Assembly: GCF_014839805.1 (NCBI RefSeq)
Contig: NC_051120.1
Coordinates: 1,488,001 to 1,552,000 of the forward strand
Direction of reading: 5' to 3'
Length of the DNA: 64,000 bases
DNA from: Manduca sexta
Lineage: Eukaryota > Arthropoda > Insecta > Lepidoptera > Sphingidae
In this document: positions 1-64,000 of the stretch, one piece after another
How positions within the stretch are numbered: position 1 is the first letter of the stretch
Layout of the letters: the number at the start of each line of letters is the position of its first letter
Translations under genes and position numbers: made by a program
Notes under the pieces: model-generated
Databases searched by the model: none
Told to the model about the DNA's origin: nothing
What the model saw: only the letters and a program-made list of their open reading frames with translations

Positions 1-381
1 ATTTCTTCGAATTCTTTCCCTTACTGCTTTGACCACCTTTTTCGTACGAACACTACGTGGACGGCCAGATCTTTTCTGTCACAAACAGAGGAGGTCTCAT
101 TGTACCTATTAATAGCCCGGTACACAAACATTTTACTAATACCAAGTGTATGGAGAGTTTTAAAAATTGCATTTGGCTCCATACCTACTTTGTGTAATGC
201 TATCACAGCGATTCGGTTCTCTTTATCACCCCACACCATTTTAATATCGCAAAATATTTTACAATGTATTGGCGCCAAAATGAGAAAACACAATGAACAA
301 TCGTATAAAAATGACAGATTCGAAATTCAAATGTAATATTTTTTTATAATTAAGTGTAACAGTATTTATGGCCAGACTAAG
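1..381 (-). mobile_element. maT-type mariner transposon, 5' part, frameshifted second copy
   Basis: This is the reverse complement of the first ~385 bp of the intact transposon at 48572-49877. By eye it matches base for base except for one missing A in an A-run (T-run at 72-75 here). The deletion shifts the transposase frame after the residues VCDRK. The element's outer end is at 381 (CTTAGTCTGGCCATAAATAC read on the minus strand), followed by TA at 382-383, as expected for a TA target duplication. The rest lies beyond the window. The near-identity implies recent transposition. Confidence 0.9.
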
Positions 382-383
382 TA

Positions 384-844
384 TAATACTATTCAAGGCA
401 AGACGACTTACAGATTCGTCTCGTCATTGCATTCTACAAAAAAAGGAAAACAATCAATAATGCATAACATTTCATGCAGCATCTGACCTCCATTCGACAA
501 TAATATGCCCCAATTGATGGCTTCTCCGGCCGCTCTCCTTACAAGTGATCAAGTTATCACCAAGTGGTCGTAATTGTAGTAATTTGTGTTGCAACGTGTG
601 CGCGGAGTGCTTCCGTCCTTATGTGGACCTTGGTTTGAGGATATTTTAAACATTCACATGGTTTTATGTGTTAGGATATTGCTAAGGCAATGCGCAGACG
701 CAGGGAATAGAGAACGAACTTAGCACACGAAAAATCGGTAACAAGATGTCTATAATTAAATTTTTTTGTTATAGTTTAATGCTTAATATGAAATCAACAA
801 TGGCGACAACTAAATCTTATTTCTTACTAATCTTATCCAAATGA
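384..844. other. spacer, nothing recognised
   Basis: AT-rich spacer. I see no coding potential, RNA gene or repeat family that recurs elsewhere in the window. Confidence 0.5.
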
Positions 845-1090
845 TATTATAAATGCGAAAGTTTGTGGAAATGTGTGAACGTTTTAAAAGTAGACGCAGA
901 AACCACTGACGGTTTTGGATAAAATTTGGCGCACGTGGACCGTATCCGGTGTTAAAACACAAAAGCTACTTTTTGTCCCGGTAATTTATAATAGAGAAAC
1001 AATGGGTTTTTTAATTTGTATTTTTAAATAATGTAAATGTTTTTGGTGTTTGGTAGCGGGAAAGGCTTTTCACGCAGACAAAGTCGCAAT
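845..1090 (+). repeat. Helitron-like repeat fragment
   Basis: It starts with a TATTATAAATGCGAAAG motif and contains a 'TTTGGATAAAATTTGGC' block. The same layout is seen at 17095-17390 and 62870-63260. The TAATATTATAAA-type start is typical of short non-autonomous lepidopteran repeats. Boundaries are approximate. Confidence 0.45.
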
Positions 1091-2540
1091 TAACACTTAT
1101 TTGCTAATAATTATTGGTGACGTTTGGTGGCTAAGATTTAAAGGTCATTTTTCGACGTCTAGTGAAGCTGCTCATAATAGCACATGGAATTACAATTAAG
1201 ATAGTTGATACATTCTACAGCCGAACTCTCATGGCCTAGCGGGTGATGAGCCTGCTTTACAATGTAAAGTACGAGGTTCAGGATTTGCTAATATTCGTAT
1301 TTACGTTTTGTGTTAAGCCATCCGTGATACAGGACTTATTTTCCGATTACAAAAGAATGATATCCATTTTCTTGAGCCCTCGTATTTCCAATTCTATATC
1401 GACTACTTTAGTACCTTCACTGTTTTAACATAGTGTCGAGATAACACAAAGATGTCCTTCATACGACGTTTAAAGAAAGTATGAGTGGGCTTTGGTTAAT
1501 TTTTTTTTAAAGTATGAACGGAAATGCTTAGGCACCGATCAAAGTTGACGTGTGATATGGTTGTAATATACAAGATATCTCCTTAAACAAGAGTTAAAAA
1601 TAAAGTATTAGTCAAGGAGAGTTTAGTGTATATCCAGCTTGGCTTATATCATAATCACGTACCATCAGATAGATAATATGATATATCTCTTTAAAAGCGA
1701 TAAAAACCGCGTGGGGTTGACTATAGATTTTTTCATATAGACTGTCGATATCCTTTCCAACAATCGTATGGTCCAGTGGATCCCAAACTTTTTACATTCA
1801 AAGCGCATGACTCTACATGAAGTAATGTAGATACGTTAGATATGATATTTACATTATATAGAATATTTTTAATTCAGGAATTTTTTATGGGAAAATACAA
1901 ATATATCACTGATGGTAAATTATTTTTGCACTATTGCCTTTTAGTTAATACTACGTCTAATACTAAAGATAGCATAAAACATTGTAATGTAAATACAACT
2001 CTATCATTTTAGGGATTAGGGATTTAGGGATAAGGAGTGAAGTAACTCTGTTGATAAAAAAGTCTGATTCATGTAACCACTAATGATCGTGACAAATTAG
2101 AAGAAACTCTTTGGTCGACATTTTATACTGAGCTCCAATAAGTTGAATTCGCTTCTTTTGATGAACTTTTGTATTATGGGAACTAAGATAGAATTAAGAG
2201 TATTTCTGAGTAATTACTATATAATGTTTTTTGTAACAGACCATAGTGTTATTCTCGATGAAATAGGCGAAGGTATAACCACACACACTTTTCATCTTGT
2301 GCGTTGTATCCCATGATATGATTGGAGGCAAGCCTATTGCCATATCGTTGATTCTAAAAATATGGCTTATTATATCTATTCCATGCCCCAAAACTCTTAA
2401 ACCAAACATTTGGAAATAACACTCAACTCTCCATCTCAACCCATTTTTATTTAACAACAGAAACATCCACGTTCTTTACATACTATTTCGACATAAAACC
2501 AAGCACCCCATTTGACAACCATAGGTAAAGATTTGCCTAA
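1091..2540. other. spacer with one possible SINE relic
   Basis: AT-rich spacer. At 2290-2360 a stretch reading 'ATCCCATGATATGATTGG' then 'AAGCCTATTGCCATATCG' resembles the body of SINE family 2 (see 31930-32186) in minus orientation, but it is heavily decayed. Nothing else was recognised. Confidence 0.35.
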
Positions 2541-2544
2541 TAAA

Positions 2545-2670
2545 GATAGTGTTCATCCTTCCACCGAGCCAGCCGGGGACGACCCGCTCTACCGTCAGTC
2601 TTCGACGATCCCCGGCGCGTGCGCATCGCGCTCTCCGTACCGTCTCTACATTACTCTACCGGTAAATTTT
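2545..2670 (+). promoter_or_regulatory. isolated CpG-rich block, possible promoter or first exon
   Basis: A GC- and CpG-rich island stands out in AT-rich DNA. It contains GGCGCGTGCGCA (2614-2625), which matches the NRF-1 palindrome YGCGCAYGCGCR at 11 of 12 positions on the reverse strand, and it is followed by a GTAAAT donor-like site. A 102-codon frame runs through it (2512-2820), but the protein has no family features and drifts into AT-rich hydrophobic sequence, so I do not call a gene. It could instead be the 5' end of an unknown transposon. Confidence 0.3.
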
Positions 2671-2829
2671 ATTGTTTTTATTTGTACTTTCAAAACTTTA
2701 CTGAACTTAGTTTTGGTTGCGTTCGTCGAGCTTTCGCTTTACCGTATTGAATTAGATATATTGTTTATTGTTATGCGTTTTATATTTTATATCCGCTTAG
2801 GTATCCCTTCGCTTATTTAAAAAAATTGT

Positions 2830-5616
2830 CTAATGTGGATTCATCGCCGTAATTTAGAAACTTTTTACGTATAATAGTTTGAATATAAAACAAGTAATTA
2901 TTTACATAAACATATACGAAAATTGATGTTAATTACGATAAGGCTTAACTTTCTATTATTCGCGTGTATAAATATCAAATGCGTGTAGACAGCATTTTAA
3001 TTTATTATTAAAATATATGTAATCGCAAAAATTACAATTTGCTACGATAATTATTAAAATTTTAAACAATAAATTAAGTAGAGTGTCTACTAACATCATT
3101 TATTAGTAAAATATATAAATAGCGGTATTTTTGACGTTTAAATGAAATTACAAAATATTTACCAATCATGAAAGCTTTAAATACATCGATTTCTTTCCTC
3201 TTAATTTTTTTTCATGTGCATTGTTCTGTTTACTGTAGGAAAAATAAAAATATTTTTCAAAGTTCAGTCTATTACAATTTAACTATGAGAATATTTTTGC
3301 CAGTTGGAATCAGCTTATCAATCGAAAAATAACATCAAAGTTATATTTGCAGCAAATAATGTTAATTTATTTTTAATGTATTCTAAAACAGTTTAACTTT
3401 CCACTAAAACTAACATCAATAGATAGAAAACTTGAGACAAAATTTGAAAAGAAATCAAATAAAATTAATTTATAAATGAGACTAATAAATACATCTTCAC
3501 ACGGTCTAGACAGAAATAGCTAAAATTAAAAAAAAATACGGAAAGCCACCCTGACCGAGTTAACCCAACCTCATTGTTATCTCCGAACATACAATGGCGT
3601 GTAACATTTTAATTGTATTATTATTTATATTCACAAAACATTGCCTTGTCAAATATATGAGATAACGGCCGAGCGTTAAAAAACTTAATTACGTGGTGGA
3701 TTGCGCAAAACGTGTGGTGGCGGACCGTCGTGGGAGCCATTGTGGTGCGACGTGGTTTTGCCTGTTATGCCTGCGTTATACAATGTAGGAAAAGTGCATA
3801 TGAGGCCGGGTTTATTGAGATCAGGAATTGGATTTGTAAATTAGATTATCGTTTGTCACGATTTTTGATGTAGAGTTTGTGGGTTGTTCTGTAATTTGTA
3901 GAGATAAATATAATATTAACAGGTGAAATATTGTTTATATTTATAACCTATTAAAAAAATCGAATTGTAGAAGTAATGCAATTAGTCAAAATAGTAAAAT
4001 TTGTATAACTGATATTTATTAAAATTGTATCCCAAAACTTATAATCAAAGTAAATATACGCGTCAATGAACCTGTTTGTACACCTTAATACTATTTCACG
4101 CCAATATAACAGCAATGATACCAAAACGAATACAATTAATCGCCTGCACAAAATTGGCATGTCGAATGTTTGTATAACTTGCGGAAATACATAAAATAAT
4201 ATCGCATGTCACACTCCATCTCAATACACTTCGGTAATACGGAAATTGATGTACTAATTGATTGGTAGAGATTGCTCTACAAATTATGCTAATAACTTAA
4301 TTTGGGTATATAAAATTATTGTTGTGATGTTAATTAGGAAAAAGCTTTTAATAAAATCATTTATTTAATAATTCTGCATATATTTTTACTATAGTATAAA
4401 ATGACAAATTAGTAATTTATCGATAATAATCGTCAAACTTGTCCATAATGCTAGAACTGTGAATTACTAAGTAGGCACCCTTTAAACTTTAGGCACCGCG
4501 CAAACTTGCTTCTTTACATAATTAAGATAAAATATCATATGCCAACTAAACATTAATGAGTAATTGAAATAAACCTATTTTACGAATTTTATCGCGTTTT
4601 TTATCTTATTATTTTCTCCAGACGTTTCGAAAACTGCAGCATTCATGGCCATGGGACATACTCATAATTAAATAATATAATATATATAATAAATCATTAT
4701 TAATGAGTAATTTAGCAATTATCTAGACGCAACTTTCAGTTTCATTGTAACTTTATATTAATGAAATATTAACGTCATCTTGATGCGTGTGGTGCAGCAA
4801 TTGTTAGTGTTTGCGAGGCACCCATGACTCACTACATTTTAACAATTCCTATAAAGCTTCCGGCTGATTTAATACATGGGAAATACGGATTAATTATCAT
4901 TTAAATTTTATTCATTTTAAACATACACCAAAGAAAGTATTTGTTGGAAAAGATATCCAATACGATACTTACATTAAACTGTATTACCTAGGTAGATTTT
5001 TTGTTGATAGACAAAGCTTTGTAAATAAAGTAGAGTCTAAAAGAATTATCTCTTGGCAACTACAAGATGTGTATGTTTTTGGAGAATAAAAATTTAATCA
5101 TTCATTATAATGTATAATTAAAATATTCTTTATTTTATCATATTTTTATTTATTTTAATAAATTAGCTGCAAGCTCCCAAATAACCCAAAATAAAATGTA
5201 ATAAAATTTTATGGTCGTAGAAATTATGTCAATCTTTAATATTTTTCTAAGATTGCATACAATATCTTCGAATGAATCATTATTTACTCTCAACGCATGT
5301 TCTATGCAAATTAACTTTTTAATAGCACTTGAGGAATTTTATTGTTGTTATATAATTGTTTAATATGAGCTCTACAAGACTCTATCATCAAAGTAGAGTC
5401 ACCGGCTCATGACCGCTACAGTTAATGTAGTCAAGTGAATGGAATCAAGTATATTTGTGGGTCATTTTTAAGAACATTCGTTATTAGTTAGTTCGTTTGT
5501 AGAAAAAGAAATTGTAAATATTGACATAATATTAAAATAATTAATATTAATACGATAAATGTGGAATAACTGGTTTAGAAGGAAGAAAGTAAATATATGT
5601 AGTATTGTGCTGGTGA
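2830..5616. other. AT-rich spacer with one MITE fragment
   Basis: Mostly very AT-rich. At about 4565-4665 a fragment with 'TTTTATCGCG', 'AGACGTTTCGAAAA' and 'CATTCATGGCCATGGG' belongs to the same inverted-repeat family as 47313-47500, 13725-13850 and 34425-34700. A G-rich patch at 3700-3780 has no open frame of note. Confidence 0.45.
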
Positions 5617-5870
5617 TAGGATATATTATGTATCTACCCCGATAGCGAGCACCGTACACAAGGTGTTAAAAACCGCCATAGTGGCCCACGTAAGTGTGCC
5701 GCGTTCCAGGATCTTGTGTATATCCGGTACCCACAGCCCGGCATAATTGTGTCCACTGTCAAGGAATAAACTTATCTCGTCAGTCGACATTCTATTGGAT
5801 CCCATTCCACTTACCATCAGGTAAAGTGGGGTCACTTCGTGTGCACGTATAAAAAATAAAGCTTTAAAGT
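5617..5870 (-). repeat. dispersed repeat family R3 copy
   Basis: A ~240-bp interspersed repeat that recurs at 17690-17912, 35205-35655 (split), 44369-44480, 45310-45465, 55045-55700 (split) and 59283-59520. Diagnostic blocks on this strand are 'GTCGACATTCTATTGGAT', 'AAAACCGCCATAGTGGCC' and 'GTGTATATCCGG'. It encodes nothing recognisable, and I see no tRNA-like head or terminal inverted repeats. Confidence 0.7.
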
Positions 5871-5885
5871 AAATATTATGCATTT

Positions 5886-7314
5886 CGGGATAAATAAATA
5901 CATGGGATTACTTCTCCTAGACTAACTAACTCTTGATAAAACGAAATTGATAGAGAGTAACTTACGAATTATATAGACGATAGAAATTTTAATAGCGCTC
6001 TACATTTTGTACATAAGCCAATTATAAAGTTTTTGAGCTGATATATTAATTTTTATTTTAAATCTAAATTGGACCTAACGACACGGTTGGGGCGCCCGAG
6101 AACACCGCCCAAGCATTTTCCAATATACGCATAGTATCATGTCTATATCTTTAGGCAAAAATTCGAACCTTTAATAAAGTAATACAATTTTCTTAAATTT
6201 AATACTTACTATTGAAGGCATAGAGACTCCGACGTTGCAGGTTACATCTCTGGCCTCATAACTTTAACTTTTCATTCGTAATTATTTTAATAATCAAGTT
6301 ATTTAAAATACAATTATATGTGGAAAATTTTGTGGCTCCATAACGAGGTAAAGATAAGTCGACAACAAACCATCTAATTTGGTAGTATAATATGAAAGTT
6401 ATTATCAAACAGATTATTCGCCCTGATAGTCGACAAATTAGTTTTGAAAACATAATTATCAGTCTTAGTTTATTTTTAGTGTATGGGGCAATAGTTTTGA
6501 AAGTACAATTCAGTAACAGTGATTATTTAATATTTCGTGTGACAAGTGAGGTAATACCCGTTGTTTGCTGTGTGAACCGGCTGATTTAGGTGAGTGATAC
6601 ATACATATTATATTTATATATAGCACAATATTATATATTTATGAGAATTAGTAAAACGATTTTTTACATCTATTAATAAATATGTAATTTCGAATGTACA
6701 AAAACATAAAAATTTTGTATTGTGTTAATAATTTGAAATGGTTATAATTGCCCCAGTACTAGTGTGTTGCGTGTGTGGTACAAGTATGGCGGTACATTCT
6801 TGGGTTCGAATTTTACGCGGCGAAAAATATATGTACTAGCTGCAACTTTGACTATAGCTTCGAAGATAAAAGGCGTGAGTGTGCGTGTTTTACAAGGAGA
6901 CCTTATACATTCTACACACACACACACATACATCCAGGGTACCCACTTTTCACCGAGTGTGTTCTATCCTATGTGATAGATGACGGTATCAGCATATCGG
7001 GTACAAATTCCAGACTAAGAAATAATAAGAATAAGCAGAAAACCCAAACATGCCCATAACTTATTTACTTGTTTAATCAATGTCAACCCTTTTCGGAAAC
7101 TTTCTAATAAAGGTGTAGACTAAAAATAACTTTAATTTGATGCAATAATTATTTATAAACTAAGATTACCCGATCTGTAGAAACCGCGATCGGTTCGCAC
7201 ATCGCTGGCGACATTTTGAGCATCCTTGACGCAGGCCCGGATTATAGGGTAATTATAAGAGTGTATTCATGAAATTTTAGACAGAGACGTATCAAGTTCG
7301 CATAATGGGTTCGC
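5886..7314. other. AT-rich spacer with a SINE-2 relic
   Basis: At 6908-7015 a (CA)n run followed by 'GGGTACCCACTTTTCACC' and 'CATATCGGGTACAAATTCCA' is a decayed minus-strand copy of SINE family 2. The short open frames over it are repeat sequence, not genes. The rest is AT-rich without recognised content. Confidence 0.5.
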
Positions 7315-7540
7315 TTAAGGTTATAGCTTAAGGTCCATTTTTCATACATTTTGTTTCACCTTTAATCTGGGTAACTAAACAAGTATTGACAAGTAAAAAA
7401 TTTAAATTCACGTCTAGTTAGTGATTAGTTCTCGCAGTTGAAAGAAAAACGTAAAAATAATTAATATGCATGGATATTTCGGCCTTTAAAATTTAATACG
7501 ACGAAATTTATGAAAAATGAACCTTAAGCTATAACCTTAA
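7315..7540. mobile_element. TTAA-bounded hairpin MITE, shortened copy
   Basis: It starts TTAAGGTTATAGCTTAAGG and ends with the complementary sequence running into TTAA. Its left arm matches the left arm of the 365-bp palindrome at 53643-54007, but most of the right arm is deleted, leaving about 34 bp of outer stem. TTAA at both ends suggests piggyBac-type mobilisation. Confidence 0.8.
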
Positions 7541-8736
7541 TGAAGTAGTTTAATTTACTGCAACAAGGGAAATTTTTTCCAACATCTCCGCTACTGTTAT
7601 ATATACACAATATATAATTAAAGTTATATATAATTTATATATCTACTGCATATATGTGGTCTATACGAGTATATAGTAGTTTAAGTCTGTGTCAATAGTT
7701 CTAATACAAGTTTATCTTAGGCATGAAATGAGCCAGTGCGTCAATACCCAAATCCATAATTAAATCGTAGATCACATAATCAAAACACACGCTAACTTTT
7801 GACGGGTACATTAAACAAATTGTGATACCAGTGGCTCGCCAAGCTTCAGTACTTGATATCATAATGCTGACTTAGAAATTCTAGAGATGAAAAAACAGAA
7901 TATTCTCTATTGATGTTATTAAGACCTTATAATTTACCAATGTGGGCATCCTTACCTTAAGGCGTAGGAAGGGGCTAGGGTTTAATAAAAAACTACATTG
8001 TGAAAGAGAGTGAATAACATTGACATCGGACGTACGAAGCGACATGGTCATAAAATTACGACCAAGCTTCTTGAGTAAAGATTTAATAAAATGCTGAATT
8101 AGGGGACATAAAAATAATTTATGTTCCCTAATTCCGTCCCTGTGTCGCGTGTAGTTCGCTCTGCGCACGGCGGTCACAATCGCGCCTTCACCAAATGTTC
8201 TCATGTCCTTAATACTTTGCTAAGTTCGTTGCTTTTTTGCGTCTAACTTGGTATTTTTTTTATGTAATGTTTTTGTGTGATTTTTTATCATTATAATATT
8301 GTAGAGCAGAATATATTTTGGGAGAAAGTACATAATATAAAAATTGCTTCAGGCGTTTATGATTCTGCGTTTATTATTAAAACGTATGGAAAATAGGTTA
8401 AAGTAATTAAAGAAATATATTTGTGTGAGTTCAAGATATTTTATAAAACCTTATAAAATATAGAAATTTATTTTTTATTTATTTTGTTACTTAAAGCCTG
8501 CTCATATAAAATCATGTCTAAAGCTTAGCGGTAAAGTTTGTAAGGAAGCTCAAGGTCAATAAACGGAATGGGCTCATTGATGTACGTGAGATTCGTAATA
8601 GCTCTGTAAAAGGGCCTCGGGTACCGATATTAGCTGCTTTATTTAGTTAGTTAAAGTAGCAATGGGTAAATTGAACTATCGTGCTTCTAAAAGACCTTAA
8701 TATTAAGTTCATAATTTTCATAATCGCACTAGCTTT
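7541..8736. other. AT-rich spacer
   Basis: Contains TA-rich simple sequence at 7595-7680. No gene or recurring repeat was recognised. Confidence 0.45.
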
Positions 8737-8912
8737 TGCCCGCGTTCCGCCCACGTGATAAGTTTTTCGCAGGATAAAGTAGTCGATACCACTCAGGAGT
8801 AGTGTAGCTTCCTATTTAGTGAAAGATTTTTTAATTAGTTCAGAAGTTCCTAGTTAGGTACTACAAACAAACAAACTGACGAACTTTTACTCTCTATAAT
8901 ATTAGTAGAGAC
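8737..8912 (-). mobile_element. short Helitron-like element
   Basis: Read on the minus strand it begins TCTACTAATATTATAGAG and ends in CGCGGGCAAAAGCTAG followed by T. These match the 5'-TC and 3'-CTAG|T rules for Helitrons. The base before the 5' TC is not the expected A, so the 5' boundary is unsure. No coding sequence. Confidence 0.45.
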
Positions 8913-9335
8913 TGACACCTTGGCCATCAACTGAGACAGTATATGAGGAATTTGAATAAAATAGCTTACAACTTCGAATCAATTAACAAACAACAATTTT
9001 AGCGTCATTTTCATTACGACATTAATTAAACAATAGCCACAGTATGAAAAATTTGAAACGGCCAATGTATGTTATATGTATTATAAATATCGAAAATAGC
9101 TTCTAAAATACAGTTAGCACGTGGTTTTGTTGGCGGTAGCGCCTTAAGTATATAATTAAGTTATAATGCAAATGCCATCAGCGTCTATGGTTAATCCATT
9201 ATATACGCTACGGTAGAGCTTCAACTAATGGAGCGCGTTGATATCTTTTGTATGACTAACACTGTTCACACAAAATAAAATCTAAGTTCTTCACTAGAAT
9301 TAAGTACATAATGATTATTGTACAGGAAATCTGCA
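8913..9335. other. spacer up to the assembly gap
   Basis: AT-rich; nothing recognised. Confidence 0.4.
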
Positions 9336-9835
9336 NNNNNNNNNNNNNNNNNNNNNNNNNNNNNNNNNNNNNNNNNNNNNNNNNNNNNNNNNNNNNNNNN
9401 NNNNNNNNNNNNNNNNNNNNNNNNNNNNNNNNNNNNNNNNNNNNNNNNNNNNNNNNNNNNNNNNNNNNNNNNNNNNNNNNNNNNNNNNNNNNNNNNNNNN
9501 NNNNNNNNNNNNNNNNNNNNNNNNNNNNNNNNNNNNNNNNNNNNNNNNNNNNNNNNNNNNNNNNNNNNNNNNNNNNNNNNNNNNNNNNNNNNNNNNNNNN
9601 NNNNNNNNNNNNNNNNNNNNNNNNNNNNNNNNNNNNNNNNNNNNNNNNNNNNNNNNNNNNNNNNNNNNNNNNNNNNNNNNNNNNNNNNNNNNNNNNNNNN
9701 NNNNNNNNNNNNNNNNNNNNNNNNNNNNNNNNNNNNNNNNNNNNNNNNNNNNNNNNNNNNNNNNNNNNNNNNNNNNNNNNNNNNNNNNNNNNNNNNNNNN
9801 NNNNNNNNNNNNNNNNNNNNNNNNNNNNNNNNNNN
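9336..9835. other. assembly gap of exactly 500 N
   Basis: A run of N. The round length suggests a default-size scaffold gap, so the true distance is unknown. Open frames crossing it are artefacts. Confidence 0.98.
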
Positions 9836-10092
9836 TTTTCGCGTAACTTTTTACTGTTAAGGAGTTGTACTTTGCTTCATCAGCTCAGATAGTTAAGATG
9901 ATTATTACTAACGCAAGTACGAACGGTTTCTCCTTTTTGGAGTCGGTTAAAATTTTGCAAATGGCATATTATCCTATCAATAAGTAAAACGGTACGATAT
10001 GTCATTCTTTTACATAACGTTACCGTTAACCATTGTAGAAAGTCATCTTGGCAACGGGCTGAGGTTCACCATGCATACCTGCCTATTAACGA

Positions 10093-10431
10093 TATAATAA
10101 TAAATATATATATCAGACCTGTATTATATACTTGCCCACTGCTGCACGGGCCTCCTCTACTACTGAGAGGGATTAGGCCTTAGTCCACCACGCTGGCCTA
10201 GTGCGGATTGGTAGACTACACACTTCTAGAGAAGGTTGGACACATTGGTAGAGAACTTCTCAGGTATGCAGGTTTCCTCACGATGTTTTCCTTCACCGAT
10301 AAAGCAAACGATAATTCATTAAAGAATACACACATCATTTTTTAGAAAAATCAGACGTGTGGGCCCTTGGGATTTGAACCTGCGGACATTCGTCTCCGCA
10401 GTCCGTTCCACAACCAACTAGGCTATCGCTG
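10093..10431 (-). mobile_element. tRNA-derived SINE (family 1), full-length
   Basis: On the minus strand it starts with a tRNA-like head containing the Pol III A box TAGCCTAGTTGG and B box GGTTCAAATCC. A unique body and a tail ending in TA-rich simple sequence follow. It is flanked by the 10-bp direct repeat CTATTAACGA at 10083-10092 and 10432-10441, a target-site duplication typical of LINE-mediated insertion. Other copies lie at 19646-19981, 28690-28975, 32655-32870, 35315-35552 and 43497-43714. Confidence 0.9.
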
Positions 10432-10504
10432 CTATTAACGAGTATTTCTTTATAATTATAAGTATTAGTGGTCATACATTTTTTTTTCTATATGGACTTT
10501 AATC

Positions 10505-11160
10505 ATGCCAAACCTCTCCAATCCGTGCGTGCAATGCGCCTAAAAAGAGGGACCAAGTTTTTTCTTGTTTTAATATATTGATGAGCAGCGTAGTGCTACA
10601 AACCGCAACATCAATTAAACTACAGAGGGGCCAAAGAATTAAATACTTATGCACAAAAACATGACCCCGATTCTATCGTAATTGTATTTCGCTCTGGCGT
10701 TTGGAGATGTAGTACATCTTGCGAAAATCAAGCGAGAAAGGCTTATGCATTTGGTTATTTCTGTCTTTTTGTCTAGTTACCGCCAAGATCTCGTTAAGGA
10801 GCAGGATCAGTCGTGGTGGTCGTTCAGTCTTTTTCATGGACTTCCCCCCCTATCATGCCAAATCTCTCAATTCGTGCTCGCAATGCGCCTAAAAGAAGTA
10901 CCAAGTTTTTCTTCTTGTTGAACAGCGTAATGCTATAAATCGCATAATTAATTAAGCTACAGAGAATCAAACAATTAAATACTTATGCACAAAAACATTA
11001 CCTGGGATTCTGTCGTAATTGCAAAGGCCCTCAGAGTATTTCGCTCTGGTGTCTGGCGATTTACATCTCGCGAGAAAGGCTTATGCCTTTGGTTATTTCT
11101 GTCTTTCTGTCTAGTTACCCTCAAGATCTCGTTAAGGAGCAGGATCAGGCTATCAACAAA
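10505..11160. repeat. tandem direct duplication, two ~310-350 bp units
   Basis: Unit 1 starts at about 10505 and unit 2 at about 10853. Both open with TCATGCCAAA, share 'TTAAATACTTATGCACAAAA', 'TATTTCGCTCTGG' and 'GGTTATTTCTGTCTTT', and end near 'TCGTTAAGGAGCAGGATCAG'. The units differ by scattered substitutions and small indels. The short frames in each are not conserved as proteins. The block ends ~185 bp upstream of the first trypsin gene. Confidence 0.85.
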
Positions 11161-11298
11161 TGAAGGTCCATGCCCACAAGAAACAAAGGTTTCTTTATCA
11201 GAATTTATGGCTGCGGTACCCTAAAAACTGAATGAAGCTGAAATATTATCATTATCAGGGTAAAACCCGATGTTGCCTCTAATGACTAATTAGCCTAA

Positions 11299-11306
11299 TA
11301 TAAATA
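11299..11306 (+). promoter_or_regulatory. TATA box of trypsin gene at 11345
   Basis: TATAAATA lies 39 bp before the ATG, with a GATA core just after it (about 11311). The 5' UTR must be very short, as in the other cluster genes. Confidence 0.65.
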
Positions 11307-11344
11307 ATGTGATAATGGTCCACCAACAGTTATTTGAGGTCAGA

Positions 11345-12775
11345 ATGGCGCAGTGGTTGGTTATAGCTTTTGCCTTATTCGCAGGTAATATTATTACAAG
11401 TTTTTTAATCTGAATATTGTGAATATGTGTTTAGAACAAGTGGAGTTAACTCTAGTAATACAGTCAATCTATTGTAAGGTCACATTCCATAAGTGATTCC
11501 AATTATTATCTCAGAATTAATCAGTACGTTTTCGTTTCAGGTACCGCCTCCGCGGCGTCGACTGCTTCCCGCATAGTCGGCGGGCAGCTGACGACCATCG
11601 ACCGATACCCATCTCTTGTGCAAGTGGAATTTCTGGGCATCTTCACCAACACATGGGGCCAATCCTGTGCCGCCAACATCCTTAACAATTTTTACGTGCT
11701 GTCTGCAGCTCACTGCTTCGCTGGCTTGTAAGTGGCGTTGACATTCAATAATGCTGAGAGGAATGACAAACTCTTATTTCCGCAAATTTTCACAAATCAT
11801 CAACTCATATTTTTTAATACTATTCTTAGTAAGTCTAAAGTCTTAGTAGTAATTCTAAAGTATTAATTTTTACAACCAATTTTTATTATAAGGTTTATAC
11901 AGAACTCGTGTGAAACCCTAAAAATATGAGACAATACTGTGTGATTTCAAGCTATTATTCTTCTGAGGAAGACATCCAGCTCAAGATGATTCAGGTTAAG
12001 AACTACAACAACTATTTAATTCTTTTCCCTCAGATTTTACGACCGCTCCCGTAGACGTATACGAGGTGGCTCGACCTTCCGCAACACTGGCGGCGAAGTG
12101 ATCGGTATCGTGCGAGAGTTCAATCACCCCGACTACAACATCATCCCTGGCGATGCTGACATCAACGTCGTCCGCTTGAGATCGCCCATCATCTACAACC
12201 CAGTGATGCAGCGAGCGACGATTGTGCCTCAGGGCTTTGAGATTCCTGACAATATGCCCGTTGTTCATGCTGGTTGGGGCGCTATTGAGGTATGTATTTC
12301 TTAACAACATAATAGTAATGGTAGTGATAAAAACTGTTTATGCGCGTTACGATTCATAAGCGTTCTCGTTTGCCTAGATAGGCATATAGATATAAGAACG
12401 AGTAATAAAGAATGATTAGTGGGAATGGATTTAAAAAGTTATTTGCAAATCACTATTTTTTTCCACCAGTGGCTAGGTCCTCAATCATCTCAGCTGCAAG
12501 ACGTGACCATCTACACCGTGAACCGCCAGATCTGCGCCGAGAGGTATCTAACCCTCAATCCTCCTCGCCAAGTCACGGGGAACATGATCTGCGCTGGTAT
12601 CCTGGACGTGGGAGGCAAGGACGCTTGTCAGGGTGACTCTGGCGGACCAATGTACCTCGGCGATATCATAGTTGGTGTTGTCTCGTGGGGACATGAGTGT
12701 GCCAACGACACCTACCCAGGAGTCAGCGCTGCTGTTGGACCCTACTCTGACTGGATCGTCGCTACTGCTGTTTAA
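11345..12775 (+). CDS. Trypsin-like serine protease, catalytically complete (262 aa)
   Basis: Four exons: 11345-11384, 11541-11727, 12034-12289 and 12470-12775, all with GT-AG introns in phases 1, 2 and 0. The protein starts with a hydrophobic signal peptide (residues 1 to about 16) and a short propeptide. The trypsin activation site is R24|IVGG. The catalytic triad is complete: His71 in SAAHC, Asp118 in DADINVV, Ser218 in GDSGGP. Asp212, six residues before the serine, sits at position 189 and predicts cleavage after Arg/Lys. All six cysteines of the three-disulfide insect trypsin pattern are present. Length and motifs fit lepidopteran midgut alkaline trypsins, so the likely role is digestion in the gut lumen. 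Gut expression is inferred from family, not seen. The exon 4 acceptor at 12469/12470 is preferred because it aligns residue for residue with the next gene. Confidence 0.93.
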
Positions 12776-14319
12776 GATTCTATTTTAGAGTAAATAAAGT
12801 TTTCGCTGTATATGAGCTTATTATTTTAAAAAATTTAAAGAATCAAAGAAATGGAAATGGTATACTCTTATTGATCACGTAAGTAGTTGAATAATTCTTA
12901 TGAATAATTAATACAATAGAAAAAAGGACAACGATACCTACTATTAACATGCATGATTTTAGTATACTAGTGTAGCAGTACAATTAGTATAAATACCGCC
13001 ATCTCGTCGACATTAGCGGAACTTCGAGAAGACCGATGTGGTATTGACACAACTGAAGTGATTTATCGCATAGCAATCATGCGAGATGGCGAAAAACGAT
13101 TCTGGATTACGCTTGCACAATTTGAGCGACGCGTTGCATATATACCACCTCCGAATAGAAATCATCGGAGGGCCGCGCCCGGTCAGGGGCAACATCTGCC
13201 TGACTGGAAATCTTTGCCTTCCCTAGAGGAAGCATCCATCAGTGTCTCTCTACAGCGGTGTCTACCTTTGAACCGCTAAACTAGTAATTGCTTGTTGAGT
13301 TTTGAACATTTTATTTTGTGATAGAGTGGATGGCAACTGTGTACGATACATGAAGAACAAAACAGAAACAATACCATGTCTAATGCACTAATAAAATGAC
13401 TGTAATGTAAATTATCCGGCGATGATCAGTTTTAACTCGATACTTTATCGTTGGGATTACACGATAAGTTACTGCTTAGTTGATAATTTTATTCAGTAGT
13501 TGCGCACGCGACTCCTGCGCGTAGGTGATTTGCATTATACCCCTTGTATTTTTTATCATATTTATTTATGAGACTAGATTTTGTTCGTGGATTCACGCCT
13601 CTTCAATCTTTTCCGGAACAACAACTTCACCATGTACTTCCTCGATATAAAAAGTAGAAGTTAATAAGGGACATGATGACGCACTTTGTTGCACCGCCTG
13701 GAATCAAATCCATAACTTTAACGATTTGAAATAAAAGTATTTGCCGGATTTTATCGGAGTTTTTATATTATAATTATCTTTCGACATTTTGAAAACTTTG
13801 CCGCCTTCATAGCCACGGGGGAGACCGATGTTTTGTCCCTTCCACCACTTATTTTAAGACACTAAGAGAAACATTAGTAGAGAGGACACTGCGACGAAAA
13901 TCATCATCCTAATTTTAATATAAGTGGGCAAAATCTTACCGCGCTGTTTGTTACCTACTCCTTGATAAGTATGGGTACTCAGTCAGGCAAGAATACTTCG
14001 TGTCCAGATTAATGAAGTTTTACAAATAGATGTGTCATAGATTAACAAAATTGCACATAAAAACAGCGCACTATTTACTATAGTCACATACTTGTACAGC
14101 CCTAGCACCTCGCATTGATACGGCCCGAGCGTCGACCGCCGCGCCGTGGCCATCTCGTTTATTGGTCTCTGGTCGCCATGACAGTCGAATAAAATGTATT
14201 TATTAGTTAATAAACGAATTTTAACATGGGTGGACCTGCTTCGTCTCCAAGAAGCTAAGTTAACACAAAGCCTCATTATAATTATCTCATAATTGACTTT
14301 ATTTTGATTACAATAAGGT
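12776..14319. other. 3' flank and spacer with repeat fragments
   Basis: A poly(A) signal AATAAA is at 12793-12798. At 12985-13275 there is a less AT-rich block with a 73-codon frame (13058-13279). I do not recognise the frame, and it looks like part of an interspersed repeat. At 13725-13850 a fragment with 'GATTTTATCGGAG' and 'CGACATTTTGAAAACTTTG' belongs to the inverted-repeat family best seen at 47313-47500. A second GC-richer patch at 14100-14190 is unidentified. Confidence 0.5.
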
Positions 14320-14768
14320 AGACCAGACTCGTATCAGCGTAGAGATATGACCATACATCATGAACAGAGTCAGAGAGTTATGTGCTGCTAGCTAAATACC
14401 TCACCTTGAACACTTCAGACCTCGTCACGGAGAACATACACACAACATCTGTGCTGGTATCCTGGATGGGAGGCAAGGACATGCCAGGTCGACTCTGGAG
14501 GATCCTTGTACTTCAACATCATAATTGGCATAGTGTCCTGGAACCGTGGTTGCGCGAACGAGACCTTCTCTGGCATTAGTGCTGCCGTCTCATCATCATC
14601 AGCCACATAACGGTTTACGGCGGAATAAAGGCCTCCCTCAAAGATTTCCAGACGGACCTGTCGAAAGCGGCCTGCATCCAACGTGTTCCAGCGATCTTTA
14701 TCAAATACTCTGTCCACCAATGTGTTGCCGTCTCACAAACTAATTGGATCGTCCCTATGCCTGTTTAA
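14320..14768 (+). pseudogene. Trypsin pseudogene: exon 4 only, split by a LINE tail
   Basis: The sequence parallels exon 4 of the flanking trypsins, for example 'CTCGTCACGGAGAACAT', 'TGTGCTGGTATCCTGGA', 'GGGAGGCAAGGACATG' and 'TAATTGGATCGTCCC', and ends with TAA plus a nearby AATAAA (14772-14777). Small indels break the frame repeatedly, including through the codons for GDSGGP. There are no exons 1-3 upstream. A ~133-bp foreign insert (14593-14725) interrupts it. It is closest to the 11345 gene in its 3' end and poly(A) region. It makes no functional protease. Confidence 0.88.
14593..14725 (-). mobile_element. 5'-truncated LINE tail inserted in the trypsin pseudogene
   Basis: The insert is bounded by the 10-bp direct repeat TGCCGTCTCA at 14583-14592 and 14726-14735. 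On the minus strand it ends GGCTGATGATGA, a trinucleotide tail typical of lepidopteran non-LTR elements. The insert at 62995-63144 has a similar tail. Confidence 0.75.
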
Positions 14769-15675
14769 GTAAATAAAAATTATTTATTAAAGAGATCTTA
14801 TTATGTGATAGTTAATTTGTTTTTGGAACATTTAAGTCATGTATTCGACTGTAATAGTAGTTTTTAGATTCAGTCATTTGTAAATGTATCATCAGTTCCA
14901 TTTAATATATGGAAGCGAATAATAAACATTATTATTTTGATAATCTTTATTAGAGTAATAATAAAGTTACGCATGATAACCATTAATCTTTAAGCTATAT
15001 ATATATATGATATGTAATCAACTTATATAAAGTTATTTAAATGAAAAATATATTTTTAATACTGTCATTCATGCGTCCCCGTCCTATAGAAGTATTTTAT
15101 CCTTGCTTATAGCGACTTCACTAAGTGTTATGATATAAACATTATAAACAACATTCGTTCTTTAATAGCTACCAGAACTATACTAGCCTTCCTCATTGAC
15201 TACACTGCCCTACACCATCCAACACGTCGGAAGAAACCAATATAGCGGTTATCCTTAATTTCAAATAAATAAAAATCACTCCAGCCGTTTTGGAGTCCTT
15301 AGGGAACATACATACACATATTTATTATAATATTGGTAGCGGCCCAATCTTCCCCTTCCATAGAGGAACGCAACCATCAGTTCCTCCATAGAGGCGACTA
15401 CCCATACGTAGCTACATATTTATAGAAGATAGATATAGATAGACTGGTATTTAATTCAACAACTATTCATGAATCATGAGATATGAGACTTAGAAAACAT
15501 TAAACACTAATGGAATACTTCTACAATTAGTATGTAGTAGCAACTAACATACGTATAGCATCATAAACATTATCAAATTATTATACGATTAGTAATATAA
15601 AAGTTTACGATGGATTACTGAAAGGAAACCTATAAAAGATGTTAGGGATTACGAATTATTTAGTTGACGTTTAAA
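14769..15675. other. spacer upstream of second trypsin
   Basis: AT-rich with TA simple sequence near 15000. At about 15340-15415 a patch with 'CCATAGAGGAACGCAACC' resembles dispersed repeat material. The TATA box of the next gene is at 15631. Confidence 0.45.
15631..15638 (+). promoter_or_regulatory. TATA box of trypsin gene at 15676
   Basis: TATAAAAG, 38 bp before the ATG; same spacing as in the other cluster genes. Confidence 0.7.
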
Positions 15676-18600
15676 ATGGTGAAACTACTGGTGCTAGTTG
15701 TCGCCTTGGCCGCAGGTAAAATTAGATTGTACAAAAATTTATAAAAAATTCAAAACTTTAAACTACACATGTTAAGTTCATTTTTCTTTATCTAAATAAA
15801 TTGTAAACCCATTTAATTTGAATCATTAAGTATTGGTAAGGATATTAAAGCATAAACGCGATTTGAACATGTGTAACTATTTTTGTGGTTGCCTCTTAAA
15901 CTAAAGATTTTCCAGAAAGAGAAGATAAATCTGTTGTGGTTAGCAGTATCTGGTGTACCCTAGAGGAAATCCGGAGTTGAAACGTAATAAGCATAAGATT
16001 TGATACCAATGTTGGTTGATATCATGCTAGAAGCCGATAGTGAAAACGGATCTATTCTGCAACACAAAAAAAAACATGTTTCATAGATTCCACATTTAAA
16101 ATAGGAACAGATGAAAGAAAAAGCAATTCCGGTGATGTATAGGCATTTTAACGTGCCGCGCTCTGCCAACATTACATCAAGAAACCCAAAGGATGCATTG
16201 GTTTATGTTCCAGCAATTGCATAAAAACATAATTGCTACAATCGTTTTTCTCTTCACCTTCTTCGATAAGACCATGAGAAAATAGAACCGTTAACTTCAT
16301 CCAAAAAGCTATCACGACTTTCAATATGATCATCATAGTTCTACCCACTGCTAAACACACCCCCGAAAGTGATTCTACTAAACTTTAATTATTTTCATTG
16401 TAGGATCCGCCTTTTCGGCGTCGGCTCCAGGGCGCATAGTCGGTGGTGAGTTGACCACCATCGACAAGTACCCTTCCATAGTCCAGGTGGATTACTTTGG
16501 GCCAAACTCTGGTACTTGGTCGCAATCCTGTGGTGCCAACATCCTCAATGCTTACTACGTGCTATCTGCTGCCCACTGCTTTGCTGGAAGGTATGTTTTG
16601 ATTCCGGGTCGGGCAAAGTGATATTGGGTTTTTTTAGTATCAGCCTGGAGTCATTTGCACCCGATATGGCGAGAGGCTCGTCGCCTATTACAGCATAGGA
16701 AGTATACACAGGCGATGTGAGTGCTCTGACTGTACATCTGAGTACCACTACGAAATAAAGCCGTGATGTGTCATTGTTTTTCATGTTTTTGACAACAAGC
16801 TTTATTAAACAGTTTCGGGGGTGGTGTTGCGGAACAATTATCATGCTAAGATCTTGAAGTCTAGTTAAAGGGTTTATGACCGTGAATACTGTTATGCTCA
16901 TGTGCCACTTAAAAAAATAACATCGTTTTCGACAATTTCAGGGGAAATAATTCGTTGATATGCGAACGAGGTATAATTCTATATTGTTGATATACAATTC
17001 ATGTACACTTTTCTATACCATTTCGTCAGCGTGGTATACAAAAGTAATTTCCAAGCGTAATAAGTATACCATTTGGTATCTTATTTTTAGTAATAAGTAT
17101 TATAAATGCATAGGTCTTTGAAATGTGTCGATGTTTGAATGTTTGGATGTTTGTTCGAAATAAACGTAGATACATCTGGACGGATTTGAATAAAATTTTG
17201 TACTCCGATAAACCGTGTCTTGGATTAACATTTAGGCTACTTTATATACCAACTATTGATTTTTTTATCCATTATTTTATAAAGATGGCGCTGGCATCTT
17301 ACAAATAGCGCCGAAAAACATTACTCTTAATTAAATGCACATAGGCACATTTACGTCAGCGGGCGAAGCAGCTTGTTATAGATAATATATGATTACATAC
17401 GTAATACTATGTTACAGTTATCATTCATTATAAATATATAACTGATAATGTAAATACCCAATTCCAGCATAATAATAATTATAGATAAGATAGAAATACT
17501 ATCAATCTATTCAAGTTTTTTAATTCTGCTTTCCTTTTGATCTAATCAGATTGCACAGACTTGAAACAGGCGGTAAAACCATTCGTCAATAAAGGCGTCT
17601 AATGCTATGGCAATGAGGGAAAGCAAGTTTATGGCCCTTTCAAAATCTTACTCCCAACATGTTGATTTTCTGTGACAATAGCTGGTGGTAGGATATTTGT
17701 ATACGTCCAGATAGTGATCACCGTATACAGGGCATTAAACCTGATGCAGTATCAGTAGAGACCAGCCTCACTAAATCCGGTTTCAAAGAGGCCGGCAAAA
17801 TTATGTCAATTAGCGAGAAATAATCATCTCTAAACAGTCGACACTCTATCTGAACCCCACTCTGCTACCATCAGACGCCAGGGTCACTTTACATGCCTGT
17901 AGAAAAACAATCACCACAAACAAATCCTTATTTTCCAGGACCTACGACCCCAGCCTTAGACGCATCAGAGCCGGCACGTCCTACCGTAACACTGGAGGAA
18001 TCATCTCCTACGTCTTGAGGGAGCACAACCACCCTACTTACGGCAAGAGAGGGTTCGACGGAGATATCACCGTAGTACGCCTGATCAATGCTCTGGTCTA
18101 TAGCCCAGTAGTCCAGCGAGGCACTATCATCTACCAGGATGGAGTTATCCCGGATTATATGCCTGTGGTTCATGCTGGATGGGGCCGGACTACGGTTAGT
18201 ATTTGTGTTGATATGTTTGAGTGACAATAGAGTGTTTCCTACTAATTTATAATTTTTGTATTTTAATTTTGAAACTCTTTGCGGTCTCATTTAATTATGT
18301 TTTTATGAGGACTGACTGAAGACATAAAACACGTTTTTTAAAATCTTGATTTAGAGCAGTTTCCATTTCAGAGGACGTAGCCAAAATGTCTTTCTACGAT
18401 CGTTAACGCTTATAGAAAACAAACAGATTATGGGAATGATAAGTTATGTCATTGCTAGATATAATGTTAGCAATAACGATTCTAGGAAGGCATCGTGACT
18501 ATGACCCCAGCTCTGTGCAATATGAGGGCAGCGTCCATCACTTCAATACGAATGGACAAAAAACCCTAAACCACAATGTTTTTTGTTCAAGCTGACATGA

Positions 18601-18976
18601 AACTAATGATATCATTTAATACTTTTCAAAATACAAAAATACTAATAATCATTCTACTTTTCTTCATCAGCAAGGAGGCCTCTTATCACCCCAGCTCAGA
18701 GACGTCGTGATCTACGTGATCAACCGGGAACTTTGCGCTGAGAGGTACCTCACTCTCAACCCTCCAGGCATTGTCACGGAGAACATGATTTGCGCTGGTC
18801 TCCTCGACATCGGAGGTCGCGACGCCTGTCAGGGCGACTCCGGCGGACCCCTGTACTACGGAAACATCATCGTCGGCATCGTTTCCTGGGGTCATGGATG
18901 TGCTAACGAGACCTTCCCTGGACTCAGTACCGCAGTCGCCCCTTACAGTGACTGGATTGTTGCTACCGCCGTTTAG
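15676..18976 (+). CDS. Trypsin-like serine protease, catalytically complete (262 aa)
   Basis: Exons 15676-15715, 16404-16590, 17939-18194 and 18671-18976. Exon lengths (40, 187, 256, 306 nt) and phases are identical to the gene at 11345, so the two are tandem duplicates. The protein has a signal peptide [13 protein letters not shown], activation site R24|IVGG, His71, Asp118 in FDGDITVV, Ser218 in GDSGGP, and Asp212 at position 189, so Arg/Lys specificity is predicted. All six cysteines are kept. Intron 2 (1348 bp) has collected a SINE-2 fragment, a Helitron-like repeat and an R3 copy, while the coding frame is intact. The likely role is a secreted digestive trypsin. I found no clear AATAAA close to the stop. 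Confidence 0.93.
16600..16830 (+). mobile_element. SINE family 2 fragment in intron 2
   Basis: Carries 'GGGTCGGGCAAAGTGATAT', 'AGTATCAGCCTGGAGTC' and 'CCCGATATGGCGAGAGGCTC', as in the intact copy at 31930-32186. The tRNA head is mostly missing and the 3' part is scrambled. Confidence 0.7.
17095..17390 (+). repeat. Helitron-like repeat in intron 2
   Basis: Begins with 'AAGTATTATAAATGCATAGG', contains 'TGAATGTTTGGATGTTTG' and 'AAGATGGCGCTGGCATC', and ends near 'GCGGGCGAAGCAGC'. The same blocks occur in order at 62870-63260. Confidence 0.5.
17690..17912 (-). repeat. R3 repeat copy in intron 2
   Basis: Decayed minus-strand copy of the R3 family ('GGTAGGATATTTGTATACG', 'CAGTCGACACTCTATCTG'). It lies just upstream of exon 3. 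Confidence 0.6.
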
Positions 18977-19645
18977 TTTGGACAATCTAGTTTGTTATGA
19001 TGTTGTGGATGTTTACAGGCCTTGATAACTTTCCACCAAGCGACATGATTGCTCGTTTGTTCAGTCAATTATAAAGAATAATCCTCTTAAGTAACAAATA
19101 TTGTTAATAAGTATTAACAGTGTGTTTTATTTTATTACACTCTTAATTACAATGAAAATGACAGGATAGTATTTAGTTAATGGACTGGTTGAAGGTTGTT
19201 CCTAACTTCTGAGTAAATGCGTCTCGTCTTATAAACGTAAAAGCTGACCAAATACAAAAGTGAGATGAATCTATTCTGTTCCAAAATCAATGGTAATAAG
19301 TTGAGTACTATCTACATTAGCTGTTTAATATAACTGTCAAATAAAATTTACTTTAAACTTGTGAAACAGGCCCTAATCAGATACATAACAACTATCAAAA
19401 TTGTTTCCCTATATCAGTGTTTTCATAACATCATTCGCCATCGGCAACTCATTATATTCTATCATTTATTTAAAATATATTTTATGTTTTGAATAAAAAT
19501 ATTGGAAGTAATCAGTTTTATTATTTGGATAATTAGTTACAGTTATTGGACATATTCCTTTTTAGTCGTAAAAGCAGCGCGGTAAATCAACTTTTATTAT
19601 CTTCTTGGTTAGCCGAAAAAAATTTGCGATTTTTATATAAACATA
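18977..19645. other. 3' flank of second trypsin
   Basis: AT-rich; nothing recognised. Confidence 0.4.
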
Positions 19646-19981
19646 TAGCGGCGATAGCCTAGTTGGGTGTAGAACGGACTGCCGAGACGAATGTCCGCAG
19701 GTTCAAATCTCAAGGGCACACACCTCTGACTTTTCTAAAAAATCATGTGTGTATTCTTTGTGAATTTATCGTTCGCTTTAACGGTGAAGGAAAACATCGT
19801 GAGGAAACCTGCACATCTGAGAAGTTCTCTATAGGAATCTCGAAGGTGTGTGAAGTCTACCAATCCGCACTAGGCCAGCGTGGTGGACTAAGGCCTAACC
19901 CCTCTCAGTGGTAGAGGAGGCCCGTGCCAGCAGTGGGCAAGTATATAATACAGGGCTGATATTATTATTATATTATTATTA
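19646..19981 (+). mobile_element. tRNA-derived SINE (family 1), near full-length
   Basis: The head has A box TAGCCTAGTTGG and B box GGTTCAAATCT. The body contains 'GTGAAGGAAAACATCGTGAG' and 'CACTAGGCCAGCGTGGTGG', and the tail ends in (ATT)n. The tail block GAGGAGGCCCGTGC...AGCAGTGGGCAA resembles the LINE tail at 47725-47812. Confidence 0.88.
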
Positions 19982-20110
19982 AAACACTACTTACCTTCCC
20001 AACTATCCCCACCCAAAATTCCTCCAGGGCCCTACAGTCGCTAAGCCAGGGGATTCCAGTATACGATACGCAGGGTTTCCCCAGAGTTGATTGCGGGATC
20101 CGAAACACAA
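19982..20110. repeat. fragment shared with the intron of the 26369 gene
   Basis: 'GTCGCTAAGCCAGGGGATTC' here parallels 'GTCGCTAAGCTGGGGGATTC' at about 29187-29206. Both lie just downstream of a SINE-1 copy. It may be a compound repeat or part of an old segmental duplication. Confidence 0.55.
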
Positions 20111-21905
20111 AAAAATTCGTGAAGCCATCACGCAAAATATAATTCTCTTTGCCATTACGACTTGGACAAAAAGTATGTAATCGTTACGTTATAATGGCTC
20201 TGTCAAAGCGCTAAGTAGTTTTAACCAGTTGTCAGTCACTGCGCGAAAATGTAGTCTATCGAGCCCAATGATAAAAGAAGTATAGAGGATGGGTAATATG
20301 GTCACGTGACATGCGGCACATTTCATGAACAAAATGGTGCCGACTCCGCCCCTTACAATAGTGATATGCTAGTACCGAAAATTTTGTATCGACATCGAAG
20401 AATTAAGAGAGACAAACAAGCCCCAAAAAGATCAAATACGAAAGGGGTTAGGAACTACCATAATAAAAATATAACAAATCATAATGTAAACAAACAAACT
20501 GAAACTGATTTATAAGTAACAATTGTTAAACAAAGCAGTACCTGTTGTGACAAACATCCAGTTGTGTTTGATCTATATTTGTATGTTGCACTATTCCTTG
20601 CTAAAAATTTAAGTTACAGATTAAGATATTTATTTAATACATGATAAATGGAATAAGATAGCGTAGCCAGCAATTATTTGGTTGGTTTTATTTTATTTTA
20701 TTATTATGCTCTTTGATCGAGAAACATAACTATGGTTCAGCAAACTAAAATCAATGACCGTAAAAATGGTGGTTAAGATAATCAATTATAATAATTATTT
20801 GCAATAACAACAATATGATTATGTATCTATTTCCGTGCATGCAAAGGTTGCTCGAAACATAAGACCGCCAATTGTAAAAATATATCTTACATTTCATCTT
20901 TATGTTGTTTCTTTTATGTTTATCTATTCTTTTATGTAACAATTCTAATTTTATTCATAGCAATATATTAAAGTAATATTACTATTAGGTGAAGTATAAT
21001 AATCATTACTATTTTACTTATCGGGAATATTGTTGGAAAACAGTTATCTTTACTCGCGTTAATTAAACGTGTGGTTTATGCATATCTTCTCAAAATGTAA
21101 AGAAATATGTATTTGGTGTAGGATTCCAATCACGTCGCTCAATATTCTCAATTCATTTTGCCTTGGTTTTTAAATTTTTTGGTTATCTTAAAAAATATTC
21201 TAATTTCACTTAGTTTGTCCTTCTGAATAATACAATATTGATGTGTGCTCTAACATTCTTTCAAAGACAAAAACCGTAACTGATAAACGGGCGTCTGTTA
21301 AAATATCGATATCAATAATTTCTAAACAAATCCACCCACCCATCCCTAAGCTCGTGTGTAAACAAACATAATGATTTTAATGTGTATAAATCACGCCTAA
21401 AAGGGTCCAAAGCTTAACAAACCAGATCCACATATCATTTTAATTGATAAAAACACATCCAAAAGTAATTATACAAAGATATTTGCTAATTTTCGGTAAA
21501 AACAGTTACTAACCTATGAAAATATATTTCGGGGTCTTTCTTGCGTGAATTCGATTTGCATCCTTTCACACAACACTGAGTCATTTTCGAAACTTAACAA
21601 ATACACTAATAAACACACTGAACAATTGAGAATATGATTATATTACTTTAAATTCAATATTTATGAAGATTTGTTTACATCGTCTGACACTACATGTACT
21701 TGCCGACTGGCCAGCATAAAATGGCGTTTCTGCCGCAAGGCGGTCCCAGTGTGTTGAAGTAAACGAAATAGTGCCATATGCGAAGAAAGCAATTATTTTT
21801 GTCTTTTTTTGTTGCGTTCCAAATAAGCTTTGAGTAAAAGAGATAGACATATATATTGACAATTCTGCGTCGATTTCCCTAACATAAATATAACTTATTC
21901 ATTAA
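20111..21905. other. AT-rich spacer
   Basis: No gene or recurring repeat recognised. A 69-codon frame at 20306-20515 lacks any family signature. Confidence 0.4.
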
Positions 21906-22612
21906 CGCCCGAAATTAATAACCAATCCTAATCCAATGTATGCCATCTAAGATTGATAATTCATTCGTTTTTATGGATAAAGCATGCCAATAACCAATCC
22001 ATAGATTGAGTAAGCTATCTCTAACAATAATCAATCTTTGAGAGGACGGATTACAGATCATAGATTACCCTCTGTTTCAAAATGACAGTTTACGCTTGCC
22101 AATACTCTATCTACCCGTTTTGACATTTGATTTGATTGTTGTAAACAATCGCATTTTCCAATCAGACCAATTCCTCAGTTTACTCCATATGTTTTGAATA
22201 TCGCTTACACTGATTTTAAGGGAAACGAAAAGGCAATGGAAATATCCATATTCTCTAATGACAGTGACGACAGTGATTTGGAGGGACTAGCGATACTGAT
22301 AGCGAAACTGAAAGTCGCGGTTCATCACGGGTAATGAAAAGAGTTAACTACATGCAGACCCTGGATGAGTTTGATTTAACGTTTGGATTAGGCTTTCGAA
22401 ATCTGCTTGCCAATCAGTGTTAGTTAAACTGATCTCGTATATTCGTGTTACTTCTATGTACAAGGTAAATAATTTTTGACATTATTTACAAAAAATACCG
22501 TACCTACCGAACTATTAGATAGGTACAAAACAAGGGGCAATTGTATCGTTTTTCAGGAACTATGGTGTTTCTCCATTCCATCAACTTTTGCTGAGGAATA
22601 GGAAATATTTAT

Positions 22613-22870
22613 ATGATCTTTTACAGGACATTTGGTAGATGGAAACGTCGCTTCCCTGTGATTGCATTGACATTGCGTTTATCTTTACCTAAAGTTCAAA
22701 CAATAATAATTGTAACTGCAGTTTTGCACAATATTTGTCGGAATCACAGGCTAGAGGAAATTCCAACTGAAGTGGAATTATCAACTGCTGATATTATTAA
22801 TTATGAGAACAATATAGAGAATCAAGATGTTGGAGAAAGAACAGCATTAACAAATAACTTCTTTACTTAG
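22613..22870 (+). pseudogene. Harbinger transposase C-terminal relic
   Basis: An 85-codon open stretch contains FGRWKRRFPV, LSLPKVQ and VTAVLHNICR. These match the conserved C-terminal region of HARBI1-type nucleases, where the pattern is FG-WKRRFP followed by A-A-LHN-CR. The upstream part (about 22330-22440) has a TLDEFDLTFGLGFR stretch like the family's N-terminal region, but stops and a deletion separate the two. It is not a functional transposase. Confidence 0.8.
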
Positions 22871-23010
22871 TAAAATAAAATACCTTTACAATCACTGCTA
22901 TTTATTTTATTGCTTATCTACATTTGTAATTCAAAATAATAATTACAAATTAACATAATTTTATTAGTTGAAAGTTAAAACATAGAAACAGACAAAATTT
23001 CTATACATTA

Positions 23011-23290
23011 TCTATACTATTATATAAAGCTGAAGACTATGTTCGTTTGAACGCGCTGGTCTCAGGAACTTCCGGTTCGAATTGAAAATTCTTGTAGTGT
23101 TGGATAGCCCATTTATTGAGGATGGCTATTATAGGGTATATGTATATCATCACACTATGACCAATGGGACCAAAAACGGCTAAAATTGATTACTTTTGAG
23201 AGCTTCCGTTACGTGCGCTGCATAAACGGTTAAAGTTATGCAACAATTATGTATAACGGAATTGTAATTTGTTACATAACACTGGATAAT
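23011..23290 (+). repeat. Helitron-like repeat nested in the Harbinger element
   Basis: A|TCTATACTATTATATAAAG followed by 'GAACGCGCTGGTCTCAGG'. The same start family recurs at 63939-64000 with 'GAATGCGCTAAATTCAGG'. The 3' end was not located. Confidence 0.5.
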
Positions 23291-24214
23291 GTGTACAGAG
23301 TCCAATTATTATTATATGGCACCGAGTTTACTGCGTACTTCATACTAAAAACTAAATCCTTTAAAGATTTATTAATATATTATGAACAATGTTATTAAAC
23401 TTCAGTGTCAAAATATGTTAGCAACCAAATTACTCACGTTCCATTTTGAAAGTAATTAAAAAGTTTGTATCTTAAATATGACATGTACTAATTATTAATT
23501 GTTTCTATTGAGGGCTAAAATACATAAAATATTTTTTATTACTCCAATTCTTATTTTTCGCAATTAGGCAAATATTGAAACGAATAGTTTGTATGGAAAA
23601 TACAAAAAGTATTTTTTTTTACGAATGGAATATTCTGCATAAAATGGAATGGTCAGGAGGGAACGCATCTTGAAAGGATTGCCAGCGATCTATCGTTGAA
23701 GGCAAGCAAGGATAGGCGAGTTAAGATATTGGCATGCCGATAGGAGACCAATCGAAAGATAGTCGGCAATCTAAGATAGGTTTCAGTCTTGGATAGTAGA
23801 TACATTATTAATTTCGGGCGATAGCTAACTTTTGAGGCCTGTCCTCTTTATATTTAGTCATTGATCGAGCCCTCAGAACAATGACACATTCTGAGAATAA
23901 CACCGAGCCTTCATTGTCATTAGATTATTTATTGTCAATTTTCCGCCTGCTATCAAGAGGCTGCCTAAACGTGAAATAAAATTAATTTTGGTTGAATATT
24001 TATTTAACAACCACATGATAACATGTTAAAATATTTTCCATATTATAACTAACAGAATAGTAAATTCAATAAATTAAACATAGTTTTTACGCCATCTAAA
24101 GAAATACAACGTAGTTAAGATATTTTATTGTACGCAAGTAACGTATGTTTTAAGAAGTACCTCATAAAAGTTCTAGATGGCGTTACTAAAAATATCACAC
24201 TAAAGAAAAATTTA

Positions 24215-24345
24215 CTTTATCATATACACACGCCTTTTGCCCTCCTCGGGGTAGACAGAGGCGCAACTGGTGCAAACACTTTTCGCCATGTGTACCCATT
24301 AGACAGTGGGCGAGTTTATTGCCATATCGGGCACAAATTCTAGAC
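24215..24345 (-). mobile_element. SINE family 2 fragment
   Basis: Minus-strand 3' portion: 'GTAGACAGAGGCGCAACTGG', 'CACTTTTCGCCATGTGT' and 'GCCATATCGGGCACAAATTC'. No tRNA head. Confidence 0.75.
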
Positions 24346-25725
24346 TCATACTAAGATGAGAAAAAACAATAAGTATAAGTATCAAAAACCAGATTAAAAA
24401 ATTTAAATATATCCCACGTGAGCAAATTACGGGGATAAAAAGTATTCTATATAATCTAGGAGGTCCTCTATCCGTATATCAATTTTCATCCAATTGCGTT
24501 TAGCGATTGCTGCGTTTACTTTTAATTAACATACCAACATCCAACCATCTGGAAACATCACAAACATATTTATAATATTAGCAAGATTATTACAATTACG
24601 ACGTACTTGTTTTTAAGCACGTGGAGCACAGGCTCAACCTAGACAATGATTTGAACCATTCCATGCGAATGGGCAATGGTTACCTTTCACTACTAGGAGA
24701 TTTGTGCCCCACCTCTCTTAAAAAATCAATCACCACGTGATTAGCATGCATAATGCAGATATATTACAACTATAACACATATTAACTAAATTTGTTATCA
24801 ATTACAGATAACATGGGACAGTTATCAATCATAAAATAAAAGTTATTAATCAAATAGATTAATTAATTACAAAATTCACAAATATTATATTACCAGGTTA
24901 TCCTAATGAGTTACGAATGTCCAAGTTCTAAACTAGAACCGATGTTTCAATCAGATAAAATTATAAATATTTATATTACCTAATTGAATATGAATGAGAT
25001 AAATTACCGGGCGCTTATCTTATTCTTATGTATGTAAAAGTGTTACATAAAAAGAAAATCTATTTAGTAATTATAACTATTTAAGTTTATACAAAAGGTT
25101 ATTAGCGAAGTAATATAAATTTTTATTGGCAGACCAATTTACTTCAGCGACATTTTTGTTTTCGAAAGATTTTGGCTCGGTTCAAAGTACGGAGAAAAAT
25201 GTGTTGATTTCAAATATTCATAAAACACTATTTTGCTTACGTACTATACTGTTTAATGTCTTAGATAACTAATACCTTTAAGTAAGCATAAGAATTGATC
25301 TTTAACACTTACAAAATATCTAAAAGTATCACTCAAAATATCTGAATTGTTATACACCAAGGGGGCCCTATATGACAAAGAAACTTAAAAAATCATAATT
25401 CTTGTGACGTAATTTATAGATGGACCCTAAAAAGAATAATCTCAAGCAGAGTTTACACGTCAGAATTTTTACTACTGTCATTATAGATAAAATAAAAACA
25501 AGGTATTATATCATGTACATAATGTTGACGTTCACGTGGATAACACACACCCATTCAACAATTTGATGCTTATAAAGGTACGTATACAATATAATCATCA
25601 ACGTTGCCAAAGTTTAAACAAATATCTATCCATGTCTTCCACTTGCCTTGATACCTTCATTGTTGTGTGGAGACAATTCACGGAAAGGTGTTGATCTCTT
25701 ACTACTTAAATGATAATCAGCCTTG
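24346..25725. other. AT-rich spacer
   Basis: Nothing recognised. Confidence 0.4.
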
Positions 25726-25945
25726 TATTATAAACTGCTCTCTGCAGAGCATGAACCTCTACTACTGAGGATTAAGATTAGTCCACCATGACGGCGTAGT
25801 ATGAGTTGGCAGATTTAACACATCTTTAAAATACTTTAGATATCTTCTCAGGAATTTTCCTCACGATGTTTTCCTTGATCGTTAAAACAAGCGATAATTA
25901 AAAAAAAATACACATATAATTTTAGAAAAGTCATAGATGCGTGCT
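25726..25945 (-). mobile_element. decayed SINE family 1 copy
   Basis: 'TCCTCACGATGTTTTCCTTG' and 'ATTAGTCCACCATGACGG' match the SINE-1 body in minus orientation, with many substitutions. Confidence 0.65.
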
Positions 25946-26315
25946 CTTGAGGGAATTGCAGGAAGAATCCGAACTCATTTAGGGTGAGCGAAGGGGAAAA
26001 AGAGAGGAAATGTTCACGAGCCCTATAAGCCTCAATGTAACTTTACACCACTGATCTATACACGTTGGACTGTGTGCCTGAAGCCGCGTCAAATGTCCTC
26101 CCGCCCATGAGAGTGCATTGAGCGTGGAGACTGAGCGCAAAAGAAATGCCTCGACGGAGGAATTGCTACCATTTTGGTTCTTGCAGTACAACTATCACCG
26201 TCTGCGCAGCCCCTTAACACCGTCAAATGTACACCAAACCGCTTTCTATCAGGAGGCTTGGCAATAAATATTATAATCATCGATAAAATAATAAACGTAA
26301 TACCTTTAATACTAG
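25946..26315. other. upstream region of the 26369 gene, unidentified block
   Basis: The 25980-26240 stretch is less AT-rich and has small frames on the minus strand, but no recognisable protein. It is probably repeat-derived. Confidence 0.35.
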
Positions 26316-26323
26316 TATAAAAG
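26316..26323 (+). promoter_or_regulatory. TATA box of the 26369 gene
   Basis: TATAAAAG, 46 bp before the ATG. A GATAAA core lies upstream at 26282. Confidence 0.65.
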
Positions 26324-26368
26324 TGTTTATCGCTTCTGTACCACGCTACTGTCCGTGGAACCAAGAAA

Positions 26369-29300
26369 ATGGTGCGAGCAAGCTGGATTGTGTTGCTGGT
26401 GGCAGGTAAGGTATTTCATTATCATTGGCGTGTAACTGATATATCTTGATTAGCCTGACCAGTTAAATAAAAAACTGCACCGCGTTGTATTAATCAAACA
26501 AATTTCTAATACTGGCAACTGTAAGTTTAAAACGAAAAAGCAAATAGGCGTCTTTAAAGCAATGCTTTATTTTCCTAGTCAGTCATTCCATGTTTTAGAA
26601 TGGTGCAGCAATGCGGTATCACGCAGGAACGGTTCTGAGCAGCTATTTTATTGCAACAAGATACCCTGGGGCCGTCCCGTTTGCGCTGAAAAAGAGCACC
26701 GCGGGTTTTATTTGTTATGCCGGTGTATGGTATACAGGGGTTAGGGACTCGGTTCAATGCTCGCTCGGATGATGCAATACTCCCGAGTGTCGACATTGGG
26801 CCGAAAGACCGGTGAAATCAACATAATCGTTCCACTCACCCTCCAAGCGGTGGTAGCGATAGCGCGTTATTTTTCCGCGAAAAAATGCTGTACATTTAAT
26901 CTGCTTTTAAGTCGTGAACACTTTCTCCCGTAATAAAAGTTTGCTGTATAAAAATACCTGTGGTGCCCTGATATTAATCTTGAAACTATAAAATCTGTGT
27001 GCGGAACATCCAAATCTATTCAGCTGATTTTGCATTTACTACTACGGAATATCGAAACATCACAATCTTTTGCATTTGTAAAATTAATAAGAATTGATAG
27101 GCTAAGGTCCTCACAGCACTCTCTGAAAAATCGTTATAGAGCCTTGTTTTTACCAAATAGGAAGCAATTTTTATCAAATTATCAATCACCGTATATACAA
27201 TACAATTTACATTGGTTCTAATAAAAGTATCCAGAATTCAGCACAAAATCCTACCCTTAATATGAGGAATGCGCACTATTTCTAAAACAGTAAGGATATT
27301 CGTGGGAGACTGTGATCAAACGTCTTGATAGTTGATTTTCTGTTTTTCGCCCTCCAAAAACTTCAAGTCCAACGAGTACTGACCAAAAATAACTTATTTT
27401 CCAGCTATCAGCTCTCCAGCGCTGAGCTCACAGGACCTAGGCACTCCAGTAACAATACAGGAGCACCCTTCCGTCGTCCAGGTCGAAGTAGGAGTTCTGG
27501 GCACCTGGGTCCAGCAGTGCGCTGGCGCAGTCATCACTAACTACCACATATTGTCCAACGCCTACTGCTTCTCTGGAAGGTTAGTATCATGTAACATAAG
27601 TGGACAGTCATCATGACAAAGTTCTAGATTTTTAGTCTACATTGGCACTTTAACTTTTTGATGTAACGTGTAGCGCCGGATTTATACTTTGCATTAGTAA
27701 AGGTTGGTTTGTGTCGTCTCGTATGTCCCGCTTCCTGGAGCCTATTTTGCAGGACCAAGAAAATATTTTATACCGCGCTCTAGGTCACCACCTAGTCTAC
27801 AATCTAGAGGTCTAGGCCGCGGCCAAACGACTTTATAAAAATCCAATACTGGTAACCTTTACTAATTCATTAATTGTAGCCAGTATTGATGCAAGGAAAA
27901 TAATTGACAAATCTTTGGAAATCAACAGTTTTACATAGGAATTTCGAAAAGTAGGTTTGTAAAGTCGATCAATAACCTCCTACGTTTATAATAAATGAGA
28001 TGTTCCTCATTAAACTTTCTGATAGGAAAATTCTGAAAATGAACAGAGCTCAGTTCTTTACTACTTCTATTTACGTGTCATACGTGTTTATATAACTTTA
28101 ATTTTATGTTAAACATAATTCAATCTTATTTATAAACTTGTTTGAGCGTTAAGAGATGGTTAAGAATTGTTTAAATATCTGACAAAATCATTACCGGGTC
28201 CTAGTTTAAACCTAATTAAGAGTCAAGATAGCGGGTTTTGACTTACAGCTGATCGAGTAAATTTGTGTTTTAACTAAGCATAGCTTTACGAAATTTTTAT
28301 AAGTAAGGCTTATTATGTATTACTTTTAATATATACTCCTAATTTATCTATGGCTTATAGATGGGAGATAGCAAATTCAATAATATACTTATAATAAAAA
28401 AATATAATTCCAGTTACTACGACCGCACGAACCGGCGTATCAGAGCTGGGGCGACTAACCGATACGAAAATGGACAAGTAGTTTATGTACTAATAGAGTA
28501 CAACTACCCGGATTTCGGCATCCTGGGCAAAGATGGGGATCTGAGCGTGGTCCGCTTGCAGTCCAATTTGAAACTGGGCAGCGACATTCAGCAAACCCTT
28601 ATCTTGGGCCAGGGAATATACTTGCCTTCCTACCTGACAGTGACAGCACTCGGATGGGGCAGTACTATTGTAAGTTGTTATTTTAATAGCAGTAAAGGCA
28701 TAGAGACTAATGTCCGCAGGTTGAACAACCAAGTTATTTTAAGAGCAGTAAGAAATAGAGAGGAATATGTATAGGTTCAATACCCAAGAGCACGCACCTC
28801 TGACTTTCCTAGAGTCATGTGTATTCTTTGTTATTTATCGCTTGCTTTAATGGTGAAGGAAAACATCGTTAGGAAACCAGCAAACGTGAAAAGTTCTCTA
28901 TAGGCATTTTGAGGGTGTGTGAAGTCCGCCAATTCGTACCAGACCAGCATGGTTAACTATATAATACACCCCTGAGTAATTTTGGTGCGTTCCGTCTTCA
29001 CGTCGAATGCACTGGGAACATTTATATTTTTTGTGTATACCTCATATACACATCGAGGCCTATGATGGCTTGCCAACATTTCCTGGTTTGCCCCCTCCGC
29101 CCATCCAAAGAGTGTACCTTTTCCTCCCCCCACACTTCGCTTTCACAGATATCTTCCTCCTAATTTTCCTGCAGGCCACTGTAGTCGCTAAGCTGGGGGA
29201 TTCCAGTATCCTATTCGCATGTATCCTCCGTTGTTGACTGCAGGGTGTGGTGCATAGGTTTGAATTCGGTGTACAGACCAAGCGCACAAGCATTTGCTTC

Positions 29301-29840
29301 GGGGGGATATACCTACGCATTTAGGAGGCTGTCATGCCAAAAGCACTGGGAAATAGACTTTTTATCACAGCATTGATTTTTAAATAATTTAGTAATAATT
29401 GGGATCACGGGTGTTAACGATTGACGAGTCTAAGCGAATTGTAACATATCTATACAATTATCAACAAGGTTCTTTATTGTTAGTGGAATAGAAAAAACAT
29501 CATTCATATCCTCAATTACATTTTCCAGCAAGGCGGCGAGTCATCCAACAACCAGCTTCACAGGCTAGACCTCGTCACCCACAACTACGAGAAATGCATG
29601 GAACACTTCCAAGTCCTAGAGGAGCCTGAGATCATCACGGAGAACATGATCTGCGTGGGCCGACAGTACGACACCGGTAGAGACTTCGATGGCAGGGATA
29701 TTGGTGCTCCCCTGTTCTACGAAAATACCCTGGTCGGACTTCTCTCCTTCGGCAAATCTCAAGCGAATGACAAGCACCCCGCTGTCGCCACTAACATTGG
29801 ATCATATTCCAACTGGATTGTGTCGGTTGCTATTGATTAA
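26369..29840 (+). CDS. Serine protease homologue, catalytically dead (259 aa)
   Basis: Exons 26369-26405, 27405-27579, 28414-28669 and 29529-29840, with the cluster's intron phases. The signal peptide is MVRASWIVLLVA. The RIVGG activation site is absent: the region reads LGTPVTIQEHPSVVQV. His57 is replaced by Tyr66 (LSNAYCF), Asp102 is kept (Asp113 in KDGDLSVV), and Ser195 is replaced by Ile214 (GRDIGAP). Both cysteines of the 191-220 disulfide are lost together, while the 42-58 and 168-182 pairs remain. The frame is intact and splice sites are good, so this looks like a maintained pseudoprotease rather than a pseudogene. Its function is unknown; binding or inhibitor-titration roles are possible. 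Intron 3 holds a SINE-1 copy; intron 1 holds an unidentified GC-richer block (26575-26830). Confidence 0.9.
28690..28975 (+). mobile_element. SINE family 1 copy in intron 3
   Basis: 'ACTAATGTCCGCAGGTTGAA', 'GTGAAGGAAAACATCGTTAG' and 'CCAGACCAGCATGGTTAAC' match SINE-1. It carries a short internal duplication around the B box and lacks part of the 3' tail. Confidence 0.8.
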
Positions 29841-31916
29841 AATTCTGGTTGCTCATAACAATACTTTATTTGTACTTGACTATGATTGAAATACCCTAAG
29901 TCTACCATCAATTGAGAGTGGATATAATAGCGTAAGTATATTCCGAACCAAAGCCAATTTGAGCTAGTCGACATCTCTGAATAACTATTATAGTTAATGC
30001 AATATTTTGTGGTATAATATTTGACTTAACATGGCGTCACGTCGCTGTCCCTCTCTGTCTGCTGTTTAATGAAAGCCTAAATGTAATACACGAATAGAAA
30101 AAGATAGGTAGGTTTTTCTCGGCTATGTTGGCTTAAGTAATCAGTTATTTTTGGCTTATTAGAGCATCATCTTTATCGTCTATCCAGGGTTCTGTCGCTA
30201 ACTTGCTCTTTCAATAAATTGGTGTAATTAACTGCCGACTTTTGTTTTTCCTTTATGATGGTTTGAACTACGAATGATATAAGTATGTGATTTTATTCAG
30301 ACGCCACGACTCGCAATAACTATTTGTAAAAATCTTTCCAACGTGTTTTTTTAAGACCCATTATGAGCATAAAGATCGCTTTTTAAATTAATTGAATTAT
30401 TTATTTAATAAAACCTCAATAAATATATTGTAAGTATTTCGCTTTTTTATTTCATTTACGATAAAATTGTTCCTACAAAGTTTATTCTTTTTAATTTATT
30501 TACTAGTTTAAAAAGAGAAGACAACAATCCATTTAGCGTAAAAAAGGTTTACTGATGAAGGCGTACCACACATCGGTGTGGTGTTGATGAACGATGATGA
30601 TGACTATCTAGTGCAGTATAATGGCTAAAAAAAATATAAAAAACTTCGCTGAAAAAAATATTTGTATTACGTTCTAAGTACTTATTAATCTAATTCGTAA
30701 TATGCGTTGTACCAAATAGTTAATTAAATAATTTCTGGACAATGCTTGTCTGGAGTCTGGACACGTCTCACTCTATGAAAATTGATTAAGATAGGGCTAT
30801 AAGATAATAATAAAATTATTATACACTCCCGCAACTCAAATAGGAAGACCGACCGACGGCATACCGATTTTTTATTTTACATGAAGTTTCGAAATATAAA
30901 GACAAGAAAAAAGGAAAGTTATTTATTTGTCACAGAATAGCACATAATATATTTACCGAAATACGATCGCTCTGTACACCATTTTATTCCAGGATATTTT
31001 TCTGGCTCATGGTATTTCATACCTATATTATATTTTAGTTTCCAATCGTATCAACAATTATTGCTACAGATTTGCCAGAAAAATTCTAATATTCACTGCT
31101 AGATGGCGATATAAACTCGTACATTATTTGTCCAACAAAAACAGATGGCGCTGTGATCTACGCTGTTGATCACATAGCTTTGTTCGAATATTTAATATTT
31201 AATTAAATATATATTTGTAAAATATTAAGTTTACCTATGGCATTGATTTCTTCAAAAACTTAGCGCTTCGTCATTTAATATCTTTTCGAACCAGGGGTTT
31301 TAAAATTGGATAGGTAATTTCATAATAAAATTGTTTTTACGTACTTCTACAGGTCATGATAATGTTAAATTAAAAACACTATATTTTAACAACGCTTACA
31401 CTTACTTACTGGAAACACCTATACGAATATAAAAAGCATATATTGCATATCATACCAACCATTTGAATAAGCGTTAACAGTGTAATTTGTTTTATGGAAC
31501 CAAATTTTGCTTGCAGTTTTTCATAACTAGACCAGTAATAACTTTGGAAAACCGTTTGTATAGGTACTTGGAGTTAGTTTTTCTAGATGATTTAGCCGAG
31601 ATATGAGATTGATTTTGCTTATAAAACACAGACATACACACGCAATCAATATCTCCCAGAGATGGAAGACATCAAGCCAGCGACTGGTCCTAAAAAATAC
31701 CTAAACTAAATCCGCACTATAACTAGCTTTAAAGGCGACCTACATTTCAGTGATATAAACAGACAGATTAATAATGCATACGAATTTTAGGTTGCATTCA
31801 AATAACCTCTATATTATCAGCATTAACAATTAAAAATAATAAAATTTACAGCTATTTTATGACAAAGATTACAAGATATTTGATAACTTATCGGTACCTT
31901 AGCATAATTTAAACGG
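29841..31916. other. AT-rich spacer
   Basis: No gene recognised. Short TE-like patches with 'AGATGGCG' (31103 and 31144) recall Helitron-like repeats, but are too short to assign. Confidence 0.4.
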
Positions 31917-31929
31917 TAGTTGTTTTGAT

Positions 31930-32186
31930 GCCTCGGTGGCGTAGTTGTATTGCATGTCCGGTACAATAGCGCTCTGAGGTCCTGGGTTCGAATCCCGGGT
32001 CGGGCAAAGTGATATTTGGGTTTTTCTGCTCAGTATCAGCCCGGAGTCTGGAATTTGTGCCCGATATGGCGATAGGCTCGCCCCCTATCACATCATGGGA
32101 CGGAACATACTTGGCGAAAAGTGGGTGCCCTAGTTGCGCCTCTGCATACCGCTTCGGGGATAAATGCGTGATGTTATGTATGTATG
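31930..32186 (+). mobile_element. tRNA-derived SINE (family 2), full-length with perfect target duplication
   Basis: The tRNA-like head has A box TGGCGTAGTTG and a perfect B box GGTTCGAATCC (31985-31995). The body contains 'GGGCAAAGTGATATTTGGG' and 'GCCCGATATGGCGATAGGC'. The tail ends in (TATG)n. The 13-bp direct repeat TAGTTGTTTTGAT flanks it exactly (31917-31929 and 32187-32199), so it is intact and fairly young. It is not a functional tRNA gene. Confidence 0.93.
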
Positions 32187-32349
32187 TAGTTGTTTTGATC
32201 AATAAATTAAGAAGTACAATTGTCTTATATGTCATATTTATTTCCGCTGTATTAAAAGTATCTAGAAAGGAAATGAGGCAATAAAACGGTCAATATAAAT
32301 ACTAATCTCTTAATGGAATTATCTAAATACCAAACTTATTACATGCAAC

Positions 32350-32470
32350 AAAAATACAAGACACAAATTCCAGACCCCGGGCTGATATTGAGGAGAATAA
32401 CACGATATCACTTTGCCCGTTTCGTGATTTGAACCTGGGACCACGGAGCGGTGTCGTATCGCGCATTCAA
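32350..32470 (-). mobile_element. SINE family 2 fragment (head and 5' body)
   Basis: 'ACACAAATTCCAGACCCCGG' and 'CGATATCACTTTGCCCG', with a degenerate B box ('GATTTGAACCTGGGACC'). Confidence 0.75.
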
Positions 32471-32654
32471 AACAGCTGCACGGAGACAGTCATGAATTTA
32501 TTCGAATTTTTGACCATGCTATATAAAAAATAATTTCATATAATTTTCCCTTTTTGGAGAGATAGATGTAATCTCAACAAAATTAGACCAGCTATCTAAG
32601 ATCCAATGTAGTTTATATCCATCCATCGATCCAATTAATGTAGGGTATATTTCC

Positions 32655-32870
32655 ACTCATCATCATCATCACCCCTGTATTATACACTGTCCCACTGCTG
32701 AGCACGGGCCTCCTCTACTACTGAGAGGGATTAGGCCTTAGTCTACCCCGCCGGCCTAGTGCGGATTGGTAGACTTCACACATCCTCAAAATTCCTATAG
32801 AGAACTTCTCAGGTTTCCTCACGATGTTTTCCTTCACCGTTAAAGCAAGCGATAATTCACAAATACACAC
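32655..32870 (-). mobile_element. SINE family 1, 3' part
   Basis: (ATC)n, then 'CCTGTATTATACACTG', 'GAGGGATTAGGCCTTAGTC' and 'CACGATGTTTTCCTTCACCG'. The tRNA head is missing. Confidence 0.85.
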
Positions 32871-33299
32871 ATATTTTCATTTACCGAGCACAATTTCAGA
32901 GTTAGTGCTGAAGTTAAGCAGAAAAACCTAATTCTTACAATCCGTGAATGAAAACTGAGACCTCACCACGATAATTGAACCGCTATAAATACGCCATCAA
33001 AAACCAAATGCAATCTAAACTGGATAATTTATTTAACTCAAAATCAAATTTTTAGCATGCTTCAATGAAATATTCAGACTGAATGGCTTCTAAATAAAAA
33101 GGTCGAAACTATTTTGCTCTACGTGAGCACAAATCCAGATTCTTTATTATTTATTTATATTCCATCAATGTATATGGCAAATGATCAAATAGAATACTTA
33201 TTGACACTAATAACTACCATATACATATATTGTACACCCAGTTTACCTACCAACTGAGTAAAATGCTTTATTTAGGCGGACAGACTAAATGAAAGTTTA

Positions 33300-33835
33300 A
33301 TTAATGGTTCTAAGCAAGAAAATTTGTACACTAATTGTTTATTGTAAGCGACGACAAAAAGGATATTTGGATATCTATACATAAAACTAATATATTTGTA
33401 CGCTGACGCAACAACAAAACATTATGAACAATATGTATTTTAATAACACCTGTAAACTTTGTACATAAGAATATAAAATTATTTGATATGCATAATGATG
33501 TTGTACGCAGACCAAGTCGCAAACGTTACAAATTATATGTCCCAAAACAGAAGATAAAATTATTTTCAAACAATGTATACTGTATGGCAATATATATCTA
33601 TAATAAATTACCCGATGATTTCAAAATTCTTAAATTTAATATATTCAAATGTAAATTATTTAAGTTCCTTCTTGATAAATGTTATTATTCTGTAAATGAT
33701 TTCTTTCATGAAAAGTTTTAATGAAAATATTTGTACGCTGAAAACGGCAGAATACTATGAGCTAATTAATTACATGTAACAACTTTTTACAGTATTCAAC
33801 AAATAAATGCATTATTATTATTATTATTATTATAA
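33300..33835 (+). mobile_element. Non-LTR retrotransposon 3' end (5'-truncated)
   Basis: A 77-codon frame at 33488-33721 reads like the C-terminus of a LINE reverse-transcriptase polyprotein: an IYNKLPDDFK stretch, then FKCKLFKFLLDKCYYSVNDF. A short 3' UTR and an (ATT)n tail ending at about 33835 follow. Lepidopteran Jockey/CR1-type elements end this way. Most of the element is missing. The 5' boundary is approximate. Confidence 0.7.
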
Positions 33836-34395
33836 ACTATCTATGCTTACAACAAAATAATTTCATTTGATTTTTAGTGAAAGTGGTAGAGTCCCCTATC
33901 GAAAGTGATATATATTTCTTTTTAATTTTTACTAGTTAAGTTTAAGTCCTTTAAATATTATGCACATGGCAAGTAAAATATAATTTATTCGAAAGGCTGG
34001 GTGTATGATAAAAAAAAATCTATTCTAGGCTTCTGGCTTGATGTTAGAAACTGCAATACCATATCTACTACATTATATTATGTAAGAGTTTCTAGAAATA
34101 ATTCTTATAATCTCTCCAATTCAATTTAATAATTTTAGTTACAAACATCTTTCTGACGTATTTGTGTATTAACGAATTTGATAAATTATCTAATCGGTTT
34201 AGGAAAGTCTCTGGAAAACCACCGTACATATGTTTACATCAATAAATCTAGGTATTATACAATCTACGAACATAAAGATTATTGAAAAAGATACCGAAGT
34301 TATTTGTGAATTAAATTTGTTGTTGTCTCTATCCCGTAAAATATTTTAACACTGCTAAATGTATCGCTTCTTGCAGTCCATTTTTTAACCATGCT
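33836..34395. other. AT-rich spacer
   Basis: Nothing recognised. Confidence 0.4.
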
Positions 34396-34424
34396 CATCT
34401 CTTGATGATATTACAGTGGTGATG

Positions 34425-34705
34425 TGGCGTAATATATTGAAATAAAAATATTTTACCAGATTTTATATTATAATTATCTCCCACGTTTGTCGTCTTGTGA
34501 CCTCCCTCTGCGTAGATAGGACCGTCAACAGCAAAAAAAAAATGTAAAATGTAAGTAATGTATATTGTAACTGACTTTTCAGACGACGAAAACTCCAGTC
34601 CGCACGTGAACACGAAAGCTCCAAAGTCCTGGAAACGTCAAGAAGAAATTACAATATAAAAAACCACGATAAAATCCGATAAATAGTTTTATTTCAATGT
34701 CTAAC
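34425..34705. mobile_element. inverted-repeat MITE (CGACGTTTCG family)
   Basis: The left end is 'ATTTTACCAGATTTTATATT' and the right end is 'CACGATAAAATCCGATAAAT'. The ends are roughly inverted copies and the middle is unrelated to any gene. Relatives are at 47313-47500, 13725-13850 and 4565-4665. Confidence 0.55.
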
Positions 34706-35204
34706 ATTCGTGTAAACATAAGAATTCATTATGGCGTAATATAATTCACTGAAACGAAATGTCTCAACCTCCATTCCTGTCATAAACAGGAAATTAGGAC
34801 AGAGAAAAGAAAGAAGAGATACTATCTTTTGTTAAGCCTTGATATGAAATAGCGGTAGAGTATACACTATTACATTTTGTGTCTCGATTTTGTTTTTCTT
34901 GAGCCAAGATCTACCTGTACGTATTAATTGAACGCAGCCTAATATAATGTTTATTTTTGCCACGGAGAGCGCTGCTCTCTCTCCGTCCTCTACTCTATGT
35001 GATGTGTAACTGTAAGCGTGTAATTTTCCAATATACTTTTATATACAACTGTTTTCAAATTTAACCACGTACAAACTACAATTCCTTCACTGCCTGCCCG
35101 TAAAATCCCATCTGCATACAATGCACTTTGCGTACCTATTCATTTACTGGAAATATTCGTTCAGACAAACCTAAATTTGATTTTTTTCTCGACCACGGCA
35201 ATGT

Positions 35205-35655
35205 AACCTCAAAGCACCTGATGGTAAACAAAGTGGAATCAAAATAGTGTCGACTGCTATCCCTCACCAGTTGATAGGATAATGGCGGCCTGTTTAAACG
35301 TAAATACTCAGGCTATAGCGGCGATAGCCTAGTTGGGTGTGGAACGGACTGCCGAGACGAATGTCCGCAGGTTCAAATCCCAAGGGCGCACACCTATGAC
35401 TTTCGGCATCTGAGAAGTTCTCTATAGGAATTTCTAACCCGCACTAGGCCAGCGTGGTGGACTAAGGCCTAATCCCTCTCAGTAGTAGAGGAGGCCCGTG
35501 CTCAGCAGTGGGCAAGTATATAATACAGGGCTGATATTATTATTATTATTATTACTCAGGCTGATCCCGGAACGCGTGGCGGAATGTGGCGGGTTTTATA
35601 CCTTGTTGACGATGGTCGCTATCTGGGCGGAAATAAATATCCTACCACCAGCATG
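35205..35655 (+). repeat. R3 repeat interrupted by a SINE
   Basis: The left half (35205-35304: 'GCACCTGATGGTAAACAAAG', 'GTCGACTGC') and right half (35563-35655: 'GATCCCGGAACGCG', 'GGTCGCTATCTGGGCGG') are one R3 copy, split by the SINE at 35315-35552. Confidence 0.8.
35315..35552 (+). mobile_element. SINE family 1, internally deleted, nested in R3
   Basis: It has an intact A box TAGCCTAGTTGG and B box GGTTCAAATCC. About 100 bp of body is missing between 'CACCTATGACTTTC' and 'GGCATCTGAGAAG'. It ends in (ATT)n. The 10-bp duplication TACTCAGGCT lies at 35305-35314 and 35553-35562. Confidence 0.92.
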
Positions 35656-36524
35656 CTATAATTAATCCAAGAGTTCATAAAATAGGAGATCTCGTTATGG
35701 ATCCCAATGTCGACTCTCTTTTCTTTTTTTTTTAACATGACACTACGTTTGTTTGTCTGGCAAAGGCTGGCTTATACAAACACACCGGACTTTTGGTGAG
35801 GCGCTTGCAACCCTTGAAAATATTGCGCCTATGTTAAGGGCAAACACTAACGGGTTATAACCATGTCTCAGGACGGTCACTGGGAGGATGAGACATCAAC
35901 AACGGGACCCAATGTCGGGAAAAACCTATATACTGATAGGTACAAACCACATCAGAAATAGTATCTTATTGTGAAATAAAATGGGTCAGCTGACGTATTG
36001 TTGATCCCTCTTATTTTAATCTACTTTTTGTTAAGCTGTAAAGCTACAGATAAGTGGAGCCGCGTAGCGATTACTTACGTAATTTTTTTCATTACTTATA
36101 TATTTGGTTATATACTTGGTTATATTTTGAAATAATATTTCATTGTAGGTATAGTTTAATTGAATAATCATGTACATTGTACAGTTTATTTTAATTGTTT
36201 TTTTTTTTAATTGCATATTTGTAATGGACTGCCTGTATTGTCTTAAAGAATAAATACATGATACCTTCAAAGAGTTGAACTTTTCGATCGCAAAGTGACC
36301 TCGAGCGGGTTTTCAGACTTCATAGCTTCAAAATATTTACGGACAGTCTGGTAAATCTAAAGGTACTCACAATGTTTTTCTTCGCTAAAAATGAACCTCG
36401 GTCTTTCTACCCTGCAAACCTATTGCCAACGGCAACGTTGGCATTGAAGTCAGAAATGCAACAGATTTTTATAATAGTAGCATCTGTATTTATAACAATA
36501 GTTCGTAAATTTATTCAGTTTAAA
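35656..36524. other. spacer
   Basis: Moderately AT-rich with T-runs; no gene recognised. A 79-codon minus-strand frame (36031-36270) has no family signature. Confidence 0.4.
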
Positions 36525-36650
36525 ATACACACACATCACGCATTTATCCCAAGAGAGGCAGGCAGAGGTGCAACTAAGGCACCAACTTCGCAATTTCGGG
36601 CACAAATTCCAGTCTCCGGACCGATACTCAATAGAATAACCCAATATCTC
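36525..36650 (-). mobile_element. SINE family 2 fragment
   Basis: 'CACATCACGCATTTATCCC', 'CAGAGGTGCAACTAAGGC' and 'TTTCGGGCACAAATTCCAG' in minus orientation. The 115-codon frame crossing it (36372-36719) is repeat-derived. Confidence 0.75.
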
Positions 36651-37106
36651 TTAATTATTTCTTTGTTTTTAACCACGCAATACAGCTCCACTGAGGCAGA
36701 ATATTTTTTTTTAGATTAAATAATAGATGTCGTTAGCATGCGGAAGTAAACAAAAATCTAATATTATAATTCATTGATAAGGTGTAGGTTAAAAATCTTT
36801 AATTACTAATACGATGGAGCCTGATAAAATAGATAGGATTTTGTTTAGTGGTGTTATGGTACAGAACTTTGATAAGACAAATACAATAGCTTTTTATTTT
36901 GAAATCATATTTTTCAATAGAACTTGTCGACGATTTATTAATTACTGTAATTGGCCAATTTTTATGTTATACCTGTACAGTTCATGAATCAGAGTAAGAA
37001 AAATATAACTTAATAACTATAAAACATTTCATAGAGTACGATCGGGTGCAGTGAAATAATCACAGCTTACAAACTTTATTTTATATTTTTTGGACTTTAT
37101 TGATGA

Positions 37107-37390
37107 CTAGTTGACCCGACAGACGTTGTCCTGTCTTAACTATGAATTTGCAGCGCACATTCTGTCAATCGCTGACAGTTATTTCAAACAATTGACAGTT
37201 ATATAAAATTAATATTTTCGTTAAGTTTACTTAAATTTTTTAATTTTCCGCGCAATTTTTTGATTTTTTTCTTTCATAAGAACCTATTCCTGACAATAAA
37301 AAACACAACAATAAAAAAAAATTGTGAAATCGATCCAGCCGTTCACGCGTGATGGCGTGACCAATTGAAATAGGGATAAATTTATTTTGG
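37107..37390 (-). mobile_element. Helitron-like element, decayed copy
   Basis: Read forward: 'ACTAGTTGACCCGACAGACG', 'TTCTGTCAATCGCTGACAG' and 'AGCCGTTCACGCGTGATGGC'. It is the same family as 55989-56270, whose ends are intact. The distal end here is eroded. Confidence 0.6.
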
Positions 37391-39726
37391 AAAGGATGCT
37401 TAAATTTACGGAAATCATAGAAACCACATATCTCTAAATTGCATATAAACTATTGATTGCCATTATCATAAAACAATTTGTCATAAATACGCTCGTTGTC
37501 ACATTCAGTAGCTTATCAGACCAAATGTTCGTAACTGTTACCTAATGTTTATAATTGGGTAAGTAACTTACGATTGTGGCCTGATCTTCGACGTAATGAT
37601 AAGTATGAAGATTGTTTATTAAATTCCACAAAGATTAATGGATTTCCGAAACGAATTTTCTAGAACGAATCACTAGGGGAGATACGTTTTATGTAATCAA
37701 TATTTTTTGTTTGGTAAAAATTGCTTGCAATTGTCTTTTTAAAATTTTCTTGGTAATCTTTAACTCCCTTATTGCCAAGCTACAGTTTGTTGATCGTCTT
37801 CCCCACCCTCACACCTACCACTACATCTCTTATACCTAAACCAGGATCAGCAGTGGCACGCAGTTTATGACACCGAACGGTGAAACTCAGAGTGTCAGGG
37901 AACACTAATTTGTCTCTCCCGTAAAGAAATTAATCAAATAGAAAGATAGGGAGGAGTTGGGAATATTAATTGTCCAAATGCCTCCATACCAGCGGGACAT
38001 AAAATAATGAACTAAGAAGGAATTTTAACCTCGAGGACGTTTACAACTAGATAAGCCAACTGGCTTCGTTTACAAGTTGTAAATAAATAAAAATGAAACG
38101 AATGGGTCCTATCACATGAGCTGTTATTTCTTACAATAATAAGCAATGCAGAAACTACAACGCAAGCTATCGTTTGCAAGCCTACGTCTTCTAGTTCAGC
38201 GTATTAGTCAGTTTAAATAACAGCCATTAAGTGACTTCAGTCTATGAAGACGGCTACGGCATCAAATTTCTTTTAACAAGCCTCATTGCTCACGTTTTGT
38301 ATGAGAATGACATATCCAATAGATTTATCATTAGGACATGTTATCTCCATACATTTTTTGTTTTCTATCAACCTTATCAATTGTGAAAAGGTATTATGGC
38401 TCCGACTTCTGTCTCATGACAAAGGTCGAAGTTTTTAGAGGTACCAATACTGTTTGACAGTCGTTTCGTTTATTTTTATCATCGGAGAGGAAACTTTTCA
38501 TAATAATATTTTACCGGAGAGACGAATGGTCCATATAAGATTCCTGTCAGCTTTCCTTTATGTATAATTTATTAGAATCAAACTATCATTAGAAGGTTTT
38601 GTAAACCGCATTCATGCATGTTAAAATCTTTCTTTGTTTACTTTATAGCTTTTCATTTATTTTACGTCCAATATAAATTGTCTTTAGTTGTATAAGCGAC
38701 TTTATTTAAGTAATATTTAATCCCATGTACCTTGACTTATCATAAGTGCAACTTATTTGCCTACGTGATGAATAAAACAGTTTATTTTATTTTTTATTTA
38801 TTTTAAAAAATATATTAAAATAGTGACGAGTGATGATCTTAGAAAGCTGACTTTACTTTGACAGCTTCTCAGCTGATATCGCACTAGAGGAGAAAACTGA
38901 GTTTCAGCTATTACTACGACCCAAAGGAAATCTTCACGTACAAATGCAGAAATAATAGACTACAAACATTTCTTTCGGAAATTCAAGCGGCGGCATCTCT
39001 TTAACATCTAGTTATAAGAAATCTTCAAGCAAACCTCCTTACTTATACAATTTCATGAAATATTTTATCGTTTTTAGAAAGCTTTTGATTTAATGCTGAC
39101 GTATAAATTTTGTATTATTTTGAAAATGCTAACGTATATTTTTTCTAGAACAGGAAGGGCCAGATGCTGATACGGTTCATCTTTTATAAGAAACTGACGT
39201 TAATAACAATTTTGTTATTGCGCTCCGGCGTTCTGATCACTCGCCCCATCAATCTTCTTTAAAAGGTCACGCACTCAATCGTGAGGTGTTCAATAAGTGC
39301 CACTCGTTTGGGGCCTTTTTTCATTACAAAAATATGCTTTTTCCATTTTTTATTCGTCTTAAAATGTCTTTTAGAACCTATTTTCAGTATGTGAAGACCG
39401 TAGTGATTGGAGCCAAATACAATTTTTTTTTTTTTGCGTTAACGAAGGACCATGCCGAAAAAAGTTATTTTTTTTAGCAGCAGTAATCAATTACCACGAG
39501 ATTTCCTTGCCCTTTTACCTAGTTTATAAAAATAATAATCCGTCAACGTTCTTGCTCTGAAACTTCTAAATGTTGTATACACCTGTTAAAGCATTTCATA
39601 TTGTAAAAATTCTCATTTATTTAAATATCGTTATATTGTATTGTGGCGTGTCATTGGTGTAACATAGTAAATAAATAGATCACTAACGGGCGCCATGGGC
39701 GGGCGTTTTTATCGTCATATAAATAT
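37391..39726. other. AT-rich spacer
   Basis: No gene or recurring repeat recognised. A 63-codon frame (39286-39477) is Phe/Lys-rich from T/A runs and is not convincing. Confidence 0.4.
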
Positions 39727-39973
39727 TGCATTTAAAACACACTATAGTTAAATCAGATTTTGCAATACAATATTGTATATCGAGGGCTATCTCCAGTCAA
39801 TGTTGACTGACGATCGGTTTAAGTCAAACTGAATGCATCGAGATTAATGCATTCAAAACACATAACAGTTCCATCAGATGCTGCTATTATTATACATCAT
39901 AATGTAGCGAAGGCTATCTCCAGTAAGTTTGACTGATATTCGACTCAAGTAAAATTAAATGCATCGAGATTAA
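39727..39973. repeat. tandem duplication, two ~121-126 bp units
   Basis: The units start 'TGCATTTAAAACACA' (39727) and 'TGCATTCAAAACACA' (39848). Both contain GGCTATCTCCAGT and end ATGCATCGAGATTAA. Substitutions are scattered through both units. Confidence 0.85.
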
Positions 39974-41179
39974 TCCCTTGGGACCTGTAGGAAACCCATA
40001 AGGTCTAGCGCCCTGGGTGACCTAACTGCCCATCCTGCAAAAACCTCTCTCCGGGATACACTTAATTAGCAACCCTAAGAAAAGAATTATTTGTATAGTT
40101 ACTTTACGTAAACTTTAATTGGTACGAGTGACTATGGATTTCATGTTTGCGATCAGGGTAAATACTCAAACACATTTTGTACGAATCTGAAGATACATCG
40201 TAGCTGATAGGTGTTATTCTCCTGCACGGCTGCATGGAAACAAAGCTTCATAAAAGCAATCCAAAACTTTGCAAGAATTTGGGAAAAGCAAAGGTAGTGG
40301 AATCTTCATAAATATCGTCAATTATGATAAACACAGTGTGCGTGATAACAGAAATCTTTTATATCCTCACAGGTGCTAAAATGGATTAAAAATTACTTAA
40401 GGCACATTTTGTTTTTCTTATTATTTTTATTGTGATGGTTCTATTTTTTTACAACGCAACTTTAATTAGAATTCTGTAGAAGGAATCTAGTTCTATTATT
40501 ACAATCGGCTCTCTGGCTGATCCACATAAATAATTATATACGTATTATGCCGAGTATTTATTTAAGAAGAATATGTTGGTGCTAGGTTAAACTAGATAGA
40601 AATATTCGGTTTTGTGTGCGTAGCAATTGAATATCTTATCTTTGTTTAGTCGAGTCGATGGCATTAGAGATTTGATTGTTAAACCATCTACTTAAAAAAA
40701 AAATGTGCAAATTCAAAGAAGCAATTATCTAGTTTTAGTACTGAAACATGTTGCGAAGGTATCGGGTAACTTGTTGGGTAGTTTTATAAAAACGGAATAT
40801 TGGGATATTGCCGCTATTACATAATATGTTTAGTGTCAAGTTGACAGCTTCTCGGCGGTCCTGTTCTACTAGTAAGTTGCAAAACTGGGTGAAAACGCCG
40901 AATCAGTGGGTATAAAGAAGTCTACACATACATTCTTTACAAAAGTGGAATTTAGAAAAACAATTATGTAATGAATAAATTGATAAGTTCATTTTACGTA
41001 CACAAATCCAACCGAAAGAAGATTGGTACTGCATCTACTAACTATTACAACCCCAGCGTAGTCTGCCACATAATCATTATAACGATGGATTTCGCACCAC
41101 GAAACAGAATCCCAAATGTCGATCATTTTAAAATTTACCTAATGATAGTATATGATATTTTTATATGCCATTGATAATT
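39974..41179. other. spacer upstream of the heptad-repeat gene
   Basis: AT-rich. No gene recognised; a 67-codon frame at 40971-41174 has no family signature. Confidence 0.4.
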
Positions 41180-41180
41180 A

Positions 41181-41226
41181 TTATGACAATAGAGATAAAA
41201 CGGCATAAACAGAATTGGTATATATA
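41181..41226 (+). promoter_or_regulatory. conserved promoter block: GATA motif, GCATAA box, TATA box
   Basis: 'TTATGACAATAGAGATAAAA' then CGGCATAAACAGA, and TATATATA at 41219-41226, 50 bp before the ATG. The order and spacing match the promoter at 50734-50780, although the flanks differ. AGATAA is a GATA-factor core, and such factors drive insect gut and fat-body genes; that link is inference. Confidence 0.6.
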
Positions 41227-41275
41227 GATGTAAGTGAGCGGTGTCAAGTCAGTAGTGTCAGTGCACAACGTCAAG

Positions 41276-43405
41276 ATGGCGCTTCATTTGCTCGTGGCTT
41301 TGGTTCTCCTTGCAGGTAATATTATACCCTTTCCAATTTTTTACAATATTGCGTTTAAAAACATAAACAATGATTCAGTTTCATAAAAACATTAATGAAT
41401 ATCAGTACAAGAAGCTAATGATTTACAAATCCAATATATTTTGTCTATTATTTATTCACACACCCGGATTTTGATACTGATATCCCCGTATACTTTAAAC
41501 AAAGACGTTTTAGATGATACTCAATGTTTTTGTTTTTCAGGGACTGCCCACAATTCCTTTTCCCCCGAGAAGTCCCTACTGGACATCAATTGGGATAATA
41601 TTGTTGCCGCCATACCTGGCCTTGTCGCCAGCATCCAAGAAATCGTTGCAGGAATTGAATGGGCCAATGTTCTAGAAACGATACAGAACGTCATCAACAA
41701 TCTTCCTGCAATTATTGGAAATCTTCCTGCTATCATCGAAAATCTTCCCGGCGACCTCCCTGAAATCATTGGGAGCCTGCCCGACCTCATCGGTAGCTTG
41801 CCCGACGTCATTGGGAACCTCCCCGAGATCATTGAAAACATTAACTGGGACGCTATTCTTGACCACTTGCCTGACATCGACTGGCCTTCTGTAATCGAAA
41901 ACTTGCCCGACATCGTTGCCAATCTTCCCGAAATTATCGCCAATCTACCCGACATTATTGGCAATCTCCCTGGGATCATTGAAAACCTTCCTGATATCGA
42001 CTGGCCCGCAATCATCGATCTCCTCCCTGAGATCGAGCGCGACCCTGGTGTAATTAGCCACATCAGCCAACACCCCAGTCTTGTGCAGATTGAGGTTGGT
42101 TACAGCAGCATCTGGCTTATGGGCTGTACTGGTAGCATCTTGAACACTGGTTACGTCCTAACTGCTGCTCGCTGCGTCTCTGGCCGGTAAGTCGTATTGC
42201 AATAATATTAATGATGACTAAAGATTTTAAAAGTAATAATTTAAAATAGAATTTCTAACATAATTATTATAGTCTCACTACTCTATTAAATATTGCAAGC
42301 ATAAATGTCAATAGTTAAATCTCGAACAATAATTGAAACAAGGTTTGTTTGTGATCTTGTGTTTGTTCAGCTTTCGTTGTCACCTGGATTCATACTTAAA
42401 TTTTCTTTTCTAGCCTGTACGACCCCCGCATCCGCCGTATCAGGGCTGGCGCTAACAGCCGTGGTGGTGACGGTGTGGTCTACCCCGTCAGCTACGCAAT
42501 CCCTCACCCTAGCTTTGGTGACAACGGTTTCGACGGTGATATTGCTGTCGTCAGAGTTTTGGGTGTCATTCACTACGGCCCTAACATTCAACGTGTTGGA
42601 ATCACTAGCCAGGGTGTATTCTTCCCTGCTGGCGTCCGCGTAGTCAACGCAGGATGGGGTTCCACTGCTGTAAGTAGAGTTTTTTTATAACATAGCCCCT
42701 TGGGATTCTCAATGGTATCTTAGAGACTAATCATCTGAATTTCTAAAAATCCTTATTTTGTGCTCATCTACATACAAAAGACCTCATGTGTAGAATTTAA
42801 CACTTTCGGATACACTGATTTGAACTATGTGGTCTAAAAACAGTGTTAAGAATTATAATAAATTTAATGTTACATGGAATTTCATTTACGGGAAGGCCAT
42901 TCTCAAAGTAAAAGTGCAACGGCATATTTTTACAGTATAAAAAGTAGCCTACATGTTAATCCTAAATATTGGTTGTTTATGTGCCAAATTTCATTTTCAC
43001 TTATCTAGATTACATATCAACTCTTTTAAACATTGAACTTATAACCATAGTATCAAATATGCTTTATAACAACTAACTGTTTATTTCGATCAACAGCAAG
43101 GCAAAACCATCTCCAACCGCGATCTGCACCGCTCCGATTTATACGTGGTCGACCACTGGCAGTGTGCAAACAAATTCTCTCAGTTCGTCGTTCCGATTAC
43201 CGTCTCCCACAACATGATTTGCGCCGGCCGCGCGCGCTCTGGAGGCCGTATGGCCGACCTGAGGGACGCTGGAGGTCCTCTCTACTACGACGGCACCTTG
43301 GTCGGAGTACTGAGCTTCGGTCGCTACTTCCTCCGTGACGAATACCCCGTCGTCGCCACCTCTGTCAGCTCTTACACCACCTGGATCGTGAACACTGCCG
43401 TCTAA
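41276..43405 (+). CDS. Heptad-repeat serine protease homologue, catalytically dead (416 aa)
   Basis: Exons 41276-41315, 41541-42186, 42414-42669 and 43097-43405, with the cluster's phases. Residues 1 to about 16 form a signal peptide (MALHLLVALVLLAG). Residues about 28-180 replace the short trypsin propeptide with heptads of the type x-N/S-L-P-x-I-I, about ten regular units (Leu-Pro at 68, 75, 82, 93, 100, 107, 135, 142, 149, 156, 163). They are interrupted by I-N/D-W-D/P motifs near 29, 114, 126 and 166. The segment has ~26 acidic residues, no Lys/Arg and no Cys. A protease-like domain follows, without RIVGG: His57 is Arg224 (LTAARC), Asp102 is kept (Asp271), Ser195 is Ala372 (RDAGGP), position 189 is Met366, and the 191-220 disulfide is lost. 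It is secreted and non-proteolytic; function unknown. Confidence 0.92.
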
Positions 43406-43439
43406 TTGTGATAAACGTATTATTTATTGAAAATTATTT

Positions 43440-43445
43440 AATAAA
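43440..43445 (+). promoter_or_regulatory. poly(A) signal of the 41276 gene
   Basis: AATAAA 35 bp after the stop codon. Confidence 0.6.
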
Positions 43446-43496
43446 TTATTACTATCAATTTCTAAAATATGTATTATGTCTTAAACCTACTCTTAA

Positions 43497-43714
43497 ACGT
43501 ATTCTTTGTGAATTATCGCTTGCTTTAACGGTATAGGAAAACATCGTGAGGAAACCTGCATCCCTGAGAAATTCTCTATAGGAATTTTCACGGGTGTGTG
43601 AAGTCTACTAATCCGCACTAGGCCAGCGTCGTGGAATAAGGCCTAATCCTTCTCAGTAGTAGAGCAGGCCCGTGCCCAACAGTGAGACAGTTGTATAATA
43701 CAGGGCTAATATTA
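43497..43714 (+). mobile_element. SINE family 1 copy at the promoter of a pseudogene
   Basis: 'GAAAACATCGTGAGGAAACC', 'CGCACTAGGCCAGCGTCG' and 'TAATACAGGGCTAATATTAT'. The tRNA head is missing. It ends 36 bp before the ATG of the decayed copy at 43751, where the paralogues have their TATA box. Confidence 0.85.
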
Positions 43715-43750
43715 TGAGCGCCGTCAAGTCAGTTACAGTCGGACGGCAAG

Positions 43751-44360
43751 ATGGCGCTTCATCTGCTCGTGGCTTTGATCGTCATTTCAGGTAAAATTTT
43801 AAAGACTTCAGCTCGCCTCGATTACTGGAAACGGCTTAAGATATTTTAAAGATCAACAAAAGACGTAGACATAAAAACATCTTTGAAAACCTTTACGAGA
43901 ACAGATAATAATTTACGAAACCAATATAAATAGTTATATCGACAGTTATTTATTGATTGAAACTGGATTTAGATTCTGATTCAAGCATACCTGAATCGAA
44001 AGAGGGACCTTTAACAATACACATGATTTAATGTTTTTGAAGCATGGCCCACCATTCCTTTTCTCCCTAGAACTCCCTACTTGATATTAACTGGGATGAT
44101 AGTCTTACAATGAATTTTCTTATACTAGGTAATAAACCTTTACAGGTGTATACAGCATTAGTAACATAACTGTCATTAAAGCCGAAATCAACGAAATTAT
44201 TCCAGGAATTAACTGGGTGAATGTTCTAGAAACAATACGGAGCATCATCAGCAGTATTCCTGATGTTATTGGAAGCCTTCCTACTATCACACTCATTAAA
44301 TTCTGAAATCTTTAGAAGCCTGCCTGACCTCTTCAGCAGCCTGCTGCCTGCTCGACATAT
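43751..44360 (+). pseudogene. Decayed copy of the heptad-repeat protease homologue
   Basis: Exon 1 (43751-43790) is intact and reads MALHLLVALIVIS, nearly identical to the two paralogues, with a good donor site. The exon 2 relic starts after AG at 44042 and has a TAG at 44068-44070 where the paralogues have Glu-Lys. After a rearranged stretch it resumes with 'GGAATTAACTGGGTGAATG' and a few heptad codons (SIPDVI, GSLPTI in translation), then dissolves near 44360. No exon 3 or 4 follows; an R3 repeat begins at the break. The promoter is replaced by a SINE. Confidence 0.88.
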
Positions 44361-44368
44361 TTTTTTTT

Positions 44369-44480
44369 ATACGTGAACGTACAAATTAGCTGCACCTGAT
44401 GGTTAAGTAGAGTGGGGTCCAATAGAATGTCGACAAGCGAGAGATGAGTATGTTGAGGTTGTATGGGCAAACGCAAGGCC
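44369..44480 (+). repeat. R3 repeat fragment
   Basis: T-run, 'TATACGTGAACGTAC', then 'GCACCTGATGGTTAAG' and 'GGGGTCCAATAGAATGTCG'. It marks the broken end of the pseudogene. Confidence 0.7.
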
Positions 44481-44892
44481 TTTTTATAATACTATGGGAA
44501 CTGGCATAATAGTATTTGAGTTATTGTATTTAGAATGATTAACAATGTACTGTTGTTACCATTGATATATGGTAAGTGTGGCATTCGGCATTTGTGTACT
44601 ACGTCCTAGGTGTGGCATTCCGAACATTCACTGCGTTCAACTGAATTAAACTGCAATCCATTCAAACTGACTTGAGTAAGGTGTCAAAATTTACAGCTAT
44701 TTAAAGCGCTTTAGCGCTGCATGTTTTAATAGTTTGGTTAGACGACGTTTGATGTTTTAGCGCTGCAGCCCACTTTAGTTCTAACTCCAGATTATGAACA
44801 AATAATTTATATGGACGTTCGTGTCTATAGAATATTCGTCAATGGTTGTTACTAAGCGCTGTGTGCTGTCTTGTTATGGTTGTGTTCTGACA
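44481..44892. other. spacer
   Basis: Nothing recognised apart from a short direct repeat of TTTTAGCGCTGCA-like blocks at 44710-44770. Confidence 0.4.
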
Positions 44893-44901
44893 TCAAATAT
44901 A

Positions 44902-45161
44902 CATACATACATAACATCACGCATTTATCCCCGAAGGGGTATGCAGAGGCGCAACTAAGGCACCCACTTTTCGCCAAGTATGTTCCGTCCCATGATGTGA
45001 TAGGGGGCGAGCCTATCGCCATATCGGGCACAAATTCCAGACTCCGGGCTGATACTGAGCAGAAAAAACCCAAATATCACTTTGCCCGACCCGGGATTCG
45101 AACCCAGGACCTCAGAGCGCTATTGTACCGCGCATGCAATACAACTACGCCACCGAGGCAG
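44902..45161 (-). mobile_element. tRNA-derived SINE (family 2), full-length
   Basis: In minus orientation: (CATA)n tail, 'TATCGCCATATCGGGCAC', B box complement GGATTCGAACCC, and tRNA head ending at 'GCCACCGAGGCA'. The direct repeat TCAAATATA flanks it at 44893-44901 and 45162-45170. The 183-codon frame across it is repeat sequence. Confidence 0.9.
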
Positions 45162-45309
45162 TCAAATATATTAGAAATAATAAAATATATTAGATATATA
45201 AGTATAAGTTGGTATTCTACTGAAAATTTTGTTTGCTTTCACTCCCTAATCACGCACATTTTGCTGTGCAACTCTGCCAGGACGACTCGAAGCCCAAGAG
45301 AGTACCTCT

Positions 45310-45465
45310 TTGCAGTCGATATAATTATGCCGGCCTGTTGGAACCGGATATACACATTACACAGACCGATCCCAGAATGCGACACACTAATATGGGTAGG
45401 CGGTCACTACGGCGGGTTTTAAAACCCAGTGTAGGGTGATCGCTCTCCGGGCGAATATAAAAAAA
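45310..45465 (+). repeat. R3 repeat, 3' half
   Basis: 'ATTATGCCGGCCTGTTGG', 'CGGTCACTACGGCGGGTTTT' and 'TCTCCGGGCGAATATAAAA'. Confidence 0.7.
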
Positions 45466-45823
45466 TAAATAAAAGATACAAACAAATCTCAATGGTGAGA
45501 AATCTTAAATTATTGAGCTATGAATCATATTATTTAATTACTTCAAATAAATGTATACCTCCTGATTTTTTTTTGTATCGTAATAATTGAGTATCTTATC
45601 TATTTACCTTCAAGAATCAAGTTATCAAAACAGTCACAAAATTAGATTTCTTATGTTTACGCGAATGTTAGACATTGAACTAAAACTAGTTTTCGCATTC
45701 TTTCGCGGATTTTTATATTTTTATTATCTCCCGCGTTTATAGTGGGACACTATCGCGGGCTTTGTACTGTGGCCGCTATCGTACTGCTAGCAATATTATG
45801 TCTAGTAGTATGTAATAGTTATA

Positions 45824-46765
45824 CAAAGTCATTTTACATTGCGTTATTAAATGAAACCACCATCGGAAACCAGATATTTATCTACGTGTAAATAAAACTT
45901 TACAATAAGTTATTTGAGCCGTAGATGTAAAATAAAAAAGTGTAAGTTTCAAACAAAATAAATATTATAGTGCATTCGGTTAAAATCGGATACAGGGTGA
46001 GATCGTATAACGAAAAAATACCACGAATCTATGCTTATTTTTTAGTTTAAGCTATGTACGCGGCTACGCTGTCTCTTTTTGCCCCACCCTATATACCACA
46101 GTTGATGCTACGACCAAGAACAGGTGCGCTATGTGCATTGAAACAAAAAAAGGTGGATTTCGCTCTTCTTAACATTTTTAAGACTTCTGTTTGATTTTGT
46201 GGACCTTATCATACAACTAGCATTAGAAGCGTTATTAGAATGGAGTCCGAACTTACCTCGCGAAGGTCCGATCTTTTCTAAGGGTTTTAAATTTCTATAC
46301 AGATATTATCATCTATTTTTAAGCTTACACAGAGAGAATTGGAAAATGATTAAATTATCACATAAAGTAGCATTAATAATAACCAGTTTCATGTATAAAA
46401 TGTTGGTGTCGCTTGAATATTTTTTGAGAAAAAATATATTTTCGAGACTCCTCGCATCACACCGAAAAACCATCCGAAATTAGCCGAACGCACTCTAATA
46501 AAAAGTATTTTTATTTTACGCGCCCTCATGCCATTAGGTACTACTGTAAGAGAATTCGTCGCACCGACATCATACTTTCAGTCAGAAATACACTCATGCA
46601 CACGCCATATTCGCATTAAAATACAAAATGGTAAAAAACTGAATACTAAAACCAGGATTTTTTGTGAAAATATTCTTTATTAATGTATGATTTTTGGCAC
46701 AATGTCAGCAAAAGTGAAGACGAGTATGTTGTTTCATTAAGTAACGCAATGACAAAATGACCCTG
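45824..46765. mobile_element. TA-flanked MITE (family M1) carrying a nested MITE
   Basis: The left end CAAAGTCATTTTACATTGCG and right end CGCAATGACAAAATGACCCTG form terminal inverted repeats next to TA (45822-45823 and 46766-46767). The arms match the uninterrupted copy at 55192-55590. The excess length is the nested element at 45968-46495. Confidence 0.88.
45968..46495. mobile_element. second MITE (family M2) nested in M1
   Basis: The ends TAGTGCATTCGG and, on the other strand, GAGTGCGTTCGG form ~22-bp imperfect inverted repeats. It is flanked by TA at 45966-45967 and 46496-46497. The empty site in the 55192 copy reads ATATTAATAAAA, consistent with a TA duplication. A 94-codon frame inside (46199-46483) has no recognised homology. 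Confidence 0.82.
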
Positions 46766-47312
46766 TATTATATAAATTATGTAGGGTTCATATGACTTCA
46801 AATTAGTTACCTTTACATCGTGATGTGTGGTAATTATGTTTATAACAAGAGAAACGCGATAAAAAATATTTTCGGTTTCTTACCCAAGTCATGTAACAAA
46901 TGCGATACTTATTTATAGTAATATCTTACTAGATATTACTATAAATATTACTATAGATATTACTGAAATTTGCAGCGAACTAACAATAAACGAAAAATAT
47001 TTATTTACGATGTTTAGTGTCACAATAGTGTGTGAATTGAGCTTTGATTTCATGTCATAAAGTTCATATTTGTTTATAACTATTAGGTATATTGAAAGTT
47101 TATCAAAAAATCAAAACTATAATAAATATAAAAAAAATGTTTAACTGATCCTGGCGGATCTCGTTTCGCTGACACCGAATATACTACTTTCTTGATTTTG
47201 CCTAAAATGACATTTGCGTTCTATTTGACAAATTATTTTGAGTTAATTTTTTGAGGAAAACCTAATATCACAATGATTTCTTAAACTTATGCAAATGTTA
47301 GACATTAAAATA
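46766..47312. other. AT-rich spacer
   Basis: Contains short TATTACTATAGATATTACT-type simple repeats at 46920-46970; nothing else recognised. Confidence 0.4.
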
Positions 47313-47500
47313 AAACTATTTCACGGATTTTAACGCGGTTTTTATATTACAATTTTCTCCCGACGTTTCGAAGACAGCATTCATGGTCACGGGGCAGACT
47401 GAGGTGGTGATCATCCGAAAAGTCAAAGTTACAATATCACTACTTTAAAATTACGATACAAAAACCGTGATAAAATCCGTAAAATAGTAACATTTTCAAA
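47313..47500. mobile_element. inverted-repeat MITE (CGACGTTTCG family), best copy
   Basis: Left end 'ACTATTTCACGGATTTTAAC', right end 'GTGATAAAATCCGTAAAATA'. The body contains 'CCCGACGTTTCGAAGAC' and 'CATTCATGGTCACGGGG'. It is a widespread repeat in this window. Confidence 0.6.
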
Positions 47501-47724
47501 CCTAATATCACTTTTCCAACCAGGGATTCGAAACCGTAATCTCAGAGCCGTATCATGCACATAATACAACACTCGTAAATAGGGAAAAAATGTCGACGTG
47601 GAAACAGTCACACTTGCTCGTATGATGTTTTATATTAATGGTATACAAGCACACCTGCGTTTAAGATTACGATGCGACTATCTCTTGGCAATTATCGCTA
47701 GCAATTATTGCTAGCAATAACTGC

Positions 47725-47812
47725 TAAAAGACAGGGTAAAATGGCGCATATTGGAGGAGGCCTATGTCCAGTAGCGGACAAAGATATAGACTGGTGAAGA
47801 TGATGAATAACT
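47725..47812 (+). mobile_element. LINE 3' tail fragment
   Basis: Translates as DRVKWRILEEAYVQ followed by a stop, a C-terminal pattern common to lepidopteran LINE polyproteins, with 'GGAGGAGGCCTATGTCCAG' and a GATGATGA tail. The nucleotide tail resembles the SINE-1 3' end. Confidence 0.65.
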
Positions 47813-47929
47813 GCGTGCGATTTTCGCCTCTCGACTACGTAAAGCTCTTACATGTGACTCAAAGTTAAGGGGCCTGTGGTGAAGCTAAATCGTTGGGTTC
47901 TGTAGTAAAATCATTTGAGTCTTTTTTAT

Positions 47930-48185
47930 GGTGTTGGAAATCCAGCTAATCAACTTTCTTGTCCCGGGACGGGAATAGTGGAAGGGAGGTAGGCAGATAC
48001 CTCTTAGCTCGACAATTTGACAAGAATAAGTTAACATCCATCGCCAGTCAAGATCCGCATAGTCCCCCAGGGTTAAGGAGTCCTCTGCAGCTGGGAGCCC
48101 TTAACATTTTGCCTCTCCTGACACCCTGTTGTTACGACGCTAACTGCAGCATTCTTTCTTATCACGTGAAGGACGACTAAAAATT
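47930..48185 (+). other. GC-richer block, unidentified
   Basis: Contains a 73-codon frame (47959-48180) with no recognised motif. It is probably repeat-derived because it stands alone without splice-site context. Confidence 0.3.
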
Positions 48186-48569
48186 AAGTAGTAATTCACT
48201 ATAAACCGGGATGGAAATGTTCGATAGTTTACCCTATACGTACCTAGTACAAAGTAAATTAGTCATCTACAAATTCATGATTTATTGTCTTATTGTATTC
48301 ATTAAATAAGGCTCTTCACTATGACATTTGATCTTTTGAAAATTTCGCGTCTTTTCTAAGAATTTTAGCGCCTAAATAGTGCTAACTATATATTAAACAA
48401 TTATATTACGTAAATACGACGAAGTAATGTTGGTTTCATTGATGCGGAACCATTCATTCATTGATTCAACATTACGCGCTTAGCCGCCAAAAGTACGACG
48501 CCTAAAATGATATCTAATATTATCTTCTTTATATTTTAGGTTTTATAGTATATAGTATCTACAGTGAAA
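48186..48569. other. AT-rich spacer
   Basis: Nothing recognised. Confidence 0.4.
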
Positions 48570-48571
48570 TA

Positions 48572-49877
48572 CTTAGTCTGGCCATAAATACTGTTACACT
48601 TAATTATAAAAAAATATTACATTTGAATTTCGAATCTGTCATTTTTATACGATTGTTCATTGTGTTTTCTCATTTTGGCGCCAATACATTGTAAAATATT
48701 TTGCGATATTAAAATGGTGTGGGGTGATAAAGAGAACCGAATCGCTGTGATAGCATTACACAAAGTAGGTATGGAGCCAAATGCAATTTTTAAAACTCTC
48801 CATACACTTGGTATTAGTAAAATGTTTGTGTACCGGGCTATTAATAGGTACAATGAGACCTCCTCTGTTTGTGACAGAAAAAGATCTGGCCGTCCACGTA
48901 GTGTTCGTACGAAAAAGGTGGTCAAAGCAGTAAGGGAAAGAATTCGAAGAAATCCTGTCCGAAAGCAAAAGATTTTATCTCGGGAAATGAAGATAGCACC
49001 TAGAACCATGTCGCGTATTTTAAAAGATGACTTAGGACTTGCAGCCTATAAGAGACGCACTGGCCATTTCTTAACTGATAATTTAAAGAAGAATAGGGTG
49101 GTAAAATCGAAACAACTACTGAAGCGGTACGCAAAGGGAGGTCACAGAAAAATTTTGTTTACGGATGAGAAAATTTTTACAATTGAGCAACATTTTAACA
49201 AACAAAATGACCGTATTTATGCTCAAAGCTCTAAGGAAGCTTCCCAATTAGTCGACAGAGTGCAACGTGGACATTATCCGACTTCAGTGATGGTTTGGTG
49301 GGGTGTTAGCTATGAAGGAGTGACTGAGCCATATTTTTGTGAAAAAGGTATCAAAACATCGGCACAAGTGTATCAAGATACCATTCTTGAGAAGGTAGTT
49401 AAGCCCCTTAACATCACCATGTTCAATAACCAAGTATGGTCCTTCCAGCAAGACTCGGCGCCGGGTCATAAAGCTCGGTCCACGCAGTCTTGGTTGGAAT
49501 CGAACGTTTCGGACTTCATCAGAGCTGAAGACTGGCCGTCGTCTAGTCCCGATCTTAATCCGCTGGATTATGATTTGTGGTCAGTTTTAGAGAGTACAGC
49601 TTGCTCTAAACGCCATGATAATTTGGAGTCCCTAAAACAATCTATACGATTGGCAGTGAAGAATTTTCCCATGGAAAGAGTGCGTGCTTCTATTGATAAC
49701 TGGCCTCATCGTTTAAAGGACTGTATTGCAGCCAATGGAGACCACTTCGAATAAGCTTTTATATTTTTAATTGTTTTATATTTATGTATTAAACTGACAC
49801 ACTGTAAAAGTAATAAATGTTATTTGCAGTTAACAATTTTCTTTTTTCTTTATTACAATATTTATGGCAAGACTAGG
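48572..49877 (+). mobile_element. maT-type mariner transposon, intact (1306 bp)
   Basis: Terminal inverted repeats CTTAGTCTGGCCATAAATAC (left) and CCTAGTCTTGCCATAAATAT (right end, reverse complement) are imperfect. TA lies at both sides (48570-48571 and 49878-49879). It contains one full-length transposase gene. A near-identical 5' end of another copy is at 1-381 in opposite orientation. Confidence 0.93.
48714..49754 (+). CDS. mariner/maT transposase, DD37D (346 aa), apparently intact
   Basis: Cut-and-paste transposase of the IS630-Tc1-mariner superfamily. Residues 1-50 and about 65-115 form two helix-turn-helix DNA-binding units, separated by the GRPR motif (59-62). The catalytic triad is Asp151 (FTDEK), Asp247 (QQDSAPGH) and Asp285 (NPLDYDLW). 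The 37 residues between the second and third Asp define the maT clade, described from moths. ATG at 48714 is chosen because the frame upstream of it has no ATG and the protein then begins MVWGDKENR, as expected. There are no stops or frameshifts, so the protein could be active, although the inverted repeats have diverged. Confidence 0.92.
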   Translation: MVWGDKENRIAVIALHKVGMEPNAIFKTLHTLGISKMFVYRAINRYNETSSVCDRKRSGRPRSVRTKKVVKAVRERIRRNPVRKQKILSREMKIAPRTMSRILKDDLGLAAYKRRTGHFLTDNLKKNRVVKSKQLLKRYAKGGHRKILFTDEKIFTIEQHFNKQNDRIYAQSSKEASQLVDRVQRGHYPTSVMVWWGVSYEGVTEPYFCEKGIKTSAQVYQDTILEKVVKPLNITMFNNQVWSFQQDSAPGHKARSTQSWLESNVSDFIRAEDWPSSSPDLNPLDYDLWSVLESTACSKRHDNLESLKQSIRLAVKNFPMERVRASIDNWPHRLKDCIAANGDHFE

Positions 49878-49879
49878 TA

Positions 49880-50733
49880 TATAGAGTTATATATAGTATA
49901 TAGTATTTCACAAAAAAATTGTCAGTCATGTTTCTACATGTTAAAATATTTGATGAATAATTTATTATTGTAAATAAAAGCAAATATAATTAAAAATTAA
50001 GTCAAATCGCACGTATCAATCAATCATTCAAAAAAATTATGAGTGATATTTGATTCATGTGGCATATTTCAAAATACGACGTAGATACGATTAACTGAAA
50101 CTCGTAAAATCTCGTAAAATAAAAACAATCAGATATACAGATAGACAAACTTACAAAATAAATCGCTAAGAGGGTAAACATATACTGATAAAATTTACAG
50201 AAAATTCTATTGACAAATAAAAAAGTAACTAATTATTTCTTTCTATGCACTCTAGTAAATCAGGTACTTCTCAGATAATTCTTTTTACTTTGGACCCACT
50301 GAGGTTCAAATATCAGGAGAAATTTAACACAGAAAAAAGGTTGCAGAGCATGCAAAAACGAATTTTACATCGAAAATTATTGGTAGCTTTACCTACTAAT
50401 TAAAGAAAAAATCTTAAAACGAAAGGTACATACATCGAAAATGATTAGTAGCTTTACTTACTAATTAACAATTATTATCTTATTAAATTTTATTTCTTAT
50501 TACCACTCGAGTTATTACCATTCCATATCCCGTTTTATCACTACTGAATCAATTGAAACCCCAATACGAGTAAGAAATTAACCTCAGCTTGGTTCTATTA
50601 CAGAATTTATACTAAGAAAATCTTAAGATGGATTTCGAACAATAAAACAGAACTCCAAACATAGATAAGTCGAAATTATCTAATAATGGTATCACAGGAA
50701 CTACGATATTTTTAATTGGCATTAACTAGATAG
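49880..50733. other. AT-rich spacer
   Basis: Nothing recognised. A short tandem similarity (ATCGAAAAT-ATTAGTAGCTTTACTTACTAATTA) occurs at 50370-50470. Confidence 0.4.
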
Positions 50734-50780
50734 TTATGATAATAAAGATAAAAACTGCATAAGCAGACTTAGTATAAATA
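50734..50780 (+). promoter_or_regulatory. conserved promoter block: GATA motif, GCATAA box, TATA box
   Basis: 'TTATGATAATAAAGATAAAA' then CTGCATAAGCAGA, and TATAAATA at 50773-50780, 54 bp before the ATG. It parallels 41181-41226. Confidence 0.6.
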
Positions 50781-50833
50781 GTGGTAAGCTTGTGCTGTCG
50801 AGTTAGTCAATAGTCGCAGTCTAAGACGGCAAG

Positions 50834-53320
50834 ATGGCGCTTCATCTGCTCGTGGCTCTGGTTCTCCTTGCAGGTAATATTCAAAATACTTTTCGTGTTT
50901 TTAAATATATTTTGTTTCAAGAAACCATTTGCTGGTGTATAGGTGGTGTGAGAAAAACATCAATGGAAATCAGTATAAAAACAAATACCTAATAATTTAG
51001 AAATCCTATATATTTTGTAAATTATTCAATCGCATATCGATTTTGATGTCACCGTATGCTTAATCCAAAAAAAAGATATTTTAGATGATTTTCAGTGTTT
51101 TTATTTTTCAGGGACCGCCCACAATTCCTTTTCCCCCGAAAAGTCCCTGATAGACATCAATTGGGATGATATTCTTGCTGCCATACCTGGCCTTGTTGCC
51201 AGCATCCAAGAAATCATTGCAGGAATCGAATTGGCCAATATTCTAGAAGCGATACAGAACATTATAAGCAATATTCCTGGAATTATCGGAAACCTTCCTG
51301 GTATCATCGAAAATCTTCCCGGCAACCTCCCTGAAATTATTGGGAACCTGCCTGACATCATCGGTAGCTTGCCCGACGTCATTGGAAACCTTCCCGAAAT
51401 CATTGAAAACATTAACTGGGATGCTATCCTAGACCACTTGCCCAACATCGACTGGCCTTCTGTAGTCGAAAACTTACCTGACATCATTGCCAACCTTCCC
51501 GAAATTATTGGCAATCTCCCCGACATCATTGAAAACCTTCCTGATATCGACTGGCCCGCAATCATCGACCTCCTCCCCGATATCGACCGTGACCCTGGTG
51601 TAATTAGCCACATCAGACAACACCCCAGTCTTGTCCAGATTGAAGTTGGTTACAGCAGCATCTGGCTTATGGGCTGCACTGGTAGCATCTTGAACACTGG
51701 TTACGTCCTAACTGCTGCTCGCTGCGTCTCTGGCCGGTAAGCATTATAGCAATAGTAATCATGTCTAACATATTATACTCTAAAAAAAGTATTTTGAAAA
51801 CGAATAAAAACTTATTTCTAATATGTAAAGTAGTGTTACGCTTTCATTTGAAAGTTAGATTACAAGCATCTGTGTAGTTAAATCAATCGTAATTATTGAA
51901 GCTCCAGCTTTTATTTACAATGTAGTTTTTGTCATGTATTAGCATTAATTGTCTCATCGTTTAATACTTAAACGTTCTTTTCTAGCTTGTACGACCCCCG
52001 TATACGCCGTGTCAGGGCTGGCGCCAACAGCCGCGGTGGTGACGGAGCTGTCTTTCCCGTTAACTTTGCCATTGCCCACCCTAGCTTCGGTGGCAATGGT
52101 TTCGACGGTGACATTGCTCTTGTCAGAATCTTCGGCGTCTTCCAATACGGTCCGAACATCCAACGCGTTGGTATTACCAGCCAGGGTGTCTTCTTCCCTG
52201 CTGGTGTCCGCGTGCTCAACGCAGGATGGGGATCCACTGCTGTAAGTAGATTTTTTACAAAACCGCTTGTGATTCTCATGCAAAGATCTTAAACTACATT
52301 ATAGTTATTTATAGATTGAACATCAGGGCCAAATTTTTGCTCCAAAAGTTATTACCAATTGGTAATAAATCGTTGTCTTATTTGAAAGGTCCGTACGACA
52401 AGATGTCAAAGCGTCTTTAAATATCAATACAAAAATAATATATTTACAGAAAATGTTAATATTCCAAAGACATTAAACAGTATACTTAGTTAATATTCGC
52501 ATTAAAAACATGCAAATCATGACATGGAAAAAATAAAAAATATTTTACATTGGTATTTTGCTATTTCACGGTAGATTGAACAATCATCATGTAAGTGCAT
52601 ATTTTTGTATGACAGTCTTCCCAATGTTCGCTCTATATAATTTTAGAACTGTTTCTCATGATTATTCCAGTTATTGTGTATTTATTTACGTTTCTCCGTA
52701 AATTATTTTATACTTTTAGAGTAGTACTAGTTTGAACTCTGCATGTATTACTAGTCATTGTTAAAATTATAATAAAATAGTTGTTAGCTACGGGTTCGTC
52801 CGCAGAAGGGGTCTTACTCAGAATAATGCACCACCGTGTACTTTTTCTAGAATAAAAAATACCTTACATGTCAATCCAGAAAATGGAGTATCTGTGTAGC
52901 TAATTTTATGTTTACTCATAGATAATATAGTTTAGATTTAAGCTCTATTAAAAATAGCGCTATAGAATCAAATGTATTTTATAAAACTTATCCGTATATT
53001 TCCACCAACAGCAAGGCAAGACCATCTCCAACCGCGAACTGCACAACGCCGACCTTCACGTGGTGGATAACCACCAGTGCAGAAACAAGTACGCTGATTT
53101 CCCCATTCCGATTACCGTCACCCACAACATGATTTGCGCCGGCCGCGCGCGCTCTGGAGGCCGTATGGCTGACCTGAGGGACGCTGGAGGTCCTCTCTAC
53201 TACGACGGCACATTGGTCGGAGTGCTGAGCTTCGGTCGCTACTTCCTCCGTGACGAATACCCCGTCGTCGCCACCTCTGTCAGTTCCTACACGAACTGGA
53301 TTGTCAGCAATGCCGTCTAA
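50834..53320 (+). CDS. Heptad-repeat serine protease homologue, catalytically dead (409 aa)
   Basis: Exons 50834-50873, 51112-51736, 51986-52241 and 53012-53320, with the same phases as the paralogue at 41276. Exon 2 is 21 nt shorter, exactly one heptad. The layout is the same: signal peptide MALHLLVALVLLAG, Lys24, then ~148 residues of acidic x-N-L-P-x-I-I heptads without Lys, Arg or Cys up to the Arg in DIDRDPG. A protease-like domain follows, with His57 as Arg217, Asp102 kept (Asp264 in FDGDIALV), Ser195 as Ala365 (RDAGGP), and Cys191/Cys220 both lost. The frame is open throughout and splice sites are good, so it is maintained. It is secreted and non-proteolytic. A role as a binding or structural protein in gut, peritrophic matrix or silk-type secretion is possible but unproven. 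Confidence 0.92.
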
Positions 53321-53354
53321 TTGTACTAAATGTCTTATCTAAAGAAATTTATTT

Positions 53355-53360
53355 AATAAA
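53355..53360 (+). promoter_or_regulatory. poly(A) signal of the 50834 gene
   Basis: AATAAA 35 bp after the stop codon, the same distance as in the 41276 paralogue. Confidence 0.6.
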
Positions 53361-53642
53361 TTATTACATTCATATTTTAAATGCTTTTTTCATTTGAATT
53401 CTGACGAACTTATTACATAAATGAATGCGGTATTTTCAGAGATTAGCGTTTTATACAAACTATGTCTCCTAATTTATAATCTATAATATCAGGTTATGGA
53501 TGAGTAACGATTCATCTACGAGTACTTGTGTTTCATACTAAATTAAAAAGGGTTTTTTAATGAAGACTGCCGAATTTTTTATAACATGCTACACATAATA
53601 AAATATTCACTTGAAATCATTAGATTTACAAATGAAAACAGG

Positions 53643-54007
53643 TTAAGGTGGTAGCTCAAGGTCCATTTTCATACATTTTGTTTCGGCTTTAATCTGGGTA
53701 ACTAAACAAGTATTGGCAAGTAAAGAATTTAAATTCACGTCTAGTTAGTGATTAGTTCTCGCAGTTGAAGAAAAATGTAAAAATAATTAATAATCATGGA
53801 TATTTCTGCCTTTAAAATTTCGTCATATTAAATTTTAAAGGCCGAAATATCCATGATTATTAATTATTTTTACATTTTTCTTCAACTGCGAGAACTAATC
53901 ACTAACTAGACGTGAATTTAAATTCTTTACTTGCCAATACTTGTTTAGTTACCCAGATTAAAGCCGAAACAAAATGTATGAAAATGGACCTTGAGCTACC
54001 ACCTTAA
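53643..54007. mobile_element. TTAA-bounded 365-bp hairpin MITE
   Basis: The two 178-bp arms (53643-53820 and 53830-54007) are exact inverted copies apart from one mismatch I can see (T/G near the loop). The loop is 9 bp. Each end begins TTAAGGTGGTAGCTCAAGG. TTAA at both ends fits the piggyBac target duplication. It has no coding sequence. A shortened relative is at 7315-7540. Confidence 0.93.
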
Positions 54008-55044
54008 GTGCTAGTCGATCTTGCGTTCCAGGTTCCATTTCATCATAATATACTATATTTCACAGCCGTTATGATTAGGTGACGTTAAGAAAAGAACCTA
54101 TGTCGACCTCAAATGCCGCCAACGCAACGTTTCCTCTGGTATTTTGGATTTTTATGAGCAGAAGTGATCGCTTAACGTCAGGGGACGGTCCTTTGATCTC
54201 AAATTTCATCTCACTACATGACAACACAAACGACGTCGGCGAGAGTATCAATATAGGTACAAAGAGACCTCAATGACGAAGAACTTGATGGAGAGAAAAT
54301 AAAAGAAATATGGATGGAATTTATTAGCTGAAACAACTTAATCCAAATTCATATTTAATTACCATATGTTGTTATTTTCTAGATTTAATATGAATTTTAA
54401 TTTTAAATAAATAAATTTTATTTCGAAATTAATTGTGACATAAGTTCAGCTTTTCGCAGTCTCCTTTTCGCTCCTCGAGTCATACTCTTATAGTCTTCTT
54501 TATTCATACCCCTAATACATTCTGTTTTATGCTACTGTCAATTTACTGCACAAGCCACATTACAAAAACAGGGCCAGGGAATGAATATTTACAGCCTGTC
54601 AGTCTGTAATTATTCATTCTATTTCTATAGAACAGCGTTGCTTTAACTAAACATCTGAATATGCGATAGAAGCTGTTGGACGTTAATTAGTTTAGGAACT
54701 GTCGTACTCATAGTTCAAAGTACACATCATGTCTTTTTGCCGTTTCAGTTGGCAACGCTGTATCACACATAACATTTTGCACATTTAGTTTAGGTTAATA
54801 CATAGTATTGTCTGAACCTATTGCAAATTTAGCCCGTTGTAATTTGTGTTGTCTCGCGCAACACCTGAAACTAATCTTTAGACCTAAAGTTTTTATAATA
54901 AAGCAAGAATTAAATATTCTGATCTATTTATTACATCCCAATACTTGTAAATGGATTTAAATTTTATAAACACATTAAAACGAATTAATCTAATGACGCA
55001 AATTGGATTTTCCAATAATAAAAACGGATTTCAGTTTAGTTATT
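54008..55044. other. spacer
   Basis: AT-rich. No gene recognised; the 65-codon frame 54079-54276 has no family signature. Confidence 0.4.
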
Positions 55045-55700
55045 TTATATGGGCATAAGAAAATGGCTCCACTGCAGCTGATGGTACGCGGAGTGGGGTC
55101 TAGATAGAGTGGCGACTGACGAGATATCATTATCCCTTACCAGTCGCTATAATTATGTCGGTCTGTCTGGAACCGGATATACAGGGGCATTTTAACATTG
55201 CGTTACTAAATGAAACCACATATATATCTACTTGGAAATAACACTACTATATGTTACTTGAGCCATAGATGTAAATTAAAAAAAGGTAAGTTTCGAACAA
55301 AATAAATATTAATAAAAAGTAATTTTGATTTTACGCGCCCTAATGTCACTAATACTATTCTAAGATAAATCGTAAGACTCGGAGCGGCAGCATCATACTT
55401 TCTGTTAGAAATACACTCACGCACATGCTATATCGGCATTAAACTACAAAATGATCAAATAATTAGAAAACTTACACCAGAATTTTTGACGAAAATTTTC
55501 GTTATTAATGGATGATTTTTGGTACAATGCCAGCAAAGGTGAAGACGAATATGTGGTTTCGTTTAGTAACGCAATGTCAAAATGACCCTGTATATAGGCT
55601 GATCCCGAAATGCTCTTACATAGGTCAATATGGAGACTTTTACACCTTGTGTATAATAGTCGTTATTCGGACTGATACAGATATACCACTAGCAGTTCGT
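55045..55700 (+). repeat. R3 repeat split by an M1 MITE
   Basis: The left half (55045-55191: 'GGTACGCGGAGTGGGGTC', 'TGGAACCGGATATA') and right half (55591-55700: 'GGCTGATCCCGAAATGC', 'ACACCTTGTGTATAATAG') join into one R3 copy when 55192-55590 is removed. Confidence 0.82.
55192..55590. mobile_element. M1 MITE, uninterrupted copy (399 bp)
   Basis: The left end CAGGGGCATTTTAACATTGC is matched by the right end GCAATGTCAAAATGACCCTG in inverted orientation, with TA at 55190-55191 and 55591-55592. It is a non-autonomous Tc1/mariner-like element by its TA target and terminal repeats. Confidence 0.9.
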
Positions 55701-55988
55701 ATTCTTCTAAACAGTGGTACTGGCCCAGTCAATCCGACTTAGCATTCTGTCGATAAATATACGGACTTCTACCGTGATAAAAGGTTTAAAGTATATTGTT
55801 TTTATTAATAAATTAATTCGTAGAGATACGACCAAAACCTCAACTTATTTTAGACCGTATGAAAATTATCTTTCGTATTTGAATTTCACACGCATATCAC
55901 GTGTACATGGTTGATATAAAAGTTTTATCCTCGTATCGAGTTTAGTTGTTATTATTTGATATATCTGAATGACATGATTATAAACAAA

Positions 55989-56270
55989 CTAGCTGACCCG
56001 ACAGAAGTTGTCCCGTCTAACTATGCATTTGAAGTGCGCATTCTGTCTATCGCTGACAATCATTTCAAACAACTGGCAGTTATAAATTATTGACGTTAAG
56101 TTTCCTTAAATTTTCTAATGTTACCCTTAACTTCCTTATTTTTTTTCTTTCTTAGAACCTTCTCTTGACAATTATTAAGACAAGAAAAGAATAATTAGCG
56201 AAATTGCTCCATCCGTTCACGCGTGATAGCGTGACCAAGGGTAATAAGGATTCATTTTCATATATATAGA
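55989..56270 (-). mobile_element. Helitron-like element with intact ends (282 bp)
   Basis: On the minus strand it reads A|TCTATATATATG ... GGTCAGCTAG|T, satisfying the Helitron rule of 5'-TC, 3'-CTRR and insertion between A and T. It has no coding sequence. It resembles the Lep1 type of non-autonomous lepidopteran Helitrons; that name is from memory and not checked. A decayed sibling is at 37107-37390. Confidence 0.75.
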
Positions 56271-57340
56271 TACAAAAATCACTGCGCTGTCACCCTGCAA
56301 AATTTGATTTTAAGTCTCATAATGAATGCTGGTTACAAGGCCCTCCTGTCTCTAATCGTGTGCTAATATTTAGCTACCTATTTTTTTTCCTGGCACGGCA
56401 CCTGATGGTAAGCCTGATACCGTCCAGATAAAGTATCGAATGCCAACAGATGGCTATCGCATGCCATTCGACACAATGATGCCGGCCTACTAAGATGCTT
56501 CTTCATGCTACAGCGGAAGAACCCGGGATTATAGGAAGTAGGGAACACGGGACCGGGCAAACTATTCCAAATTACTTAGAATTATTATAGACCTCACAAT
56601 TATATATACTTACGCTCAATTTCATAGCTTTCGGGTCAATTATGATTTTTACCACGCTATAAAAAATAGTGATAATACAATATGCTGGATTCTGTATATT
56701 CTATGGATAAGTCGGCTCAATTGTACTGGTTACGTGTTCAAAGGATATTTTATTTTCCTTTATTTTGAAAGTATTTTTTTTACATTTTTATATATAAGTT
56801 AGAAATATAAAATGCCTATAAAAATAATGAAACACCTCTGAGAGCGAGGCACAAAGCCCAAGCCACCAGTTAAGGATTTAAAGTGGGGAATCTTCGCACA
56901 ATACGTGCCGTGTCCAACAACACTGACTTCTGCATCTGGCCTTTGATCCATGATATTATTTTATTGTGTCTTTTGTATACGAGAAATTGTTTTTGATAAA
57001 CAGACATACTGTATTACTGGGCTTTATAAGACTTAATTCATAATGCCAGAGATGTGTCTATTTTCTATTCTACAATGTAATGCCAAATTCTGAATGGCGC
57101 TGTCGATATTTATCTACATTTTCTATCATACAGGTGTCTTATATCGTATTTACATTTCATTGATAAATAAAAATAACAATCACCTGAACATGTAATTTAT
57201 GATATTTATCGTCGAAAACAATTTAAAAATAAAACAAGTTCCACGGTAACATAATAGGCCAAATCCATTGTTCTACGAAGCCCTTCGTCAAATCTAGACT
57301 TGCAAGCCTGTTTCCCGGGTGACGATCAATATGTCCCGCC
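56271..57340. other. spacer with one repeat patch
   Basis: At 56385-56570 a GC-richer patch ('GGCACCTGATGGTAAGCC', 'ATGATGCCGGCCTACTAAG') looks like another interspersed repeat distantly like R3. The rest is AT-rich. Confidence 0.45.
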
Positions 57341-57357
57341 TATCCCGACTTGGGTGG

Positions 57358-57369
57358 CGCGCATGCGCA
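57358..57369. promoter_or_regulatory. NRF-1 type palindrome in the promoter of the 57452 gene
   Basis: CGCGCATGCGCA is a perfect match to YGCGCAYGCGCR, 83 bp before the ATG, in a small CpG-rich patch without a TATA box. NRF-1 (erect wing in flies) sites are typical of housekeeping promoters, often of nuclear genes for mitochondria. Confidence 0.75.
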
Positions 57370-57451
57370 CTCGACACCACTTTGACGGGACCTCGCTATT
57401 TCTGGAGAAAACAAACTGATATTATTGTTAAGTTGTGACGATTTTGTGAAA

Positions 57452-60400
57452 ATGGGCCCCGAAAACGAAACTGAGGGTATGTTTAATAAGCAATTTATTA
57501 GTGTTGTGTCACTGTGTGTGAATTTGGTGGAGGCGGAGATGTTAATTGTTTTTGTAGAATATCTTTATGGGGTGCAACACAAATGTTAGGTTAGAAATTA
57601 CGAATTTTGTGCAATGTTTCGAAATTTCTGCTTCGTGTTGAGTGGAAGTAATATTCTCTATTTTATACTGTCAGTATTGCGAGTAATTTACTTTTAAAGT
57701 TTATTTTTTTAAGACTGCATGTGCATTGTACCGGCTTTGTAGTTTATGTCTTTAAAAAAATATATTTTATTACACAAATCACAAACAATATAGATTACTT
57801 AGTCTTCAATTGAAATTCTTATAACCACCTAAAATTTAAGTAGAATTGATTTTTATCACTTTCTGAGTCCGTTTTGGTTTATTTGGAAATCACGTGACTT
57901 AAGTGATATTAAGGCAATATTTGCATAGCATTGTGTAACATTCGTGATTTTTATAGTTCGGCTTATTCATTTGTAGGCAGCGTTTGTAGGTAACATTGTA
58001 TTATTGTTTATAATTATCAAATTAAGTCAATTTAATCAAACCTTTATTGTGTAATTTTTTATACAAGAGTTGGTAACAATATAATTTAGTTTTACAAAAT
58101 ATATAATGTTATATTCCGGTTTGAAAGACATTATAACTATTGCAAATACTGAGCATTATACAGGGTCAATTTGATATTGCTTTACTAAATGAAATCACAT
58201 ACTTATCTTTGAAAATAACACTTTACAAGAAGTTCCTCGAATCGTCGATGTAAAATAAAAAAGTGTAAATTTCAAACAAAGTAAACATGAATATTATAAA
58301 GTTTTTTTAATTTTACACGCCCTAATACCACTACTACTCTAAGAGATTTCGTCGCAGCAATTTCACACTTTCAGAAATACATTCTCGCTTACACCATTAT
58401 CAAACTTATTAACAAATTTATGAAAAGAAAAGTGAAACTGTGATTTTTAGTTTTTGTATTCCTTATTCGTGGACGATTTTTGGCAGAAGTTAGCAAGGAT
58501 AAAGACGACTATGTGGTTTAATTTATTAAAACAATGTCAAAATAACTTTGTAATAACAGAACATTTCTTGTATGCAAGGGACCTTCGAGGTAGATACTAC
58601 AGTACAGCAGCGAAGGATCCAAATAACCAGATTCCTGCCGTCTTCCCCTTATGTTGAATTCTTGTATAATTTAATTATCATTAGAGCGATTTGCAGACCA
58701 CATTTATACATATGACATATATATTTTACAGACCTCAGTAATGCATATTAGCACATATAATATGTTTTTTTTTTTTAATTTTTCTCTTTATTAATTTAGG
58801 GACATTTACGCGTAGCGTATTTCAGTCCTATCGTATCCTAATATATAGTACAAACAAATAAGTTTATAGTCCAGACATGGCTTCGAACAGTATTCGAGCT
58901 TGAATACCGTTTGGCTGACATAAGATTTCATAATACATACCTACATTAGTTTTGCTACAATTTAAAACGGTTGCTACATTATGTCTCATAGACTCAGTTC
59001 GAAGACATTCCATTAGTAAATGGTGTAGATCTTCTATAACTCCACATTCATATAATATGTTGTGTCGGGTTCCTTTTCGGAAAATTTCACCTTTCGCTAC
59101 TGCTATAGTAGTCTATATTTACCGTCAAGTAGCGACGTGCATACATTTTATGGTCATGTCGGTTTATGGGCGGTAGTATCGCTTACCATCAGACGAGCTG
59201 CATACCCGTCTCATCATTCAACTTTAATAACAAAAATATTTATGCCTCAGTGTGACGCGTTGTGCTATAAAGTAGATATATTTTTATACGTGAATAGCGC
59301 AGTGACTTCAATGCATTTGATGGTGGTAAGTGGAGTGAGGTCCAATAGAATGTTGACTGACGGGTGATGATAACAGTCGATACAACTATGCCGGCCTGAT
59401 GGAACCAAATATACACAGGCTGATCCGGAACGCGATACACTTACGTGGGCCACTATGGCGGGTTTTAACTCCTTGTGTACGGTGGTCGCTATCCGGGCGG
59501 ATATAAAATATATTCTACCAAGAATTTTGCGTTACCATTAAGGCCATTCGTGGCGTTTCTATTTTTGAGTAAGGGATTTGATGGGTCATTGAAGTGTATA
59601 GACATCCGGAATTCGAATTGCTTAGGTCGCTTAGTTGTCGTAGGCGTTTTAACTGCTATATTGAAGTTGCGTGTTGGATTCCTGGGGTAAAATATTATAA
59701 TAGATAGTACTCAATATCTGCCGAGTCTGTAATCATGCCCTCTGTAGCAATATACTACAACTTAGATATGATGATAATATATCTGGTAAAATATGGGTAA
59801 CTACACCAGCTTTTTTGTCTTAGTATTTATTTGTATAAAAATATATATCAAGATATTTCTTTCAACTATATCTTAAGTTATATGTGATAAAAGTAATCTT
59901 TTTTTAGGACACGGCTGGTAAATTACAGAGTTACTGGTCGAAGACCTGAAACAAAAAGTAGGTTACGATAATCAGTTAGGTACATATTAGGTATTTAATT
60001 AAATCCTAGTGTAAACATGATTAATGTGACGTCACATGACCTGATTACGACCCGCTTTAATATATCCGGAGGTAATTTTTTAATATCGTGATAAAAGGAT
60101 TTAGCTGATATACAGAAGATTTTGATTGTGAATATTGTAAAAAAATGTAATAATATTTACAATTTTATTCATGAAAGATTTAATATTGTTTATTGAAAAA
60201 AATATATAGTGTTATTTGCAACCGATACTGAACGCATATTTAAAAAAAATACACATACATATCACACATTTATTCCCGAAGGCGTATGCAGAGGCGCAAC
60301 CAGGGCACCCACTTTTCGCCAAGTGTGTTCCGTCCCATAATGTGATAGGGGGCAAGCCTATCGCAATATCGGGCACTAATTCTAGATTCTGGGCTGATAC

Positions 60401-60973
60401 TGAGCAGAAAACCCCATATAATAGTTTGCCCGACCCGGGACCCGAACCCACTCTCTCAGGTTATGGTTGTTTGGTTATATTTTTATTCTATATATTAAAC
60501 ACAAGAAACCGATTATTATTTAAGGTTAACCTGTGGCCGGACAAGTCAAAAATATAATGTAGATTGAGGACAGTTCCTTCCCCAATTGATAGGAACTCTA
60601 TTTAGAAGTTACTTTACGTACCATCGGATGCAGTGGAGTCATTTTATAGGACTGTATATTATCACTATTCCTCTGATTTTCCCTCTTCTTTACAGCAACA
60701 GACGACATGCTGGAATCAATAGACGAGCTGAAAGAACGCCTCTCCTCCATGAAGAGGATGATGGAGGAGAGAAACAAGAGCGGTGCAGGAAACCAGGACC
60801 TATTCCAAGGTCACGCGCGCAGCCTCCAGGGCACCACCATGATCGACGGCAACTTCCTGAGCTTCGTCTTTGGAGGATCTCTATTCGTGATCCTCAGTGT
60901 ATCAGTCTATGCTTTTTATAATCTGTATCATGCCGTGTTAAAGAAATTCCCATCGAGCCACACTGAATTGTAA
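57452..60973 (+). CDS. Unidentified 100-aa single-pass membrane protein
   Basis: Two exons, 57452-57476 and 60696-60973, joined in phase 1 across a 3.2-kb intron. The product starts MGPENETEATDDMLESIDEL. A charged, probably helical or coiled-coil stretch (about 14-37, rich in Glu/Lys/Arg/Met) follows. A single hydrophobic segment lies at about 63-86 (FLSFVFGGSLFVILSVSVYAF), with a short C-terminal tail ending SSHTEL. One transmembrane helix close to the C-terminus and no signal peptide suggest a tail-anchored protein of ER or mitochondria. Exon 1 is inferred from the ATG, the donor site and the NRF-1 promoter just upstream; exon 2 alone has an internal Met at 60707. I do not recognise the family. 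The intron contains M1, R3 and SINE-2 insertions. Confidence 0.72.
58161..58550. mobile_element. M1 MITE copy in the intron of the 57452 gene
   Basis: The left end CAGGGTCAATTTGATATTGC and right end CAATGTCAAAATAACTTTG sit next to TA (58159-58160 and 58551-58552). It is 390 bp and more decayed than the 55192 copy. Confidence 0.85.
59283..59520 (+). repeat. R3 repeat, longest uninterrupted copy
   Basis: 'TTTTTATACGTGAATAGCGC', 'GTCCAATAGAATGTTGACTG', 'CTATGCCGGCCTGATGGAAC', 'GGCCACTATGGCGGGTTTT' and 'GTCGCTATCCGGGCGG' in order. It lies in the intron of the 57452 gene and serves as the reference for the family. Confidence 0.8.
60240..60455 (-). mobile_element. SINE family 2 copy in the intron of the 57452 gene
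   Basis: 'GCAGAGGCGCAACCAGGGC', 'TCGCAATATCGGGCACTAAT' and 'GCCCGACCCGGGACCCGAAC'. The tRNA head is truncated. It lies about 240 bp before exon 2. Confidence 0.85.
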
Positions 60974-61632
60974 AAATTTTGTAACGTTAGAAACCTGTCT
61001 TAAATCATTTAGATATAAACATTAAGAAATTGGGTCATCATTATTTAGCCTTTCGTACGCGTGAGTCTGTTTGGGTGTTATGCTTTTTCTATTCCAATTG
61101 TTATATTTCTGTTTGATAGTAGCCAGTTTTATTATTGTAAAGCTAAGTTTCTGTTTTAAAGTTATGTGTTTAATGTCATATCTATCGTTCAAAAGCCTGC
61201 AAGGTGTTGTTATTTATCGACAACGCTTGCTATTAGGCGAGCGACTTAACAAAAATTGTATTGCTCATTCATAAATTGTACAAAAGCGTACGTCGTTGTC
61301 ACTATCAGTAATCAGTAATTAATTATTCACGTATTTTGTAAATCTGACACAATGCTTCTTAGAAATACTTTAAATTCATGACTAAACGGTTTAATATAAC
61401 TGGGCGAAGTAATGCTGAGTGAAGACTGAATTTGTTGAAGAATTGTTGAATGGAGAAGTTATCAAGGTTGCAGAGAAGTAAGAAATCGTCATAATTACAA
61501 CAATTTTATGATAACACAGTCAGCCAGGGACCGACATTTTAATATACTTAATAATGTGTAGTAGGTATCAGAAATTAAGTTTTTGGGTCGAAAATATTGG
61601 ATCATACATTTATCGGAATAAAGTGCAATAAA
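60974..61632 (+). other. probable 3' UTR of the 57452 gene
   Basis: Follows the stop codon. The first AATAAA motifs are at 61617-61622 and 61627-61632, so the 3' UTR may be ~650 nt. No other coding sequence recognised. Confidence 0.4.
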
Positions 61633-62449
61633 AAATATCTAAAATCAAGTAAATTTTCTAAGCATTCAAATGTAATAAAATTTTATGAGCATAATAATAA
61701 ATATGGCCGACATATAACCTGTCAAACTGATAATAGATTTATTTTTACGCAACAACGTCAATACAACAATCAATCATTTAATTGTATTTCTTCATGTAAA
61801 AGAATGTCGGCTTAACATATATCTTATCGCTATATGTCGAAGAATAATACTAGAGTTTAGGAATCGAATAACTTTAAACTTTTTCAATATCAGATAAAAA
61901 CTTATTTTGGAATTAAATTGATTATATGGAACGCAGATGGTCGATTTATGTTATCAAACAATGCGTCATTTTATTTTGACTGTTCTGCAAAAACTGCATG
62001 TAGTTCTTGATATTACTTGTTAAGAAATGACAATCGATGTATAAATTTACACAAAATCAACGCTGTCAGCTGGCTTTACTTACTGTTTGTTCCTCTCCAA
62101 CAAATATCAGAAAATATCAGTGAGTCATTTCATACAGTTTCAAACAATGTGAAAATTTGAATGATGCGTCAACTTCCAAGCTCTTCAGTATTCTGGTGAG
62201 AACTTACAAGTTTTAACTTTGACGTTAAAGTAATGAATATCATAATATGTTCTTTTAAGAAGAATTTTATATGTCAGATTAATTAGTTTCGTCTGCGTTC
62301 GGTGTTAATATTCCATCGCTAGTTTTAAAATTAAAATGTAAGTGACTTCAAAATGTAAATTCTGCATGATTTGAGAGTGGACAATATTAACTAAAAAAAT
62401 CCTTTGAATAATAAATTATATACCTTGAGTTTTGATGTTTTATTTAATG
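61633..62449. other. AT-rich spacer
   Basis: Nothing recognised. Confidence 0.4.
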
Positions 62450-62645
62450 ATCACACATGAATACACACTCACGCCTCTTATCCCCGAAAGGGTAGGCAGA
62501 GACGCAACGAGTGCACCCACATACCTCCGTATGTGTTTTGTCCCATGATGTGATAGGAAACATAAGCCTATTGCCAAATCGGGCACAAATTCCAGACTAC
62601 TGGCTGATACTGAGTAGAATAACTTAATTGCACTGCCCGCCAAAG
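62450..62645 (-). mobile_element. SINE family 2 fragment
   Basis: 'ATCCCCGAAAGGGTAGGCAG', 'TCCCATGATGTGATAGG' and 'GCCAAATCGGGCACAAATTC' in minus orientation, without the tRNA head. Confidence 0.82.
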
Positions 62646-62869
62646 TCATTTAACGATCATTTTCTTTAATTTTATTCTAAATCCTTATTTACGGTCCAGC
62701 CTTAGATAAGTATCGCGGCTGCAATAATAGCAAGCCTGTCGCCATAGGCCAAACTAGGCAAAATTACTAATGCAAAAATTCAAATATCATGGGAAAAAAG
62801 TATTTTTTGCATTCGATCAAAAACTCTATTGAGACACGATCTATTCGACACTTTGTAATCTTACTTCTT

Positions 62870-63260
62870 GTTAATATTATAAATACGAAGAGTGTAAAAA
62901 TGTTTGGATGTTTGGAAGAAGTAAACTCATCAAAAACTTATCGAATTTGAATAAAATTTGGCACTTAAGTAGACCATGTACTACATTAACATATCCTCAT
63001 CCTCATCAGCCTACAACTGAACAGTGCTGAACATAGGCCTCCCCTAGAGCGCGCCACGTTGCTCGGTCTGCTGCTCTCCTCATCCAGCGTCCACCGACTA
63101 TCCTACGAATGTCGTTGTACCAGCGGAGGTCGTCCTACGCATAGATTAACATATAGACTACTTTATCTTTTATAATTTATTAATATGAGTTTTGAAATAG
63201 ATGGCGCTTGCATCAAACATGTGGCGCTATGAATAGTGTCTTAGGGTCCTTCGTAGCTGG
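62870..63260 (+). repeat. Helitron-like repeat interrupted by a LINE tail
   Basis: Left part: 'AATATTATAAATACGAAGAG', 'TGTTTGGATGTTTGGAAG', 'TGAATAAAATTTGGCAC'. Right part after the insert: 'AGACTACTTTATC' and 'AGATGGCGCTTGCATC'. The order matches 17095-17390, which has no insert. Confidence 0.7.
62995..63144 (-). mobile_element. 5'-truncated LINE tail, 150 bp, with target duplication
   Basis: Flanked by the 10-bp repeat ATTAACATAT (62985-62994 and 63145-63154). On the minus strand it ends AGGCTGATGAGGATGAGG, the same kind of tail as the insert at 14593-14725. It contains 'GCGCGCCACGTTGCTCGG'. Confidence 0.82.
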
Positions 63261-63938
63261 AAAGACTTTTCACAAAGCAAGATCAGGGTAATCTCGATTA
63301 ACACGGTTTTAGGAGGATAGGGTACTAATATCCAAATCCCCTAAAACTGTATTATTTAGCACTAAACTAAGCCCAAGTAATAATTAAAAGCTGATAAACA
63401 TGTTCGTGGTTAGGGATGGTTTTAATTGAAATCTGAATATTGTTTTCAGTATGCATCACCGCCTCACAAGTAATAATTAAACGGGAATAAACAATTTTTC
63501 GTTAGGGAAGTTTTTAATTGAATTATGCAATCGTTTTTTCAGTGTGGATCAGCGTCTATGGTACGGTCAGCAACAAAAGTCGATGAACAGATACTAATTT
63601 ACAAAACACCTGAACATTGAAACAGACCATAAATCACTTACCAAAGAAGAGTACAGATTAAGGTTATCATTTCAATATGGATGGTATCCAAAAGTAAATG
63701 ATTGGCTGAAAAAAATAAGAAAAAGAAACTGACGTTTACGTTGAATCCTTCGAAGAGAATCTCCTGGCAGAATAGTTTTGAATTTACACATTTGTTCCTT
63801 AAACCGGCCAGTGCTCTATAAAATAGGATGTTTAAAATGTGACTAACCTATTCCTATTAATGTTATAATATTACTTACTAATATAGTATAATGTTTTGTC
63901 CGTACTTAAAAATTTATAATTCTGGTTATTAACTTCAA
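63261..63938. other. AT-rich spacer
   Basis: Two partly similar stretches occur at 63380-63470 and 63470-63550 ('TTTTAATTGAA...CAGTGTGGATCAGCG' and 'TTTTAATTGAAATCTG...CAGTATGCATCACCG'), suggesting a small tandem duplication. No gene recognised. Confidence 0.4.
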
Positions 63939-64000
63939 TGTATACTAATTATATAAACCTGAAGAGTTTGTTTGTTTGAATGCGCTAAATTCAGGAACTA
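63939..64000 (+). repeat. Helitron-like repeat start, cut by the window end
   Basis: 'TACTAATTATATAAACCTG' then 'GAATGCGCTAAATTCAGG'. Same family as 23011-23290. Confidence 0.5.

Follow-up and report, generated by a model that had tools for sequence, protein, structure and literature searches.

An acidic heptad-repeat arm in front of catalytically dead trypsin relatives in a protease gene cluster of Manduca sexta

What is a long repetitive stretch doing between the signal peptide and a trypsin-like domain whose catalytic residues are gone? The question is raised by two genes on the forward strand of the window, the 64,000-nucleotide stretch of Manduca sexta DNA analysed here: gene 1 (41276-43405) and gene 2 (50834-53320), each with four exons and with GT-AG borders at every intron. 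In gene 1, exon 1 (41276..41315; 40 nt, with a GT donor and phase 1 at its end) encodes the signal peptide (MALHLLVALVLLAG), which was called by eye, as was that of gene 2 (exon 1, 50834..50873). Exon 2 of gene 1 (41541..42186; 646 nt, with an AG acceptor and a GT donor) is rich in repeats over residues 15-182 and then starts the S1 domain, which exons 3 (42414..42669) and 4 (43097..43405, including the stop codon) complete. The repeat domain proper, hereafter the arm, consists of acidic LPxII heptads at 41567..42046 (residues 23-182) and is followed by the first protease part at 42047..42186. Gene 2 is built in the same way, with exon 2 at 51112..51736 (625 nt), an arm at 51138-51596 (residues 23-175) that has one heptad fewer than that of gene 1, exon 3 at 51986..52241, and exon 4 at 53012..53320. 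About 150 residues of heptads had been noticed earlier in exon 2 of both genes; between the signal peptide and the protease domain we measure about 155-160.

Database proteins support these gene models. The product of gene 1 (416 aa) corresponds over its whole length to P0001 (O3G_MSEX004323, a hypothetical protein of M. sexta), matching at 415 of 416 residues, and that of gene 2 (409 aa) corresponds, also over its whole length, to P0002 (O3G_MSEX004319, M. sexta), with 4 of 409 residues different. An independent annotation thus yields the same spliced proteins as the joining of exons 1 through 4, and the exon 1-2-3 junctions proposed in the earlier note agree with it at the level of protein annotation. 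A literature search by the two locus names returned no paper with either name and yielded no expression, localisation, or protein data.

The protease part, or head, belongs to the S1A fold. PF00089 scores above its cut-off of 20.6 bits in exon 3 (30.7 bits) and exon 4 (46.9 bits) of gene 1, the exon 2 piece alone reaching 18.8 bits, below that cut-off. Residue losses were read from alignments to the mite Der p 3, to the live paralogues A and B of the same window, and to other trypsins. Both genes carry H57R, S195A, G193R, D189M, and G226V and have lost Cys191 and Cys220, with Asp102 and Asp194 retained. In gene 1, H57R lies in the exon 2 part (TAARC), the retained Asp102 in exon 3 (GDIAVV), and D189M, C191D, G193R, and S195A in exon 4; the losses in exon 4 of gene 2 are the same. 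An S1 homologue counts as inactive when at least one of His57, Asp102, and Ser195 is lost, and here two are replaced; the loss of catalytic residues described in the earlier note is upheld by the alignments both to Der p 3 and to the live paralogues. The activation site has been lost as well. The IVGG start is absent, RIVGG having become ERDPG in gene 1 and DRDPG in gene 2 (Ile16-Val17 being replaced by Arg-Asp in the alignment), and neither gene has the Arg15-Ile16-Val17-Gly18-Gly19 sequence of an activatable S1 zymogen. The arm had at first been called a pro-domain. In the activation sense, this term is not supported, with Ile16-Val17 gone and the catalytic serine absent.

Both live and dead relatives accompany the two genes. 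Paralogues A (11345..12775) and B (15676..18976), on the plus strand, are trypsins with RIVGG, a full triad, and a short activation peptide; as had been described for the live paralogues, the stretch corresponding to the arm is short, 11 residues in each. Gene C (26369..29840, plus strand; exons at about 26369-26405, 27405-27579, 28414-28669, and 29529-29840) is a dead paralogue without heptads: it carries H57Y, S195I, and G193R, has lost Cys191, Cys220, and Ile16, and has a short activation region. The first exons of A, B, and C, at 11345, 15676, and 26369, are predictions. All three share intron phases 1, 2, and 0 with genes 1 and 2, in line with the earlier claim that the intron phases were kept. 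A broken third copy lies on the plus strand at 43751..44350 (end approximate), with an exon 1 at 43751 and an exon 2 remnant at about 44040-44350 that holds the start of the array. Its heptad remnants give tblastn matches at 44047-44100 and 44157-44288, and tblastn found no protease exon for it at 43751..44350.

Several other elements share the window. Between paralogues A and B, a further trypsin gene fragment (CQVDSGGSLYFNIIIGIVSWNRGCANETF) with a broken frame, probably a pseudogene, occupies 14400-14740. Between genes 1 and 2 lies a transposon (48569-49880), which we take to be mariner-like, with a 345-codon open frame (48717-49751) and 26-nt inverted repeats that are 88% complementary; PF13551 matches this frame above its cut-off and PF13358 below, and part of the transposase protein sequence recurs at 21-326 on the minus strand. 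The Rfam family mir-2834 matches the minus strand at 49505-49567 (91.5 bits; cut-off, 87), and since this match falls inside the transposase frame, the microRNA family may be a transposon fragment. A DDE_Tnp_4 transposase remnant, presumably Harbinger-type, is found at 22595-22867, slightly below the curated cut-off, and a run of 500 N at 9336-9835 is probably an assembly gap. Scans for bacterial-type promoters and for tRNAs gave nothing informative.

The repeat is real at the DNA and protein levels, far beyond chance. Gene 1 has 10 strict heptads of the form [NSDLI][LI]P.[IVL][IVL], and gene 2 has 9. For the looser motif hPxhh the counts rise to 13 and 12, whereas 5000 residue shuffles per gene average 1.5 and 1.4 and never exceed 6. 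At a lag of 7, autocorrelation reaches z = 6.9 (gene 1) and 6.6 (gene 2) for aliphatic residues and 7.6 and 7.2 for proline, the self-identity of the arm is 37% in both genes, and Tandem Repeats Finder likewise picks up 21-bp periods in the DNA of each. The array noticed earlier therefore stands, without the regularity then ascribed to it: units with tryptophan (INWDAIL, IDWPSVI, and IDWPAII) interrupt it, and proline is sparse in its first ~40 residues.

The same spacing points to helices. The mean hydrophobic moment peaks at 102 degrees in gene 1 and 100 degrees in gene 2, the angle of an α-helix, and is about half as large at 160 degrees. A single-sequence search of the PDB gave nothing below E = 0.37, and a three-sequence profile gave 44 weak matches at E up to 1, of which the 15 at E up to 0.003 comprise 12 designed proteins, 2 chemotaxis proteins, and FtbJ. 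Three of the designed proteins are named sc-apCC; we take these entries to be coiled-coil designs. We read the profile matches as reflecting a common aliphatic heptad pattern, not kinship; together with the moment, the prevalence of designed proteins among the best 15 lends indirect support to a helix. A canonical coiled coil has uninterrupted a/d heptads in a helix bundle; the arm shows a/d-like spacing, along with these weak designed-protein matches, but has proline in most heptads, and proline at every seventh residue is unusual in coiled coils.

The composition of the arm is equally biased. Cys, Phe, Tyr, and Met are absent from both arms, and Lys and Arg from residues 25-179 of gene 1 (155 residues) and 25-172 of gene 2 (148 residues), the flanking basic residues being K24 and R180 in gene 1 and R173, at the far end, in gene 2. 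The net charge of the arm is -26 in gene 1 and -25 in gene 2, its computed pI is 4.05 compared with 9.3-9.5 for the protease head, and it contains 17 (gene 1) or 16 (gene 2) Leu/Ile/Trp-Pro bonds. At the Lys/Arg rate of the head (8.5%), 155 residues free of both would arise with a chance of ~1e-6, a figure that treats as independent repeat units that are not. Two comparisons bear on this bias: the arm of a related protein, P0006, described below, contains Lys/Arg at 6.7% of 164 residues, and eight of the phage-type proteins that match by pattern have Lys/Arg-free runs of more than 100 residues, the longest of 301. Resistance to trypsin may therefore be a by-product of the repeat that was not itself selected. 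Protection of the arm from trypsin is a plausible consequence of its composition, not an established cause.

Does the arm belong to a known domain family? No family in Pfam, PHROGs, or NCBIfam matches the repeat domain above its cut-off, and the earlier statement that it corresponds to no described domain holds for the libraries searched, in which every match is sub-threshold. Among these matches, Baculo_PEP_C (PF04513) scores 28.1 and 29.8 bits, short of its cut-off of 38, the other Pfam matches in the arm also staying sub-threshold, and the database entries of P0001 and P0002 carry this baculovirus label. We reject a baculovirus origin. In three shuffles that preserve nothing but the arrangement of aliphatic, proline, and other positions, Baculo_PEP_C was matched every time (E = 3e-7, 1e-4, and 5.5e-3), one shuffle, at 31 bits, beating the real sequences, so that PF04513 is a pattern match; the one plain residue shuffle, searched against Pfam only, did not match it. 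Two scans of viral contigs, with gene 1 exon 2 and with P0006, yielded no confirmed relative, within the reach of a method that detects close relatives only.

The likeness to phage proteins goes somewhat further. The tape measure family phrog_5493 is matched by the real domains at E = 4e-6 and 1.8e-6 and by all three pattern-preserving shuffles, more weakly than by the real domain (E = 7e-4, 4e-5, and 2e-4). We accordingly read the match as a likeness of pattern rather than as a sign of phage origin, though, since the real domain outscores all three shuffles, this control lowers the tape-measure likeness and does not remove it. Among 50,697 phage records searched by tblastn, 38 had a match at E up to 0.01, and the best 15 of the 38 are all annotated as tape measure proteins, with 28-33% identity. 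Phage tail tape measure proteins thus share hydrophobic repeats of LPxII-type spacing with genes 1 and 2 but are a different kind of protein. The 17 matches in a prokaryote genome collection were likewise put down to pattern, none being a relative. At E up to 0.1, NCBIfam gave nothing for P0001 or P0002; P0006 drew two matches, both far below cut-off. The Pfam matches include no clip profile either, and no Cys precedes residue 209 (gene 1) or 202 (gene 2); the six conserved N-terminal cysteines of clip-domain serine protease homologues (SPHs) are thus lacking in both genes. Among the literature matches listed, titles and abstract openings contained no description of the repeat.

Relatives were sought with the whole protein and with each of its parts, by searches that need shared 5-residue words and may miss orthologues. 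The whole protein retrieved 13 proteins at E up to 1e-3 (8000 scored candidates) and the protease part 6 at E up to 1e-20 (987 candidates). The arm alone retrieved 17 at E up to 1 (5800 candidates): besides the two Manduca proteins, these are 15 of 621-703 aa, a single one of which carries a name, tail tape measure protein. Among the proteins inspected by sequence, listed domains, or length, only P0006 combines an arm with a dead S1 domain beyond the Manduca pair. This sequence of 338 aa comes from a 1943-base contig and lacks its C-terminal part, the position of Ser195 lying outside it. Its arm of ~160 acidic, amphipathic hPxhh residues stands directly before a dead S1 domain (H57R, no IVGG); it has 17 hydrophobic-Pro steps, a net charge of -23 to -25 depending on where its ends are set, and periods of 7 and 11, and no Arg is found at the former activation site. 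Over exons 2-3, the S1 part of P0006 shares 50% of its residues with gene 1, 49% with gene 2, and 51-52% with proteins of Anticarsia gemmatalis; at ~50% identity, P0006 is not a close sister of the Manduca proteins.

P0006 is like genes 1 and 2 in its acidic amphipathic hPxhh arm, in the place of that arm, and in its dead S1 head, and unlike them in its mixed periods of 7 and 11, in the 11 Lys/Arg of its arm, and in having few Asn or Gly at unit ends. Aligned locally with the arm of gene 1, its arm scores 160, against a mean of 47 and a maximum of 95 in 1000 residue shuffles. With shuffling in blocks of 7, 11, and 18 residues, however, a score of 160 came up in 0, 6, and 46 of 300 tries; when the P0006 arm is rotated, the mean is 152 and the maximum 170; and 18 phage-type proteins score 106-168 against gene 1. 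Because rotated arms score about equally, colinear homology of the P0006 and Manduca arms could not be upheld from sequence alone; the case for P0006 rests on position and on the common dead head. A similar arm in P0006 suggests that the arm is probably not limited to the gene 1/gene 2 pair. The earlier description of it as lineage-restricted is weakened accordingly, by a protein that bears a comparable arm at about 50% identity in the protease part. P0003 and P0029 of Anticarsia carry H57R, S195A, and G193R, have lost Cys191, Cys220, and Ile16, and have no repeat; an Anticarsia relative bears the database name "trypsin, alkaline C-like." The pyralid P0004 and P0005 carry S195A and G193D with His57 and the activation site intact, P0004 having D189G in addition.

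How old is the arm, and did it come before or after the loss of catalysis? Mean DNA identity among units is 66% within gene 1 and 71% within gene 2, compared with 90% between the two genes over the array. Since units are less alike within a gene than the array is between genes, the array predates the gene 1-gene 2 duplication; judged by these identities, most repeat units existed before it. The earlier label "newly evolved" is weakened as well. The genes differ in unit number by an in-frame 7 residues. Compared between the two genes with our own Nei-Gojobori script, dN/dS is 0.20 in the array and 0.20 in the whole protease part, where it varies by exon from 0.09 to 0.43. The end of exon 2 (42047-42186 versus 51597-51736) has a dS of 0.10 versus 0.78 for exon 3. 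Identity along the two genes runs from 0.54 to 0.98, with high values towards the end of exon 2 and within exon 4, a pattern suggestive of patches homogenised by gene conversion. In exon 4, the part at 43192-43341 reaches up to 98%.

In a tree of 13 rows, the six dead sequences, P0006 among them, cluster at 97/98; when the tree is restricted to exons 2-3, they do not group. With the dead group absent from the exons 2-3 tree, it is likely, but not proven, that catalysis was lost before the arm was gained. A placement of P0006 beside genes 1 and 2 is not decided by the tree (p-AU, 0.32). A stepwise loss of catalysis may be traceable within the family, in gene C and in the Pyralidae proteins P0004 and P0005.

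We propose that genes 1 and 2 encode dead trypsin relatives whose repeat arm, predicted to be helical, would self-associate or anchor the protein rather than control activation, a tentative reading to which we give a probability of about 0.4. With catalysis and the Ile16 switch both impossible, we take the arm to be a lasting structural element of the protein. Each NLPxIIG unit would amount to roughly one proline-capped helical turn, and the whole domain to a rod or a curved stack, lined without a break by Leu/Ile on one side and acidic on another, an array that Asn and Gly at unit ends could render irregular. The aliphatic face may pack against copies of itself or against another hydrophobic surface, and the basic dead head may bind a partner or a neighbouring molecule's acidic arm. 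Lacking Lys and Arg and containing Leu-Pro bonds, the arm would be shielded from both trypsin and chymotrypsin. In gene 1, tryptic cleavage at the flanking K24 and R180 could still free the arm whole.

The protein would act extracellularly, probably in the larval gut, as expected of trypsin paralogues. The midgut lumen is the likely site because the paralogues are of the digestive type, going by the names of their relatives, and because S1 proteins of Manduca are prominent there: the available text of PMC8022704 gives 240 PF00089 proteins for the Manduca genome, 76 of them highly expressed mainly in the midgut, and describes large protease arrays. A bolder version, which we consider unlikely, would see in the arm an undescribed moth repeat domain, grown within a single exon of a trypsin gene that had lost its catalysis, that serves as a protease-proof helical scaffold of proline-capped heptads, forming fibres or barrels in the gut lumen, displaying dead heads, and convergent with the phage tape measure.

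The strongest rival is that the arm binds lipids or membranes in the manner of the amphipathic helices of exchangeable apolipoproteins, with its aliphatic face on the lipid, and tethers the dead protease to membranes, lipid particles, or the peritrophic matrix. All three arms have their amphipathic moment at 100-102 degrees, which would suit this role, as would the periods of 7 and 11 with proline punctuation in P0006 and the Lys/Arg of the P0006 arm. Class A lipid-binding helices carry Lys/Arg at the interface, and the arms of genes 1 and 2 have neither residue; moreover, at E up to 1 no apolipoprotein or ApoLp-III profile matches P0006 or the second exon of either gene. We hold lipid binding to be a less probable role for the arm than self-association or anchoring, though one to be taken seriously.

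It is distinctly unlikely, though conceivable, that the arm is a true zymogen pro-domain or an intramolecular inhibitor, cut by trypsin at R180 so that its release activates binding by the head. R180 of gene 1 does lie 1 residue from the former activation Arg in the alignment, K24 and R180 flank an arm otherwise free of Lys/Arg, and an acidic arm and a basic head could dock. However, with Ile16-Val17 replaced, the normal N-terminal insertion cannot follow a cut, the catalytic serine is absent, and P0006 has no Arg at the site; lacking an activation site, the proteins are unlikely to serve as zymogens.

Still less probable is a decoy, in which the dead head would absorb plant or parasite protease inhibitors aimed at gut trypsins and the arm would merely stabilise or anchor it. 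The available text of PMC13398162 does raise the idea that dead relatives of gut proteases serve as inhibitors or decoys, and that of PMC9693090 reports Helicoverpa genes with an incomplete triad that respond to soybean inhibitors, but the very S1 pocket and oxyanion loop that canonical inhibitors grip are altered in genes 1 and 2 (D189M, G193R, G226V, and loss of C191/C220). Least probable of all is low-complexity drift, by which slippage would have lengthened the activation peptide of a catalysis-free gene into an array without a function of its own, for, although the in-frame 7-residue unit difference, the broken third copy, and the dead paralogues without an arm would fit, the dN/dS of the array equals that of the protease part, the array is older than the gene 1-gene 2 duplication, and a distant relative has a similar arm.

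The arm sets genes 1 and 2 apart from the insect S1 homologues compared here. S1A SPHs without a regulatory domain resemble them in the PF00089 fold, in secretion, in the lost triad, and in their place beside active trypsins; gene C, P0003, and P0029 are plain examples, with a short stretch before the protease where genes 1 and 2 have a repeat of ~160 residues. Such plain SPHs prevail in two surveyed insects: in the accessible parts of the surveys, 98 of 101 Plutella SPHs consist of the protease domain alone and 3 have a clip domain (PMC4676143), and 102 of 125 Tenebrio SPHs lack a regulatory domain, 21 of the other 23 having clip domains (PMC11172050). S1 proteins with clip, LDLa, CUB, CCP, or GD domains likewise carry something in addition to the protease fold, and in some of them the triad is dead, but according to the text available from PMC10036332 these are recognised domains, the clip with six cysteines, whereas the arm has no Cys and no profile above cut-off. 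The domains named alongside insect S1 in the accessible text of PMC10036332, PMC11172050, and PMC4676143 are clip, LDLa, Fz, CCP, CUB, TSP, SR, and GD, and that text mentions no arm-like domain.

Pseudo-proteases are common in insects, and the extra domains named in the survey text at hand are recognised modules such as the clip domain. What differs here is a long repeat of predicted helical type that replaces a short activation peptide within an unchanged exon frame. Automated annotation obscures this: database records label the proteins with the baculovirus family PF04513, a pattern match according to the shuffle control. A single cluster contains live trypsins, one dead homologue that lacks the repeat, two that have it, and the broken third copy. 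With live, dead, repeat-bearing, and broken copies side by side, the order of events, in which loss of catalysis would have preceded gain of the domain, becomes testable across moths.
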